Below are positions 1 through 64,000 of a stretch of DNA of 64,000 bases, piece after piece. The translations under genes and the position numbers were made by a program. The stretch's first letter is position 1. Each line of letters begins with the position of its first letter. The notes beneath the pieces are model-generated. The model did no database searches and was not told where the DNA came from. It saw nothing but the letters and a program-made list of their open reading frames with translations. Source of the DNA: Metabacillus sp. KUDC1714 (lineage in GTDB: Bacteria; Bacillota; Bacilli; Bacillales; Bacillaceae); assembly GCF_014217835.1 (NCBI RefSeq), contig NZ_CP055263.1:1178001-1242000 (forward strand). Direction: 5' to 3'.

Positions 1-2
1 AA

Positions 3-173
3 CTAGAATCACCAGAGCTGCAATCAATTAATCCAATTTTAGTAGGTGAATTAAAAGCGGTCGAATCAATCATAAATGAATTTACTCAATTATTTGAAAT
101 TCACGAAGATGAAATCAAACGTAAAGAAGATTATGGTTCAGCTGAAAATAGCCTTCCTAATGGGAATGAATAA
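3..173 (+). CDS. C-terminal end of an unrecognised protein (5' end outside window)
   Basis: An open frame enters from the left edge and stops with TAA at 171-173, giving 56 residues. They are acidic and hydrophilic, with no membrane segment or recognisable motif, and end in PNGNE. I do not recognise the family. It points in the same direction as the downstream efflux pump, 172 bases away, so it could be a regulator or partner of that pump, but nothing in the sequence proves this. The overlapping ATG frame from 76 is judged a shadow, because this frame is open from the window edge. Confidence 0.4.
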   Translation, partial: LESPELQSINPILVGELKAVESIINEFTQLFEIHEDEIKRKEDYGSAENSLPNGNE

Positions 174-345
174 CAGGATAAAATTAGGAAAGTCACCTAT
201 GACAGAATTAAACACCTTAACTAAATCGTGGGAGTGCCTGGGCAGTTCCTTACCTATTTTCTATTAACCTTCAACTATTAAACTCAAACTTCAACAGGAC
301 TATCTAAAATCAATACGGTAATTCTTCGAAAGGATGAAAATATTG

Positions 346-1602
346 ATGATTAATTCTCTAAGTAAATTAGATATCGCGACGAACAAACCTAAAAAGTCCA
401 AGCGTTTATGGATCGCTTTTGTACTTGGAACATTAGTAGCCTTTGGACCACTCTCAATCGATATGTACTTACCTGCCCTGCCTCAGATGGCTAATGAGTT
501 AAAAACTACCCCTTCGCTTATCCAACTTAGTTTAACTTTTTTCTTACTTGGTTTATCACTTGGCCAATTATTTACCGGACCATTAAGTGATGTCCATGGA
601 CGTCGAAAACCTTTGCTTATTGGCTTAGTCATCTATTTTATTGCTTCTTTATTATGCGTTTTTAGCCCATCAATCTGGATATTTATATTTTTGAGGTTTA
701 TTCAGGGGTTGGCAGCTTCCTCCGGTGTGGTCATTTCCCGTGCAGTAGTACGAGATCTTTACTCAGGTTCAGAGCTAACGAAATTTTTCTCTCTACTAGC
801 TTTATTTAATGGTGTTGCACCGATTGTTGCGCCTGTAATTGGGAGCCAACTATTACATATTGCACCTTGGCAAGGTATCTTTGTTACCTTGAGTTTAATC
901 GGCCTAGTAATGTTTTTCATTGTATTATTTGGTTTACCAGATACTTTACCTAATGAATTACGGTCTAAGGGTGGTATTAAAAAAACACTAACAACGTTTA
1001 AGAGCCTTTTAGTTGATCGTAGTTTCATAGGATACGCCCTTTCGCAAGGTTTAATATATGCTGCCATGTTTGCTTATATTGCAGGATCACCTTTCATATT
1101 ACAAAATATTTATAATGTGTCTCCCCAAGAATACAGCATCATTTTTGCCATTAACGGAATTGGGATTGTGATTGCAAGTCAAATAACAGGAAAATTAGCT
1201 GGTCATATCAGTGAAAGAAGACTGTTCGTTTTGGGGCTAATTATTGCCTTCATCGGAGCAATTACATTGTTAATTATGTTAATCCTGAATATCGGATTAT
1301 CGACAATATTACTTCCTCTATTCTTTGTCGTATCAAGTATCGGAATAGTCAGTACTTCTGGATCTTCTCTTGCAATGCAAAACCAAGGAAGATCAGCAGG
1401 CAGTGCTTCGGCATTACTTGGTGTATTAATGTTACTTTTGGGAGGAATTGCTTCCCCTCTTGTTGGTTTAGGAAATAACTCAGCTATAACGATGGGAATA
1501 GTAATTATTATAGTTAGTATTGGCTCGATCCTATCTTATCTTTTACTCGCCCCACGTAGAGAACATGAATCTAAGCAAAATTCAAATTCTGTATCAATGT
1601 AG
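346..1602 (+). CDS. MFS multidrug efflux transporter, Bcr/CflA (DHA1) family
   Basis: Proton-driven efflux pump of the inner membrane, 418 residues with about 12 hydrophobic segments. The first helix carries the SIDMYLPALP signature of Bcr/CflA proteins and the loop between helices 2 and 3 carries motif A (GPLSDVHGRRKP, near residues 78-89). The sequence around SGVVISRAVVRD fits the antiporter region of helices 4-5. An ATG at 334 is also in frame, but the AAAGGATGA at 329-337 overlaps it and is well spaced for ATG 346, so I chose 346. Substrates cannot be predicted: family members export bicyclomycin, chloramphenicol or sulfonamides. It is monocistronic, with a hairpin terminator directly downstream. 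Confidence 0.9.
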   Translation: MINSLSKLDIATNKPKKSKRLWIAFVLGTLVAFGPLSIDMYLPALPQMANELKTTPSLIQLSLTFFLLGLSLGQLFTGPLSDVHGRRKPLLIGLVIYFIASLLCVFSPSIWIFIFLRFIQGLAASSGVVISRAVVRDLYSGSELTKFFSLLALFNGVAPIVAPVIGSQLLHIAPWQGIFVTLSLIGLVMFFIVLFGLPDTLPNELRSKGGIKKTLTTFKSLLVDRSFIGYALSQGLIYAAMFAYIAGSPFILQNIYNVSPQEYSIIFAINGIGIVIASQITGKLAGHISERRLFVLGLIIAFIGAITLLIMLILNIGLSTILLPLFFVVSSIGIVSTSGSSLAMQNQGRSAGSASALLGVLMLLLGGIASPLVGLGNNSAITMGIVIIIVSIGSILSYLLLAPRREHESKQNSNSVSM

Positions 1603-1618
1603 GAATATGAAATATAAA

Positions 1619-1655
1619 TAGGCATTGTTTCTTTTGATCAATGCCTATTTGTTTT
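1619..1655 (+). terminator. Rho-independent terminator of the efflux gene
   Basis: A perfect 9-bp stem (TAGGCATTG at 1619-1627 with CAATGCCTA at 1639-1647) is followed by TTTGTTTTTG. It lies 17 bases after the efflux pump stop codon. Confidence 0.85.
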
Positions 1656-1750
1656 TGTTAAATCTTGGTCCTTAACAATATCAATCACTTTTTCCGGACT
1701 CATTTTTACATAACTGCAGTTTTTCCAAAGACTATATTTATACTAGAAGA

Positions 1751-2839
1751 TTAAATTTTTTTCCGAATAAATGCGATGCAGAGCAGCATGATAGGAAAAA
1801 CAATCTGCAAAGGGATATGAAAGTATAAAGTAAAAAAATCTAACCCAATTTCATTATGTCGAATTTGGCTTGGTGCGATTAAAAGGGATAATGGGGTAAG
1901 AATAGTCCCTATGCCAAGGAATACAGAACGATTTTGTTTTAATTTAAATAATTGAGCAATCCCAATAGCTGAACCGAATGTCCATCCACCAATCTTAAAA
2001 AACACGCCTGCTAACATCGTTAAAATAACCAATGCATCAAATCGTTCCAGAAAATCCGCAATCGAAACCATTTGAGCAGCTGTAAGAAGAGGAAAAAAAT
2101 TCCGACTGTATATTTCTGGTCCTAATACTGATAAAACCAAGATCAGATTTACTGTCATTAAAACACCTGTAAGTAGTATAGCTGCCATTCCAACAGTTCC
2201 TTTTCTACCCATATTGTTTAAATAAGGGAAAAACATAGTGATGATGATTGACTCTCCGAATGGGAAGGTTAATACTTTTGGAAATACTTCTTTTAATATA
2301 GGTTTTGGGCCATTTCCTAAGATGGGGGAAAGATTGTTTATATCAAATTCATCAACAGTTAGCAACAGAATCCAAATGATACTCAAGGCCATAATATAGG
2401 AAGGAATAACGGCTTCTCCCATTCTGCAAAATGATTCAATTCCACCTCGAAAACAATATACAATTAAAACCATAAAACTTCCTATTACAACCACCAAGGG
2501 GGTTTTGACTAACATTGATGCAGCGAGAATTTCTGCGAAGTCTCTACAAGCTCGAGCGGCTAGATATGTAAAATAGCTGATATAAATCAAAATGAATGGG
2601 ATGGCCAAAAACTTTCCGATAATTTTTGGAATCATCTGGATCAATGTATCATCTGGATAATAGTTCGATAATTTTGTATACACTAACATCAAGATAAACC
2701 CACCTAGCATCGAAACCAAAATAACTAGCCAAGCATCTTGTTTTGCCCCTCCACCTAATCCAAAAACAAACGTATTACCAATTTGAAACCCTAGTATCAC
2801 ATAAAATAACTGTAGAGGACTTATTTTTTCGTGTTTCAT
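1751..2839 (-). CDS. Spore germination permease, GerAB/GerKB family (orphan)
   Basis: Integral membrane protein of 362 residues with about ten hydrophobic segments, of the GerAB group within the APC superfamily. In known germinant receptors the B subunit sits in the spore inner membrane and binds the germinant, working with a GerA-type A subunit and a GerC-type lipoprotein. The start KISPLQLFYVILGFQIGNT and the FRGGIESFCRMGE stretch near residue 130 are typical. The start has AGGGTGA upstream. No A or C subunit gene is adjacent, so it is an orphan B subunit that may join receptors encoded elsewhere. A forespore sigma-G promoter is expected but I could not identify one with confidence. Confidence 0.85.
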   Translation of the reverse strand: MKHEKISPLQLFYVILGFQIGNTFVFGLGGGAKQDAWLVILVSMLGGFILMLVYTKLSNYYPDDTLIQMIPKIIGKFLAIPFILIYISYFTYLAARACRDFAEILAASMLVKTPLVVVIGSFMVLIVYCFRGGIESFCRMGEAVIPSYIMALSIIWILLLTVDEFDINNLSPILGNGPKPILKEVFPKVLTFPFGESIIITMFFPYLNNMGRKGTVGMAAILLTGVLMTVNLILVLSVLGPEIYSRNFFPLLTAAQMVSIADFLERFDALVILTMLAGVFFKIGGWTFGSAIGIAQLFKLKQNRSVFLGIGTILTPLSLLIAPSQIRHNEIGLDFFTLYFHIPLQIVFPIMLLCIAFIRKKI

Positions 2840-3268
2840 ATTATCACCCTAGAGGATATTGATAAATTATTTTTTGGAACTTTACGTAATACCCCTTACT
2901 CATATTGGTTATTTTATCCGTTAGTGGAATTTCTATTCTATTGTGATATTCAGAAAGGTGCATTTATCAATAAGTGAAGATGTTTCCAATGTTTTTGCTA
3001 CTCAATTATTTATAATTCTTACTAAATTTGACGGATTGGATTTCTATTTATTTCCACTCAAAAAAAATAAGAATTATGTATACGTTCTTTAATAGAAGTA
3101 TAAATAATTCCAACTAAAATAGACTATTAATCTTATTTTTTTCTTAATTGAAGCACTGCGTAAATTGATTATGTACTCTAAATATTCAGAATTATAATAG
3201 CGTTATTCTTGAGTAAAGGAATAGAAATTTGCAAATACAATGTAGGAAAGCTTGATTATCAATTCTGA
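2840..3268. other. AT-rich intergenic region without recognisable genes
   Basis: About 430 bases between the germination permease and the thioesterase. I see no credible open frame, RNA gene or strong hairpin in either strand. It must hold the germination gene promoter next to 2840 and the thioesterase transcript end near 3250, but neither stands out. Confidence 0.5.
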
Positions 3269-3820
3269 TTATCCTGTCACAACACCATATAACTGTTCAT
3301 TCACATCAAGATGATTTGTGTTGATATAAGTTAAAGTTTCAATTAGTTCTTTTGTTTCCTCTCTATGTTTTTTTCGTGAAATGGCACGCATCGGAGCAGT
3401 TCTAAATAAATACTCCTCTTCCTCTGTCTCAGGGATTACTTCTGGTACAGGAACTGGTTTTCCATTGTCATCTATAGCTACAAGAGTCTGAAACGATACA
3501 GCTGCAATTCTTCTTTCTCCTGTCATCAAGTCTTCAGCAGTAGAGCGAATAAAAACTTCCATCGAAGTTCTGCTTGTCCATGTTACATAAGCTACTAAAC
3601 AGATTGAATCCCCTACTCGAACCGGGGAAAGGAAATCGACAGAATCTGTAGAAGCTGTGACACAAGGTTTTCTTGCATGGCGGGTTGCAGATAATACAGC
3701 CACTTCATCTATTAACTGCATGAGTCTACCACCGAATAATGTGTGGTGATGCTGCGTATCTGGTGGAAGAACAACATTGGCTTTGACACAACGCGAAAGT
3801 TTACAGGGTTTAGCATCCAT
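3269..3820 (-). CDS. Acyl-CoA thioesterase, hotdog fold (YkhA-like)
   Basis: Predicted cytosolic thioesterase of 183 residues that hydrolyses acyl-CoA to fatty acid and CoA. The hotdog-fold signature is clear: HTLFGGRLMQLIDEVA near residues 26-41, and the second-strand region TASTDSVDFLSPVRVGD. The C-terminal extension starting PVPEVIPETEEEE is typical of the Bacillus YkhA group. A strong GAGGTGA lies 5 bases before the ATG. It is monocistronic, and its neighbours give no pathway link. Chain-length preference cannot be read from sequence. Confidence 0.88.
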   Translation of the reverse strand: MDAKPCKLSRCVKANVVLPPDTQHHHTLFGGRLMQLIDEVAVLSATRHARKPCVTASTDSVDFLSPVRVGDSICLVAYVTWTSRTSMEVFIRSTAEDLMTGERRIAAVSFQTLVAIDDNGKPVPVPEVIPETEEEEYLFRTAPMRAISRKKHREETKELIETLTYINTNHLDVNEQLYGVVTG

Positions 3821-3946
3821 AATATCACCTCATAATATAGTAAATATAAATTGTATTATAACAGATGTATTATTAATTTGTTGTTATATTATAGATAGTG
3901 AGTAAAACAGGTAAATATACCTATTAAATTGAGTAAGAGAGGGTGA

Positions 3947-4344
3947 CTAACCCTTTGAAGGAAACCAGTTAATTTCAATACCTTCATCATCGTATGAGCT
4001 ACTGAATCCAGACATAAAATGAAAATAAGCGCTCATCCTTGTTACTGGAAAGCGCCAAAAGTGGAGCATCAAGGTCTTCAATTTCAAGGTTGCTCCAGCA
4101 GGCTCTGGCTTAGCTGCCTCATTCGGAAGAGTGGGAGGAATCTTTTCTTCTCTAGCCTTAACGAGCCCAAGAAAAGCCGCGTCAATGAAAGATCGGTCTC
4201 CCAGCCCAACGCCAGATAACATTAACCCAAATCTCATTTTGCTTTCCAGGGTATTGACTCGCTCCTGCTTTCACAACCAGATAAGAATGTGCAATAGAAT
4301 ATTATTGGAAGAAATAAAAGTAATAATTTTCTGATTTTATTCAT
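3947..4344 (-). pseudogene. Broken BMP-family lipoprotein gene (frameshifted and truncated)
   Basis: A lipoprotein start lies behind a strong AAGGAGACAG site at 4344: a hydrophobic signal ending in the lipobox LSGC. It stops after 36 residues at 4234. In the next frame, from 4237 to about 4142, follows GLMLSGVGLGDRSF then a segment ending GLVKAREEK, the N-terminal ligand-domain signature of BMP-type nucleoside-binding lipoproteins (compare Med/PnrA). One base change would join the two frames. After AREEK the similarity ends: the frame runs on to 3947 through unrelated sequence and a terminator hairpin. So it has a frameshift plus loss of most of the protein. BMP proteins often bind nucleosides, which fits the nucleoside genes next door. 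The assignment rests on motifs only. Confidence 0.6.
4022..4056 (-). terminator. Terminator hairpin, same design as the one at 15341
   Basis: GCGCTTTCC and GGATGAGCGC pair across a short loop on the minus strand and are followed by TTATTTTC. The loop and upper stem are nearly the same as in the hairpin at 15341-15368, so the two are copies of one terminator type. Confidence 0.65.
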
Positions 4345-4390
4345 GTTTACTGTCTCCTTATGTGCGCGCTAATTATGAATAGACATCTAT

Positions 4391-4428
4391 ATTTTAAAGA
4401 ACAATAAAGACACTTTGTTCTTTAAAAG
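4391..4428 (-). terminator. Terminator of the nupC-deoB-rpiB transcript
   Basis: A 12-bp stem (TTTAAAGAACAA with TTGTTCTTTAAA) flanks a 9-base loop, 24 bases past the rpiB stop. The AT-rich arms make it usable in either direction. Confidence 0.75.
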
Positions 4429-4451
4429 TTTTAATAAATTGAACATGAAAT

Positions 4452-4922
4452 TTAGTTAAATAAACTATCAATATCTTTATTAGCCCTATTCACATACACA
4501 TTTATCTTATTGATACGTACTTCATGTCTTCCACCTTCAAATGGGGTAGTTAACCATATTTTTACTATTTCTCGAGCTAATCCTGGGCCGATTACACGTT
4601 CTCCCATGGCTAAAATGTTGGTGTTATTATGCTCTCTTGTTGCTTTTGCACTAAAAGTATCATGTACAAGCGCACACCTTATACCATTTACTTTATTCGC
4701 GGCAATACTCATTCCAATTCCTGTTCCACAAATTAAAATCCCTCGATCCGCTGCGCCGTATGCTACCATTTTAGCTACAGGAATTGCATAATCAGGATAG
4801 TCAACTGAAGAATTACATTCACATCCTAAATCAACATAATCAATAGCCATTGCTTTCATTAACTCAGTTACTTCTCTCTTAATATTGATGCCACCATGAT
4901 CAGATGCAATTACTACTTTCAT
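4452..4922 (-). CDS. rpiB: Ribose-5-phosphate isomerase B (RpiB/LacAB family)
   Basis: Interconverts ribose-5-phosphate and ribulose-5-phosphate. It is 156 residues long, the usual RpiB length. The family's DHGG lies at 8-11, the catalytic Cys65 sits in CGTGIGMS, and the second active-site residue His98 lies in REHNN. The start has AAGGTGGAAG upstream. It is 49 bases downstream of deoB on the same strand, after nupC, so it most likely completes conversion of nucleoside ribose into the pentose phosphate pathway. LacA/LacB and allose-6-phosphate isomerases are related, but the context favours RpiB. Confidence 0.85.
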   Translation of the reverse strand: MKVVIASDHGGINIKREVTELMKAMAIDYVDLGCECNSSVDYPDYAIPVAKMVAYGAADRGILICGTGIGMSIAANKVNGIRCALVHDTFSAKATREHNNTNILAMGERVIGPGLAREIVKIWLTTPFEGGRHEVRINKINVYVNRANKDIDSLFN

Positions 4923-4971
4923 TCTTCTTCCACCTTTTTGGTTATGAATTTTTATAGACTATTAATCTTGT

Positions 4972-6150
4972 TCAGATTTCATTTAAAAAGCTTTTTCCGT
5001 ATTGAGGCATAGGTACGTCAAAGTTTTCCGCAATTGTCGCACCAATATCAGCAAACGTTTTTCGGATCTCAAGATGTTTTCCTACTTTTATTTGCTCATT
5101 ATAAACAAGCAAAGGTACATACTCTCTTGTATGATCAGTTCCTGGATGGGTAGGGTCATTTCCATGATCAGCTGTAATAATAAGTAAATCATCATGTTTC
5201 ATTCTGGAAATTATCTCAGGTAACCGTGAATCAAATTCTTCAAGTGACTTTCCATAGCCTTGAGGATCACGTCTATGTCCATATTCGGCATCAAATTCAA
5301 CAAGGTTTAGAAAACTTATGCCAGTAAAGTTCATTTCTAATGTCCTATTGAGTTTGTCCATGCCATCCATGTTTGATCTAGTTCTGAATGACTCTGTTAC
5401 CCCTTCACCATCATAAATATCTGAGATTTTACCAATAGTAATGACATCAAAATTTGCATCCTTTAATTCGTTCATCACAGTTCTCCCATATGGTTTTAAG
5501 GCATAATCATGACGGTTTACTGTTCTCTTAAAATCACCAGGTGCTCCTATAAAAGGGCGCGCAATTACACGACCAACTTTATATTTATCGACATTAGTAA
5601 TTTGTCGAACAGTTTCACATATCCTATAAAATTCATCTATTGGAATAATCTCTTCGTGTGCACATATTTGTAAAACTGAGTCTGCTGATGTATATACAAT
5701 TAATGCTCCAGTGTCCATATGTTCCTTGCCAAGTTCTTCAATAATACTTGTTCCTGATAAAGGCTTGTTACCTATTACTTTTCTCCCTGTTTTCACTTCA
5801 ATTTCTTTAATTAATTCTTTCGGAAATCCTTTTGGGAAGGTTAGAAAAGGTGTTTCAATAAATAGGCCCATAATCTCCCAGTGGCCTGTCATAGTATCTT
5901 TTCCGTTAGATGCTTCTTCCATTTTTGTATAATGCGCTAATGGTCTCTCTAATTTTTTTACACCTTTTATTTCACGGATATTACTAAGTCCAAGCATCTC
6001 CATATTTGGTAGACATAGACCATTCATATAATCCGCTATATGCCCCAATGTATCTGCACCTTCATCATTAAATCTATTAGCATCAGGAGCTTCACCAATA
6101 CCCACAGAATCCATTACAATTAAAAAAATTCGTTTAAATCTGTTAACCAA
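4972..6150 (-). CDS. deoB: Phosphopentomutase
   Basis: Converts ribose-1-phosphate or deoxyribose-1-phosphate to the 5-phosphates. It belongs to the alkaline phosphatase superfamily, with two Mn2+ ions. Metal motifs are visible at the N-terminus ([13 protein letters not shown]), at DTMTGHWE, and near the C-terminus ([19 protein letters not shown]). An upstream TTG at 6168 is in frame but has no ribosome site. GAAAGGGATGAG lies just before TTG 6150, which gives the family start of a short basic lead then [11 protein letters not shown], so I chose 6150 (392 residues). It lies between nupC and rpiB and links phosphorolysis of nucleosides to RpiB. Confidence 0.93.
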
Positions 6151-6182
6151 GATTCTCATCCCTTTCAAAATTAAGTTTTATA

Positions 6183-6202
6183 TTTGTCAGACGTCATACC
6201 TC
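6183..6202. promoter_or_regulatory. Candidate GntR-type operator upstream of deoB
   Basis: TTTGTCAGACGTCATACCTC matches 17 of 21 bases of the element upstream of nupC (7711-7731). It lies 33 bases before the deoB start, so it could control deoB-rpiB separately from nupC. The palindrome is weaker here than upstream of nupC. The regulator is not identified. Confidence 0.4.
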
Positions 6203-6358
6203 TATGTTGAAAAAATAACCAACCCAACAATTTCGTCAGATCGGTATATCTTTTTTAATTAATAATCATAGAAATATTAAATCCATGTACTTTTAATAGA
6301 AAATAAATAGATCAAGTATGATTATCCAATCTCACTTTAATTCCTGTCGTGAATTCAC

Positions 6359-7636
6359 TTAAAATAACATCCCCGCAATTGCCGCACTTAAAAGTGAAGC
6401 CAATGCGCCTGCAATTACAGAACGGACACCGAGCTTAGCAATGTCTGGGCGTCTGTTCGGAGCCAGACCACCTAATCCACCTAGAAGAATGGCAAGTGAA
6501 CCTATATTTGCAAAGCCACATAGAGCAAAACTTACAACTATATTTGTTTTTTGAGATAAATTTCCCATCTCAGGTGCAAATGCTGCGTATGCAACAAATT
6601 CATTTAGAACAATTTTTTGCCCAATATAGCTTCCAGCTTGAAGTGCTTCAGTCCACGGAACTCCAATTATAAAAGCAATTGGAGCAAATACCCAACCTAA
6701 TATCAATTCAAGGGAAAATGTATCAAATCCAAACCAACTACCTACACCACCTAAGATTCCATTAATTAGTGCAATTAAAGCAATAAAAGCAAGTAACATA
6801 GCACCAACATTTAGTGCAAGGCCTAGACCATCAGTTGCACCTCGTGCTGCAGCATCGATCAAATTTGTCGCTTCTTGATCCTTTTCCTTATTACTTCCTT
6901 CAGATACCTCAGTTACTTCAATATCTTTGGACATCTCTAACGATTCAGCTGTTGCAGCAGTTTGTTCTATTACAGTTATTTTGGGTTCAGGAACCATGAT
7001 TTTTGCCATGATTAACCCTGCAGGTGCTGCCATAAAACTTGCTGCTAATAAATACTCAAGAGGGACGCCCATTAAAGAATATCCAATTAAAACAGATCCT
7101 GCGACTGAAGCAAGCCCACCTGTCATTACTGCAAAAAGCTCTGACTGTGTCATTTTTTCAATGTAAGGTCGAATGACTAAAGGTGCTTCTGTTTGACCAA
7201 CAAAAATATTTGCAGCTGCAGACATTGATTCCGTTTTACTTGTCCCTAATAACTTTGAAAGTCCCCCACCGATTATTTTAATAACCCATTGCATAATCCC
7301 AAGATAATATAAGACAGAAATTAAGGATGAAAAGAAAATCATAACGGTTAAAACTTGAAATGCAAAAATAAATCCTATACCCTCATTACCAATTAAACCA
7401 CCGAATAAAAACGTAACACCTTCATTAGTATAGTTGATGATATCTTGAATCTTTAATGATAGCCATTTAAGAGCTGTTTGCCCAAGATCCCATTTTAAAA
7501 CAATAAGGGCAAATATGATTTGAATTGAGAGCCCACCAAAAACCGTACGTAAATTAATTGATTTTTTGTTATTTGATAGTAAGAAAGCAATCCCTAAAAT
7601 AAAAATAATCCCCAAAACTCCCCAAAGAAAATTCAT
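6359..7636 (-). CDS. Concentrative nucleoside transporter (CNT/NupC family)
   Basis: Imports nucleosides by H+ or Na+ symport. It has 425 residues and about ten membrane segments. CNT signatures are clear: GQTEAPLVIRPYI, then TGGLASVAGSV, and near the C-terminus FANIGSLAILLGGLGGLAP. An acidic hydrophilic loop of about 50 residues near position 220 (VSEGSNKEKDQEA) resembles the NupG/YutK-type Bacillus transporters, so I give no symbol. It heads the nupC-deoB-rpiB run and has a promoter with the shared 22-bp operator and a cre site about 150-220 bases upstream. Confidence 0.93.
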   Translation of the reverse strand: MNFLWGVLGIIFILGIAFLLSNNKKSINLRTVFGGLSIQIIFALIVLKWDLGQTALKWLSLKIQDIINYTNEGVTFLFGGLIGNEGIGFIFAFQVLTVMIFFSSLISVLYYLGIMQWVIKIIGGGLSKLLGTSKTESMSAAANIFVGQTEAPLVIRPYIEKMTQSELFAVMTGGLASVAGSVLIGYSLMGVPLEYLLAASFMAAPAGLIMAKIMVPEPKITVIEQTAATAESLEMSKDIEVTEVSEGSNKEKDQEATNLIDAAARGATDGLGLALNVGAMLLAFIALIALINGILGGVGSWFGFDTFSLELILGWVFAPIAFIIGVPWTEALQAGSYIGQKIVLNEFVAYAAFAPEMGNLSQKTNIVVSFALCGFANIGSLAILLGGLGGLAPNRRPDIAKLGVRSVIAGALASLLSAAIAGMLF

Positions 7637-7710
7637 TTCTTTTCCCCCATTTTTTTATCTTATTCTTTTTTGAAATCCCTTTCATATCATTTTAAAAAAC
7701 TTCACTATAA

Positions 7711-7731
7711 TTTGTCGGAGGTCTGACCTCT
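7711..7731. promoter_or_regulatory. Candidate GntR/FadR-type operator upstream of the nucleoside transporter
   Basis: GAGGTCTGACCTC at 7718-7730 is a perfect palindrome around one central base. Its AGGTCTGACCT core fits the GGTCnGACC form used by FadR-subfamily GntR regulators. It lies in the transporter leader, downstream of the promoter. A related copy lies before deoB. The cognate protein is unknown. Confidence 0.5.
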
Positions 7732-7781
7732 TTAACTTGATGTCATTATAGAAAGTTCATTATCATGATAGTGAAGGATTA

Positions 7782-7860
7782 TTCATACGCTTTCATTAGT
7801 TACCACCATATTAGTAACCAACGTAAGTATAGATTACATTAACCAAATAGAGTTTGTCAA
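7782..7860 (-). promoter_or_regulatory. Promoter, 22-bp operator and cre site of the nucleoside transporter gene
   Basis: On the minus strand: -35 TTGACA (7860-7855), an 18-bp spacer, -10 TAATCT (7836-7831), then the operator arms AGTTACC at 7798-7804 and AGTAACC at 7813-7819 with an 8-bp spacer, then ATGAAAGCGTATGAA (7796-7782), which fits the CcpA cre consensus except for one base. The same operator follows the -10 box of the nucleotidase and deaminase promoters. Confidence 0.7.
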
Positions 7861-8063
7861 ACAAGATTTTGAATTTATTAGAAATGTATAACTTATAATT
7901 TAGTTAGTGAATTTTTCATAAATCCCATGCTAACCTACTTAGTGACAGTTTATCTGCCATTTGACTTCCAATATTTTCATAATAAATTATAGAAATTGTT
8001 AGAGAATTAATAGTTCTGGAAATATAGAAATCTCCTAAATTTAAGGCACTTTCCGAAAAATAT

Positions 8064-10055
8064 TTATACTCTTTTGTTACGATAAACTAAAATGCTAACT
8101 CCTACAGCGACTAATAATGCACTGAACATTAAATAGTTATATATATTCGTTGCTGTTTTAGGCAATTTATGACCAATAGCTGAGTTATCATCACTATTTC
8201 CATTACTATTTTGCCCTTGTTTTCCTTCACTGTCGTTCTTATCTATTTTATCTGTCGTCTCTTTTTCTATTTCAGTCTCATCCTCCGTTTTATCTTTATC
8301 TTTCTCAATAGAGTCTTTACTATTTATTGGTTCGATTATTATTGCTCGACTTTCTAATTTAGGGTCTACTTTTTTACCTTCCGCTGCTAACCTTTCAATA
8401 TAAGCAACAAATATGTCAGTATCTGTACTACCGTTTTTTAGTACTTTATTATTTGCAAATGCTGTAAAACCGTCACCACCATCTGCTAAAAACTCATTCA
8501 TTGCTACTTTATATGTTTTGCTCATAGCCATTTTCGTTTTTCCATCTTCCAAAAATACATCTTTCACACAGTATACCAGATGGCAGTCAGTAGCCTTACT
8601 TCCGTCAACATACGAATAGTTGAATCCAGAAATTTGCAAAAATATTATTTCGTCAGGACTTTGCCATTGTTGATTTAAACCATCTTTAATCTCCTGACCT
8701 GTTAATTCAATAAGTTGTATATAATTATTAAAAGGTTGTACTGCATAAGCTGCTTTCCAAGTTAGATTATGTTCACCCTTTTCATTTGTTTCTGGAATTA
8801 AGGCTTCACGAATTCCTCCTGAATTGGTAATCGCAAAATCAGCATCTGACATCATGATACGTTGAGCATCGATAACAAGATTTCCCAGCTCATTTTCTCC
8901 GTCTTCAGGCTTGCGTTTTCCAATGGGATCACCACTTGCTGCTTGTCCAATTACTTGTTTAGACGCTTTTTCTGTCACTTGTTTTGCTTCATCCACTATT
9001 GCCTGAATTTCAGGATCTGGTGTTACATTACGTGTATTTAGAATTCTCTCTGCTTTTATTGAACCTTTAACAAAATCGTCTGTCATAGGATCAAGTTGTG
9101 TGCGAACATCTCCAAAAGCTTGTCCATAATTATAATTTTGAATGATGAGTTTTCCATCAACAACACCATTTGCGTATTCATGACTGTGAGCTGCAAATAT
9201 GATATCAACTTCATCATCTATTTTTGTTGCGACATCTGCCATTACTCCAGTGGTTACGCTTTTAATTGTTGCTGCACCTTCATGAGCAACAACAACTATT
9301 GCCTTAACTCCCTTTTCTTTTAACTTTTCACTATATTCATTAATCGTTTTAGCTTCATCTAAGAATTGGTAGGGTTCTGTATATTTTGGCATAGCAGACT
9401 TAGGTGTTTCTGTTGTAACGATACCAATAAATCCGACTTTAACGCCTTCAATGTCTTGGACAATATAAGGGTCAAAAATAGGCTGACCAGAACTCTTATC
9501 GACAACATTTGCTGCTAAATAGCTGAAATCATCATCTATCCCATGGTACTCGTAATTCAATCCTTCTGTATATTTTGCTACATTAGGATGAACAGATGTT
9601 GCATAGAGTAAACGCTTGAACTCTGGAATCCCTTCATCAAATGAATGGTTTCCTAATACTCCTAATTTAAAGCCCATTTTATTAATTGCTTCCATAGTTG
9701 GTTCATCTTGAAGCAAGGAAGAAAGCGATGGACTTGCCCCGACGGTATCACCTGCATGTAAACGAAGGGTGTGAAATTTCCGCCCCACTTTTGTAGATTG
9801 TTCTTCAAAATCATTTTGCTGCTTATTTAATTGTGTAGCTAAATATGCAGCACCACCAACTTCTTTTCCTTCTAGCTGACTTTTCGTTTCAAGATTGCCA
9901 TGGAAATCGTTAATAGATAGCATTTGGAAATTAATATAATCGCCTAAACTTTCTTCCTGTTGGTTTTGAGAAGGTTCAACTGCAAACACAGACGATATCG
10001 TGAGCTGAAAAACTAGTAAGCTAGTAAAAATTATTTTAAATCCCTTTTTCCACAT
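8064..10055 (-). CDS. Cell-wall anchored 5'-nucleotidase / cyclic phosphodiesterase family protein
   Basis: Secreted metallophosphoesterase of the UshA/YfkN family that removes phosphate from extracellular nucleotides so nucleosides can be imported. Order: signal peptide (about 1-26), metallophosphoesterase domain with NDFHGNLE, HAGDTVGA, GNHSFDEG and AAHSHEY, then the C-terminal nucleotide-binding domain with LGNLVIDAQR and TNSGGIREA. It ends in an acidic linker, the sortase signal LPKTAT, a membrane helix and RNKRV. GGGGGAG before ATG 10055 decides the start (663 residues). An earlier in-frame ATG at 10076 lacks a site. LPxTA instead of LPxTG is a variant sorting motif. It has its own promoter with the shared operator. 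Confidence 0.9.
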   Translation of the reverse strand: MWKKGFKIIFTSLLVFQLTISSVFAVEPSQNQQEESLGDYINFQMLSINDFHGNLETKSQLEGKEVGGAAYLATQLNKQQNDFEEQSTKVGRKFHTLRLHAGDTVGASPSLSSLLQDEPTMEAINKMGFKLGVLGNHSFDEGIPEFKRLLYATSVHPNVAKYTEGLNYEYHGIDDDFSYLAANVVDKSSGQPIFDPYIVQDIEGVKVGFIGIVTTETPKSAMPKYTEPYQFLDEAKTINEYSEKLKEKGVKAIVVVAHEGAATIKSVTTGVMADVATKIDDEVDIIFAAHSHEYANGVVDGKLIIQNYNYGQAFGDVRTQLDPMTDDFVKGSIKAERILNTRNVTPDPEIQAIVDEAKQVTEKASKQVIGQAASGDPIGKRKPEDGENELGNLVIDAQRIMMSDADFAITNSGGIREALIPETNEKGEHNLTWKAAYAVQPFNNYIQLIELTGQEIKDGLNQQWQSPDEIIFLQISGFNYSYVDGSKATDCHLVYCVKDVFLEDGKTKMAMSKTYKVAMNEFLADGGDGFTAFANNKVLKNGSTDTDIFVAYIERLAAEGKKVDPKLESRAIIIEPINSKDSIEKDKDKTEDETEIEKETTDKIDKNDSEGKQGQNSNGNSDDNSAIGHKLPKTATNIYNYLMFSALLVAVGVSILVYRNKRV

Positions 10056-10183
10056 ATAGACTCCCCCATGATCCAAACTTTAAATATTGTTGATCCGAAT
10101 CAATCAAGATATAAGATAAAATATAATTTTAGGTATATACTATATCTAACTACCACCTTTCCCTTTCATACTCATGGTCTAAT

Positions 10184-10307
10184 TGTTATCGCTTTCATTT
10201 TTACTTTTAGCTAAGTACTTTCTTACATCTTACCTCCAATGCACATTTGGTTACCCCTATATTGGTAACCTATAAATATATTACTTTAGTTAATTTCTTT
10301 TTGTCAA
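10184..10307 (-). promoter_or_regulatory. Promoter, 22-bp operator and cre site of the 5'-nucleotidase gene
   Basis: Minus strand: -35 TTGACA (10307-10302), 18-bp spacer, -10 TAATAT (10283-10278), then a perfect operator with GGTTACC and GGTAACC arms (10249-10255 and 10264-10270) around 8 bases. Further down, ATGAAAGCGATAACA (10198-10184) matches the CcpA cre consensus at every defined base. The layout equals that of the nucleoside transporter and deaminase promoters. Confidence 0.75.
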
Positions 10308-10388
10308 TTATAATTAGAAAATTCAAATATCAAAATTAGACAAAAGAATTTTAAAGAAATAATAAAAATATTGTAGGAATGCATAATA

Positions 10389-10418
10389 TTGAAATATAAC
10401 TGGGTTTTAAATTATTAT
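10389..10418 (+). promoter_or_regulatory. Probable sigma-A promoter of the TrmB-family regulator
   Basis: TTGAAA at 10389 and TATTAT at 10413 are separated by 18 bases. A single half-site GGTAAT follows at 10420, which could allow weak self-regulation, but no complete operator is present. Confidence 0.45.
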
Positions 10419-10518
10419 TGGTAATAGAAATAAATAGTGGCACCTATACAGATAAATGCACTTGAATAATCTACTAGATGTTTACATAATTGAAGCTCTA
10501 TAGGAGGATATATATTAG

Positions 10519-11280
10519 ATGTTACAAAAGTTTGGTTTTTCACAATATGAAAGTAGTGTTTACGAAGTCCTAGTATCAAGTGAGGAACCCATGGATGCTA
10601 CTAACATTGTTAAGTATTCGGGAGTTCCAAAATCAAAAGTATATGAGGTCATATCACGGATGATTGAAAAAGGAATGATATTGGATTCTGTATCCGAAAA
10701 TAAAAAGCTATATATCGGATTACCCTTATCACTAGCTATTGAAAAATTGAATAATGAATTTCAAAGCAATATAAAGCAATTACAAAACAACAATACTAAA
10801 AAAAAGTCATACTATGATGAACACGTATGGAGTTTGAAAGTTGACTCATCAATTCGGGTACAAAGTAAACAACTTGTTCAAGATGCAAAAAAATCTATTA
10901 GAATTTCATCTTGGAATGATGACCTAAAGGAATATTTACCATTATTAAATGAAAAGGAAAAGCAAGGTGTAGATGTTGAAGTACTTGTTGTAGGTGAATT
11001 AGAAACAAATTTATCGAATACGCACACCCTAATTCCTGCAACTGAACATCAGTCCCTAGAACTGTTTCGATTAATTATTGTAGATGAAAAAGAAGTTATT
11101 TTTGCAGGTATGGAAGAGAACTCATGGCAAGCATTAAAGACAATGTCAAAACCATTTATAAAGATTTTTACAGAATTCTTTTACCATGATCTTGCGTTAG
11201 CAAAGATTAATGAAAAACATTACGATTTGTTAATGAATGATTCTGAAATAAAAAGCATTCTAATGAAATTACGCTATTAA
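10519..11280 (+). CDS. TrmB-family transcriptional regulator, probable controller of the nucleoside genes
   Basis: 253 residues. Residues 1-75 form a TrmB winged helix (FGFSQYESSVYEVL, then SGVPKSKVYEVISRM as the recognition region). The rest matches the TrmB C-terminal sensor domain, related to phospholipase D folds (KSIRISSWNDD then DVEVLVVGE). TrmB proteins are mostly known as sugar-responsive regulators in archaea, with some in Bacillus (YrhO). AGGAGG lies 11 bases upstream. It points away from the nucleotidase gene and is flanked on both sides by operons carrying the GGTTACC palindrome, so I infer it binds that site. Ligand unknown: a nucleoside or pentose phosphate is plausible. Confidence 0.85.
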   Translation: MLQKFGFSQYESSVYEVLVSSEEPMDATNIVKYSGVPKSKVYEVISRMIEKGMILDSVSENKKLYIGLPLSLAIEKLNNEFQSNIKQLQNNNTKKKSYYDEHVWSLKVDSSIRVQSKQLVQDAKKSIRISSWNDDLKEYLPLLNEKEKQGVDVEVLVVGELETNLSNTHTLIPATEHQSLELFRLIIVDEKEVIFAGMEENSWQALKTMSKPFIKIFTEFFYHDLALAKINEKHYDLLMNDSEIKSILMKLRY

Positions 11281-11333
11281 TCAAGAATACACCTACTGAC
11301 TACATTTCCAAAATTAGATTGTTAATTTAAACT

Positions 11334-11374
11334 ACACCTTAAAGTTGACTATCTCTTTATCAACTTTAAGGTGT
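11334..11374. terminator. Bidirectional terminator between the regulator and the purine permease
   Basis: A perfect 15-bp stem (ACACCTTAAAGTTGA with TCAACTTTAAGGTGT) with an 11-base loop sits between two convergent genes. T-rich tails follow in both directions. Confidence 0.9.
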
Positions 11375-11404
11375 ATTCTTTATAAATGACGCTAGTGTAT
11401 AGTC

Positions 11405-12688
11405 CTAATGTATAAGTAAGGCAGAAGCGACAATATTTAATAGAAAGAGAATAGAAATCAGATACACTAGAGGTGAAACTTGCTTCCATTTACCGATAGC
11501 TATTTTGACTATTGGATACACAATAAATCCAAACGCTAACCCATCTGCAATACTGGATGTCATAGGTATACATATAATAATTAAAAATGCCGGAAATCCC
11601 TCTGAAAAGTCATGGAAAGGTATGTCTTGGATTGACTTCATCATAAGTGCTCCAATGATAATCAGCACAGGTGCTACAGCGTTTCCAGGAATTAGTTGTA
11701 TTAAAGGCATAGCTATTATAGAGAAACCAAATAAAATAGCGACGATAAAAGCAGGTATCCCTGTTTTTCCACCTTCAGTAATTCCTGCAGCACTCTCAGC
11801 AGAAGCAATTGTAGGGCTTGTACCTACTAATCCCGAAGCTACTGTAGAGATTGCTACAGCTTTGTAAGCCCGAGGGAATTTCTTTATATCGGGTAACATC
11901 CCACTTAATAACCCCATATTTTCAAATAAAACAATCATCGTCATAGAGAAAACAGCGATCCAAAATGGAATTTGAAATATATTTAATTCGCTAAAAGTAA
12001 ATAGATATTTGCTTTGTGTTTGAAAGTCAACTACATTGGATGAGTTACCCTCAGTAAATGTAATCGTCAAGAAACTAGTAATAATAATTCCGATTAGCAA
12101 ACTGCCTTTTACATTCCGTACAAATAATATAAGTGTGATGATTATCCCTACTATTGTCGAGAGCGTGACAGGACTACCTAAGTGTCCTAGGGCAACAACT
12201 GTGGTTTCACTAGATTGAATAATTCCGCCTTTTTGTAATCCGATAAAAGTAAGAAATAGACCAATACCAACTGTAATTCCATGCTTTAAAGAGGCGGGGA
12301 CTGAATCTAAAATTCTATTGCCAAAAGTAGAGATACTAACAATAAAGAAAAATAGTCCTGCTAATATGACTACAACAAGTCCTTGCTGCGGAGAAAGTCC
12401 TAATGATTGAACCATAGTGTAACTAAAGAAAGCATTGACTCCCATGCCCGGAATCACAATAATAGGGGCATTTACCCAAATAGCCATCAGTAAACAACCT
12501 ATAATTGATGCGACAATGGTTGCTATTACTGTCGTACCAATAGGAATACCGGCATCTTTTAAGATTAGGGGGTTGGCTAAGATGATATAGGCACATGTAA
12601 AAAATGATGTTAAACCGGCCATTAATTCCCTTTTCCAGGTAGTATTATTCTCTTCTAGTTGAAAGTGTTGAATTATTCGCTGAATCAT
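11405..12688 (-). CDS. Purine base permease, NCS2/AzgA family (PbuG/PbuO type)
   Basis: Membrane protein of 427 residues with 12-14 hydrophobic segments that imports hypoxanthine, guanine or adenine with protons. AzgA-group motifs include the start WKRELMAGLTSFFTCAYI, GMGVNAFFSYT, and the ESAAGITEGGKTG segment near residue 295. It is the last gene of a deaminase-phosphorylase-permease run, 15 bases behind the phosphorylase gene. Its place there suggests it exchanges the bases released by phosphorolysis. The exact base cannot be read from the sequence. Confidence 0.92.
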   Translation of the reverse strand: MIQRIIQHFQLEENNTTWKRELMAGLTSFFTCAYIILANPLILKDAGIPIGTTVIATIVASIIGCLLMAIWVNAPIIVIPGMGVNAFFSYTMVQSLGLSPQQGLVVVILAGLFFFIVSISTFGNRILDSVPASLKHGITVGIGLFLTFIGLQKGGIIQSSETTVVALGHLGSPVTLSTIVGIIITLILFVRNVKGSLLIGIIITSFLTITFTEGNSSNVVDFQTQSKYLFTFSELNIFQIPFWIAVFSMTMIVLFENMGLLSGMLPDIKKFPRAYKAVAISTVASGLVGTSPTIASAESAAGITEGGKTGIPAFIVAILFGFSIIAMPLIQLIPGNAVAPVLIIIGALMMKSIQDIPFHDFSEGFPAFLIIICIPMTSSIADGLAFGFIVYPIVKIAIGKWKQVSPLVYLISILFLLNIVASALLIH

Positions 12689-12703
12689 TTTCTATTCCTC
12701 CAT

Positions 12704-13516
12704 CTACATATCAGCCACAATTTCTTTTACTAATATTAAAAATTGAGCTTTGATTTTCTCGGTCGTTTCCATCACTTCTTCATGAGTCAAAGAATATTCA
12801 GATATACCAGCAGCCATATTACTAATGCAAGAAATACCTATTACCTCTAATCCCGAATGTTTAGCTACTATTACTTCTGGAACTGTCGACATTCCAACTG
12901 CATCCGCACCTATTACACTTAAAAACTTTATCTCTGCTGGTGTTTCATAACTAGGTCCCGGCATTCCAGCATAAACACCTTCTAAAACATTTATTTTGTT
13001 TTTATTTGCAATTTCTTTTGCCAAATTAATTAAACTCTTTGAATAAGCCTCAGTCAAATCAGGGAACCTTAATCCCTCACTATTCGGACCAATTAGCGGA
13101 TTTTGAGAGGTCAAATTAATATGATCCTTAATAATCATTAAATCACCCGTTTTAAATGATGGATTAATCCCCCCAGCTGCATTTGTTACAATAATTTGCT
13201 GAACTCCAATAGCCTTCATTATGCGAATTGGATACGTTACAGCATCAAGAGAATGTCCTTCATAATAATGAAAGCGTCCTTGCATTGCAATGACACGTTT
13301 ACCTCTTAAGTTTCCGATTACCAAGCGACCTTCATGACCTTCCACTGTTGAAACAGGAAAATGTGGAATTTCATCATAGTTAATATAGACGGGATTTTCA
13401 ATTTCCTCAGCTAATATCCCAAGTCCAGAACCTAGAACAAGCCCAACCGATGGACAAAACTTAATTTTAGATAATAAATATTCCTTTGTTTGTTGAATTT
13501 TTTCACTATTCTTCAT
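12704..13516 (-). CDS. pupG: Purine nucleoside phosphorylase, trimeric type
   Basis: Cleaves inosine, guanosine and deoxy analogues with phosphate into a base plus ribose-1-phosphate. It is 270 residues, typical of the trimeric class. Phosphate and ribose-binding motifs are visible: VLGSGLG near 27-33, QGRFHYYEGH, VTNAAGGIN, GPSYETPAE, and AVGMSTVPEV. AAAGGAGAAAAACA precedes the ATG. It lies between the deaminase and the permease, within one operon starting from the promoter near 15100. Its product is the substrate of DeoB. Confidence 0.95.
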   Translation of the reverse strand: MKNSEKIQQTKEYLLSKIKFCPSVGLVLGSGLGILAEEIENPVYINYDEIPHFPVSTVEGHEGRLVIGNLRGKRVIAMQGRFHYYEGHSLDAVTYPIRIMKAIGVQQIIVTNAAGGINPSFKTGDLMIIKDHINLTSQNPLIGPNSEGLRFPDLTEAYSKSLINLAKEIANKNKINVLEGVYAGMPGPSYETPAEIKFLSVIGADAVGMSTVPEVIVAKHSGLEVIGISCISNMAAGISEYSLTHEEVMETTEKIKAQFLILVKEIVADM

Positions 13517-13562
13517 TGTTTTTCTCCTTTCAAATTAAAAAAATTATAATGTTTATATTTTT

Positions 13563-14870
13563 TTAGCAAACTAGTTTACCTTGCAAACGATTTGCTTCTG
13601 CTATTACTTTCTCTTCATCAATTGTTAAGCAGACTCTGTCTTTTACAATATTTTTACCATCAATATAAACATCACAAATGTCATTTCCATGTGCAGCATA
13701 TAATAAATGTGAATATGCCGCACTAATTGGTTGTAAATGCTCTTTATCGTAAGGATATATTGTTATAAAGTCAGCCTTCTTTCCAACTTCTAAGGAACCA
13801 GTATTCCCCATACCAATAGCTTCCGCTCCTATTCTAGTTGCTAAAGCTAAGGTTTTTTCAGCAGGCAACTTAGTAGCATCTTTATACATTCCTTTTTGAA
13901 GCAATGCAGCAACTCTCATTTCCTCAAACATATCCAGATTGTTATTTGAAGCAACACTATCGGTTGCAATTCCTACCTTAATACCACTATCTAAAAGACT
14001 AACAATATCGGCAACCCCGGATCCTAGTTTCAAATTACTAATAGGGTTATGGGCAACTCGAACATCGTAATGTTTTAATATTTCTCGCTCTTCATCGTTA
14101 AGGACTACTCCATGTGCCATAATAGTTGGTTGATTAAAAATCCCTAAACTACGAAGATACTCGACAGGACGAACACCATAACGTTTTTCAATTTCATAGA
14201 CTTCATTTTCAGTTTCAGAGACATGCGTGTGTACCATTAATTCATTTTCTTTGGCAATCCTTAGACTTTCTAGAAGGGCTTCTGTTCTACACGCATACGG
14301 ACTATGCGGTGAAACCATAGTGGTTAAACGTCCATCAGCCACCCTCTTATACTTTTTAGCAAAACGCTCAGCTTCTACTAAATTCCGCTTTTGTTCTATC
14401 TGAGATCCCATGCTAAATATTGTATGGGAAAAAGCACCCCGAATCCCTGTACTCAAAATAGATTCCATTATCTCATCCGAATCGATTCCATTAGGATTAA
14501 ACATGTCTGAGAATGTAGTTGTCCCAGTTTTTAACATTTCCAATATTCCAAGTTGAGCACTTACAGAAGCAATTTCTGTAGTATATTGTTGTTCCAGTGG
14601 CCATATTTTAGTTTCTAACCATGGTTTTAACAGCATATCATCTCCTTTACCACGCAAAAGAGTCATAAGAATATGTGAGTGTGTATTTACTAGTCCAGGA
14701 AGAACCCATTTCCCTTTTAAATCCACTATTTGCTCTACATCTATTAATTCCGATAATTGCTGGCCAATGTAGGATATGGAATTATCCTCTGTAATCATCA
14801 TTCCATTTTCAAAAATTAAATTATCCTTATCTAAAGTAAAAAAAGTAGCGTTAACATAAGCTATTTTCAA
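13563..14870 (-). CDS. Amidohydrolase: MTA/SAH or adenosine/guanine-type deaminase
   Basis: Metal-dependent aminohydrolase of the ATZ/TRZ-MtaD family that deaminates purines or purine nucleosides. Metal ligands are visible in NTHSHILMTLLRG, MVHTHVSETENE, AHGVVL, and GIATDSVASNNNLDMFEE, the last being close to methylthioadenosine / S-adenosylhomocysteine deaminases. In-frame ATGs lie upstream (14924, 14897), but GGAGGAG sits 8 bases before TTG 14870, which yields the expected KIAYVNATFFTLDKDN start (435 residues). It is the first gene of the operon with pupG and the permease. Adenosine, deoxyadenosine derivatives or guanine are all possible substrates. Confidence 0.82.
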   Translation of the reverse strand: MKIAYVNATFFTLDKDNLIFENGMMITEDNSISYIGQQLSELIDVEQIVDLKGKWVLPGLVNTHSHILMTLLRGKGDDMLLKPWLETKIWPLEQQYTTEIASVSAQLGILEMLKTGTTTFSDMFNPNGIDSDEIMESILSTGIRGAFSHTIFSMGSQIEQKRNLVEAERFAKKYKRVADGRLTTMVSPHSPYACRTEALLESLRIAKENELMVHTHVSETENEVYEIEKRYGVRPVEYLRSLGIFNQPTIMAHGVVLNDEEREILKHYDVRVAHNPISNLKLGSGVADIVSLLDSGIKVGIATDSVASNNNLDMFEEMRVAALLQKGMYKDATKLPAEKTLALATRIGAEAIGMGNTGSLEVGKKADFITIYPYDKEHLQPISAAYSHLLYAAHGNDICDVYIDGKNIVKDRVCLTIDEEKVIAEANRLQGKLVC

Positions 14871-14967
14871 ATCTAAAACTCCTCCAAAATCAGTCATTTT
14901 TAAATTTTTTCTGAATAAAAACATACTTCTAATTGTTTACTCTATCTACTAAGAGATTCCTCGCATT

Positions 14968-15106
14968 TGTATCCGCTTACCCCTTTCTTAATTGACTACA
15001 TTATTTCCTGAAATAGGGAAATCCCTTCCACACCCAATTAGGTTACCACCATAATGGTAACTATTTATCTTAAGAATAGGTTACATGGTTAGAATATTGT
15101 TGTCAA
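14968..15106 (-). promoter_or_regulatory. Promoter and 22-bp operator of the deaminase-pupG-permease operon
   Basis: Minus strand: -35 TTGACA (15106-15101), 17-bp spacer, -10 TAACCT (15083-15078), then the operator GGTTACC (15041-15047), 8 bases, GGTAACT (15056-15062). A weaker cre-like GGGTAAGCGGATACA lies at 14982-14968. The promoter and operator order matches the other two nucleoside promoters. Confidence 0.7.
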
Positions 15107-15329
15107 ATATAAATTTTACAAACTTTAAATATTTATATGGTTTTAGTATTGTATGGGGATTCTAGAATCTGTGGAGTTATTCTAGATGTTCTTAGAATAG
15201 AAAAAGTATTGATGAGGTGTATGATTGGTATTTTCTTACTTATTTATAAAAATAGTCTGCTCACGATAGCTAGTTATGCCTGGTGCTCATGCAGGTTGGA
15301 TTTCTTATCTTACTCCAAAAAAATGGCAC

Positions 15330-15368
15330 AATAAAAATAAGTGCTCATCCTTGTTAAAGGAAAGCACC
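15330..15368 (-). terminator. Terminator of the Nudix gene, same design as at 4022
   Basis: On the minus strand GTGCTTTCC and GGATGAGCAC pair and are followed by TTATTTTTATT. It lies 45 bases past the reconstructed Nudix stop. Confidence 0.75.
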
Positions 15369-15412
15369 CAATTTTTAAAGTATTTAATTATATATATTGA
15401 TGCTTTCCTGCA

Positions 15413-15819
15413 TTAGAATTCAACATAAAAGGGTTGAAGATTGTCGTTTAAACAATATTCTATTCTTTGCCGAAAATTTTTCCAGGTGACCATCTCTAGT
15501 GCCTTACTTACTGGAAAAAAACCTACTTCTAATCTTTCAGAACTAGTAGTTAATTCTCCACCTATAGGTACTCCAAAAACAATGTATTACATATTGAGCC
15601 TCTTACATTCTGAAATACACCACAAAATCTAACTACTTCAATATCAATACCCGATTCTTCCTTTGTTTCTCTGATAGCAGCGTCCTTTAACGATTCCCCT
15701 TCTTCAACCTGCCCACCAGGCATCTCCCATCCTCTACGTGGACCTTTAATTAATAAAATTTCATTTTGATTATTTAATACAATAGTAGCTGCCGAAACGA
15801 TATGTTTTGGTGGTGACAT
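15413..15819 (-). pseudogene. Nudix hydrolase gene with a single-base frameshift
   Basis: The first frame (from ATG 15819 behind AAGGAGG) encodes a complete Nudix box: GGQVEEGESLKDA followed by AIRETKEESG. It stops after 85 residues with LFLEYL. Shifting frame by one base at the GTTTTTGG run near 15572 continues directly into GGELTTSSERLEVGFF and ends QPFYVEF at 15413. The length of 407 bases (135 codons plus two bases) fits loss of one base from a normal gene of about 136 codons. It is either a fresh pseudogene or a base-calling error in the T run. Substrate unknown. Confidence 0.8.
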
Positions 15820-16127
15820 ATTTAACCTCCTTAAAAGTTAATGCTATATGTCAATTCTATATTTTAGTAAGTAATCCTCCTTAAGGTTAAGCAAATATAA
15901 AATGGCAAATCTCATAGTGAATTTTTTCAGATGCTTAAGATCATTATTGCTTTTTACCCTTCATTTATTTAACAATTATTGCTACAAATGTTCCTCAGTA
16001 AATTTTTTTATAAAAACTTTTTTAAAAGATAAACTACTTAGTTCTAATATGAAAACTAATAATAAAGGAATTTCTAGAGCAGAATGCGTATCTAAAGTTA
16101 ACGCTATCCGATAGTTTAATAATGATC
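15820..16127. other. Intergenic region without recognisable features
   Basis: About 300 AT-rich bases between the Nudix remnant and the HIT gene. The only plus-strand open frame (15902-16114) has no ribosome site, poor codon use and no motif. No hairpin terminator is evident. Confidence 0.5.
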
Positions 16128-16613
16128 TTATTTATTTAACTCTTTAGTTAAAGACGCAATCGCATCCATTACTTCTTGAATATTCTCTTTGCTATTCACT
16201 TCATTTCGAGCGTGGAGTAGAGTAGGTCTAACAGATTCAACTGAGCGACCAAATTCATACATCCATTTATATCTTGGAACCATCCAAGTATGGAAATGAT
16301 GGGTTGTGTCTTCATTATAAAAATAATAAACATATTTTATTCCTAAAACAGTTCTTTGAGCCTCCCTGATCTTTGACAGAACCTTTATATAATCTATCTT
16401 TTCTTCTTCTGTTAATTCATCAAAACATTTTATATGTCGCTTAGAAGCTAATATTATTAGTCCCTTTATAGGATAAGCAACATCTTGATGAGCGTGAAAA
16501 TACTCAGTTTCAAGCACCACACCACCATCTGGCTCAATCAATCCACTTGTTATTGCACAACTTAAACACTTTACTTCTACTGTTTTTCCATTTGATAAAG
16601 TTATTTGTCGCAC
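16128..16613 (-). CDS. HIT-superfamily nucleotide-binding protein
   Basis: 161 residues, translated from GTG behind GGAGGAGCAGATC. The HIT fold is recognised from the N-terminal metal-type CLSCAITSG, the EYFHAHQDVAYPIKG strand, SKRHIKCFDELTEEE, and the C-terminal HHFHTWMVPR. In canonical HIT hydrolases the last motif is HxHxH. Here the third histidine is a tryptophan, so activity may differ from a classic Ap4A or AMP-lysine hydrolase. It probably acts on a nucleoside phosphate derivative in the cytosol. No operon partner. Confidence 0.75.
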   Translation of the reverse strand: MRQITLSNGKTVEVKCLSCAITSGLIEPDGGVVLETEYFHAHQDVAYPIKGLIILASKRHIKCFDELTEEEKIDYIKVLSKIREAQRTVLGIKYVYYFYNEDTTHHFHTWMVPRYKWMYEFGRSVESVRPTLLHARNEVNSKENIQEVMDAIASLTKELNK

Positions 16614-16803
16614 GATCTGCTCCTCCTATTCTATATTTCATGGGAATCTCTACCCTTTAGCCTTCTTCAAGACTACACAGTAGTGAAAAGCAAAGCCTCA
16701 TATTATTGAATATTATCAATTTTAAAAATTCACATGATAATATTTTTATATCATGATAGCATTCAAATTTAATAACAATTTTAGTAAAGAAAGGGGAAAA
16801 ACT

Positions 16804-17265
16804 ATGTATGCTAATGTCGAAAACATTCCAAAGTATCGCATTGCCTATGTGCGACAAGTTGGTCCATATGGTCCTAACAACATTCAAGCAATGGAAAAGT
16901 TAAAGAAATGGGCTGAGGAGAATAATCTTATTAAATCAGCGATTATTTTGGGAATTCCACAAGATAACCCTGAAACAACACTTCCTGAAAACTGTAGATA
17001 TGATGCTTGTATTGCCATATCAGAGGATTTTCAACTTAATGATTCAATTTGTGAAAGTGAAATTTCAGGTGGAAAATATGTTATTAGCAAAGTCAAACAT
17101 ACAGTGGAAGATATTCAAAAAGCATGGGCTGAAATTCTCTCAACCATACAAAACAGTGAATACCAAATTGACAACAAACCGATTTTAGAAAGATACACTG
17201 GTGATATGATTAACAACGGTTATTGTGAAATATGTGTACCTGTAAAATCGTTACCATTTGATTAG
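16804..17265 (+). CDS. GyrI-like / effector-binding domain protein
   Basis: A stand-alone small-molecule binding domain of 153 residues, of the SOUL/GyrI (SbmC) superfamily found alone or as the C-terminus of AraC regulators. The start MYANVENIPKYRIAYVRQVG and the end GYCEICVPVK are diagnostic: paired strands that begin with an R-x-A-Y-x-R stretch and end with the E-I-C/Y-V-P strand. GAAAGGGG before ATG 16804 decides the start. An upstream in-frame ATG at 16753 lacks a site. Relatives bind toxins or drugs, or protect gyrase. No DNA-binding domain is present. Function unproven. Confidence 0.78.
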   Translation: MYANVENIPKYRIAYVRQVGPYGPNNIQAMEKLKKWAEENNLIKSAIILGIPQDNPETTLPENCRYDACIAISEDFQLNDSICESEISGGKYVISKVKHTVEDIQKAWAEILSTIQNSEYQIDNKPILERYTGDMINNGYCEICVPVKSLPFD

Positions 17266-17935
17266 TACATTATTACTTGTTCGGGCAGTGTATAATTAGA
17301 AAAAAAAGAACCTATAAACATACCGATACCTTGAGTAAACATGATGATTAAACCTTGTGCTTGTCCTTTTATTTTTTCACCTGCCACTTTATCGGTATAG
17401 AGATAGCCTGTTACGAAGAAAAAGTCCCAACAAAATCCGTGTAAAGCAATACCGATTAGCATGAATACTACAATTCCTTCTGTTGCACTTAGTGCAAACA
17501 ACGACATACGAAGCACCCATGTCAGCATTCCAATTATAAACATCCATTTAAATCCCAATTTACGGAAAAAGAAAGGAATTAAATTCAATAAGAACTCCTA
17601 CAGCGATAAAACCAATTGTTCCACACACACGAATGACTGGGAGGTTTTACAGAATATCCCATATTTCTAATGCTTATATTATTTGAAGTTGGATTAAACA
17701 AAAGCATATAAATAAACATAAGCCAAACAAATGATTTACCGTTACCTGAATTAATTTGTGCTGGAAGTAACCACAAAAGAATGCTCCCCCAAGATTAACT
17801 AGACCTAACACTTTTTGTGAAGGGACAAATCGATCTGTAATCATGCCTATAAAAACTGGAGAAATAATAGCAACTATGCCACCTACGGCATATGCAGGTG
17901 CAAAATAAATATACAAGTTACATCCTATATGTTTA
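17262..17935 (-). pseudogene. Remnant of an MFS transporter (nucleoside:H+ symporter-like family)
   Basis: Three frames carry pieces of one membrane protein in order: IVAIISPVFIGMITDRFVPS with FFCGYFQHKL (about 17930-17740), then LLPAQINSGNGKSFVWLMFIY, written here as parts LLPAQINSGNGK and FVWLMFIYMLLFNPT, then FFFRKLGFKWMFIIG to FTQGIGMFIGSFF (17588-17280). This fits the NHS group (NupG/XapB or sucrose permease-like). The N-terminal helices and the last helices are missing and at least two frameshifts separate the parts. It lies behind sacA on the same strand, so it may once have imported the sacA substrate or a nucleoside. Confidence 0.65.
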
Positions 17936-17938
17936 AAT

Positions 17939-17976
17939 AAAACAGCCCTGTTGTTAAACAGAGCTGTTTTATTTCG
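17939..17976 (-). terminator. Terminator of the fructoside ABC-sacA operon
   Basis: An AACAGC...GCTGTT stem-loop with extra AAACAG/CTGTTT pairing lies directly behind the sacA stop. On the minus strand it is followed by TTTTATTTAAA. Confidence 0.75.
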
Positions 17977-17980
17977 TTTA

Positions 17981-19414
17981 TTAAGAACTAAACGCCTCAT
18001 AACGAACTTCTTTTAATTGGGCTCCTTTTCCGGAAAGGACAATGCTTGTTCCTTTTTCTTTTTCATATGCCGTAAATGTTGCGACTTTTTCGCCCTTATT
18101 CACAAAGATTTCAATTGAATGAAGATCCACATAAAATTCTAGTGTGTTTTCTTCATTGTTAAAACAGTCACGTACGGTAATTGGTTCACTATCTCCATAA
18201 TCAGAAGTAATCACAACAGAATTGGATGATGGATCGACACTCACGCGTGTTGCTGTTGTTTCTTTCTTGTTTAATTCAACAACAAACGATCCACTCTTAG
18301 ATAATAGTGATAGGGATAAATATCCTGTTCTTCCGCTTTCAATGTGCAAGTCCTCATTTAATGAAACATGTTCATGAACAGCAACAGGTGTGAAATAATC
18401 GTCATGACTAATATAAGCTTGTTGAATCAATGTGTTGTTTTTGATGTGTAACTTTCTTGGTAAACTCATCATGCCGTTATAGCCGTACTCTTTTGGTGGT
18501 GTTGCTTTTGTCCAACGATGCATCCATCCAATTAAAAGTCTCTCTCCGTTTTGACCGTCCGTTGTTTGTGGTGCGTAAAACGTTGCATAATCTAGCAAGC
18601 CCTTTGCCTCAGGATTGAATGCTCCGTTTTCAAAATCCATGTGTCCAATCACATAAGACGTCTTTTTCTCTACTTCTCCGTCAAATTCAGGGTCGCATGG
18701 CATTTCTGAGAAAATCAATATATCTTTTCCATCTAAGTGGAAGAGATCTGGACATTCTAGTAACGTATTTTCTTTACATGGCATTTGAAAAATAGAAGAA
18801 TGAAAGCTCCACTGAAGTAAATCTTTTGATTGGAACATGATGATTTCACCACGTCGTTTCGCATTTCTTACCGCTAATACACAGTAGTATTCCCCGTCAC
18901 GCTCTAACACTTTAGGGTCTCTGAAATCACAAATGAGATACCCATCTGGCAATTCTTTTTCGCCAATCACAGGATTTAATTTGGATTTCTTGAAATGGAT
19001 ACCATCCTCTGACACTGCAACACACTGACGTTCAGCAATTTGTGATTCATCTTTATCAAACCCTAAGTTAGGATCAATATGACCTGTATAAATTAGATAG
19101 AGCTTCCCATCCTTTTCAATCGCACTTCCAGAAAAACATCCGTTTGCATCATACGCTTTGTCATTGGCCATCGCTACGGGAAGGTACTCCCAATTGACAA
19201 AATCATTTGTTGTTGCATGTCCCCAATGCATGTCATTCCATACAATGTCATACGGGTAATACTGATAAAAGAGCTGGTATTTCCCTTTGTAGAATGAAAA
19301 ACCATTTGGGTCATTGATCCATCCGATTTCTGGTGAAAAGTGAAAAAGGGGTCGGTTATTTGTTTTATGTTTGTTTTCTTTGATATAGTCGTTTGCTTTT
19401 TGTAGTCGATTCAT
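17981..19414 (-). CDS. sacA: GH32 beta-fructofuranosidase / sucrose-6-phosphate hydrolase
   Basis: Intracellular glycoside hydrolase of 477 residues that cleaves terminal beta-fructosides. The three GH32 acidic residues are in place: nucleophile Asp in GWINDPNGF (near 33), Asp in CDFRDPKV (near 164), acid/base Glu in LLECPDLF (near 221). A beta-sandwich domain fills the C-terminus. No signal peptide. AAAGAGGTG precedes the ATG. Its place behind an ABC importer rather than a PTS suggests that it hydrolyses unphosphorylated sucrose or short fructo-oligosaccharides, although PTS-linked relatives act on sucrose-6-phosphate. Confidence 0.9.
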   Translation of the reverse strand: MNRLQKANDYIKENKHKTNNRPLFHFSPEIGWINDPNGFSFYKGKYQLFYQYYPYDIVWNDMHWGHATTNDFVNWEYLPVAMANDKAYDANGCFSGSAIEKDGKLYLIYTGHIDPNLGFDKDESQIAERQCVAVSEDGIHFKKSKLNPVIGEKELPDGYLICDFRDPKVLERDGEYYCVLAVRNAKRRGEIIMFQSKDLLQWSFHSSIFQMPCKENTLLECPDLFHLDGKDILIFSEMPCDPEFDGEVEKKTSYVIGHMDFENGAFNPEAKGLLDYATFYAPQTTDGQNGERLLIGWMHRWTKATPPKEYGYNGMMSLPRKLHIKNNTLIQQAYISHDDYFTPVAVHEHVSLNEDLHIESGRTGYLSLSLLSKSGSFVVELNKKETTATRVSVDPSSNSVVITSDYGDSEPITVRDCFNNEENTLEFYVDLHSIEIFVNKGEKVATFTAYEKEKGTSIVLSGKGAQLKEVRYEAFSS

Positions 19415-19426
19415 AGGGCACCTCTT

Positions 19427-20260
19427 TTATTTAATTCCACTTTGCATGGAACCTTCCACAATGTATTTTTGGAAAATGATATAAAGAATAACGATTGGAA
19501 TCGTTACGATTGTTAGTGCTGCCATCATGTGACTTGTGAAAATGTTATACGTGTCTGCAAAAACAGCATTTAGGGCAACTTGAATTGGCATTAAATCTGC
19601 GTTTGATAACGCCATAACCGGCCATAGAAAATCGTTCCATGAAGCTAAGAACGTTAAAATTCCAACAGTAATATACATATTTAAGCTTGACGGCATGACG
19701 ATTCGGAAGAAACATCCGACTTCACTTAGTCCATCGATTTTTCCTGATTCAATCAATTCACCAGGGAAAGATAAGAAGTGTTGTCTGAATAAGAAAATGT
19801 TCATCACATTGATGATAAATGGCAGCAAATAACCTGGAATCGTGTTGATTAATCCCATTTCATTTACCACTAAAAACAATGGAAGAATGGTCGCTTCAAT
19901 TGGCACAATCATAAGAGCGATAATAAAAATTAAAATCCAATCTTTAAATGGGAATTTAAATCTTGCTAGAGCATATCCTGCCAATGAATTGATGGTTAAT
20001 CCTACAACTACTGTAACGGATGCATAAATCAAACTATTTCCAACGTTTTTAAAGATGTTATAAAAACCTAATAACTCCACATAGGAATCAAACGAAAGAT
20101 CAGAAAATCTTGGAACAAAGGCAAATATTGTATCAATATCTTTGTAAATCACTTCATCGATTTTAAATGAAGAAAGAATCATCCATATAAGAGGAAGTAA
20201 AAATTGTAATGCCACAAGAGACGCCAAGATATAAAACAAGGTTTTCTTTACAATTTTCAT
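19427..20260 (-). CDS. Carbohydrate ABC transporter permease, MalG type
   Basis: Inner-membrane subunit of 277 residues with six predicted helices. The cytoplasmic EAA loop that docks the ATPase is visible as SGKIDGLSEVGCFFRIVMPSS. Its start overlaps the end of the upstream permease gene by 4 bases, so the two are translationally coupled. It forms a heterodimer with that permease. No ATPase gene lies in the cluster: such CUT1 systems usually share the MsmX-type ATPase encoded elsewhere. Confidence 0.92.
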   Translation of the reverse strand: MKIVKKTLFYILASLVALQFLLPLIWMILSSFKIDEVIYKDIDTIFAFVPRFSDLSFDSYVELLGFYNIFKNVGNSLIYASVTVVVGLTINSLAGYALARFKFPFKDWILIFIIALMIVPIEATILPLFLVVNEMGLINTIPGYLLPFIINVMNIFLFRQHFLSFPGELIESGKIDGLSEVGCFFRIVMPSSLNMYITVGILTFLASWNDFLWPVMALSNADLMPIQVALNAVFADTYNIFTSHMMAALTIVTIPIVILYIIFQKYIVEGSMQSGIK

Positions 20261-21198
20261 GCTACTTTCTCCTCTCTAAATAGCTTTTTAATAATGATTG
20301 AGATAACGACTAAGAAAATCGTGAATACTAATGTAATCGCACTTGCATATCCAATGTTTCGGTGACGGAATCCATACTCATAAATGTATTGCAAAATGGT
20401 AATCGTTGAGTAATCCGGACCTCCACCTGTCATAACCATCGGTTGAACAATGAGTTTAAACGCCTGAATCGTGGTGGTGATCACCAAAAACATCAGAATG
20501 GGTTTTAATGACGGAATGGTAATAAATAAAAACTTTTGGAACGCATTGGCTCCGTCAATGTCCGCTGCTTCATAAAGACTTCCATCAATATTTTTAAGTC
20601 CTGCTAAAAAGATCATCATTTGATACCCACACCCTGACCATGCAGAGATCGCAATGATCGTATACATTGCTTGAGACGCACTTGAGAGGAAAGGCTGCTT
20701 GGAAATTCCGACATTTTCAAGGAGTTCATTAATTAATCCAGATGTTGGGTTTAACATAACCGTCCATAGGATTGAGATGACAACAAGAGATAAAACAGCT
20801 GGTGAAAAATAGGCGGTACGGAAGAACCCTACGCCTCTGATTTTTTTGTTGACAATGAGCGCAAGTCCTAGTGCCATCGATAGTTGCAGAGGAACAACAA
20901 ACACCACAAACTTAATCGTGTTCATGAAACTTTGTATCAACACTTCATCTGTCATCATTCGCTTAAAGTTTTCAAGCCCAATAAATTCTTTATCGTTTGG
21001 TTTTAATAAATAGTAATCCGTAAACCCGTACGTAAATGCTAGAATAATTGGTAAGACAATGAAGAGAATCGCAAGAATTAAAGCAGGTGTTAAAAATCCG
21101 TAAGCGGACACGATATCTCTTTTTCTATGATGCTCGCTTTGTCTGAAGTGTTCGGTTGTATTTCTCACTTTTACAAAACGTTTGATGAATTGCTTCAT
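20257..21198 (-). CDS. Carbohydrate ABC transporter permease, MalF type
   Basis: 313 residues with a cytoplasmic N-terminus of about 30 residues and six helices. The EAA loop reads YEAADIDGANAFQKFLFITI. GGGGTG precedes ATG 21198. It pairs with the MalG-type subunit just downstream. Upstream lies a strong hairpin separating it from the binding-protein gene, which would let that protein be made in excess. Confidence 0.92.
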   Translation of the reverse strand: MKQFIKRFVKVRNTTEHFRQSEHHRKRDIVSAYGFLTPALILAILFIVLPIILAFTYGFTDYYLLKPNDKEFIGLENFKRMMTDEVLIQSFMNTIKFVVFVVPLQLSMALGLALIVNKKIRGVGFFRTAYFSPAVLSLVVISILWTVMLNPTSGLINELLENVGISKQPFLSSASQAMYTIIAISAWSGCGYQMMIFLAGLKNIDGSLYEAADIDGANAFQKFLFITIPSLKPILMFLVITTTIQAFKLIVQPMVMTGGGPDYSTITILQYIYEYGFRHRNIGYASAITLVFTIFLVVISIIIKKLFREEKVA

Positions 21199-21218
21199 GG
21201 TTTACACCCCTTTTTAAA

Positions 21219-21258
21219 AAAAGTAGGAGGTGAGGTCACCGCCTCACCTCCTACTTTT
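21219..21258 (-). terminator. Intercistronic stem-loop between binding protein and permeases
   Basis: A perfect 17-bp stem with a 6-base loop, followed on the minus strand by TTTTTT. It is a typical leaky terminator or 3' stabiliser that raises the amount of binding protein relative to permeases. Confidence 0.85.
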
Positions 21259-21266
21259 ACAAACGA

Positions 21267-22646
21267 TTATTTTTTGTACTTTGCAAATTCTAATTCAATT
21301 TTCTTCGCTGCATCGTCTAAATATTGCTTGATCGTTGCTTCATCTGTCGCTTTGTTTTGAGCGATTTTTAGAATGACGTCTTTTGCAAAGGTTTCAGAAA
21401 GATAAGGATATCCAGGTGATACAGGACGAGATTTGTTTGTGTTTTCCACTTGATACTTTAAAACTGTCCATGCATCGTTGTGATATGGGTTGTCTGTATT
21501 TGTATCAATCGCGTCAACGGAATTGATTCTTGTTGGAATGGAACCGTTTTTAGCGAAATATTCTTTTGATGCTTCGTCGTTATTTAACCATTCCATGACT
21601 TCAACGGTTTGCTTGATGCGTTCTTCGTCTTCTTCTTGTCCGTTACGAACAAATGCCCAAGAACCTGATGGTGTATATAACCCGTCGAAGTCTTCACTCA
21701 TTTTTGGATAACGAACCGTTTTGAATTTTAAATCAGGATAATTATTGATAAGTTCATTTACATACCAGAATCCGCTAACAGATAGTGCTGATTTTCCTGA
21801 ATGGAATGTTTTTTCTGATTCTGTCGCACTAGCAAGTACTGGTTCAGCAAATAATTTCGCATACTTTGTTAATGCTTCTACACTTTTGTCACTGTTTAAT
21901 ACGCCATCAACTGTTACACCATCTTCAGCGACGATGTTTGCATCATTTCCCCAAAGAAGTGGTGTGAAGTAGTATGTTCCTAATTCATAGGCACCTGCAG
22001 TAATGTCTGTTAGTAATAAACTTACAGCCACTTCATAATTTGCATACGCAGGATCATCCGACGTTTTTGCAAACTCGTCCACTTTTCTTGATAACTCAAT
22101 AAATTGATCCCATGTCCAATCTTGATCAAGTGAAGGAACTAATGCTTTTACATCTTCAGGTAATGCATTGATCATGTCTTCGTTATACATGATGGCTACG
22201 CCTGAGTCTGAATAACCCATTCCGTAGAATTTCCCGTCCACTGTTCCTTGGTCGATGATCGCTTGCGTGAATCCATCTTTGAATCCTTCGCTCATGTATT
22301 CATCTAGTTCACCAAGTAATCCTGAATCAACGTAAGCCCCAATATCAGGTCCGTCTAATGTGAAAATATCAGGCATGTCATTTGCTGTAATTGCTGCATT
22401 CAGCTTATCTATGTAGCCTGAACCAGCTCCTGCACGTGTGATGTTTTGTATTTCGACTATAGGTCCGTCTGGATGAGCCTCATTGTAGCTCTTTACTCGG
22501 TCGGCAAACATCTTTCCTTCTGGATGATCTGCTGCGGCTTGTGTCCAAACTACAATTTTGTCACTGCTGCTAGTTTTGTCTGAACTACAAGCTGCTAACG
22601 AAAAGACTAAAGACAGTATTGAAACAAACAACATTAACTTTTTCAT
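21267..22646 (-). CDS. Sugar ABC transporter substrate-binding lipoprotein (CUT1)
   Basis: Extracellular lipoprotein of 459 residues that captures the sugar for the two permeases. The signal peptide ends in a lipobox (FSLAAC, Cys about residue 20). The mature part is a Cluster B/D type extracellular solute-binding protein, with IVVWTQAAADHPEG at the start and GSWAFVRNGQEE in the second lobe. AGGGGGAGAAGT decides ATG 22646. The longer frame upstream to 22766 covers the promoter and is not coding. The likely substrate is a fructoside, from sacA. Confidence 0.92.
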   Translation of the reverse strand: MKKLMLFVSILSLVFSLAACSSDKTSSSDKIVVWTQAAADHPEGKMFADRVKSYNEAHPDGPIVEIQNITRAGAGSGYIDKLNAAITANDMPDIFTLDGPDIGAYVDSGLLGELDEYMSEGFKDGFTQAIIDQGTVDGKFYGMGYSDSGVAIMYNEDMINALPEDVKALVPSLDQDWTWDQFIELSRKVDEFAKTSDDPAYANYEVAVSLLLTDITAGAYELGTYYFTPLLWGNDANIVAEDGVTVDGVLNSDKSVEALTKYAKLFAEPVLASATESEKTFHSGKSALSVSGFWYVNELINNYPDLKFKTVRYPKMSEDFDGLYTPSGSWAFVRNGQEEDEERIKQTVEVMEWLNNDEASKEYFAKNGSIPTRINSVDAIDTNTDNPYHNDAWTVLKYQVENTNKSRPVSPGYPYLSETFAKDVILKIAQNKATDEATIKQYLDDAAKKIELEFAKYKK

Positions 22647-22680
22647 ACTTCTCCCCCTCGTTCTTTTTAACATCTTATCA

Positions 22681-22755
22681 AGCGCTTTCATTATTGAAAT
22701 GCGATTTAGTTCAGCGCTTTCATAAGTTAATGATAAGGTATTTACAACGCTTTCA
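22681..22755 (-). promoter_or_regulatory. Fructoside operon control region with three AGCGCTTTCA-type repeats
   Basis: On the minus strand TGAAAGCGTT, TGAAAGCGCT and TGAAAGCGCT occur at 22755-22746, 22722-22713 and 22690-22681, spaced 33 and 32 bases (about three helical turns). The first overlaps a possible -35 TTGTAA and the second a possible -10 TATGAA. Each fits a CcpA cre half well. The second half is poor, so they may instead be boxes for the nearby AraC-type response regulator. Confidence 0.5.
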
Positions 22756-22802
22756 AAATGCGGCATTTCTCTAAAAAATGTTTAAATTCTTATTATTGAA
22801 GA

Positions 22803-22850
22803 AGAAAAGCGCAAGGCGCCCACTTATCGTCGACAAGCACAAGGCAATAA
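22803..22850 (+). repeat. Truncated copy A of the GCGCC hairpin repeat
   Basis: Begins AAAAGCGCAAGGCGCC and continues with CGACAAGCACAAGGCA, as in the copy at 39886, but the right half is missing. It lies 8 bases from the 160-bp element that follows. Confidence 0.6.
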
Positions 22851-22857
22851 ACAAAAA

Positions 22858-23016
22858 GAGGCTGGGACATAACTAAATTGACCATTCTTAAAGCCGAATA
22901 ATTTTTAATTTAATTAAGCAATATAAATAAAAAAACCAAACTATTACGAAACTCAATTAGAATTTCGCATGATAGTTCAGGTTTTTCTTTGGCTGAAATA
23001 CTTTTGTCCCAGCCTC
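22858..23016. repeat. 160-bp MITE-like element, copy 1
   Basis: Ends are 12-bp terminal inverted repeats GAGGCTGGGACA / TGTCCCAGCCTC, with one internal base difference nearby. Inside is an imperfect hairpin around CGAAACTC and GAATTTCG that would also act as a terminator. Its end touches the stop codon of the response regulator gene. Copy 2 at 27370 is inverted and differs at only a handful of positions. Confidence 0.85.
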
Positions 23017-24188
23017 TACTTATTTTTTACTAGTTTACGATATTCACTTGGTGTTTTTTTCGTTTTCCTTTTAAATACTTGGCTGAAGTAGCGCTGATCG
23101 GTATAGCCGACTTTTTCGGCAATTTCATATGTTTTAAGATCTGTATTTTGCAGGAAATGGCATGCATATTCCATTCTGACATTTGTTAAATAATCGAGAA
23201 AGGTAAGACCGGTTTTTTGTTTAAAAAGCAGGCTAAAATAGCTAACACTTAATCCTACTTGTTCGGCTGTCTGTTCCACGCCAAGATCTGTTTGAAAGTT
23301 ATTTCGGATAAAGCCGAGTGCCTCTTCCATCATATCTGCAGCTGATCGGCTGGGCTTATATTCTTTCTTTAACCGCTCTTCTGTCAGAACATTTCCGCTT
23401 ATATAGTTTTCATATTTTAGTAATTCCTTGGCAGCATCAACGGAATGCTTTATTTCAAATAACTGATCACCTACTTTACCAACCGAGACGATGCATTGAT
23501 CAGAGCCTTCATGAAGAAGATGCTGTGAAAATGCATCGGTAATATCCGCTGCTTGATTGATGAAGTGTTTTGCCATTTCAACGACTACCATCACTTCTTT
23601 ATCTGACAGCTTGTAAACAAATAGGTTCGGATTCCACTTAGAAAGAAAGTCTTCATTTTTTGTAAAAATTAATTCGATGTCTTCCTTATAGTTTTTTACA
23701 ATCATTGAGAAATAAAGAGCTTGTTTGTTGTTGATTTGAGCGTCCACTTTCCCTGATGTAATCAGCTCATAAATCGCATATTTCTCATGCTCATACACAC
23801 TTACTTTTTGCTCTTTTAATTTGTTAAGCGCTCTTTTAACGCAATCTTCCAATTCGTCATAATCAATCGGCTTTAAAATATAGTCGAACGCGTTATTTTT
23901 AATTCCTTCTTTTGCATATTCAAAATCATCATAACCGCTTATTAAGATAACCATTGGCTTATTATTGATCTGATTTAATGTCTTTAACAATTCAATCCCG
24001 CTCATTTCTGGCATTGAAATATCTGTTAATAGTAGATCTGCTTGTTGATTTTTGATGATCTCCATGACTTCTTGTCCATTTTGAGCTGTCCCAATAATTT
24101 CACAGTCTAATCCCTGCCAATCGATGATTTGTGCAAGATTTTTTAAGATTAATTTTTCGTCATCCGCAATTACTACTTTATATCCCAT
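23016..24188 (-). CDS. AraC-type response regulator (YesN-like)
   Basis: 390 residues. The N-terminal receiver domain has the acidic pocket DDE (9-11), phosphoacceptor Asp56 in LLLTDISMPEMSG, and Lys in YILKPID. A middle linker of about 150 residues follows. The last 100 residues are a double helix-turn-helix of AraC type (GVEQTAEQVGLSVSYFS and TYEIAEKVGYTDQRYFSQVF). Its ATG follows the kinase stop TGA with no gap. It most likely activates the adjacent fructoside ABC-sacA operon in response to the kinase. The stop codon abuts the 160-bp element. Confidence 0.93.
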   Translation of the reverse strand: MGYKVVIADDEKLILKNLAQIIDWQGLDCEIIGTAQNGQEVMEIIKNQQADLLLTDISMPEMSGIELLKTLNQINNKPMVILISGYDDFEYAKEGIKNNAFDYILKPIDYDELEDCVKRALNKLKEQKVSVYEHEKYAIYELITSGKVDAQINNKQALYFSMIVKNYKEDIELIFTKNEDFLSKWNPNLFVYKLSDKEVMVVVEMAKHFINQAADITDAFSQHLLHEGSDQCIVSVGKVGDQLFEIKHSVDAAKELLKYENYISGNVLTEERLKKEYKPSRSAADMMEEALGFIRNNFQTDLGVEQTAEQVGLSVSYFSLLFKQKTGLTFLDYLTNVRMEYACHFLQNTDLKTYEIAEKVGYTDQRYFSQVFKRKTKKTPSEYRKLVKNK

Positions 24189-25943
24189 TCAATCACCTTT
24201 AATCGGAAATGAAATTTTAATTAACGTACCCTCATTTTTCGTCGAACAAATGATGAGACCATATTTCTCTCCATAAAAAAGTCTTATCCGCTCATCAACA
24301 TTGCGTACACCGTGACCATTACTTGTTTGAGTATGATAATTTTCTAGTTTCCACTTATTTAATTCCATTAGTACACGTTCATCAATACCCTTACCATTGT
24401 CTTCAATCCAAAACTCACCTTGGCCGTTTGAAACCGTACCTCTAATCTTAATCAGCCCTTCTTCATCATCTCTGTTTGAAAACGCATGGATTAAAATATT
24501 TTCTACGAGCGGCTGCAGAGTTAGTTTAAGGACCGGATAATTATTCAGTTCTTCCTCTACATCTACTTCGAAAGAAAAACGATTATCAAATCTTATTTTC
24601 TGTATTTCCAGATAGCTGATCACATGACGGATCTCATCTTTTACTTTCACTTCATAACCTCCATTAATGCTGATGCGCAGCAGCTTACCGAGGTTAATCG
24701 TCATTTTACTAATTTCCCTTTGCCCGTTTAAAGCGGAGAGTGCATTAATTGATTCAAGCGTATTGTATAAAAAATGAGGATTGATTTGCTGCTGCAGCAC
24801 TTTAAACTGAGCCTCTCGCTTGCGTTCCTGTTCTGTCTCAATGTCGCTCATCAATTGTTGAAGTTTTCCGATCATGTTATTAAAGCCCTGAGAAATGTTT
24901 TGTAATTCTTGAAATTTAAATCTCCCCATTCGTTTGCTGAGCCTGCCGCTTTCAACTTGTTTCATGCGTATTAACAGTTCATGAATAAAACGAGAAATAC
25001 TTTTTAAATACAATAAATTAAATAAACCCGCGGTTAACACCGTAAACCCTACAACGACTAACATGGTGTTTCGGATATTGACGATATCACTGGAAATTAT
25101 TTTCCAAGGCTTTATTGATACTAGGATGAGCTTTGAGTTACCTCCTGTTTCAAAACTAGACGGCATATAAGTAATCAAACTTTTTTCATCGTCCCATTCA
25201 TCAGTGAGGTAACCACTTTTATTTGTTGGAAATTCAGACAAACTTTGAATGTCCAGAGTTTTACCAATGAAATTCCGATTTAATGAATAAAGCACGGTCC
25301 CCTCTTTATTTACAATCAATTCATGGCTGGGACCTCCATAAATATCTTTAAAAATCGGATCAAATAAATCTAGTTTTAGCTGTAGTATTAAATACCCTAA
25401 ATTATCAAGCGTGTTAAGATCCTTTACGACTCTTGATTGAGTTAAAATATAGTCCTGACTAAAAAAAAGGTTTTGATTTTCATATGGAGTTAACCAAACC
25501 GGACGACCTTTCTGCTGTAAAACCTCATCCAAAAACAAACTTGAGCGAAGCGCATCTAAGCTCGTAACCTTATCATCGGTATAAGTAATCACATTACCAT
25601 CAAGCGTATAAAGAACAAGATTATCAATCTGTGAATTTCCATACATCTTTCCGGCGATTTCCTGCTGATCGCTGTAAAATTCATAAATCGTGGACGTATT
25701 TTGTGTATTTAAATAGTCCTGAATAGCACTTGATGAAACAACATAGTCAGAAAAGGAATTCACTTCAGAAACAGCGGCTAATAAATTTCGATCAACCGCC
25801 TTTAAAGTTTGGATCATTTGCTCACTAATATTTTTTTGTAACGTGGTGGATGAAATTTTGTAAGAAACAACCCCTAGTATAATAATCGGAATTAACACAA
25901 AACAGATAAAGGCTATAATTAACTTATGCTGAAATTTTATCAT
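24189..25943 (-). CDS. Sensor histidine kinase, LytS/YesM family
   Basis: 584 residues: membrane helix about 8-28, an extracellular sensor region of about 250 residues of Cache type, second helix near 285-305, HAMP, then a His_kinase domain with phosphoacceptor His in QQQINPHFLYNTLESIN (near 387), and an ATPase domain with DNGKGID and GHGVRNVDERI. It phosphorylates the response regulator whose gene starts at the next base. The binding-protein gene 17 bases upstream suggests that the signal is a sugar-loaded lipoprotein. Confidence 0.93.
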   Translation of the reverse strand: MIKFQHKLIIAFICFVLIPIIILGVVSYKISSTTLQKNISEQMIQTLKAVDRNLLAAVSEVNSFSDYVVSSSAIQDYLNTQNTSTIYEFYSDQQEIAGKMYGNSQIDNLVLYTLDGNVITYTDDKVTSLDALRSSLFLDEVLQQKGRPVWLTPYENQNLFFSQDYILTQSRVVKDLNTLDNLGYLILQLKLDLFDPIFKDIYGGPSHELIVNKEGTVLYSLNRNFIGKTLDIQSLSEFPTNKSGYLTDEWDDEKSLITYMPSSFETGGNSKLILVSIKPWKIISSDIVNIRNTMLVVVGFTVLTAGLFNLLYLKSISRFIHELLIRMKQVESGRLSKRMGRFKFQELQNISQGFNNMIGKLQQLMSDIETEQERKREAQFKVLQQQINPHFLYNTLESINALSALNGQREISKMTINLGKLLRISINGGYEVKVKDEIRHVISYLEIQKIRFDNRFSFEVDVEEELNNYPVLKLTLQPLVENILIHAFSNRDDEEGLIKIRGTVSNGQGEFWIEDNGKGIDERVLMELNKWKLENYHTQTSNGHGVRNVDERIRLFYGEKYGLIICSTKNEGTLIKISFPIKGD

Positions 25944-25960
25944 ATCGGCACCTAATTCTT

Positions 25961-27196
25961 TTATTTAGCATTCGAATAGCGGTTAAACATCTTTTCTAGA
26001 TTCTTAAGATAATCATCCATATTTTGATCATAGTAAAACTGTGCCGTATATTTTCGAAACTCGGATTCTGCAGCGTTTCCTCCTGCCCAGTAATGATTTG
26101 GCCAGTTTACTACTTGCCCGCTTGCAATTTTTTCTCTTATTAAATGACCTTCTTTATGGGTGTTTGTAACTTCTTTAACAGCACTGATCGAACCTTCAAA
26201 ATCGGAAACTCTTTGAGCGTTTTCCCTTTTTATTAAAAACGCTAAAAATGCTTTTACTTCTTCAGGATGTTTCGTATCAGCTGAAATGGCAAAGCCGATA
26301 TCAACTCCTCCCAATACATTATGATCCTTTTGATTCGATGCTGGGAATGGAAAAATGCCATAATTTAAATAAGGATTCGACTTTTCGATCATCGTTAACG
26401 CCCATGTTCCCATAATGTACATAGAACCTTCACCTTTTGCAAATTTTTTATTTACATCATAATAGCTGTCTTCAAAAGAATTTGGCTGGACATATGACAG
26501 CACAGTAAGAGTTTTTTCTGTTATTTCCCTCCACCTCGGATCAGATACAATTGAAAATTCACCCTTTTCCCAATAACTCGTTTCGAATTCATTTGCGACT
26601 AAGTTTAGATTAAAAATACTCGCCTGGTTTGCATCTTTGTTTGGCATGACTAAAGCTGTTTTTCCATTAGACTTTAACTCTTCCAAAACTTGAACAAACG
26701 AATTCCAACTGTTAGGAACCGATAAATTTAATTCTTCGAAATGGTCCTTATTATATAGAACTCCTACCGCATTTTGCGTTAAGGCAGCACCGTACATCTT
26801 TCCGTTTATAAGATAACGATTTTGGATAGTGGGTTGGATATTTTTAATGAAGGGTTCATTTGATAAATCAAGCAGATATCCTTTTTCAGCTCTTACTTTA
26901 TAATCTTGTTCGATCGGATAAGTAATAAAAAGATCTGGAATATCACCTCTTGCAATTCTTGCTTTTAGCACTGTCATCGGTTCAGGTACAATGACCTGCT
27001 TAATCGTAACCTTAGGATGCAGCTCTTCAAACTCTTGAATGAGTTCATTAAAGATCACTTCTGTTTCAGGTTTCGGTGAAAAAAATTCAAGTTCAATCTT
27101 ATCTTCTTTTATGAGAGATTGATCTAATTCATTTCCTGTACAACCGGCTAACAAGAGAATGATAAGAATGGGACTGATAGAAAGAAATTGCTTCAT
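25961..27196 (-). CDS. Extracellular solute-binding lipoprotein linked to the two-component system
   Basis: 411 residues with lipobox LLLAGC (Cys19) and a family 1 solute-binding fold (EFFSPKPETEVIFNELIQEF at the mature N-terminus, MYIMGTWALTMIEK in the middle). TAGGAGGG precedes the ATG. It is the first gene of the sensor operon and has no permeases of its own. In similar Bacillus clusters such a protein presents sugar to the kinase rather than to a transporter. It could also serve the nearby permeases as an alternative receptor. Confidence 0.9.
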   Translation of the reverse strand: MKQFLSISPILIILLLAGCTGNELDQSLIKEDKIELEFFSPKPETEVIFNELIQEFEELHPKVTIKQVIVPEPMTVLKARIARGDIPDLFITYPIEQDYKVRAEKGYLLDLSNEPFIKNIQPTIQNRYLINGKMYGAALTQNAVGVLYNKDHFEELNLSVPNSWNSFVQVLEELKSNGKTALVMPNKDANQASIFNLNLVANEFETSYWEKGEFSIVSDPRWREITEKTLTVLSYVQPNSFEDSYYDVNKKFAKGEGSMYIMGTWALTMIEKSNPYLNYGIFPFPASNQKDHNVLGGVDIGFAISADTKHPEEVKAFLAFLIKRENAQRVSDFEGSISAVKEVTNTHKEGHLIREKIASGQVVNWPNHYWAGGNAAESEFRKYTAQFYYDQNMDDYLKNLEKMFNRYSNAK

Positions 27197-27369
27197 ATAC
27201 CCTCCTATATAATATCTAACTAATACTTTGTTTATCCTTTATGTATACTATAAATCTCACTGTTTTGCTAAGCAATGTCTCCTTTTTCCAATTTCATGTT
27301 ATCGAATTTGATAATTCAACTAAGTACAGTAGCAAAAAGGTTTTTTTGTACAAACGAAATCAAAAAAAC

Positions 27370-27530
27370 GAGGCTGGGACAAAAGTATTTCAGCCAAAGA
27401 AAAACCCGAACTATCATGCGAAATTCTAATTTAGAGTTTCGTAATAGTTTGGGTTTTTTATTTATATCGCTTAATTAAATTAAAAATTATTCGGCTTTAA
27501 GAATGGTCAATTTAGTTATGTCCCAGCCTC
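27370..27530. repeat. 160-bp MITE-like element, copy 2 (inverted)
   Basis: Same element as at 22858-23016 in opposite orientation, with the same GAGGCTGGGACA / TGTCCCAGCCTC ends. The two copies bracket the kinase-regulator-lipoprotein operon. I see no target-site duplication at either copy. Confidence 0.85.
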
Positions 27531-27562
27531 GCCGCTTTGTTTTATATATGGTTTAGAATTCT

Positions 27563-27745
27563 TCAATCAGCCGGATCTTGATCATTAATTCTACCATCTG
27601 GGCGAGCTAATTCTGCAATCGCGCTCATTTCTGTTTCCTTTAGAGAAAATCAAAGATTGATATATTTCAAGTTGTCGTTCAGGAGATGAAGATTTAGGAA
27701 TTGGATGGCTCCTAGTTGATAATGCCAATTTAGGAAAACTTATGC
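27563..27745 (-). pseudogene. C-terminal scrap of an aldo/keto reductase gene
   Basis: Read on the minus strand, PIPKSSSPERQLEI (near 27690) and, in another frame, EMSAIAELARPDGRINDQDP followed by a stop at 27563 match the last 50 residues of aldo/keto reductases. A frameshift lies between them and everything upstream is missing, cut off at the tmRNA terminator. Confidence 0.6.
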
Positions 27746-27760
27746 TTGAAGTCTCAAGAC

Positions 27761-27792
27761 AAAACAAAAACCACCAAATATGTATTTGGTGG
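27761..27792 (-). terminator. tmRNA terminator
   Basis: The encoded 3' CCACCA forms the left arm: CCACCAAATA pairs with TATTTGGTGG and is followed by TTTTTGTTTTG. Confidence 0.88.
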
Positions 27793-28428
27793 AGACGGTG
27801 GGACGTGCTATTCCATACTTTCGATATGGCACTGACTATATCTTGAACCTGATAGATACAGGTCCTTCGGCGTCTTATACGAAACATAGATTTACCTGAA
27901 CTTAATCAGGCTGGTTTTCGTATCCTAGTACTACCAATCATGGCAGCCTATAAGTCGATACACGGCTGTTGGATTACTCCACATACCGCTCGGCATTGCC
28001 CTATCACATTTTTGTGACTTAGGTTTCACCGATAAAGCCGAATTTTCACTTATGTGTTACCACATAAGGCGACTAATAATTAATCGAACCCACGTCCAGA
28101 AACATCGCCACTTAAGCGTCTACGAGCGTAGTCGATATATTCGCAGTTTCGCTAACTCCTATGCCTATCGACAGGCGTCAGAGTAGCTAGTCTGATTGGT
28201 CTCTTCCATCATCCCCAGACGGAGGAATTAGGCGTAGTCCACTAAGAGTGAGTCCCTTACCCTACCACATGGACGATGGAGGGAGGAACAGCTACGCAGT
28301 TATTAAGCTGCGAAAGCTAAGTTATTGTTAGTTTTGCCAGTTATTATTGGCGTGACGTTTTAACGAAGACGATCCCTTCGGCCCGCAACCTAAGCTCGAA
28401 CTACCCCTGTCGAATCCGTAACGTCCCC
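27787..28428 (-). ncRNA. ssrA: tmRNA (ssrA), interrupted in the T-loop by a group I intron
   Basis: Rescues stalled ribosomes together with SmpB. The 5' end GGGGACGTTACGGATTCGAC starts at 28428. The 3' end CGTCTCCACCA ends at 27787 with encoded CCA. The acceptor stem GGGGACG / CGTCTCC pairs over 7 bp. The tag frame at 28338-28300 encodes GKTNNNLAFAA followed by two stops. The T-arm is split: GTGGG-TTCGAT ends at 28083 and T-CCCAC resumes at 27803. Joining them restores a perfect 5-bp T stem with a 7-base loop and gives a mature RNA of 363 nt (346 + 17). The intervening 279 nt are listed separately. smpB lies 196 bases upstream on the same strand. Confidence 0.95.
27804..28082 (-). ncRNA. Group I self-splicing intron inside tmRNA
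   Basis: 279 nt. The exon before it ends in U and the intron ends in G, as group I chemistry requires. P1 can form: exon CGAU pairs with internal guide GUCG (nine bases into the intron), giving a U-G wobble at the splice site. The conserved 3' P7 segment AAGATATAGTC is present, preceded by a P8-like hairpin (GACCTG / CAGGTTC) and followed by a P9-like hairpin (CCATA / TATGG). P4-P5 can form from CGGTGAAACCTA and TAGGGCAATGCCG. It has no open frame of note, hence no homing endonuclease. Confidence 0.88.
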
Positions 28429-28440
28429 ATGATAAGCCGT

Positions 28441-28452
28441 ATTATACCAGCT
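28441..28452 (-). promoter_or_regulatory. tmRNA extended -10 promoter
   Basis: TGGTATAAT on the minus strand is an extended -10 box, with TATAAT at 28446-28441, about 13 bases before the tmRNA 5' end. The -35 region is weak, as often seen with TGn promoters. Confidence 0.6.
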
Positions 28453-28624
28453 AGGGAATACGGGAGATAAAGCAGTTAAAGCTTAATTGCTTATGAAATT
28501 GTTGTGAAGGAGTTAACCCTCATTTTTGATGACGTGTTTATCTGCCATCAGAGTTGTAAGTGACTGTCTTACAAAATCTATTATAACAGACTGATACAAG
28601 AATGCAATTGTAAGGTTTTTCCTA

Positions 28625-29092
28625 CTATTCCTTTTGACGTTCTCTAAAGGCACGTTCGATATCACGCTTAGCTTCTTTTTTCTTTAAATCCTCACGTTTA
28701 TCGTATTTTCTTTTACCCTTACCAAGGCCTATTAAAACCTTAGCGTAACCATTTTTTAAATACATTTTCAATGGTACCAATGCATAGCCTTCTTCTTTTG
28801 TAGCACCTATTAATTTTACAATTTCACGTCTATGCAATAAGAGCTTTCTTGTACGTAAGGGTTCATGGTTATAACGATTCCCTTGCTCATATGGACTAAT
28901 GTGCATATTGTGCAAATATACTTCGCCATGTTCCACTCGTGCGAAGGAATCCTTTAATTGTACTCGACCGTTACGAATTGATTTTATTTCAGTACCTTGA
29001 AGGACAATGCCGGCTTCATAAGTTTCTTCAATTGAGAAATCATGATTAGCCTTTTTGTTTTGAGCTAATACTTTTCCAGTTCCTTTAGGCAT
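28625..29092 (-). CDS. smpB: SsrA-binding protein SmpB
   Basis: 155 residues: an OB-fold core ([38 protein letters not shown]) and the basic C-terminal tail ([18 protein letters not shown]) that enters the decoding centre. It binds the tRNA-like domain of tmRNA and delivers it to stalled ribosomes. AGGGAGGG precedes the ATG. Gene order secG-est-rnr-smpB-ssrA is the standard Bacillus arrangement. Confidence 0.97.
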
Positions 29093-29219
29093 TGCTTGAC
29101 CCTCCCTTTAATAGCTATTTCATATAGCGATAAATTACATTTTAGCAAAAATTGGACTTTTCCTCAATATTTACGTGTTAATTCGAACAAAAACGAATGA
29201 AATGATGGAACTTAGATGG

Positions 29220-29410
29220 TTTTTTTGGCAATTTTGATTATTTTTTTGCAACTTACTTTGGTTTTTTTGCAAATATCGGTTGTTATTTTGCAACTTTCAT
29301 TATTTATTTTGCAACTTCGTTCTTTTTTTTGCAACTTCCAATAAGTTCGCAGCCCAGCCCATTTTTTACAACTTCCAATGAGTTCGCAGCCACCTTTTTT
29401 TGCAACTATC
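29220..29410. repeat. Phased T-tract/GCAACTT repeat array
   Basis: GCAA follows a run of T at 29228, 29248, 29269, 29290, 29311 and 29331, i.e. spaced 20-21 bases. Two larger units follow that share CAACTTCCAAT-AGTTCGCAGCC. It is between rnr and smpB. The regular spacing is about two helical turns. Confidence 0.75.
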
Positions 29411-29446
29411 CATTCTTATTATTCCAAAGTAAATTTGTTCCACAAC

Positions 29447-29490
29447 TTAAGAGGGTCTGACACAAATTGCCTGTGCCAGACCCATCTTTA
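29447..29490 (-). terminator. Terminator-like hairpin behind rnr
   Basis: GGGTCTGACACA (29453-29464) pairs with TGTGCCAGACCC (29472-29483), 12 bp with one mismatch, directly behind the rnr stop. The T-run on the minus strand is short (CTCTTAAG), so readthrough into smpB is likely. Confidence 0.6.
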
Positions 29491-29495
29491 AACGA

Positions 29496-31853
29496 TCAAG
29501 CTTTCTTTTTCTTTTTCCGCTTCGCTTTCGGTGCATTTTCATAGTGCTTTTTCTTCTTTTTTCGTGGTGGACGGGTTGACCAGTCGCCATCCTTATCCTT
29601 ATCCTTATCTTTTCCACTACCGCTTCTATTACCTTTTTGATTTGCATCTTTTCTACCTTTACCAGCTATAATAACCTTTGGTCTATCTTTCGCTTCCGGT
29701 CTTCTCGTTCCCTTCATGCCAACGATCTCAAAGTCGATAGAGCGCTCTTCTTTATTAACATTTACGACTCGAACCGTAATTTCATCACCAATTCGATACA
29801 CATTTCCTGTACGTTCGCCAATCATTGCGTAATGACGTTCATCATATCGATAATAGTCATCCGTCATATAACTAACATGAACGAGACCTTCAATTGTATT
29901 TGGTAACTCAACAAACATACCAAAGTTAGTAACAGAGCTTATCATGCCGTCATATTCTTCGCCAATTTTATCAAGCATGTATTCTGCTTTTTTCAACTCA
30001 TCTGTTTCACGCTCTGCTTCAACCGCTCTGCGTTCCATATTTGATGCTTGTTCTGCAATGACAGGTAAGCTTTCTCCCCATCTCGAACGGGTCGCTTCAT
30101 CAACTTTGCCTTCAATTAAATATGTTCGAATTAATCGATGGACAATTAAGTCAGGATAACGACGGATTGGAGATGTAAAATGTGTGTAAAATTCCGTTGA
30201 TAATCCAAAGTGACCTAAGCTTTCTGGGTCATATTTTGCTTGCTTCATTGAACGAAGCATTACCGTTGATATCACCGTTTCTTCTGGTGTTCCTGCTACT
30301 TCCTCCAAAATATTTTGCAATGCTCTAGGATGGATTTCGTTAGCAGAACCTTTAACCGTGTATCCGAAATTTGTAATAAACTCTAGGAAACGCTGAAGCT
30401 TTTCAGTATTTGGATCTTCATGAATTCGATAAATAAATGGCACGTTCATCCAATGAAAATGCTCAGCAACCGTTTCATTTGCTAATAACATGAATTCTTC
30501 AATTAACCGCTCTGCAACCGAACGTTCTCGAATCACAACATCATGTGGGTGGCCTTCATCATTTACAAGCACCTTTGCTTCTTTAAAATCAAAATCAATT
30601 GCGCCACGGTTCATTCGTTTTGTGCGTAGGATTTGTGCAAGTTCACCCATTTGTTCAAACATTGGTACAAGCTTTTCATACTTTTGCAGAAGTGCCTCAT
30701 CACGATCTTCGAGGATTTTTTTCACATCAGAGTAGGTCATCCGTTCAGTCGTTTTAATGACACTTTGGAAGATCTCATGTTTTACAACTGTTCCTGCTTC
30801 ATCTATTTCCATTTCACATGACAAGGTTAGTCGATCTACCTTTGGATTTAATGAACATATTCCATTTGAGAGACGATGAGGAATCATTGGAATTACACGG
30901 TCTACAAGGTACACACTTGTCCCACGCTCTAATGCTTCACGATCGATTGGGGACTGCTCGGTTACATAATGACTTACATCGGCAATGTGAACACCTAGCT
31001 TGTAGTTTCCATTCGCTAATTTTTGAACGGTAACAGCATCATCTAAATCCTTTGCATCCGCTCCGTCAATTGTCACAATTGTTTCATTACGTAAATCACG
31101 ACGGTCTTTTAAATCTTCTTCATTAATTGACTCAGGTACATCATTTGCTTGCTGAATCGCTTCTTCAGGAAACGGACCAGGTAGTCCATGTTTATGGATA
31201 ACAGATAAAATATCAACACCTGGGTCATTTTTATGACCTAAAATGTCGATTACTTCACCCTCTGCACTCATTCGTCCTTCAGGATAAGTTGTAAGTTTTA
31301 CAACAACTTTATGGCCTTCTACTGCCCCATTTGCAGCATTTTTTGGAATGAAAATATCATTGGCAATTTTCTTATCATCAGGAATCACAAAGCCAAAATT
31401 TTTGCTTTCTGTATATGTCCCAACAATTTCTTTTACGCCGCGTTCTAAAATACGAATAATCGTACCTTCTTGACGTGATCCACCTGCAGACTTAGCGCTT
31501 ACTCTTACTAAAACAATATCACCATGCATCGCTGTTTTTAGTTCGGTAGGTGGGATAAATACATCATCTAAGCTAGTATCTTCAGGGTCTACGAAAGCAA
31601 ATCCTTTTGCATGGCCGATAAGCTTCCCTTTTAATAAATTCATTTTTTCTGGTAAGCCATATCGGTTACTTCTCGTTCTAACAACTAATCCTTGATCCTC
31701 CATCGCTACTAACGCTTTGACAAAATCTTTAAATTCAGTTGAATCCTCTATTCCAAACGCTTCCTCTAGTTCTTGAACGGTAAGAGGCTTGTATGCTTCT
31801 TCCTTCATGAAAGCTAGTAGTTTATTGATATGTACTTGTATATCTTGATCCAT
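29496..31853 (-). CDS. rnr: Ribonuclease R
   Basis: 3'-to-5' exoribonuclease of 785 residues for structured RNA. Order: N-terminal winged helix (about 1-65), two cold-shock domains, the RNB catalytic domain with [14 protein letters not shown] (the Mg-binding aspartates, near 265-280) and [15 protein letters not shown], an S1 domain from about 625, and a lysine-rich tail. AAGGAGG precedes the ATG. It shares an operon with est (15 bases upstream), secG and smpB. With SmpB and tmRNA it degrades defective mRNAs. Confidence 0.97.
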
Positions 31854-31868
31854 GTAGTATCCTCCTTT

Positions 31869-32609
31869 TTACCAATCAAGGCTTTCTAGAAATTGGTAGA
31901 CGTCTTCATGCAACTGGTCGCGTTCCTTATCTAGTGTAAGAACATGTCCAGACTCTTCGTACCATTTTATTTGCTTTTGATCGGTTTCTACTTCGTTATA
32001 TATAATGTTTGCACTATCGGTATTAATCATGTGATCATGTCTACCTTGTGCGACAAACGTTGGTGAATAGATCATATCGACATTATTTCGGACGTCTGCA
32101 ATTAGCTCCTGCAAAGCTTTTAATGTGTTCATTGGAGACTTCGCAAACTCATCCATTTCTTCTTCAATTTGTTCAGGTGATTTTCCTTCAAACTTTTTAT
32201 AATTTCTCGCATACTCAAGAACACCTTGATACATTACTTCTTCGCTTTTTATATACATTGGTGCACACATTGGGACAATACCCTTTACAGGTACAGTGTA
32301 ACCTAATTTAAGGGAAAACACTCCGCCAAGTGATAAACCTCCTACTACTATCTTTTCAAACCCCATATTCTTTAAATGATCATAACCTTGCTGGACGTCT
32401 TGCCACCAATCCTCAGGACCTGTATGTACTAGCTCTTCTGGAGGAACACCATGCCCCTTATATTGTGGTGCATGACAAGTATAGCCTCTTTCACTTAAAT
32501 AACGAGCCAGCATCCTTACATCTGCTGTATTCCCAGTAAATCCATGTAATAATAAAACTGCTTTCTCTCCGCCCTCAAACGTAAACGGCTTTGGTAATAC
32601 TCTTTTCAT
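31869..32609 (-). CDS. est: Carboxylesterase, Est30/YvaK type
   Basis: Alpha/beta hydrolase of 246 residues for short to medium acyl esters. Oxyanion region LLLHGFTGN, nucleophile Ser in GLSLGG (near residue 93), acid Asp in QGRHDHMI and His in ESGHVLTLD complete the triad. GAAGGAG before ATG 32609 decides the start: an in-frame ATG 18 bases upstream overlaps that site. It sits between secG and rnr, a conserved order with no proven functional link. Confidence 0.93.
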
Positions 32610-32745
32610 ACTAAGTAACTCCTTCAAAATAAAGATCTTTTAACTAGTTTATCCCACTTTAACTTCCAGTAGTACATCTTGCGCTTTATGCCATATATCT
32701 ATTTAAACAAACGTTTGATTTATTACCAAAAGGTTTGCTTGAAAG

Positions 32746-32899
32746 AAAAGCGGAAGCGCCTTGCTCAGCGACGTAGAAAAAAGAGCACTTCGTATGAGAT
32801 AAAGGAAACACGAAGAGCACGAGCGTTCGATGTTGACTTAGCGTATAAGGAGTGTGAAGTTCACTAGTAGCTAGGCGCTGGAGCTAGACACAAAAACTA
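32746..32899 (+). repeat. Copy B of the GCGCC hairpin repeat (type I core)
   Basis: Starts GAAAAGCGGAAGCGCCTTGC and ends GCTAGGCGCTGGAGCTAGAC. The core includes ATGAGATAAAGGAAACACGA and GGAGTGTGAAGTTCACTAG. Ends pair to form a long hairpin. Located between est and secG. Confidence 0.85.
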
Positions 32900-32937
32900 G
32901 GTACTATAGCGTCATAATGAAATATTAAAACTAAAAA

Positions 32938-32965
32938 AAGAGCCTGAAGCATCAGACCCTTTGTT
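32938..32965 (-). terminator. Terminator behind secG
   Basis: GGGTCTGA and TCAGGCTC pair (with G-T pairs) around a 4-base loop and are followed by TTTTTTTAG on the minus strand. Confidence 0.75.
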
Positions 32966-32972
32966 TTAAAGA

Positions 32973-33206
32973 TTATTTAACGATATATGCTACCAAGATA
33001 GTCAAAATAAAGAATAGCACTGATAAAATAACTGTCGCACGGTGTAAAACTAAATCAAGACCACGAGCCTTTTGCTTACCAAAAAGCTGCTCGGCACCAC
33101 CAGAAATTGCACCTGATAGACCTGCACTCTTACCAGATTGTAATAATACAACTGTAATTAAAGCGACTGATACTAAAACAAGTAGGATAATTAATGCTGT
33201 ATGCAT
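32973..33206 (-). CDS. secG: Protein translocase subunit SecG
   Basis: 77 residues with two membrane helices separated by the conserved loop [19 protein letters not shown]. It supports SecYEG-driven export. AGGAGGTG decides ATG 33206. The frame upstream to 33236 is untranslated leader. It is the first gene of the est-rnr-smpB run, although a terminator and a repeat separate it from est. Confidence 0.96.
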
Positions 33207-33360
33207 GAAAAACGACACCTCCTGATATACGCACAACTAGATAGTTTTAATGTATCATATCTATTCGTAATTCACAATACAAGTTTAGATTGGGCATATT
33301 AGTGTTCTCATGGATTCGCAGATTCTATGGAAAATCATAAGCTGGTGGACCAACTATAGG

Positions 33361-33475
33361 GGATATCTTCGATTATGGGAGATTTATCTTCGATTTTTGT
33401 GATTTATCTTCGATTTGGAGAATTTATCTTCGATTATTCGTTTTTATCAACCATTAGACAAAAATCGACAAAGAC
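33361..33475 (+). repeat. 20-bp tandem array downstream of the NERD gene
   Basis: Five consecutive units of exactly 20 bases from 33361 share the core ATTTATCTTCGATT with a variable tail of about five bases. The fifth reads TTTATCAACCATTAGACA. A matching array lies on the other side of the NERD gene. Confidence 0.85.
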
Positions 33476-33488
33476 TCACTATCCATCA

Positions 33489-34448
33489 TTAGTCTAATTG
33501 ATAAACACGATCTTTATTACTCCCTGTGTACCTGAGGTTCATTGATTTAAGTAGTCTATTCGCTATTGCCGGGGAAGTTATGTTCAAAAAATACCTCATT
33601 TCAGCATTTGAAATTGTTGGTTTTACTAACAGTTTGTACTCTTTTATGGCCTGAATATGAGCCTGTTTATCTTTTCTATTACATTTTGGACAATGCCAGT
33701 TAGCCTTTACTCTAATTAAGGGAAGGTAATTACAACTAGAACATATCACACCATTCAGAATTTCACTTTCATTTATTTTAAAGCGGGCTAATATAGAAAA
33801 ATCTGCATTAGTATGCTTTTTGAGTAACTTTCGAGAGATCTTTTTTAGTTCCTTTTCTTCAATATCTGGTGAATTGATGGATTTCTCTAATTGAATAATT
33901 TTAGCGGGAAGGTTTTCTTTGCGGATTACTTTGTGGTGAATAATTTGGTCGTCTGGAGAAGAGCGAATTACTGTGGATGGGTTGCTTATGACAACAATTG
34001 AGGTGATTTTCATTTCTTTTAAATTATTATTTACTAGCCATTCTTTTAATTGTGATTCTTGCCGTTCCAATTGTATTAGCGGATATTGATATGCCTTTTC
34101 CGTTTGGTCTTTTGTTTGAATCAGTTGTTTAAATATCGGATCGAAGTAAATAGTTCCTGATATATTTTTCACCTCAATGATTATTGCAATTTTCCGAGTT
34201 AAGATAAGGGTATCAATTTGGAAGTAATGATTTTTACCTTTTAGCCTTATGTCATGAAAAATATAGTAGTCTTTTTCTTCAAGGAAGCTTAAATAATAGT
34301 CAATAGCTTCTTCACCTCTGTAGCCAGCCATTCTTTTTTTCAAATCTTCAATAATAATTGGGATTTTTGGATGTTTTAGAGGAAGTCTTAGAAGTAATGC
34401 TTCTAATTTTTCAATCGTAAGGGGGAATTCGCGGTGTTTTAAGATCAT
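33489..34448 (-). CDS. NERD-domain protein with zinc ribbon (possible nuclease)
   Basis: 319 residues. A short N-terminal helical part ends with KRMAGYRGEEAIDYYL. The NERD domain (about 45-160) has a PD-(D/E)XK-like core: Asp in FQIDTLILT and EVK in AIIIEVKNISG. Further on are a zinc ribbon with CSSC and CPKC (about 240-260) and a winged-helix-like end (MRYFLNITSPAIANRLLKSM). GGAGTGAGAAA decides ATG 34448: the frame is open upstream to 34523 without a site. It breaks into the usual secG-eno neighbourhood and is flanked on both sides by 20-bp repeat arrays, suggesting insertion as a unit. DNA or RNA cleavage is possible but unproven. Confidence 0.85.
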   Translation of the reverse strand: MILKHREFPLTIEKLEALLLRLPLKHPKIPIIIEDLKKRMAGYRGEEAIDYYLSFLEEKDYYIFHDIRLKGKNHYFQIDTLILTRKIAIIIEVKNISGTIYFDPIFKQLIQTKDQTEKAYQYPLIQLERQESQLKEWLVNNNLKEMKITSIVVISNPSTVIRSSPDDQIIHHKVIRKENLPAKIIQLEKSINSPDIEEKELKKISRKLLKKHTNADFSILARFKINESEILNGVICSSCNYLPLIRVKANWHCPKCNRKDKQAHIQAIKEYKLLVKPTISNAEMRYFLNITSPAIANRLLKSMNLRYTGSNKDRVYQLD

Positions 34449-34529
34449 TTTCTCACTCCATATAATATTTTGCTTAAAACCTTCGCCAATTCTAGTGGAA
34501 ATCCTGCTTCTATTTTTCTTCATTAATAA

Positions 34530-34610
34530 TTTATCTACGATTTTGATGAGTTTATCTTCGATTTTTCAAATTTATCTTCGATTCTCGCAATTTATCAACG
34601 ATTAGACATA
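34530..34610 (+). repeat. 20-bp tandem array upstream of the NERD gene
   Basis: TTTATCTACGATT, TTTATCTTCGATT (twice) and TTTATCAACGATT start at 34530, 34551, 34571 and 34591. The last unit continues AGACA, as in the array at 33361. Same strand orientation as that array. Confidence 0.85.
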
Positions 34611-34647
34611 GACCGTCAAAATTCGCCAAAACCCCCGAACAGAATAT

Positions 34648-34680
34648 TAAAAAAGGAACTGCCTCAGCAGTCCCTTTCCC
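34648..34680 (-). terminator. Terminator of the glycolytic operon
   Basis: GGGACTGC pairs with GCAGTTCC around TGAG and is followed by TTTTTTAAT on the minus strand, just behind the eno stop. Confidence 0.9.
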
Positions 34681-34685
34681 AAAAA

Positions 34686-35978
<1,293 letters not shown>

Positions 35979-35992
35979 TTAATTTCTCTCCT

Positions 35993-38366
<2,374 letters not shown>

Positions 38367-38441
38367 TCAAGATGTCGCGACTAATCTTGGTTTCTTATTT
38401 TACAAACATAAAACTTGAGACACGATTTTATAATTAGTTTC

Positions 38442-38683
38442 GTGTCTAGCTCCAGCTCCCAACGACTAGTGAACTTCACACTCCTTATACGCTAAGTCAA
38501 CATCGAATCGCTTACGCTCTTCGTGTTTCCTTTGCCGCACCTAAACGGTCAGTAAATAATAACTGTCCGTAAAGGTCCGATAAGTCTCGCTATCCATCAG
38601 AAAACCACTGATGGAAGTCTCGCTTTATCTCATTCGGCGTGCTCTTTTTTCTACGTCGCTAAACGGTCGCTTCCGCTTTTCTT
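38442..38683 (-). repeat. Copy C of the GCGCC hairpin repeat with a nested insertion
   Basis: Type I core in reverse orientation between pgk and tpiA, starting right at the pgk stop. Compared with copies B and E it has about 90 extra bases (38532-38623) in the middle of the CCTTTATCTCAT stretch. The insert has its own small hairpin (CCATCAG / CTGATGG). Confidence 0.8.
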
Positions 38684-39866
38684 ATTTATCGTTTAATGCC
38701 ACAACACCTGGAAGTTCTTTACCTTCCATAAATTCAAGAGAAGCTCCACCGCCTGTAGAAATATGGCTCATTTTATCTGCCAACTCAAACTTTTCTACAG
38801 CCGCTGCTGAATCTCCTCCTCCGATTACTGAATATGTATCATTTGCTTCAGCAAGTGCTTCGGCAACAGCCTTCGTACCACCTGCAAATGCATCTAATTC
38901 AAACACACCCATTGGTCCATTCCAAATAACTAATTTAGATTTTTTAATAACATCCGCATAGATTTCGCGTGTTTTTGGACCTGCATCAAGACCTTCCCAA
39001 TCACTAGGAATGCTGTCGATTGGTACAATTTGAGTATTTGCGTCATTTGAGAAATCATCTGCAACAACGACATCAACAGGCACGTAGAAATTAACGCCTT
39101 TTTCTTTTGCTTGTTCTAGGAATGATTTTGCTAAATCTATTTTATCTTCTTCTAAAAGTGATTTACCTACATCATGGCCTAATGCTTTGATGAATGTATA
39201 AGCTAATCCACCACCGACGATTAAGTTATCAACTTTATCAAGTAAGTGTTGAATAACACCAATTTTATCCTTAACTTTCGCACCACCGATAATCGCTGTA
39301 AAGGGGCGTTCAGGATTTGATAAAGCTTTACCTAATACTTCAAGCTCTTTTTCCATTAAGAAGCCTGCAACAGCTGGAATATGTTTTGCAATTCCTTCAG
39401 TTGAAGCATGTGCACGGTGAGCAGCGCCAAATGCGTCATTAACATAAATATCTGCTAAGTCAGCAAATGCTTTTGCTAGTTCTGGATCATTCTTTTCTTC
39501 ACCAGGGTAGAAACGAACGTTTTCTAATAATAGAACGCCACCTTCTTCTAGCTTCGCAATTTCAGCTTTAACAGTTTCACCGTAAGCTTCATCTGTTTTC
39601 ACAACATTCTTACCTGAAAGTGCCTGTAGCTTTTCTGCCACTGCATTTAAACGTAGCTCTTCAACTACTTGTCCCTTTGGACGTCCTAAATGACTTGCTA
39701 ATACGACCTTTGCACCTTGCTCAGTAAGGTACTGAATCGTAGGTAAAGCTGCACGAATACGTGTATCATCTGTAACTTGTCCATCCTTCATCGGAACGTT
39801 AAAATCAACGCGACAAAAGACGACTTTTCCTTTTACATCAATGTCTTTAACTGACTTTTTGTTCAT
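38682..39866 (-). CDS. pgk: Phosphoglycerate kinase
   Basis: 394 residues. Substrate-binding start [14 protein letters not shown], the ASHLGRPKG arginine-rich motif, hinge and nucleotide site [11 protein letters not shown], and [12 protein letters not shown] near the C-terminus. TAGGAGGGC decides ATG 39866. Makes ATP from 1,3-bisphosphoglycerate. Flanked on both sides by GCGCC repeats, which makes its mRNA unusual within the operon. Confidence 0.98.
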
Positions 39867-39885
39867 GAAAAGCCCTCCTATTCTG

Positions 39886-40070
39886 AAATGCGGAAGCGCC
39901 TTGGTCAGCCCCGACAAGCACAAGACGACCCTCACAGAAAGGTGTTCTTTACCTTTCAGTGAGGATTGGCTTGTGACCTCGAGGCAGTTACGAACGCGAC
40001 GTCCTGTCGCTGTAACTGCACTTGCACGTCCTGTGCTTCGGGGCTAGGCGCTGCAGCTAGACACAAAAAC
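39886..40070 (+). repeat. Copy D of the GCGCC hairpin repeat (type II core, extended)
   Basis: Starts GCGGAAGCGCCTTGGTCAGC, core CGACAAGCACAAGACG and GGCTTGTGACCTCGAG, end CTAGGCGCTGCAGCTAGACA. Between core and end are about 55 extra bases with a GCAGTTACG / TGTAACTGC inverted repeat. Located between gapA and pgk. Confidence 0.85.
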
Positions 40071-40114
40071 TTAGTAATAAGCCAAAGTGTCTTAAAAACT
40101 TATGCCTTAAAAAC

Positions 40115-40146
40115 AAAACAAGGAAAGGGGATGATCCCCTTTCCCC
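40115..40146 (-). terminator. Partial terminator behind gapA
   Basis: GGAAAGGGGA (40122-40131) pairs with TCCCCTTTCC (40135-40144). On the minus strand TTGTTTTGTTTTT follows. It would yield extra gapA transcript, while pgk and the rest are read by readthrough. Confidence 0.85.
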
Positions 40147-40205
40147 ATTTTTTCATACATTTAAGTCTTATTCAATTAATTCTCTATCTGAGAATTCTTT
40201 AAGAA

Positions 40206-41228
<1,023 letters not shown>

Positions 41229-41330
41229 TTAATTGTGTTCAATAGGTGATACACCCTTGAACGCTACATTACTAAGGTTGTTCAATTCTCAAAAAGTATT
41301 AAAGAAATGAACATATATAATCAGGGATAA

Positions 41331-42350
41331 TTAATCCCTTATTAACTCATTTGCAGCACCTTCATCTGTTATTAAAACAGAGTCTAATGCTTGTTTCATA
41401 TAGGCATTAATTGCCTTTGCCTTTGATGCTCCACCTGCTACGGCAATAACATTTGGCACCTCATCAATGTCCTCTAGCTGAATTCCTACTGTTTGAACCT
41501 TATGTACGATATTACCCTCTTGGTCAAAATAATAACCAAACGATTCTGCTACAGCATTTCCTTTTTCTATTTTAAGGAAATCCTTTTCCGGAGTTCTCCG
41601 GCGCTCTGCCATCGTTTTAGCGTCTCCAATTCCATGAATAACCATACTTGAGGATTTCACCATATCTAAGAGTTCTTTAATAGAAGGCTCTTCAATGATT
41701 GATTGATAAGCATCCTTACTAAGCTGATCTGGAACGTGTAAAAGTCGGTAATTTCCACTAGCACGCTCTGCCATCTTTGCACAAATTGTGTTCGCTTGAT
41801 TTTCAACTGTTTCTCCAAGTCCTCCACGTGCAGGAACAAATAGAAGTTCGCGATTTTTGCTATCTGGAGTCATCATTTCTGCAACAGCAGCAAGGGTTGT
41901 GCCTCCAGTAACAGCGACGATATTTTTTGCATCAAATCGCTTTTTTATACATGATACACATGCTCTTCCCATTTCTTTTTGTACCCATGGGGATTGATCA
42001 CTGTCACCCGAAACGACGATCACTTTGTTAAGATTAAATTTCTCTTTTAATGTATTTTCCAAAAGAGTCAATCCTAATACGTCTTTCATCATTTCTTCGA
42101 GAACAGTCAATAGAGATGTTCCGTCTTTCGTTAAGTTCATACCCGAGGTGTGAATTTCAACTAAATTCTGATCTTTCAGAAATTGAACTTCATTCCTAAG
42201 GACTCTTTCACTTAATCCTAGACTAATTGAGAGACTTCTTCGTCCAATCGGCTGCATTAACCGAATGTATTGCAGAATTTGATAGCGTTTTTGCATAACC
42301 TGTAAAAGGTCAGGCAATAATTTCTTTTGTACTTCTATTAATGATTTCAT
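41331..42350 (-). CDS. cggR: Central glycolytic genes regulator (SorC family)
   Basis: 339 residues. N-terminal winged helix (RRSLSISLGLSERVLRNEV, about 37-55) and a SorC-type sugar-binding domain of about 250 residues (VTGGTTLAAVAEMM, FVPARGGLGE). Represses its own operon. In B. subtilis fructose-1,6-bisphosphate releases it. A matching operator lies 28 bases upstream of the ATG. Confidence 0.96.
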   Translation of the reverse strand: MKSLIEVQKKLLPDLLQVMQKRYQILQYIRLMQPIGRRSLSISLGLSERVLRNEVQFLKDQNLVEIHTSGMNLTKDGTSLLTVLEEMMKDVLGLTLLENTLKEKFNLNKVIVVSGDSDQSPWVQKEMGRACVSCIKKRFDAKNIVAVTGGTTLAAVAEMMTPDSKNRELLFVPARGGLGETVENQANTICAKMAERASGNYRLLHVPDQLSKDAYQSIIEEPSIKELLDMVKSSSMVIHGIGDAKTMAERRRTPEKDFLKIEKGNAVAESFGYYFDQEGNIVHKVQTVGIQLEDIDEVPNVIAVAGGASKAKAINAYMKQALDSVLITDEGAANELIRD

Positions 42351-42377
42351 CTTTGCTATCCCTTTCTGAGTCGATCT

Positions 42378-42478
42378 GGACTTTTAATGTCCCGCTATGA
42401 CTTATTATGTCCCACCTACTCAAAAAAAAATCTCCCCTGCTACATCTTTATTTTAACAGGGTAAAATTTTATATTCAA
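42378..42478 (-). promoter_or_regulatory. cggR-gapA promoter and CggR operator
   Basis: Minus strand: -35 TTGAAT (42478-42473), 17-bp spacer, -10 TAAAAT (42455-42450). Downstream, GGGAC-N6-AGTC and CGGGAC-N6-AGTCC (42414-42378) form the double-hexamer CggR operator known from B. subtilis, placed between promoter and gene. Confidence 0.85.
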
Positions 42479-42496
42479 GGGATGTTTTACGACTTT

Positions 42497-42730
42497 TTAA
42501 AGTAACCGCTTTCTTATGTTATCTTTTTCCAATATTCCATAAGAAGCGATTTCATCATCGATTTTTACGACGGGGATCATAATTTGATATAGTTCCAAAA
42601 GTTCATCATCCTGATAAATATCCACAATATCATATTCAAAAGGAATTTCTTTTTGAATGTCTTTTAAAATCGCTAAGCCCTTATCACATAAAGAGCAATT
42701 TTCCTTTGAGTAGAAAATAACCTTTTTCAT
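42497..42730 (-). CDS. Glutaredoxin-like thioredoxin-fold protein
   Basis: 77 residues with a thioredoxin-type start VIFYSKENCSLCDKG: redox CSLC motif at about residues 12-15, and the cis-proline region IMIPVV. Such small proteins are probably thiol oxidoreductases. Located between rpoN and cggR, 39 bases behind rpoN and probably co-transcribed with it. Target unknown. Confidence 0.8.
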   Translation of the reverse strand: MKKVIFYSKENCSLCDKGLAILKDIQKEIPFEYDIVDIYQDDELLELYQIMIPVVKIDDEIASYGILEKDNIRKRLL

Positions 42731-42769
42731 GATTCACTAACCCTTCCATTCTGTTGACTACTATATTTA

Positions 42770-44062
42770 TTAATACTGCTTTCTTATCGCTGATGATGAA
42801 ATGTTTAATTGTTCGCGATATTTTGTAACTGTTCTTCTTGAAATATTTATACCATAACGAGATTTTAACTCATTTGCAATTTTTTGATCTGATAAAGGTT
42901 TCTTTTTATCTTCAGAATTAACCATTTCCATCAGTTTCATTTTTACAGAGGCAGATGAAACCTCACCACTTTCTTCATCAAGCTTATTTGAGAAAAATGA
43001 TTTCATACTTACTAAGCCATGAGGTGTTTGGATGAATTTATCCTTTACCGTCCTGCTAACCGTCGATTCATGAATGTCCAAGGCTTCTGCGATATCCTTT
43101 AATGTTAGTGGCTTCAGAAGGCTTTTTCCATATAAAAAATATTCGTGTTGTTTTTGAATGATCACCTTCATTACATTTAACATTGTCTCTTTACGCTGTT
43201 CAATCGCTCTTTGCAGCCATCTTCCCTGTGTTAGCTTTTTAGAATAAAAATCCTTTGTCTCTGAATCCATCGTATTCAGAATAGCTGGTTCTAAGGTCTG
43301 ATTAAATAATAGTTGCGGAATAAGCTCGTCATTATAAATTACCTGTAACTCATTATTTGTCTTTCTAACGATCATGTCAGGAGTTACATATGTTGATTCA
43401 TCACTTTCAAATTTTAGCCCCGGTCTCGGTTCAAGTTTTTTTATTTCGTGCTGTATTTCCTGGATTTCAATTATTGAGACATTTAATTTTTTAGCTAAGT
43501 CCTTCCAAGACTTTTCAGCAAAGCTCCGGAAATGGTCTAATATGATTGTTTCCGCGAGTTCATTTCTAATCGGCAATCGCCTTAACTGTAATAAAATACA
43601 CTCTTGCAGAGAACGTGCACCAACACCTGCAGGCTCTAAGCTTTGAAGCATATATAACTTGCTTTCAAGCAATTCTTCGCTAACGTTAACGATTCGAGCA
43701 AGGTCTACTAAGTTGTCCTTCAAATATCCATTTGCGTCAAGAGCATTGATTAATAAATCAAGACAAGCTCTATCGTTAGTGGTCATCGAAAAATCAATTA
43801 GCTGATTCCGCAAATGCTCTCTAAGGCTAGGCTTTTCTTCGAAGGAATTCTCAATAAATGATTGCTTATCTGATTTTGAGCTGGACTTACGATATGGAGA
43901 ACTGTAGGTTTCTCTTACTTCAATGAGGGGATTTTCCATTGTGAGTTCCTGGATATAAGAAAGGAGATCAACTGAGGAATATTGTAATAAAGTAATCGCT
44001 TGCTGTAATTCTTGAGTCATTTTCATTTTTAATGTTTGTTCTTGCATTAACCCAATTTTCAT
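42770..44062 (-). CDS. rpoN: RNA polymerase sigma-54 factor (SigL)
   Basis: 430 residues: glutamine-rich activator-binding region I (about 1-50), core-binding region, helix-turn-helix (TLKDIAEALDIHESTVSRTV) and the C-terminal RpoN box SRRTVTKYREQL. Directs transcription at -24/-12 promoters with enhancer-binding activators. I found no clear -24/-12 promoter or activator gene in this window, so its targets lie elsewhere. Confidence 0.97.
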   Translation of the reverse strand: MKIGLMQEQTLKMKMTQELQQAITLLQYSSVDLLSYIQELTMENPLIEVRETYSSPYRKSSSKSDKQSFIENSFEEKPSLREHLRNQLIDFSMTTNDRACLDLLINALDANGYLKDNLVDLARIVNVSEELLESKLYMLQSLEPAGVGARSLQECILLQLRRLPIRNELAETIILDHFRSFAEKSWKDLAKKLNVSIIEIQEIQHEIKKLEPRPGLKFESDESTYVTPDMIVRKTNNELQVIYNDELIPQLLFNQTLEPAILNTMDSETKDFYSKKLTQGRWLQRAIEQRKETMLNVMKVIIQKQHEYFLYGKSLLKPLTLKDIAEALDIHESTVSRTVKDKFIQTPHGLVSMKSFFSNKLDEESGEVSSASVKMKLMEMVNSEDKKKPLSDQKIANELKSRYGINISRRTVTKYREQLNISSSAIRKQY

Positions 44063-44316
44063 GTTAGCTTCCCCCTATTTTACATACTACTCAAAGTTTA
44101 AGAAAAGAGGTACAGTATAGCCATAAAGGAAACGCTTACATTTAGTGACGTATTCTCCTTTTCAACAAAACTATCCTCAAACTTCTTAATTATAATCCTA
44201 CTACATGATTATGTTTCTGTCACAAAAAAATGCTGGAATTAGGTTTTTTGTATTATTCGCTAGAGAATGGCTAAATCCTGTCTTTAGGCCAATAGTCATC
44301 AATACAATAAATAACG

Positions 44317-44350
44317 AAAAAAGCTGACCATTTATTGATCAGCCTCTTTT
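44317..44350 (-). terminator. Terminator behind the GGDEF-EAL gene
   Basis: GCTGATCA and TGGTCAGC pair around a short loop and are followed by TTTTTTCG on the minus strand, about 35 bases past the stop. Confidence 0.8.
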
Positions 44351-44383
44351 GATTGGTCGTAATTCAATTTACCACTTAAATTA

Positions 44384-47300
44384 TTATTCATCTTCCTCAT
44401 CCACATTTTTACTTTTTTTGTCCTTAGTGGAAGTCGTGTGCTTATACTGTTTAAGAAACTCATTAATGATCTCTTCAATCAATGTAATTTCAACCTGGAT
44501 GATATCAAAGTATTCTGGTTTATAGATTCCTTTTTGAAGTAACTGGAACAAACCCTTTATTGATGTCATCGGGTTCCTTATTTCTTGGGCAACTTCAGCT
44601 GCTATTTCTCCGGCAATTGTTAACTTTTCAGATTTCCGTAAAAGCTCTTCTGCTTTTAGCATCTCAGTAATATTTCTTGCCACCCCAATGACATGCTGAA
44701 CATTTCCATTTTCGTCCAAAATCGGTGTTAATACTGATTCAAATATACAAATGCCACCATCAAGCTTTTTGAATTTAATTTCTTTCTGACTTGCTTGCTT
44801 TGTTTTTACCATTTCCATAAAAGAAAACTTATGCATGTTCTGATCAGCTTCAGGGAAAAGACTATATATTTTCCTACCTTCAAAATGACTTGGAGGATAA
44901 CCGAGTACATTTTCATGAGAAGGAGAAGCGTATACCATTGTCCCGTTTACATCATAAATTGAGACGAGATCTTTCATATTTTCAGCCATTAGGCGATACA
45001 TTTCTTGGCTTTTACGTAATGCTTTTTCGGTTTCTTTTAATTGCGTAATGTTTATACATGAGCCAATAATCTCTACAATTTCTCCGCCTCTTTTAATCGG
45101 ACTTAAAGCAGCAAGATAATAGATACCGTTAAGCTCACCTTCGTACGTTACATTTTCCTCGCCATCCCATGCTCTTTGATAATATCTTGTTTTCTCTTTT
45201 GCTTTTTCAACTGGTATAAAATCAATTAGTTCTTTTCCTATCGTTTGTTCAGGAACTAGGCCAAGTTGATAAGCTAGTTCTCCGTCGAATAAGGTATGAA
45301 TAAATCGTCCATTCACTTTTTTGAACTTCATGGTCATTCCTTGCTGTAACCGCACAGTTTCCTGAAGTTCTTTTCGTGCATTTTGAATTAATTCCTCAGC
45401 CCATAAACGATCATTCAGATCTTGAGAAATCCCACATGAGATTACTATTTTTTCAATGTCCTTAAACTTGCTTTCAAATTCTTCCGCAAGAACGGGTTTA
45501 CTAAAATAATATCCCTGACCTTCATTACAAACATATTGTTGAAGAAACACTAAATGCTCCTTCGTTTCAATCCCCTCAGCTACAACGTTTAAATTTAAGT
45601 TGTGAGCCATCGAAATAATTGTTTTTACAATTGTTTCGTCACTAGGATTATTATGGAGTTCACGAACAAAGGATTGATCGATCTTTAATGTATCAACAGG
45701 GAAACGTTTTAAATAATTCAATGAGCTAAAGCCTGTCCCGAAATCATCAATACTAATTCGTACTCCTAAACGTTTTAATTCCTTTAAAGTAGTAATTGTC
45801 CTTTCAATATCTGTTGTCATACTTTCGGTAATTTCAATCTCCAAGTACTGCGGATCAAGCCCAGTCTCATTTAATATTTTTGCAACTGTTTGAACAAGGT
45901 TTGCCTGAGAAAATTGCCGTGCTGATAAATTTACAGACATAACTAAGTTTGGAAATCCTTTTTTATGCCAAGTCTTGTTTTGAACACAGGCTGTATACAA
46001 GACCCATTCTCCAATCGGAATAATTTGTCCTGTTTCTTCTGCAATTGGGATAAAATTTTCAGGAGAAACAATCCCCCATTCAGGATGATTCCAGCGAATT
46101 AATGCCTCTGCACCAGAGATTTTACCTGTTTTAAGATCTATTTTTGGTTGATAGTGCAAGACAAGCTCATGACGTTGGATTGCTTTGTGCAATGCCATCT
46201 CCATTTCTAAAGAATTATATGTTCCTTCTTCCTCATATGAAGAATAAAATCTATACGTTTTCTTTCCAGCTGACTTTGCTTGATACATCGCAAAATCCGC
46301 ATGTTTAATTAAGATCTCTCCCGTTTCCCCGTCATCAGGATATAAGCTAATCCCAATACTCGGAGAAGTAAAAATATCATATTCGTTAATTTTGAAAGGT
46401 TTAGTTAGCATTTCGATTATTCGTTCTGCTATCTTTGCGGCTTGATCACGATCCACATTTTCCAAAATCACAATAAACTCATCGCCGCCCTGTCGGAATA
46501 CCATATCGTTTTCATTTACAGAGCGCTTTAAGCTTTGAGCTACTTCTTTTAACAATAGATCGCCTATCGTATGGCCTAATGTATCGTTTATAACTTTAAA
46601 ACGGTCTAGGTCAATAAACAGGACTGCTTTTCTCGTTGAAAGTTCTAATCCAGTCGACAAACACTTCTCAAGCATACTTCTGTTTGGCAACCCAGTCAGA
46701 TGATCATGGTATGCCATATGCTGTACCAAAGCTTGTGCTTTCTTTTGCTCTGTAATGTCCTTTGCAATTCCATAAATGCCCACAATTTTCTCTTCAATAA
46801 CAATCGGTATATTTGTTACATTAACATAAACTAGTTTCCCCGATTTATGAACAACGTTTACATAAAGTGTATCGGTACTCCCTTTCGTTGCATTATCAAA
46901 AGCAGTCATTGCTTTTGATATATCATCCGGATGGATAATCTCCTCAAATGACATAGTTAATAACTCAGCTGAACTGTAACCTGTCAGGTGTTCACTGGCT
47001 TTATTAACATTAGTAAAATTTCCTGTTAAATCAAATGAGTAGACAGCATCCTTGTTATATTCAAAGAGAGACTGATAACGTTGTTCGTTGATCGTTAATT
47101 GTTCGATGAGCACCTTCTGTTCGGTAAGATCTTTCCCCATTGCTAAAAGCGCTGGCTTACCATTATACATAACTTTTGCTCCAGAACCCTCTACAATAAT
47201 AGATTTTTTATCAAGTGTAAAAAGCTTATATTCCTGAAAATGTTGTTCCTTGCCTTTAAATAGATTATCCACTGAATTTTTAAAGTGTTCGATACTATCA

Positions 47301-48235
47301 GGATGAACAATTTTCTTAATTGATTTTCCAATTAATTGCTTATCATGAGAAGCACCATATAATTTAATCGCTTCAGGATTTGCGTAAACAATTATGTCAT
47401 CTTGAATTACAAGCAGTGCCATGGGGGATTTCTCAATAAGATTACGATAACGTTCTTCACTCTCAATCAGTTCCTTCTCCACCTGTTCAGTACGTTCTAA
47501 CTTTTGTGACTGGCTGGTGAATTTTCTATCTATTACAGAAATCAAAATAAAAAAGAAAAGAATAACTACACTACCTATCCCTATTCCAACGGTTAAGTAA
47601 ATATTATGGTTGATGGTTACATGTTCAGAAGCAGCAAGATGGCTTGTCATTCCTACCATTGATAAAAAGTGCAAACACATTAAACTAATTCCCATAAGAA
47701 TTCCGCTAATCATCTTCATACGAAAAATGCCTAATGAAGGAGATAACATATTCCGCATAAACATTTTTAGAATATAAAAGGTCGGTAATAAGGCGAATAG
47801 TGTCGCTACTAAAACTGAGAAAAAATTGTATTCAATTTGACCATGAAATGACTCCATTCCGCTAAAATGAAGTACGAGAAAGCTTATCCCCCAAATAAGA
47901 CTTGCTAAGTTGCCATGAGCCCTACTTTTTTGAGCTTTTGCACTGATGATTAATGTTAAATACATAAGACTTATTGCAACTATTAAAGAAATAGACACAT
48001 GAGATAAGTCAAATGAATGAAAGGGTATAAAAGCAAGCATTCCTAAAAAATGCGCCGTCCAAATCCCAATACCAATAGTAAAAGAACCATACCATATCCA
48101 AATTGTTTTCTTTCGCCCCTTTTGGTTTGAAAGGCGGTAAAGTATATCAAAACCAGTATAAGAAGATAAGATAGCAATAATAAATGAAACAACAACAAGT
48201 AATGGATGATAGTTAGCAAAAAATGAATTAATCAC
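44384..48235 (-). CDS. MHYT-PAS-GGDEF-EAL-PAS membrane protein with degenerate kinase tail
   Basis: 1283 residues. Order: MHYT sensor with seven helices (about 1-230; THFLGM, LHFSGM, LHFLSM repeats that may bind copper or a gas), two PAS domains (255-495), GGDEF with intact RQGGDEF near 585, EAL with EALIRW near 710 plus NLSAR and DDFGTGFSSL, two further PAS regions (to about 1190), then a HisKA-like segment. The phosphoacceptor position reads AQEIRNPMTSIKG: His is replaced by Gln, and there is no ATPase domain. Both c-di-GMP synthesis and breakdown motifs look intact. Start is GTG behind GAGGTGA. A c-di-GMP-I riboswitch lies in the leader. Confidence 0.9.
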   Translation of the reverse strand: MINSFFANYHPLLVVVSFIIAILSSYTGFDILYRLSNQKGRKKTIWIWYGSFTIGIGIWTAHFLGMLAFIPFHSFDLSHVSISLIVAISLMYLTLIISAKAQKSRAHGNLASLIWGISFLVLHFSGMESFHGQIEYNFFSVLVATLFALLPTFYILKMFMRNMLSPSLGIFRMKMISGILMGISLMCLHFLSMVGMTSHLAASEHVTINHNIYLTVGIGIGSVVILFFFILISVIDRKFTSQSQKLERTEQVEKELIESEERYRNLIEKSPMALLVIQDDIIVYANPEAIKLYGASHDKQLIGKSIKKIVHPDSIEHFKNSVDNLFKGKEQHFQEYKLFTLDKKSIIVEGSGAKVMYNGKPALLAMGKDLTEQKVLIEQLTINEQRYQSLFEYNKDAVYSFDLTGNFTNVNKASEHLTGYSSAELLTMSFEEIIHPDDISKAMTAFDNATKGSTDTLYVNVVHKSGKLVYVNVTNIPIVIEEKIVGIYGIAKDITEQKKAQALVQHMAYHDHLTGLPNRSMLEKCLSTGLELSTRKAVLFIDLDRFKVINDTLGHTIGDLLLKEVAQSLKRSVNENDMVFRQGGDEFIVILENVDRDQAAKIAERIIEMLTKPFKINEYDIFTSPSIGISLYPDDGETGEILIKHADFAMYQAKSAGKKTYRFYSSYEEEGTYNSLEMEMALHKAIQRHELVLHYQPKIDLKTGKISGAEALIRWNHPEWGIVSPENFIPIAEETGQIIPIGEWVLYTACVQNKTWHKKGFPNLVMSVNLSARQFSQANLVQTVAKILNETGLDPQYLEIEITESMTTDIERTITTLKELKRLGVRISIDDFGTGFSSLNYLKRFPVDTLKIDQSFVRELHNNPSDETIVKTIISMAHNLNLNVVAEGIETKEHLVFLQQYVCNEGQGYYFSKPVLAEEFESKFKDIEKIVISCGISQDLNDRLWAEELIQNARKELQETVRLQQGMTMKFKKVNGRFIHTLFDGELAYQLGLVPEQTIGKELIDFIPVEKAKEKTRYYQRAWDGEENVTYEGELNGIYYLAALSPIKRGGEIVEIIGSCINITQLKETEKALRKSQEMYRLMAENMKDLVSIYDVNGTMVYASPSHENVLGYPPSHFEGRKIYSLFPEADQNMHKFSFMEMVKTKQASQKEIKFKKLDGGICIFESVLTPILDENGNVQHVIGVARNITEMLKAEELLRKSEKLTIAGEIAAEVAQEIRNPMTSIKGLFQLLQKGIYKPEYFDIIQVEITLIEEIINEFLKQYKHTTSTKDKKSKNVDEEDE

Positions 48236-48270
48236 TTAGTTCACCTCAAGTAAAGTAAAAAGAAATTCTC

Positions 48271-48325
48271 CTTAGGTCCGTAGCTTTGCGTCACCAACTT
48301 TCGCTGGGTTTGCCATTATCGAAGA
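48271..48325 (-). promoter_or_regulatory. Cyclic di-GMP-I (GEMM) riboswitch
   Basis: On the minus strand the aptamer core appears in order: GGCAAACC, CGAAAG tetraloop-type stem, GTGACGCAAAGC, and ACGGACCTAA. These are the conserved blocks of GEMM-I. It lies in the leader of the GGDEF-EAL gene, 36 bases before the start. No clear terminator follows, so control may act on translation. Confidence 0.88.
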
Positions 48326-48448
48326 TTATATTACTTTTATCGTCATTTAATCCTGATTTTAGATGGTAAATTTCACAAAAAAATTTTTATATTCCTGAAA
48401 GTTAAAATTTAGACACTTAAGTGGTTAAACTGAAACATGTGTACTAAA

Positions 48449-48480
48449 AAATCGAAGGGATCCTATCAAAGGATCCCACC
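48449..48480 (-). terminator. Terminator behind the 82-residue gene
   Basis: GGGATCCT and AGGATCCC (8 bp) pair around TTTGAT-type loop and are followed by TTCGATTTTTT on the minus strand. Confidence 0.85.
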
Positions 48481-48548
48481 GTTAGGTTTGACGTTCTAAA
48501 GTGCAATAAAGCTTAAATATAACTCATACATACTTGATAAGCTTTTTG

Positions 48549-48797
48549 TTAATTATATTCACCTTCATTGTACTTGGTTATTAAATAGGTAGTAACAAAT
48601 ACACGGCAATCTGGAGATAGCGAGCTGTTTAAAGGATGAATAATATCCCCAAAAGGTTCACCATTCAAGAATTTTATGACACCTTTAAATTCAGAACCTA
48701 ATATCGCATCATAGCCTTTCACTTCTACAAAACACTTATTATCATCAATTCTCTTATAATCAACTGTTGTGACTGAATGAGGTTGTTCTTTATGCAT
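48549..48797 (-). CDS. Small protein of unknown function
   Basis: 82 residues behind a strong GAGGAGGAATAAAA site and followed by a terminator, so very likely translated. Hydrophilic, with alternating strands (KCFVEVKGYDAILGSEFKGV, CRVFVTTYLI) that suggest a small beta-rich domain. No signal peptide or cysteine motif. I do not recognise the family. It lies between tRNA-Arg and the riboswitch, on the same strand as both. Confidence 0.7.
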   Translation of the reverse strand: MHKEQPHSVTTVDYKRIDDNKCFVEVKGYDAILGSEFKGVIKFLNGEPFGDIIHPLNSSLSPDCRVFVTTYLITKYNEGEYN

Positions 48798-48886
48798 TTT
48801 TATTCCTCCTCTATTGTTAAAAGGATAAAGAAAAGGTTTCTAAATTTAGATAAACTAAAATAATAAACAAGAAACTTGTCCATAAA

Positions 48887-48921
48887 AAATAACAAGGACC
48901 TGAGATTCACTCAAACCCTTG
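48887..48921 (-). terminator. Terminator of the tRNA-Arg gene
   Basis: AGCAAGG-GTTTGAG and CTCAGGT-CCTTGTT pair on the minus strand and are followed by ATTTTTTATG. Confidence 0.8.
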
Positions 48922-48940
48922 CTATCCTTAACATCTATGA

Positions 48941-49016
48941 CGCGCTCGGAGGGATTCGAACCCCCGGCAGACGTGGTACCGGAAACCACCGCTCTATCCG
49001 ACTGAGCTACGAGCGC
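48941..49016 (-). tRNA. tRNA-Arg (CCG)
   Basis: Complete cloverleaf: acceptor GCGCTCG / CGAGCGC, D arm GCTC-AGTCGGATA-GAGC, anticodon loop TTCCGGT with anticodon CCG, and T arm GGGGG-TTCGAAT-CCCTC. CCA is not encoded. A tRNA-Arg gene next to clpP is also found in B. subtilis. Confidence 0.95.
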
Positions 49017-49202
49017 AAAATATTCATACATCAGTAACGAAAATTATACGTGAACTTTACAATAATTTCAACTGTCTTTTTATAGCAAACACTATATTCT
49101 ATTCCTAATCCAATTTCGACTATTTATACCGTTTGAAATGCAATAAATGTGGGAAACATGATAAACATGTTATGATTAACAAATACATAGTATAGTATAA
49201 AT

Positions 49203-49250
49203 AAGGTCAATAAGGATCTTTGACCTTTTCGTTTGACCTTTATTGACCTT
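49203..49250 (+). promoter_or_regulatory. CtsR operators of clpP
   Basis: Reading the lower strand of 49232-49250 gives AGGTCAA-TAA-AGGTCAAA, the CtsR tandem heptamer. A further AAGGTCAA at 49203 and TTGACCTT at 49220 form an inverted pair beside it. They lie just downstream of AT-rich -10-like sequence near 49190, so clpP is expected to be heat-shock induced through CtsR. Confidence 0.85.
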
Positions 49251-49383
49251 AGTTGTATGATGGAAATACATAAAGTAATACAACTGCTAGATGCATGTTT
49301 AGTATTATGTTCTAAAGGATTACATACTGGTATAAGTTTATCCTTTAGTGCAATCTTTCTTATTACGAAGGAGGAATAGAATA

Positions 49384-49980
49384 ATGAATTTAATCCCTAC
49401 AGTTATTGAACAAACAAATCGTGGTGAGCGTGCTTACGACATTTACTCTCGTCTATTGAAAGACCGCATTATTATGCTTGGAAGTGGAATTGACGATAAC
49501 GTAGCAAACTCAATCGTATCTCAGCTATTATTTTTAGAAGCAGAGGATCCAGAAAAGGATATTTCCATTTATATTAACTCACCTGGTGGATCAATCACTG
49601 CTGGTATGGCGATTTATGACACGATGCAATTTATTAAACCACAAGTTTCAACAATTTGTATCGGTATGGCCGCTTCAATGGGTGCATTCTTACTTGCAGC
49701 TGGTGAAAAGGGTAAACGTTATGCACTTCCTAACAGTGAAGTAATGATTCACCAACCACTTGGCGGAGCACAAGGTCAGGCAACAGAAATTGAAATTGCT
49801 GCAAAGCGTATTCTTTTCTTGCGTGACAAATTAAACAAAATTCTTTCAGACCGTACTGGTCAGTCCTTAGATGTCATTGAGCGTGATACAGAGCGTGATA
49901 ATTTCATGACTGCTAGTCGAGCTCTAGAGTATGGTTTAATTGATAAAGTATTAGACCGTAGCCCAATTGGCGAAAAGTAA
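49384..49980 (+). CDS. clpP: ATP-dependent Clp protease proteolytic subunit
   Basis: 198 residues, the serine peptidase that forms the ClpP double ring and works with ClpC, ClpX or ClpE. Triad: Ser in GMAASMGAF (near 98), His in VMIHQPLGG (near 123), Asp in DNFMTASRA region (near 172). GAAGGAGG decides ATG 49384. The in-frame upstream part from 49348 is leader. Controlled by the CtsR boxes and followed by its own terminator. Confidence 0.97.
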
Positions 49981-49986
49981 TATATA

Positions 49987-50022
49987 GTAAAAAGCTTACC
50001 ATTGAAGGTAAGCTTTTTTCTT
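49987..50022 (+). terminator. clpP terminator
   Basis: AAAAGCTTACC and GGTAAGCTTTTTT pair directly behind the clpP stop, with a T-run. Confidence 0.9.
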
Positions 50023-50044
50023 TTCTGTTATTTAAATAGGGTAA

Positions 50045-50083
50045 AAAATAGCACACCGTCTCTATTTCCTGAGCGGTGTGCTG
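50045..50083 (-). terminator. Terminator of the yvcI-rapZ-glmR-whiA-crh operon
   Basis: GCACACCG and CGGTGTGC (50051-50081) pair and are followed on the minus strand by TATTTTTTACC, 10 bases past the crh stop. Confidence 0.9.
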
Positions 50084-50090
50084 CCTTTTG

Positions 50091-50348
50091 TTATCCTTCT
50101 TGCTGTACATAGTTAGCTAATGTATCTACTGCTTCTTCTTCGTCATTACCTTCTGCAATTAGTGTTATGATAGATCCTGAACTTATTGCTAAACTCATAA
50201 GCCCCATAATGCTTTTAGCATTTACCTTTTTTCCGTCTTTCTCTAAGAAAACATCTGATGCAAACCGGTTTGCTTCTTGAACAAATAGTGCTGCTGGACG
50301 AGCTTGTAAACCAGTTTTCAGGTGAACTTCAACTTTTTTTTCAACCAT
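50091..50348 (-). CDS. crh: Catabolite repression HPr-like protein Crh
   Basis: 85 residues with an HPr fold. The HPr phosphohistidine is replaced by Gln (GLQARPA, residue 15), so it cannot act in PTS transfer, while the regulatory Ser46 region KSIMGLMSL is kept. HPr kinase phosphorylates Ser46, and Crh then acts as CcpA co-repressor. The window carries several cre-like sites. Located last in the whiA operon, as in B. subtilis. Confidence 0.96.
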   Translation of the reverse strand: MVEKKVEVHLKTGLQARPAALFVQEANRFASDVFLEKDGKKVNAKSIMGLMSLAISSGSIITLIAEGNDEEEAVDTLANYVQQEG

Positions 50349-50379
50349 AGTTATCTCCTCTTCTCTTTTAATTAATTTA

Positions 50380-51330
50380 TTATTTTAATGATAGCGGTTG
50401 GCCTGTTCGTAGTTGTTCTGCAATTTGGTCTAATTTTCGTAAGCGATGGTTTATACCAGATTTGCTAATTGTTCCGCTTGTTACCATTTCACCCAGTTCT
50501 TTTAATGTAACATCCTGATATTCGACTCGTAGCTTTGCAATTTCTCGAAGTTTATCGGGTAATGCATCTAGCCCAATTTTATTATCGATGAATCGAATAT
50601 TTTCAACCTGTCTTAGTGCAGCACCAATCGTTTTGTTCAAATTGGCTGTTTCACAATTCACTAGACGATTAACAGAATTCCTCATATCTCGGACAATTCT
50701 TACATCCTCAAAACGAAGTAATGCTTGATGGGCACCGATTATATTAAGAAGCTCGGTAATTTTTTCTGCTTCTTTTAAATACGTAATGAAGCCCTTTTTT
50801 CGTTCTAACGTCTTGCTGTTTAAATCAAATGTATTCATTAACTCGCAAAGAGAATCATTATGCTCTTTGTAAAGAGAGAAAATTTCGAGATGATAAGAGG
50901 AAGTTTCAGGATTGTTAACAGAGCCTCCTGCAAGAAATGCTCCACGAATATAAGAGCGTTTGCAACATTTCTTTTTCACCAGTGAGCTTGATATATTCCT
51001 TACAAAGGTAAAATCTTCCTCTAAAATATTTAAATCCTCTAAGATAGCCTTTGCCTTTTCAGCTAGGCGAACAATATAGACATTGTTCTTTTTCAATCGC
51101 ATTTTTTTACGTACTAGTAATTCCACTGTGATATCATATTGCTTTTTTAATAATATATAGATACGCCTTGCAATAGCTGCATTTTCTGTTTGAATATCAA
51201 CCATAATCACTCGGTTTGAAAATGAAAGGGATCCATTCATTCTAATAAGTGCAGATAGCTCTGCTTTTAGGCAGCAAGGCTTTAGTTCTAAGTTTGTTAG
51301 TTCCTTTTTTGTTTCAGATGCAAATGACAA
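50380..51330 (-). CDS. whiA: WhiA, DNA-binding protein linked to cell division
   Basis: 316 residues. The N-terminal part is a LAGLIDADG-like domain ([20 protein letters not shown]) without nuclease residues, and the C-terminus is a helix-turn-helix ([20 protein letters not shown]). The start TTG 51330 behind GGGGGTGCAGAGG gives the standard [15 protein letters not shown]-terminus. Overall length equals the Bacillus protein. Lies 30 bases behind glmR. Confidence 0.95.
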
Positions 51331-51359
51331 CCTCTGCACCCCCATTCTAAGACATGCAC

Positions 51360-52328
51360 TTATGTCATTTCTTGCTGAAGGATTCCATAAAGTAGCTTTG
51401 CCACTTTATTTGTATCATGTCTAATAACACTATTTTCGTAACTTACAATTTTATCTGTGATGACCTCAAGGCCTAATGATTTTAATGCCTCGATATCAAA
51501 ATGTACTGGCTTTGCAAGCTCCTCTTCATATAACGATTTGATATGATCAGGAATTTCTTCTTCATTAACAAGAATGGTATTCATAAATGTGCATCTCATA
51601 TGATCATATAATGCTTTAACATGATCACTTGCAGAAAAATTCAATGTTTCTCCTGCTTGTGTCATCACATTACAAATGTAAACCTTTTTTGCTTTTGCTT
51701 TACAAACCTCTTCGCCTATTTTTGGAACAAGAAGGTTAGGGAGAATACTTGTGTACAGACTTCCAGGCCCAATTATAATTAAATCCGCTTCTCTAATCAC
51801 ATCAATTGTTTCAGGTAACGGCTCAATATCATCAGGACTAAGAAAGACCCGCTTTATTTTCTTTCCTGAAAAAGGAATTTTGGACTCACCAGAAACAATG
51901 GTTCCATCTTCCATTTCAGCGTTTAAAATGACACTGGTATTTGCAGCAGGTAATACTTTCCCACGCACATTTAACACAGTACTCATTTCCTTTATTGCAT
52001 GGACAAAGTCACCAGTAATATTTGTCATAGCAGCTAGGATAAGATTTCCTAATGAATGTCCAATTAAATTATTGCCTTTATTGAAACGATGCTGAAAAAG
52101 CTCCTCGACAAGAGGCTCAACATCTGACAAAGCTGCTAATACATTGCGAATATCACCAGGAGGAGGAATGTTTAATTCATTTCGGAGCCTGCCTGAGCTC
52201 CCGCCATCATCTGCGACTGTGACAATTGCTGTAATGTCTAAGGGGAACTGCTTTAATCCTCGTAAAAGGACTGATAAACCAGTACCCCCGCCAATGATGA
52301 CAACCTTTGGCAAATGTTCATTCACCAT
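51360..52328 (-). CDS. glmR: GlmR (YvcK), UDP-GlcNAc binding regulator
   Basis: 322 residues of the CofD-like family. The glycine-rich start [17 protein letters not shown] and [14 protein letters not shown] form the nucleotide site. In Bacillus it binds UDP-GlcNAc and stimulates GlmS, supporting growth on gluconeogenic carbon. Starts 3 bases behind the rapZ stop, so coupled translation is likely. Confidence 0.95.
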
Positions 52329-52331
52329 TAA

Positions 52332-53237
52332 TTAATGTTGCTTTCTTTTCTCAATATCCCGGTGAGAAACTTGAGTATGATAGTCATTTTTATAATGGTT
52401 TGCAATGTATTCTGCAAGTGTTACCGAGCGATGCTGTCCTCCCGTACAACCAATCGCAATGACGATTTGACTTTTACCTTCCCGTTTATAATAAGGAAGC
52501 ATAAAAGTAAGCAAATCGATGAGTTTTTCTAAAAACTTTTGTGTTTCACTCCATTTTAACACATAAGAGGACACTTCTTCTTGTAATCCAGTTTTTGGTC
52601 TCATATGGTCAATATAGTGCGGGTTTGGCAAAAATCTTACGTCAAACATTAGATCAGCATCTATTGGTACACCATATTTAAATCCAAATGAAGTCACATT
52701 TACAGTAAATGTATGCTCAACACTTGAAGAAAATTGCTTCAGGATTTTTTCTCTTAAATCTCTTGGCTTCAAGTCTGAAGTATCATAGATAAGCTGTGCT
52801 CTTCCTTTAAGCTCCTCGAGAAGTTCACGTTCAAGTCCAATCCCCTCTAATGGAAGCCCTTTTGAAGCTAGCGGATGTGACCTCCGCGTTTCTTTGTATC
52901 TTGTTACTAGTGTAGCGTCTTTCGCATCAAGATATAATATTTGCGGTGTAAGCCAAGTACTTTCTGACAAATCATCAAGTGCTTGGAAAAGATGGTCGAA
53001 GAACTCCCTTCCTCGTAAATCCATAACTAATGCAACCTTATTCATCTTAGCGCCAGATTCTTTCATTAGCTCTAAAAATTTCGGCAGCAATGTAGGCGGT
53101 AAATTATCAACGCAAAAATACCCTAGATCTTCGAAACTTTGAATCGCCACAGTTTTACCCGCACCTGACATCCCTGTGATAATCACCATCTGTACTTCTT
53201 GAGTTGAAATTTGTTGTTCACTATTTTCAATCGTCAT
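52332..53237 (-). CDS. rapZ: RapZ (YvcJ), P-loop nucleotide-binding protein
   Basis: 301 residues. Walker A GMSGAGKT at 22-29, Walker B-like [11 protein letters not shown], and the C-terminal domain with [10 protein letters not shown], typical of RapZ. In E. coli RapZ directs decay of GlmZ RNA and senses GlcN6P. The Bacillus role is less clear and linked to competence. Conserved order with glmR and whiA. Confidence 0.95.
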
Positions 53238-53354
53238 AGCCTTTTCCTCCTCTCTACTGATACCTAGCTCTATTTATTAAAATATATGGATTGTCAAAGT
53301 TCCCACATATTATTAATGTATTGAATTAAATTGTCTCATAGGAGATAGTTTAAT

Positions 53355-53813
53355 TTATTGTGGATCTAAACGATAGGAGATTAATTCATAGTCAGGTGTG
53401 TAGGTAAAAGTTCCATATAGCATACCCGTCCCCTTAATGACATAATCCAATATGTGATGATCCCCTGGAGCCATTGGCAATTGTTGAATCGCTTCCTTCT
53501 CGTGCCACTTAATTGTTCCCTCTTCCGATTCAAGGACATTTGTACCCTGATAATCTGATGCTAAGAACGTAAACATCATCCATTCAGATACAATTTCTTT
53601 GCCGTCTTGAATTAAAAAGGTAAAAACTCCCTTTAACTGAGGGTTTTTAATGTATATGCCAGTTTCCTCGCGATATTCACGGGTTACGGTATCCTTAACA
53701 GATTCACCTAGCTCCATTTTTCCACCAGGAGCTACCCACCAGCCTCTTTTTGGTTTTTGTAGGAGAAGTACTTTGTTTCCTTCTACTAAGACGCAATTTG
53801 TAACTCGTTGCAC
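53355..53813 (-). CDS. yvcI: Nudix hydrolase, YvcI family
   Basis: 152 residues with an intact Nudix box (GGKMELGESVKDTVTREYRE, then ETG). GAGGTGAAG before GTG 53813 decides the start and gives the family N-terminus QRVTNCVLVEGNKVLLLQKP. An upstream GTG at 53834 is in frame. Probably hydrolyses a nucleoside diphosphate derivative. First gene of the rapZ-glmR-whiA-crh operon. Confidence 0.9.
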   Translation of the reverse strand: MQRVTNCVLVEGNKVLLLQKPKRGWWVAPGGKMELGESVKDTVTREYREETGIYIKNPQLKGVFTFLIQDGKEIVSEWMMFTFLASDYQGTNVLESEEGTIKWHEKEAIQQLPMAPGDHHILDYVIKGTGMLYGTFTYTPDYELISYRLDPQ

Positions 53814-54025
53814 CTTCTTCACCTCTATTTTCACATGACTTTAGAAAAGCATAAGCGAATACTCAGCTTCTTAGGGGCATTTGCATATAAGGAAGGGATT
53901 CTTTACCTTCTATTAATATGTGACCGGTCCCTAGAAAAAAAGGTTTTATTTTTCCTCTTCAGGAGTTAGACACCTATACTAAGTACAAAAGTCTAATCTT
54001 GTTTGTTACGTTCTTCACTTTCATT

Positions 54026-54054
54026 TATTATACTATTTTAATTTGGTCTTAACA
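54026..54054 (-). promoter_or_regulatory. Probable promoter of the yvcI operon
   Basis: Minus strand -35 TTGTTA (54054-54049), 17-bp spacer, -10 TATAAT (54031-54026). It would give a leader of about 210 bases before yvcI. Confidence 0.5.
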
Positions 54055-54249
54055 ACGAAGTCGATTGGTTGTAAATGTTGGTCTTTCTATATGTATATAC
54101 GAATGAAAATCAAAACAGTTTCACTTTTTAAGGTAAAACTAACGATGTCACACAAAATTCATATTAATAGTGAATTGAACTTCATTCTAAAGAGGTAGGT
54201 AAAAATCACTGTATTACTTCTGTACTTGAAAAAATAAAACAGTTGTGAG

Positions 54250-54290
54250 GACAAAAAAAGGGAGCATGGGAAAGGGCGCCCATGCTCTAA
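54250..54290 (-). terminator. Terminator on the trxB side
   Basis: GAGCATGGG and CCCATGCTC (9 bp) with a GCGCCCTTT loop, followed on the minus strand by CCTTTTTTTGTCC. trxB transcripts would cross two GCGCC repeats before stopping here. Confidence 0.85.
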
Positions 54291-54397
54291 AATAAGTCTA
54301 TTTATAAAAGGGGGTCAATTACTAACTCAATAATAACCTATAATTGTTTCACCCATGTTACAGGAGAGTTAAAACAGAATTACGAATTTGTTAATTA

Positions 54398-54550
54398 GAA
54401 AAGCGAAAGCGCCTTGTTCAGCGACGTATGAACTGGAGCACTCCGTATGAGATAAAGGAAACACGAAGAGCGTCAGCGATTCGATGTTGACTTATCGCAA
54501 GGAGGAGTGTGAAGTTCACTAGTCGCTAGGCGCTGTAGCTAGACACCCAA
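54398..54550 (+). repeat. Copy E of the GCGCC hairpin repeat (type I core)
   Basis: Starts GAAAAGCGAAAGCGCCTTG, has the same ATGAGATAAAGGAAACACGA and GAGTGTGAAGTTCACTAGTC core as copy B, and ends GCTAGGCGCTGTAGCTAGAC. Confidence 0.85.
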
Positions 54551-54587
54551 ACTAAGTATAAATATTAATACTTTCTTTACTTTTTAC

Positions 54588-54706
54588 AAAAGCGCAAGCG
54601 CCTCGTTCAGCCTCAGGCAAATAAGACGATTTAGAATAGAAGGCGTTCTTTGCCTTCAATTCTAAATTGGCTTATGACCTCGAGGGGCTAGGCGCTGGAG
54701 CTGGAT
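54588..54706 (+). repeat. Copy F of the GCGCC hairpin repeat (type II core)
   Basis: Starts AAAAGCGCAAGCGCCTCG, core TAAGACGATTTAGAA pairing with TTCTAAATTGGCTTATG, end GGGCTAGGCGCTGGAGCTGG. Only 37 bases from copy E in the same orientation. Confidence 0.85.
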
Positions 54707-54787
54707 GTCGTGCGCTTATCACAGATCTAGAATTTTATAATTTCCAAAGCGACAAAACAAAAGCGCAAAAGTAAAACTAATTTTACC

Positions 54788-55744
<957 letters not shown>

Positions 55745-55855
55745 TCACTCCTAACAAGAAAGTTTACTTTGATCTGTACGATATCTTCTTCATTTTGCCC
55801 TATAAACATCGTATAAAATAATGACGATTCATGCCATTTTTTTGCTCAAACTAAG

Positions 55856-55976
55856 AAAAGCGCAAGCGCCTTGAACAGACCCGACAGGCATAAGACGCTC
55901 AGGAATAGAAGACGTTCTTTGTCTTCAATTCCTGAGTGGCTTATGACCCCGAGGGTCTAGGCGCTGGAGCTAGACT
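55856..55976 (+). repeat. Copy G of the GCGCC hairpin repeat (type II core)
   Basis: Starts GAAAAGCGCAAGCGCCTTG, core CATAAGACGCTCAGGAAT pairing with ATTCCTGAGTGGCTTATG, end TCTAGGCGCTGGAGCTAGAC. Located between trxB and yvcD. Confidence 0.85.
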
Positions 55977-56009
55977 CCAAAACTAAGTATAAAGACTTGT
56001 CGTTAAATG

Positions 56010-57464
56010 CTAAATGTCAGTCATGTTCTTAATAAGCTTTACATACTTCCCAACCGAAGAAACCGATACACCATACATATTTGCTACTGTAGCTTGGCTT
56101 ACTTGCTCATTACTTTGATTTTTCCATACGTAATCTAACGCTGCTGCCCAACCAAGTTGGTTTTTTAGCGAATAGTCACGTTTATATGCTTTTATAAGAA
56201 TTTTAAACGAAAATAAAAATAGCTCATCATGCTCAGAGTGTACAAATAAAGAGTTTGCAATCTGATAAAAAGAGGTAATTTTATCATAAGCATTAAAATC
56301 CTTCGATAAGGATAACTTGATAAATTCTTTTTCTAATTGTGACTGTGGAACATTTGATGCTTTGTAATCATTAATTTGCTCATAATTATTCGTTTGAGCT
56401 GCAAGAAAAATAGCATACAAGCGCTCTTCTAACGTCATACTCGTTGCTCGCCCGGAAGCTCTGTCAACCTTATGATTCCATGGCTCAGAACCAGCCTTAC
56501 TTTTATTTTCTTTTAACACACGCTCCCACATCTGTTCAGCAAAAGAAATATGTCCTGTAAAATAAGCTGAATAGGATAGCCAATAATAAAAGGTGTCATC
56601 ACCTTCAAATCCTGACTTATGAAGAGAACGAAGCCATTTATATGCAAGTGGATAATACCCTACTAACGCGAAGGTTGCCCCTAATTTATAACGATGCTCG
56701 TAAAGAAGCGGATGAACAGTCGATAGTATTTTTGTAAGCTCTTCAACCTTTTCATCTTGGCGTTCATAAAAATAAAAAACTAATAAATTGCAGTACGCAT
56801 GTAGATTACCAGGATTACGTTGAAGTACGGTTTGCAAATATTCTTTCGCTTTATCAACTTCTCCAACATAGAAATAAGCTAGCGATAAATTATTATGGGC
56901 AGACCAAAATTCAGGGTACTCCACGACAATCTCTTCAAGTAGTAAAATAGCCTCTTCAAACTGACTATTTTCTAATAGAGATTTTGCGGCATCCTGTTTT
57001 AATATCAAATCATCTGGATCCTTTAAAAACGGTTCCTCCCCATCATCTTCCATTGTAAGGAGATCAATGAGGTCTTCGTTTTCCTCTATAAATTCACCAT
57101 AAGGTTCTTTGTTTGCATATTCAGTTGCACACTTATATGCTTCCTGAAATAATCCAAGATGTGCGAAATTATTTGCCATAAAATAGTGGCACTCTGTCAT
57201 TTCTTTGTCAACTTCATCAAGTATATATGAAAGCAATTCATTTGATTGGCTATACTTCCCCATATCTGTATAAATCGTTGCTAATTGGGATAGCATTGTT
57301 AAATCTTTAGGATTTAACTCAACTGCCTTTTGCAAATATTTGCTTGCCTTTGGAAAGTTCTGCTCTCGATAAGCCTTCAGGCCTTTATTATAATAATATT
57401 GTCCATCTTGGAGAAACGGGACAACCTGTGCTTTTTGTTGTTGTTTGCTCAATTGTTTTCCCAC
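56010..57464 (-). CDS. yvcD: TPR-repeat protein, YvcD family
   Basis: 484 residues built mainly of tetratricopeptide repeats: YYNKGLKAYREQNFPKASKY near 22, then NNLSLAYFYVGEVDKAKEYL near 190 and others. The C-terminus carries a helix-turn-helix (QATVANMYGVSVSSVGKYVK). TGGAGGATTTCA before GTG 57464 decides the start. Located beside trxB as in B. subtilis. Probably a scaffold or regulator. No enzymatic motif. Confidence 0.88.
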   Translation of the reverse strand: MGKQLSKQQQKAQVVPFLQDGQYYYNKGLKAYREQNFPKASKYLQKAVELNPKDLTMLSQLATIYTDMGKYSQSNELLSYILDEVDKEMTECHYFMANNFAHLGLFQEAYKCATEYANKEPYGEFIEENEDLIDLLTMEDDGEEPFLKDPDDLILKQDAAKSLLENSQFEEAILLLEEIVVEYPEFWSAHNNLSLAYFYVGEVDKAKEYLQTVLQRNPGNLHAYCNLLVFYFYERQDEKVEELTKILSTVHPLLYEHRYKLGATFALVGYYPLAYKWLRSLHKSGFEGDDTFYYWLSYSAYFTGHISFAEQMWERVLKENKSKAGSEPWNHKVDRASGRATSMTLEERLYAIFLAAQTNNYEQINDYKASNVPQSQLEKEFIKLSLSKDFNAYDKITSFYQIANSLFVHSEHDELFLFSFKILIKAYKRDYSLKNQLGWAAALDYVWKNQSNEQVSQATVANMYGVSVSSVGKYVKLIKNMTDI

Positions 57465-57624
57465 TGAAATCCTCCATTTCATTCATTTCACCGTAGGTTA
57501 GTATACCATAAGATAAGTGTCGAATAATAGAGGGGATACAAAACATTCCAAAACACAGCTTTACACGGATTTTCATCGTTTACTATAGATCACTCTCCTT
57601 AATTTTGAGTGAATTCGTAAAAAA

Positions 57625-57665
57625 TCTCAAAAGGGATTCGGAACTAGACATTCCGAACCCCATTT
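57625..57665 (-). terminator. Terminator of the sugar-acid operon
   Basis: GGGTTCGGAA and TTCCGAATCCC (57633-57660) pair and are followed on the minus strand by TTTTGAGATTTTTTAC, 50 bases past the permease stop. Confidence 0.85.
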
Positions 57666-57712
57666 GTCGAGAGTTTGACTCCCTCTACAATGTGTAGAAA
57701 AGGAGATTTGTT

Positions 57713-59038
57713 TTAAACGAACATATCGAACAATAAAACCGTCCCAAAAGCAATAAATGAAAGCAATGTCTCCAATACCGTCCACGTTTTAAATGTTTCT
57801 TTTACTGATAAGCCCAGATATTCTTTTACCATCCAGAAACCAGCATCATTTACGTGTGAGAACATTAGCGATCCTGCACCTGTTGCGATAACGAGTAATT
57901 CTAGGTTCACACCTGACATGTGTTCAATAACTGGTGCAACAATTCCAGCTGCTGTTGTTAATGCTACTGTAGCTGAACCTGTAGCAATACGTATTAATCC
58001 TGCTACAATAAACGCCAACACAATTGGTGAGAGAGAAAAATGCTCGGACATTTGGGCAATGGATGTTCCTACGCCACTTTCAATAAGGATTTGTTTAAAT
58101 CCACCGCCTGCACCAATGATTAAAATAATTGAACCAACTGGCAGCAAGCACTCTTCTGATAACTTCTGAATGAATGTTTTATCCATACCTTGACGAATGC
58201 CAAGGAAGTAAAATGCTGCGAAACAAGAAATTAAAAGTGCGATGACAGGACTTCCAATAAACAGAAAGAATTTTAGCACACCACTAGGCAGTGACAGATA
58301 CGGTGCAACGACTGATAACACCATTAATAGAACTGGTAATAAGATAATGAAAAATGAAATGCCTGTGCTTGGCAATTTTTCTGACGTATTACTTACTCGA
58401 ATTAACTGTGGCTCACCTTCAGGAATCACGCGATTTTTAACCCACTTTGCAAACAATGGCCCTGCAATGATGGCTGCTGGCAGAGCAATGATGAGTGAGT
58501 AGACCAAGACTTTTCCTATATTAGCATTATAGATACCTATTGCCGTCATTGCACCCGGATGTGGAGGTACAAGACCGTGAACAATAGATAACCCAGCAAG
58601 AACAGGTATGGCAATTAATAAAATGTTTTGTTTTGTCGTTCTATAAATTGAAATAACTAGTGGTAATAACATGACGATCCCTACGTCAAAAAATACTGGG
58701 ATCCCAATGATAAAACCTGAGAGCAACATCGCCCAAGGCAATTTTTTTACACCAAAGATCCGAATAAAGAAATCTGCCACTTGCATTCCTGCACCTGAAT
58801 CTGACATCAACTTTCCTAAAATCGTCCCTAACGCCAAGATTCCTACTAAATGACCTAGGACGCTCCCAACACCGGTTTCATATGCACTAACGATTTTATC
58901 CATCGATAAACCAGACATAATCGCTAAGAACAAACTAGCAACGGTTAAACTAATGAACGCATGCCATTTCCACCAAGCTACTCCTAAAATGACAATCACA
59001 ATCGAAAGCAATGTAATTGATAATAAATATAATTCCAT
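57713..59038 (-). CDS. GntP-family gluconate/sugar-acid:H+ symporter
   Basis: 441 residues with about 12 helices. GntP signatures: LGTILGKLMSDSGAGMQVAD, VFFDVGIVMLLPLV, GLVPPHPGAM and FSHVNDAGFWMVKEYLGLS. Imports gluconate-like acids. It is last in a kinase-aldolase-lyase run, so its substrate is probably the acid those enzymes degrade, rather than gluconate. A cre site lies 24 bases upstream of its start. Confidence 0.92.
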   Translation of the reverse strand: MELYLLSITLLSIVIVILGVAWWKWHAFISLTVASLFLAIMSGLSMDKIVSAYETGVGSVLGHLVGILALGTILGKLMSDSGAGMQVADFFIRIFGVKKLPWAMLLSGFIIGIPVFFDVGIVMLLPLVISIYRTTKQNILLIAIPVLAGLSIVHGLVPPHPGAMTAIGIYNANIGKVLVYSLIIALPAAIIAGPLFAKWVKNRVIPEGEPQLIRVSNTSEKLPSTGISFFIILLPVLLMVLSVVAPYLSLPSGVLKFFLFIGSPVIALLISCFAAFYFLGIRQGMDKTFIQKLSEECLLPVGSIILIIGAGGGFKQILIESGVGTSIAQMSEHFSLSPIVLAFIVAGLIRIATGSATVALTTAAGIVAPVIEHMSGVNLELLVIATGAGSLMFSHVNDAGFWMVKEYLGLSVKETFKTWTVLETLLSFIAFGTVLLFDMFV

Positions 59039-59061
59039 CGTTCTTCCCCCTTCTCCCAGTA

Positions 59062-59076
59062 CGTAAACGTTTACAA
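59062..59076 (-). promoter_or_regulatory. cre site upstream of the GntP permease gene
   Basis: TTGTAAACGTTTACG on the minus strand has a perfect GTAAACGTTTAC palindrome and fits the CcpA consensus except for the final base. It lies in the gap between the kinase and permease genes, so it may repress an internal promoter or block readthrough. Confidence 0.75.
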
Positions 59077-59177
59077 ATCCTTAGCGAGAAAAGGAGCTTT
59101 TCTCAATTCTCGTAATTTCTCTATCTATAATTCACTACACAAATAAGCATTTTTGTAAGGTACTACCTTGATCTTTA

Positions 59178-60194
59178 CTACCTTTCTATATCGCCTACTG
59201 AGTCTGTCATCACCCGTAGAATATCACTCTCCGATGACATCGGGGTATCGCCTACTATTGTATGTGCAAGCATTCCTGCTGCTGCGGCAAATTCAACCGT
59301 TTTCTTAAGCGAAAACCCTTCCATTTCTCCATGTAAAATTCCACTTGTATAGGCATCTCCTGCACCTATTCTGTCATAGACAGAAAACGTGAGTGTTTTT
59401 GAAAATGTGAATGTTTGATTTTTGAAAATGAAACCGCGTAAAGAATGGGTATTGTCACCATTGATTGAACGATGCGTTCCAGCAATGACAGAAATATTGT
59501 ATGTTTTCGCTACAGTTGGAATCAATTCCATGAGCTGCTTTCCGCGGTCTTCCTTCTCTGTTTTCATACCAAGGACAAACATTGCATCTTTTTCATTCAT
59601 CATGACAATATCCGCCAAATGAAGCATTTCTTCATAATGTGGTTTTGCTTTTTCATATCCGTCTTCGCCCCAGAGGGATGGACGGTAGTTACAGTCAAAA
59701 ACAACAGTACCTCCATTTTCTTTAACTGCTTTAGCGAATGTTTTCATGTGATGACGGACAGTATCATTCATCGCAAGCGTGATTCCACAAAAGTGAACAA
59801 CATCCATTTTCTTTGCCATTCTATTGAAATCATACGTTCCCTCAGATGCTGTATTGAAACTGCTCTCAAGTCGATTGGAATAGGTTACCCGACTAGGTCG
59901 TACACCGAATCCATTTTCTAAAAAGTACATTCCAACGTAATTTCCGTCACGCATAATGAACGATTGTGTAACACCTAATTTTTGTAGATATGATACTGCT
60001 GCATCACCAACTGCATTCGCTGGCAATGTAGACACGAGATACCCAGTATGCCCAAAGCGTGCTAAAGCTGCGGTTACATTTACTCCCGTACCGGAGAAAG
60101 AATAGTTTAATGTGCTTGCTTGTGACAGGAGTTCATATCCTGGCACCTGCAAGCGCATCATTACTTCTCCAAATGCTGCAACATGTTTAGGCAT
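59178..60194 (-). CDS. kdgK: 2-keto-3-deoxygluconate-type sugar kinase (PfkB family)
   Basis: 338 residues of the ribokinase fold: N-terminal FGEVMMRLQVPG and GTGVNVTAALARFG, C-terminal ATP/anion-hole motif DRIGAGDAYTSGILHG with the catalytic Asp. In-frame starts at 60203 (TTG) and 60194 (ATG) both overlap the dgaF end, and neither has a strong site. I chose the ATG. Phosphorylates KDG or the related substrate feeding DgaF. KDG kinase is the closest call, but the true sugar may be glucosaminate. Confidence 0.82.
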   Translation of the reverse strand: MPKHVAAFGEVMMRLQVPGYELLSQASTLNYSFSGTGVNVTAALARFGHTGYLVSTLPANAVGDAAVSYLQKLGVTQSFIMRDGNYVGMYFLENGFGVRPSRVTYSNRLESSFNTASEGTYDFNRMAKKMDVVHFCGITLAMNDTVRHHMKTFAKAVKENGGTVVFDCNYRPSLWGEDGYEKAKPHYEEMLHLADIVMMNEKDAMFVLGMKTEKEDRGKQLMELIPTVAKTYNISVIAGTHRSINGDNTHSLRGFIFKNQTFTFSKTLTFSVYDRIGAGDAYTSGILHGEMEGFSLKKTVEFAAAAGMLAHTIVGDTPMSSESDILRVMTDSVGDIER

Positions 60195-60942
60195 TTTGAT
60201 CAACCAATTTCTTTATCGTTTCAAGTAATTCACGTACATCTTCGACATTTGTTTTTCCTGTGTTTTTGTCAATAATCGATGAATACACGTGTGGAATAAT
60301 TTGTGGCACATTCGCCTCTAATGCAATACGCAGGATGGTTTCAAAATTCTCTTTGTCGATCCCGCCTGTTGGTTCTAATGCGAATCCTTCTTCCCCGCAT
60401 GCTTGTGCAACTGCACGGAACTCGTCTTCAGTGCTTAACCCTTTCATTGGGAAGTATTTCAATGCGTTACCGCCCATGTCACGTACAAGCGCAATCGCCG
60501 TTTTAATTGGTACAATCGCATGCTCGTCCTGCGCAGCGCTAACTGGTCCTGTTGAAATGTTCACATAACCTACACGTCCTGTCGGAGACACTAAACTATT
60601 AATCCAGCTCTTCTTTTCACCAAGGTTGGCACGTGTTGCTCCAACAGCAGGAAATACTTGGTTAATATGACTGCCAGGATAATGTTTCGCAATCTCTGCT
60701 ACTACAGCAGCCTGGCGATTGTCACCAGCTCCTAAACCAATCGATACGGCTTCATCAATTTCTTTTCCGTAGTTTTTCATAGCTGCTACTGCTTCTTCTA
60801 TCGTTGGGTAGTCTTTTGAAAGAACACCGACTAAAACAAGACCTTCAGCTGCTTCGTATACCTCTTTGGCATTCTCTACACTATTTGCTAAAACATTTAA
60901 TGCGACACGGTTCTTGTAAAAACGTTTTGTAATGTTTGACAT
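60187..60942 (-). CDS. dgaF: 2-keto-3-deoxy-phosphogluconate aldolase, DgaF family
   Basis: 251 residues. Matches the DgaF-type KDGP aldolases (formerly DUF1341), not the classic Eda: RFYKNRVALNVLANSVENA at the start, FPAVGATRAN, GYVNISTGPVSA, and EPTGGIDKENFETIL. Splits KDPG into pyruvate and glyceraldehyde-3-phosphate. Starts 2 bases after dgaE ends and overlaps kdgK, so translation is coupled. Confidence 0.9.
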   Translation of the reverse strand: MSNITKRFYKNRVALNVLANSVENAKEVYEAAEGLVLVGVLSKDYPTIEEAVAAMKNYGKEIDEAVSIGLGAGDNRQAAVVAEIAKHYPGSHINQVFPAVGATRANLGEKKSWINSLVSPTGRVGYVNISTGPVSAAQDEHAIVPIKTAIALVRDMGGNALKYFPMKGLSTEDEFRAVAQACGEEGFALEPTGGIDKENFETILRIALEANVPQIIPHVYSSIIDKNTGKTNVEDVRELLETIKKLVDQNA

Positions 60943-60943
60943 C

Positions 60944-62050
60944 TTATTTTCCTCCCCCTACTAGTTCACGTATCTTAGCTTCTATTACCTCAATATCATC
61001 ATTTTGCAGTGGACGGGGATCGATATCGAAATAACCCTGTCTCACACCATAATCACGTGTATAGATGGCAATTTCACCTTCGCGCAGACAATAATTGACT
61101 TCTTTTGCTGTTATATGTGCTTGTTTCGGATCAATTTGAATCCTTGCACGGAATATCGCTCGACCCGCTTCATCCTGAACAATCGTCACAGTGACGCCTT
61201 CAAGTTCATTCAATGGCATTAATGATTGTAATAATTCCTTTTCTTGTTCGCTTTTATCTTCTTTTTGGCCGTATTCATCGAGAGCTTGAAGTAATCCAAA
61301 TGATGTTTCTTTCCCAACCTTCATACTGCGTCCAATCCCATGTAATTGAACTTTCACCCACTCAATATAGGTTTGCTTACCACCAATAATCCCTGAAGTT
61401 GGACCTTCAATGGCCTTCGAACCGCTGTAGATTGCAAGGTCAGAGTATTTCACGTACTTTTGAATGTCTTCCTCTGCAGCAGCATCCACAATGAGTGGAA
61501 CTCCGTTTCGATCAGCAATCTCCCATGCTTCCTCCACAGAAATCATATTTTTTTGAACGGCATGGTGTGATTTGACATATAGGATAGCTGCTGTGTTTTC
61601 AGAAATCGCATCCTCTATATGTTCCGCTCTTCCTTCATTAGCGTAGCCAACTTCAACAAGCTTTCCTCCGCCTAAATAGATCATCGTTTCAACAGGTGCA
61701 CCGTATTGAACGTTGTGACCTTTTAGCATTATGATTTCACTTTTAGAAATATCTTCTTGATGCAGACGCAAACTTTTACGACGATTCCCCTGTGTCACAA
61801 TTGCCGCAACAGAAAGTGCAATACCACTTGACGCCGAGTTGACGATCACCGCTGCCTCTGAACCTAGAATGCGTGCTACGTAATCACCTGCTTTATCTAC
61901 TAAATCTGCAATCTCAACATAACTTTGTCCACCTTGCTTCATCGCATCCATAACCGTATCGGTCGGAGCTGATACACCTAAGATACTCATTCGTCCACTT
62001 GCATTAATCACACGTTTAAGACCATATTTAGCATTCAATGAATTCGCCAT
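60944..62050 (-). CDS. dgaE: D-glucosaminate-6-phosphate ammonia-lyase family, DgaE
   Basis: 368 residues, PLP enzyme of the SelA-like fold. PLP-lysine in AIYSGSKAIEGPTSG (near 225), with INASGRMSILGVSAPT at the start. DgaE releases ammonia from glucosaminate-6-phosphate to give KDGP in Salmonella. GGAG with 9-base spacing favours ATG 62050 over TTG 62056. It overlaps the amidohydrolase gene end by 23 bases. The substrate here may be unphosphorylated or a relative. Confidence 0.88.
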   Translation of the reverse strand: MANSLNAKYGLKRVINASGRMSILGVSAPTDTVMDAMKQGGQSYVEIADLVDKAGDYVARILGSEAAVIVNSASSGIALSVAAIVTQGNRRKSLRLHQEDISKSEIIMLKGHNVQYGAPVETMIYLGGGKLVEVGYANEGRAEHIEDAISENTAAILYVKSHHAVQKNMISVEEAWEIADRNGVPLIVDAAAEEDIQKYVKYSDLAIYSGSKAIEGPTSGIIGGKQTYIEWVKVQLHGIGRSMKVGKETSFGLLQALDEYGQKEDKSEQEKELLQSLMPLNELEGVTVTIVQDEAGRAIFRARIQIDPKQAHITAKEVNYCLREGEIAIYTRDYGVRQGYFDIDPRPLQNDDIEVIEAKIRELVGGGK

Positions 62051-63125
62051 TTGCAACCACTCCTATTGTTTCAATTCTTCGATCCGCTACTCGCTTTTCT
62101 CCTTCGGAATCAGTTAGTGTAATCGGTTCATTTCGAACGGTAAAAAGTGTTAAATTCGCAACGTCTCCGACCTTTATCCGGCCAAGTTCAGGTTTTTTAA
62201 GCCAATTAGCTGCATTTGTTGTAACCGCTGTAATCACTTCTTCCAGCGAATATCCTAAGGAAAGAAATTTAGTCAGTACATTGGCCAAACTATATACAGG
62301 ACCGTTCAATCGGTTCCCACGGTAGATATCTGTACTGATCGTATTTAAACCGATGTGATGTCGTTTGGCAGCTTCAGCAACTTTAAATGAGAAGCTCGCC
62401 GTACCATGACCAACATCCAAATGCACACCGCGTTCAATTGCTTCCTTGAACACTTGGAGAGGCTCCTCTTGTGCATCGAAAAGATTATTTTGTTTTCCAT
62501 TAAGATAATGCGTAATGATATCCCCTTTTTCCAAGAGTGAAATAACCTCATCAATAGTTGGCGGTCCCGAACCGATGTGGACCATTAAGGGCAATGATGT
62601 TTCACTAGAAAGAGTACGAGCGATCCTTAATGGTTCGATACCGCTTTCACTAACAACACTTTTACTAATCCGCGCCTTTAAACCGACGATAACTTCTTTA
62701 TAATCATTAACTGCTTGTACAACCTTCTCTTCATCAATCCATTCTAACTTGGATAGTTCATCCACTCTTTTTAAACCAATACGAGAAATATTTAAAAATG
62801 CATATACGTTCGTTTTAGCTTTTTTTCTACTTGCTACCAAATCTGAAATTCGATCAGCTCCGCAGCTCCCTGCATCCACGATTGTCGTTACACCTTGACT
62901 AACTCCAATTTCATCAATTTCATCACCATACGGATTAAATTCAGGAAATGCATGAACATGTAAATCAATCCAGCCACTAGATACATAAACACCTGAGTAA
63001 TCTAAAACAAGCTTTCCTTGTCCATACCCAGCCTTAGTCACCTGGGTAACTTCACCAGCCTCTATGACAATATCAATCTCTTCTCCATTTACTGTCTTTA
63101 CTTGGCTCAATACGAAGTCTTTCAA
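62028..63125 (-). CDS. Amidohydrolase/deacetylase family metallohydrolase
   Basis: 365 residues with a TIM-barrel amidohydrolase layout: IDLHVHAFPEFNPYGDE (HxH metal site near 55), Lys bridging candidate in VGLKARIS, MVHIGSGPP, DVGHGTASFSF and the late Asp in NTISTDIYRG. GAGGTGA suits TTG 63125 better than GTG 63134, whose site it overlaps. This family (EF_0837/AHA_3915-like) often accompanies DgaE and DgaF. I infer that it removes an acyl group from an N-acyl sugar acid before the lyase step. First gene of the operon. Confidence 0.85.
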   Translation of the reverse strand: MKDFVLSQVKTVNGEEIDIVIEAGEVTQVTKAGYGQGKLVLDYSGVYVSSGWIDLHVHAFPEFNPYGDEIDEIGVSQGVTTIVDAGSCGADRISDLVASRKKAKTNVYAFLNISRIGLKRVDELSKLEWIDEEKVVQAVNDYKEVIVGLKARISKSVVSESGIEPLRIARTLSSETSLPLMVHIGSGPPTIDEVISLLEKGDIITHYLNGKQNNLFDAQEEPLQVFKEAIERGVHLDVGHGTASFSFKVAEAAKRHHIGLNTISTDIYRGNRLNGPVYSLANVLTKFLSLGYSLEEVITAVTTNAANWLKKPELGRIKVGDVANLTLFTVRNEPITLTDSEGEKRVADRRIETIGVVANGEFIEC

Positions 63126-63219
63126 TTCATTCACCTCTAATTTAAACGCGCTTACAATTTATATTGTAGACCTATTCCTCCCATAACATAGGTTGTGTGA
63201 GAGAAAAAATAAAATAATC

Positions 63220-63320
63220 ATAACGTTATAATGTTTGATGATTCAATAAGGTTAAGATTGTTATAACGATAAGATAACACAGAAAATCAACAAAGTAAAT
63301 ATAACGTTATAATGTTTGTT
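63220..63320 (-). promoter_or_regulatory. Operator cluster upstream of the sugar-acid operon
   Basis: The 18-base sequence ATAACGTTATAATGTTTG occurs twice (63220-63237 and 63301-63318), 81 bases apart. A third related site, TTATAACGATAA in inverse sense, lies at 63261. The ATAACGTTAT core is a palindrome. They sit between the GntR gene and the first operon gene, the expected place for its binding sites. Confidence 0.65.
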
Positions 63321-63376
63321 AACTGAATTTACATGTAAAATATTCCATGTCCAAACCATGAATATCTGAATAACAG

Positions 63377-63414
63377 AAAAAAGCTAAGAACTTAATTGGG
63401 TAACTTAGCTTTTT
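63377..63414 (-). terminator. Terminator of the GntR regulator gene
   Basis: AAAAAGCTAAG and CTTAGCTTTTT pair around a 15-base loop directly behind the stop codon. Confidence 0.85.
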
Positions 63415-63417
63415 CTC

Positions 63418-63999
63418 CTATACATTTAAATTCACAACATATTTATGAATATCGGTATTATAGTATCCGATTGAGTATTCGATTAATTGTTCATTGATAT
63501 CATATGAAAAACGAGTTCTTTGAAATAGCGGTTTCGATTCTATATTTAGCAAGTTCGCAATTTTTTCATTTGGTGTTTCTACACCAAATTCATCTTGAAA
63601 TCGATTAAAGTATACTCCCTTTTTATATAACAATTCATATAAGGAATCTTTAACTGTTTCAGGGTCTAATGAAAGTGAAAATCGATCAGGAATATAGTGT
63701 GTAAAATGAATATATGGTTGTTCATTTAACGTATAAATCCGCTCAATACAATAGCACTCTCTTTCAAAGTTTGTAGATAAAATTGGATGGTTTGAAACAT
63801 CAACTTTAGAGATCGTTACGTTGCCCTTCCTTAACGTATATCCTGTCGATAATAAATATTCAGAAAATCCCTGACCCTTTGATAATTTAGAGATTGCACG
63901 ATTATCCAATACTTTCGTACCAATACCGCTATGTTTTTCCACATAGCCCTCCATTGCCAATTGTTCAACAGCTTTGCGGATCGTGATTTTACTGACACC
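63418..63999 (-). CDS. GntR-family regulator with UTRA domain (5' end outside window)
   Basis: The frame is open to the right edge, with 193 residues visible. The end of the winged helix is visible (GVSKITIRKAVEQLAMEGYV), followed by a linker (EKHSGIGTKV) and a UTRA effector domain with FERECYCIERIY and FQRTRFSYDINEQLIEYSI. HutC-subfamily repressors bind sugar phosphates or related effectors. It lies upstream of the dga-type operon on the same strand with a cluster of palindromes between, so I infer it controls that operon. An ATG-like start within the visible part (63954) would lack the helix-turn-helix and is not real. Confidence 0.9.
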   Translation of the reverse strand, partial: GVSKITIRKAVEQLAMEGYVEKHSGIGTKVLDNRAISKLSKGQGFSEYLLSTGYTLRKGNVTISKVDVSNHPILSTNFERECYCIERIYTLNEQPYIHFTHYIPDRFSLSLDPETVKDSLYELLYKKGVYFNRFQDEFGVETPNEKIANLLNIESKPLFQRTRFSYDINEQLIEYSIGYYNTDIHKYVVNLNV

Positions 64000-64000
64000 A

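What the first reader, a model, noticed from the sequence alone, without database searches (positions are those of the whole stretch)
27787..28428. Group I intron in the T-loop of tmRNA
Seen: the tmRNA gene is complete from GGGGACG to CGTCTCCACCA except that 279 nt separate the T-loop bases TTCGAT and T. Removing exactly those bases restores a perfect T-arm (GTGGG-TTCGATT-CCCAC). The segment obeys group I rules: U before the 5' site, G at the 3' end, P1 pairing of exon CGAU with internal GUCG, a P7 segment AAGATATAGTC, and hairpins in the P8 and P9 positions. Known: group I introns favour conserved tRNA-like loops; I recall tmRNA T-loop introns reported in a few bacteria, so the class may be described but is rare. 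Inference: ribosome rescue in this strain depends on RNA self-splicing, perhaps with a regulatory effect through GTP or temperature. The intron lacks an endonuclease gene, so its spread would be by another route.
Basis: partly seen in the sequence, partly recalled or inferred. Interest (0 to 1): 0.9.

Follow-up and report, generated by a model that had tools for sequence, protein, structure and literature searches.

The report
Self-splicing-type intron inside tmRNA gene
The only gene found here for tmRNA, the RNA that frees stuck ribosomes, is split by a self-splicing-type intron in a spot where such introns are already well documented in related bacteria, so the find is real but of a known kind.

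Summary
On the minus strand, ssrA runs 28428..27787: exon 1 (346 nt), a 279-nt insert (28082..27804), exon 2 (17 nt). Joined, the exons are a complete 363-nt tmRNA for ARAGORN; unspliced, it finds none. The insert is a group I intron: Rfam 44.8 bits, E 1.2e-9, below the curated cut-off of 50, with a P1-P9 core backed by compensatory changes in 67 aligned introns. No second tmRNA was found in the genome. Splicing itself is inferred.

The class is published: 883 intron-form genes, most at this T-loop position (PMC11915505); a tmRNA intron is cited as self-splicing (PMC2729099). In this order at least 90 of 397 sampled genomes have it. Regulation by GTP or temperature was not tested.

Unexpected: two congeners (G011, G012) have an intron-free, replaced tmRNA 3' end followed by a 5'-truncated intron plus the old exon 2, a relic of intron removal by recombination at ssrA. 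I saw no description of this in three search listings (papers not opened).

The parts
28083..28428 (-). ssrA exon 1 (5' acceptor strand, tag region, pseudoknots, 5' T-stem and first six T-loop bases)
   Evidence: RF00023 153.1 bits; ARAGORN on joined exons
28300..28338 (-). tag reading frame GKTNNNLAFAA**
   Evidence: ARAGORN tag 91-129 of the joined gene, converted to window coordinates
27804..28082 (-). 279-nt group I intron, omega-G at 27804, T-loop subsite 7, no endonuclease gene
   Evidence: RF00028 44.8 bits, E 1.2e-9, below gathering 50; covariation; ORF check
27787..27803 (-). ssrA exon 2 (last T-loop base, 3' T-stem, 3' acceptor strand, CCA)
   Evidence: sequence and joined-exon ARAGORN
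28070..28086 (-). P1: exon CGAU (28086-28083) with internal guide GUCG (28073-28070), U.G at the 5' splice site
   Evidence: 67 of 67, but rows were selected for these letters
28049..28068 (-). P2 hairpin with GUAA loop
   Evidence: 5 of 8 pairs with two-sided changes
27866..28042 (-). P3: UUCGGC (28042-28037) with GCCGAA (27871-27866), crossing P7
   Evidence: 4 of 6 pairs with two-sided changes, 100% of cells paired
27963..28032 (-). P4-P5-P5a-P6-P6a domain
   Evidence: 11 of 19 pairs with two-sided changes (helices 4-7)
27834..27956 (-). P7: GACU(U)AUA (27956-27949) with UAUAGUC (27840-27834); P7.1 and P7.2 hairpins and P8 between
   Evidence: P7 67 of 67 invariant (3' strand selected for); P7.1 3 of 6, P7.2 6 of 8, P8 2 of 5 pairs with two-sided changes
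27813..27829 (-). P9 hairpin with GAAA loop
   Evidence: 2 of 6 pairs with two-sided changes
27761..27792 (-). terminator-like hairpin CCACCAAATACATATTTGGTGG followed by a T-rich run, overlapping the CCA end
   Evidence: read directly; no scan run
28441..28446 (-). TATAAT -10-like box 12 nt before GGGGACG
   Evidence: read directly; no scan run
28625..29092 (-). smpB (tmRNA partner protein) upstream; rnr at 29496-31853
   Evidence: ORFs; names by recognition, not searched

Best explanation
This is an ordinary HEG-less group I intron at T-loop subsite 7 of ssrA in a Metabacillus-type bacterium. The precursor is transcribed as one RNA with about 642 nt from GGGGACG to CCA; the intron folds (P1-P9, P3/P7 crossing), an external guanosine held at P7 attacks after U28083 (the U of the P1 U.G pair), the freed exon 1 attacks after omega-G 27804, and the joined T-arm lets the 3' end be matured and charged. 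Shown: gene structure, boundaries that fit the group I rules, a conserved and covarying fold, a single copy found, occurrence in relatives. Inferred from known group I chemistry: that it splices itself, in vivo, to give functional tmRNA.
For: Exon and intron hits and boundaries; joined exons give a full tmRNA, unspliced none; two-sided changes at 33 of 69 pairs in 67 introns; -1U, P1 U.G and omega-G rules met, the same rules the literature uses; published class of 883 members mostly at this subsite; the C. botulinum tmRNA intron (exon 338 / intron 287 / exon 24 nt) is cited as previously shown to self-splice (PMC2729099 passages); no other ssrA found; 12 of 21 genus genomes have the intact intron form.
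Against: RF00028 score is 5 bits below the curated cut-off. No RNA data. P1 and the 3' strand of P7 never vary in A1 partly because rows were chosen by those letters.
Confidence: 0.95

Rival explanations
1. The intron is catalytically dead here and the strain is effectively tmRNA-less, relying on other rescue factors.
For: RF00028 score below the cut-off; an NFACT_N (RqcH-type) protein is encoded.
Against: All 69 proposed pairs form in the window's own intron; relatives keep the fold by compensatory change; tag frame, acceptor and T-arm exons are intact; an open smpB-like frame lies next door.
Confidence: 0.03
2. The insert is an intervening sequence cut out by nucleases without religation, giving a two-piece tmRNA.
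For: Two-piece tmRNAs exist (permuted forms, PMC11915505 passage).
Against: Exons are in normal order; a 17-nt 3' piece would be hard to hold; group I boundary rules and a covarying ribozyme core are unexplained by this.
Confidence: 0.02
3. Assembly artefact or misplaced sequence.
For: None found.
Against: The whole 642-nt gene with intron is matched at 93-99% identity in 11 other genomes of the genus, and the intron form is in 90 of 397 sampled genomes of the order (G000 is one of them).
Confidence: 0.005

Closest known systems
Intron-form tmRNA, T-loop subsite 7 (Williams 2002, not held, known from citations; model tmRNA_intron of PMC11915505)
   Same: Position after the sixth T-loop base, -1U, omega-G, length (279 here; mean 293 for the 843 founding sequences), Bacillota host, no HEG (36 of 883 have one)
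   Different: Nothing essential seen; the tmRNA_intron model itself was not available to score it
Clostridium botulinum tmRNA group I intron (PMC2729099, passages)
   Same: Exon/intron/exon sizes 338/287/24 nt as built there versus 346/279/17 here; group I, cited as self-splicing
   Different: Sequence not compared here
Group I introns of flagellin genes in Bacillaceae (PMC3984707 passages)
   Same: Group I intron in a bacterial gene; one also overlaps a flagellin-like gene in this genome (RF00028 72.7 bits, L009)
   Different: Host gene is protein-coding, insertion site unrelated

Membership tests
Group I intron | P1 with U.G at the 5' splice site and 3'-terminal omega-G | tested here: met
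   P1 in 67 of 67 rows, rows selected for the P1 letters
Group I intron | Conserved core P3-P8 with P4-P6 and P3/P7 crossing helices | tested here: met
   P3 4 of 6, P4-P6a 11 of 19 pairs with two-sided changes; P7 invariant; 98.8% of cells paired over all helices
Group I intron | Match to RF00028 at or above the gathering score (50 bits) | tested here: not met
   44.8 bits, E 1.2e-9; a score threshold, not a biological definition. Of the 12 intact tmRNA introns of the genus, six are listed at 39.2-44.8 bits (G000, G001, G005, G007, G014, G016) and six are not listed at E 1e-4 under that search's stricter filters
Group I intron | Guanosine-initiated self-splicing | not testable with these tools
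   Needs RNA work
Intron-form tmRNA (subsite 7) | Intron in the T-loop after the sixth base, exons reconstituting the T-arm | tested here: met
   definition (numbering is my reading of the Figure 2 legend)
Intron-form tmRNA (subsite 7) | tmRNA with tag frame, acceptor stem and CCA in the joined exons | tested here: met
   ARAGORN 1-363, GKTNNNLAFAA**
Mobile (homing) group I intron | Encoded homing endonuclease | tested here: not met
   No ORF of 80 aa lies inside; longest stop-free stretch 53 codons
Permuted two-piece tmRNA | Exons in circularly permuted order | tested here: not met
   Order 5' to 3' normal; RF04321 only 27.3 bits, cut-off 47

The most novel reading that the evidence does not exclude
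The 3' end of ssrA is a recombination joint at which the tmRNA intron is swapped out: incoming DNA (an integrative element targeting tmRNA, or a donor ssrA) supplies an intron-free T-arm-to-CCA end (GAGGG-TTCGACT-CCCTC, with C in place of the -1U), pushing the old intron and exon 2 downstream where they decay. G011 and G012 hold the relic (intron truncated at the same base, old exon 2 kept); in G011 the sequence upstream of ssrA follows G014/G005 while the relic and downstream DNA are nearest G012, as expected if the joint lies in ssrA. This would be a general route for losing an intron from a housekeeping RNA gene without precise deletion.
Probability: 0.5. Interest if true: 0.45.

Novelty: already known. 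Interest (0 to 1): 0.3.

Why it matters
ARAGORN finds no tmRNA in this window, so a reader might call the strain tmRNA-less; the intron explains it. If splicing is needed for every tmRNA molecule, the gene is a natural test of what an intron costs in ribosome rescue. The relics in two congeners make intron turnover at ssrA testable, since intact, relic and intron-free alleles occur within one genus.

Tried and rejected
Search for a displaced intron or its exon 2 in viral contigs: 85 stretches with AAGATATAGTCAGTGCC, 80 listed; 80 matches examined, none with a tmRNA exon beside it; the replaced tail as an exact 32-mer gave 0 viral contigs. Phage and plasmid collections at E 1e-5: matches only within exon 1, none to the intron. 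Displaced introns elsewhere in the order: 91 loci from the 90 genomes were checked by a loose pattern; 90 loci (89 genomes) have exon 1 directly before the intron, and the last (L381) does too, read by eye. So no relic without its own intact intron form was seen there; this sample held only G000 of the genus. The insert between new tail and relic was first thought to be an island fragment; similar hairpins lie right behind ordinary intron-form ssrA genes (L158, L183, L304, L317), so it may just be a donor ssrA terminator, and the island reading is not proven. G003 as a loss: it nests among intron carriers, but gain of the intron with flanking conversion in its sisters gives the same pattern, so only G011/G012 show direction. 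Regulation by GTP or temperature: not tested.

Full report
WHAT IS THERE. On the minus strand ssrA spans 28428..27787. Exon 1 is 346 nt, the intron 279 nt (28082..27804), exon 2 17 nt. Rfam sees a tmRNA (RF00023, 153.1 bits, E 8.9e-62) and a group I intron (RF00028, 44.8 bits, E 1.2e-9, gathering score 50 not reached) overlapping at the T-arm. ARAGORN finds no tmRNA in the window or in the unspliced gene, but a complete one (1-363, tag GKTNNNLAFAA**) in the joined exons; on the joined sequence it also lists a permuted-type call wrapping round the ends (271,217), which I take as an artefact. smpB and rnr lie upstream (names by recognition). A TATAAT box and a terminator-like hairpin that shares the CCA end were read by eye.

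IS IT THE ONLY COPY. The held genome (one contig, 5,764,082 bases) has one RF00023 hit over the cut-off; the other 25 listed hits score at most 28 bits and are 76-91 or 17-18 bases long. RF00028 finds two introns: this one and a 72.7-bit one overlapping the end of a flagellin-like gene.

FOLD AND COVARIATION. Of the genome loci, 79 passed filters (265-345 nt, GTCGCC, AAGATATAGTC), 66 remained after removing near-identical ones, and with the window 67 were aligned. Because exon end, GTCGCC and AAGATATAGTC were used to choose rows, the invariance of P1 and of the 3' strand of P7 is partly by construction. For the 13 helices I named (69 pairs; the tool counts 12, merging P5 and P5a), 98.8% of 4623 cells pair, 33 pairs have changes on both sides (shuffles 16.2, none of 500 as high), and sliding the partners drops pairing to 31-38%. 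P2, P3, P4, P5/P5a, P6, P6a, P7.1, P7.2, P8 and P9 have such changes; P1 and P7 never vary. The structure was derived from the window's own sequence, which favours it over the slid versions. The P7.1/P7.2 hairpins between P7 and P3 suggest subgroup IA (recalled, not tested).

DISTRIBUTION. In the window's genus (21 genomes held) two contig lengths equal those of Metabacillus crassostreae DSM 24486 and Bacillus sp. J37 records (sequence compared by eye only), hence 'Metabacillus-type'. Twelve of 21 have the intact intron form (G000, G001, G002, G005, G006, G007, G008, G013, G014, G015, G016, G019), 2 a relic (G011, G012) and 7 no intron (G003, G004, G009, G010, G017, G018, G020; G017 from a contig edge, its line). 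In the family (80 genomes; 79 with an RF00023 match, G017 without) the only matches below 154 bits are those of the 12; the other genera score 183 bits or more, as unbroken genes do. In the order, 90 of 397 genomes drawn from a larger group, in 40 of 136 genera, carry the intron 3' end plus exon 2 at E 1e-10 (diverged introns would be missed), and all 90 have exon 1 before it (one read by eye). So the class is patchy but common here, though rare over all bacteria (883 of 97,179 unique tmRNA sequences).

KNOWN. PMC11915505 (abstract, passages and part 1 of section 12 read) reports 883 unique intron-form tmRNAs, most at T-loop position 7; those at position 7 are in 21 phyla, predominantly Bacillota; founding introns average 293 nt; 36 of 883 have a homing endonuclease gene. 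The window's intron, after the sixth loop base, is position 7 by my reading of the Figure 2 legend. PMC2729099 (passages) built the C. botulinum tmRNA precursor (338/287/24 nt) and cites its intron as previously shown to self-splice. Williams 2002 was not held and is known to me from citations and recall. Whether this exact sequence is in the tmRNA database was not tested.

RESCUE. A PF05833 (NFACT_N) protein at 567 bits is encoded elsewhere in the genome, so an RqcH-type route probably exists besides tmRNA; that link is recalled knowledge, not tested here.

RELICS AND EXCHANGE. In G011 and G012 exon 1 runs directly into GAGGG-TTCGACT-CCCTC...CCA, then 103 or 89 bases containing a terminator-like hairpin, then an intron matching the sister intron of G014 from its position 78 on (94.5% identical) and the old TCCCACCGTCTCCACCA. 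P1, P2 and the 5' strands of P3, P4 and P5 are gone, so this intron cannot splice. Within exon 1, G011 differs from its intron-bearing sister G014 only at the T-stem base next to the joint. Upstream DNA puts G011 with G014/G005 (96.3 and 95.3%) against G012 (90.5%), whereas the last 195 bases of the intron (98.5% with G012; 94.8% with G014, 95.8% with G005) and the 900 bases downstream (78.7% with G012; 63.1% with G014, 60.3% with G016, 51.5% with G005) put it nearest G012. G014 and G016 are 69.5% alike downstream; most other downstream pairs are at 40-48%, so that flank is variable in the genus. On a 1.5-kb tree of 20 of the 21 genomes (G017 left out), G012, G005, G014 and G011 form one clade with G012 outermost, and G003, intron-free with the same new T-arm, groups with the carriers G007 and G016 (100/100; 94/94 with G007); for G003 gains in its sisters are also possible. 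The insert between new tail and relic was found in no other of the 21 genus genomes except a short hairpin match in G004; related hairpins sit behind ordinary ssrA genes elsewhere. G152, in another family of the order, carries an intact intron-form tail followed by a similar hairpin and a decayed second intron end, and G119 has a second 3' tail (intron end plus exon 2) about 1.7 kb downstream. These fit repeated recombination at the ssrA 3' end. I saw no description of this in three searches (listings only, 15 of 33 rows shown), which do not cover subscription papers.

VERDICT. Real, correctly read, already a known class; modest interest, with the relics as the one unexpected part.

Noticed in passing
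L009 1501-1839 (G000:C1:1342156-1342494, minus strand): A second, stronger group I intron (72.7 bits) overlaps the 3' end of a flagellin-like gene; six family genomes have two RF00028 hits about 440 bases apart (G009, G013, G067, G072, G074, G075), perhaps two introns in one gene.
   Followed up: partly
L204 8209-8569 and L205 7949-8311: G016 and G003 carry a second, intron-free ssrA with another tag (GKQQNNFAFAA) followed by tRNA-Leu(gag) and tRNA-Ala, in L204 among ordinary-looking chromosomal ORFs; G016 also has the intron form.
   Followed up: partly
L384 (G119:C10:1-6000): The ssrA 3' tail including the intron's last bases is repeated about 1.7 kb downstream, as if an element had used it as attachment site.
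   Followed up: partly
L336 (G152:C12:99300-101700): A decayed second intron end and exon 2 lie behind an intact intron-form ssrA, with a hairpin like that of the G011/G012 relics.
   Followed up: partly
L191 and L199 (IMG/VR contigs): Two viral contigs have interrupted tmRNA-like T-arms with longer inserts, 669 and 598 nt; not checked for endonuclease genes.
   Followed up: no
L075, L076, L078, L079, L081, L095, L099 and similar: Proteobacterial genomes have T-loop inserts of about 250-350 nt that lack the AAGATATAGTC motif of the Bacillaceae introns.
   Followed up: no
window 48237-48324, minus strand: c-di-GMP-I riboswitch aptamer, 38.1 bits over a cut-off of 35.
   Followed up: no
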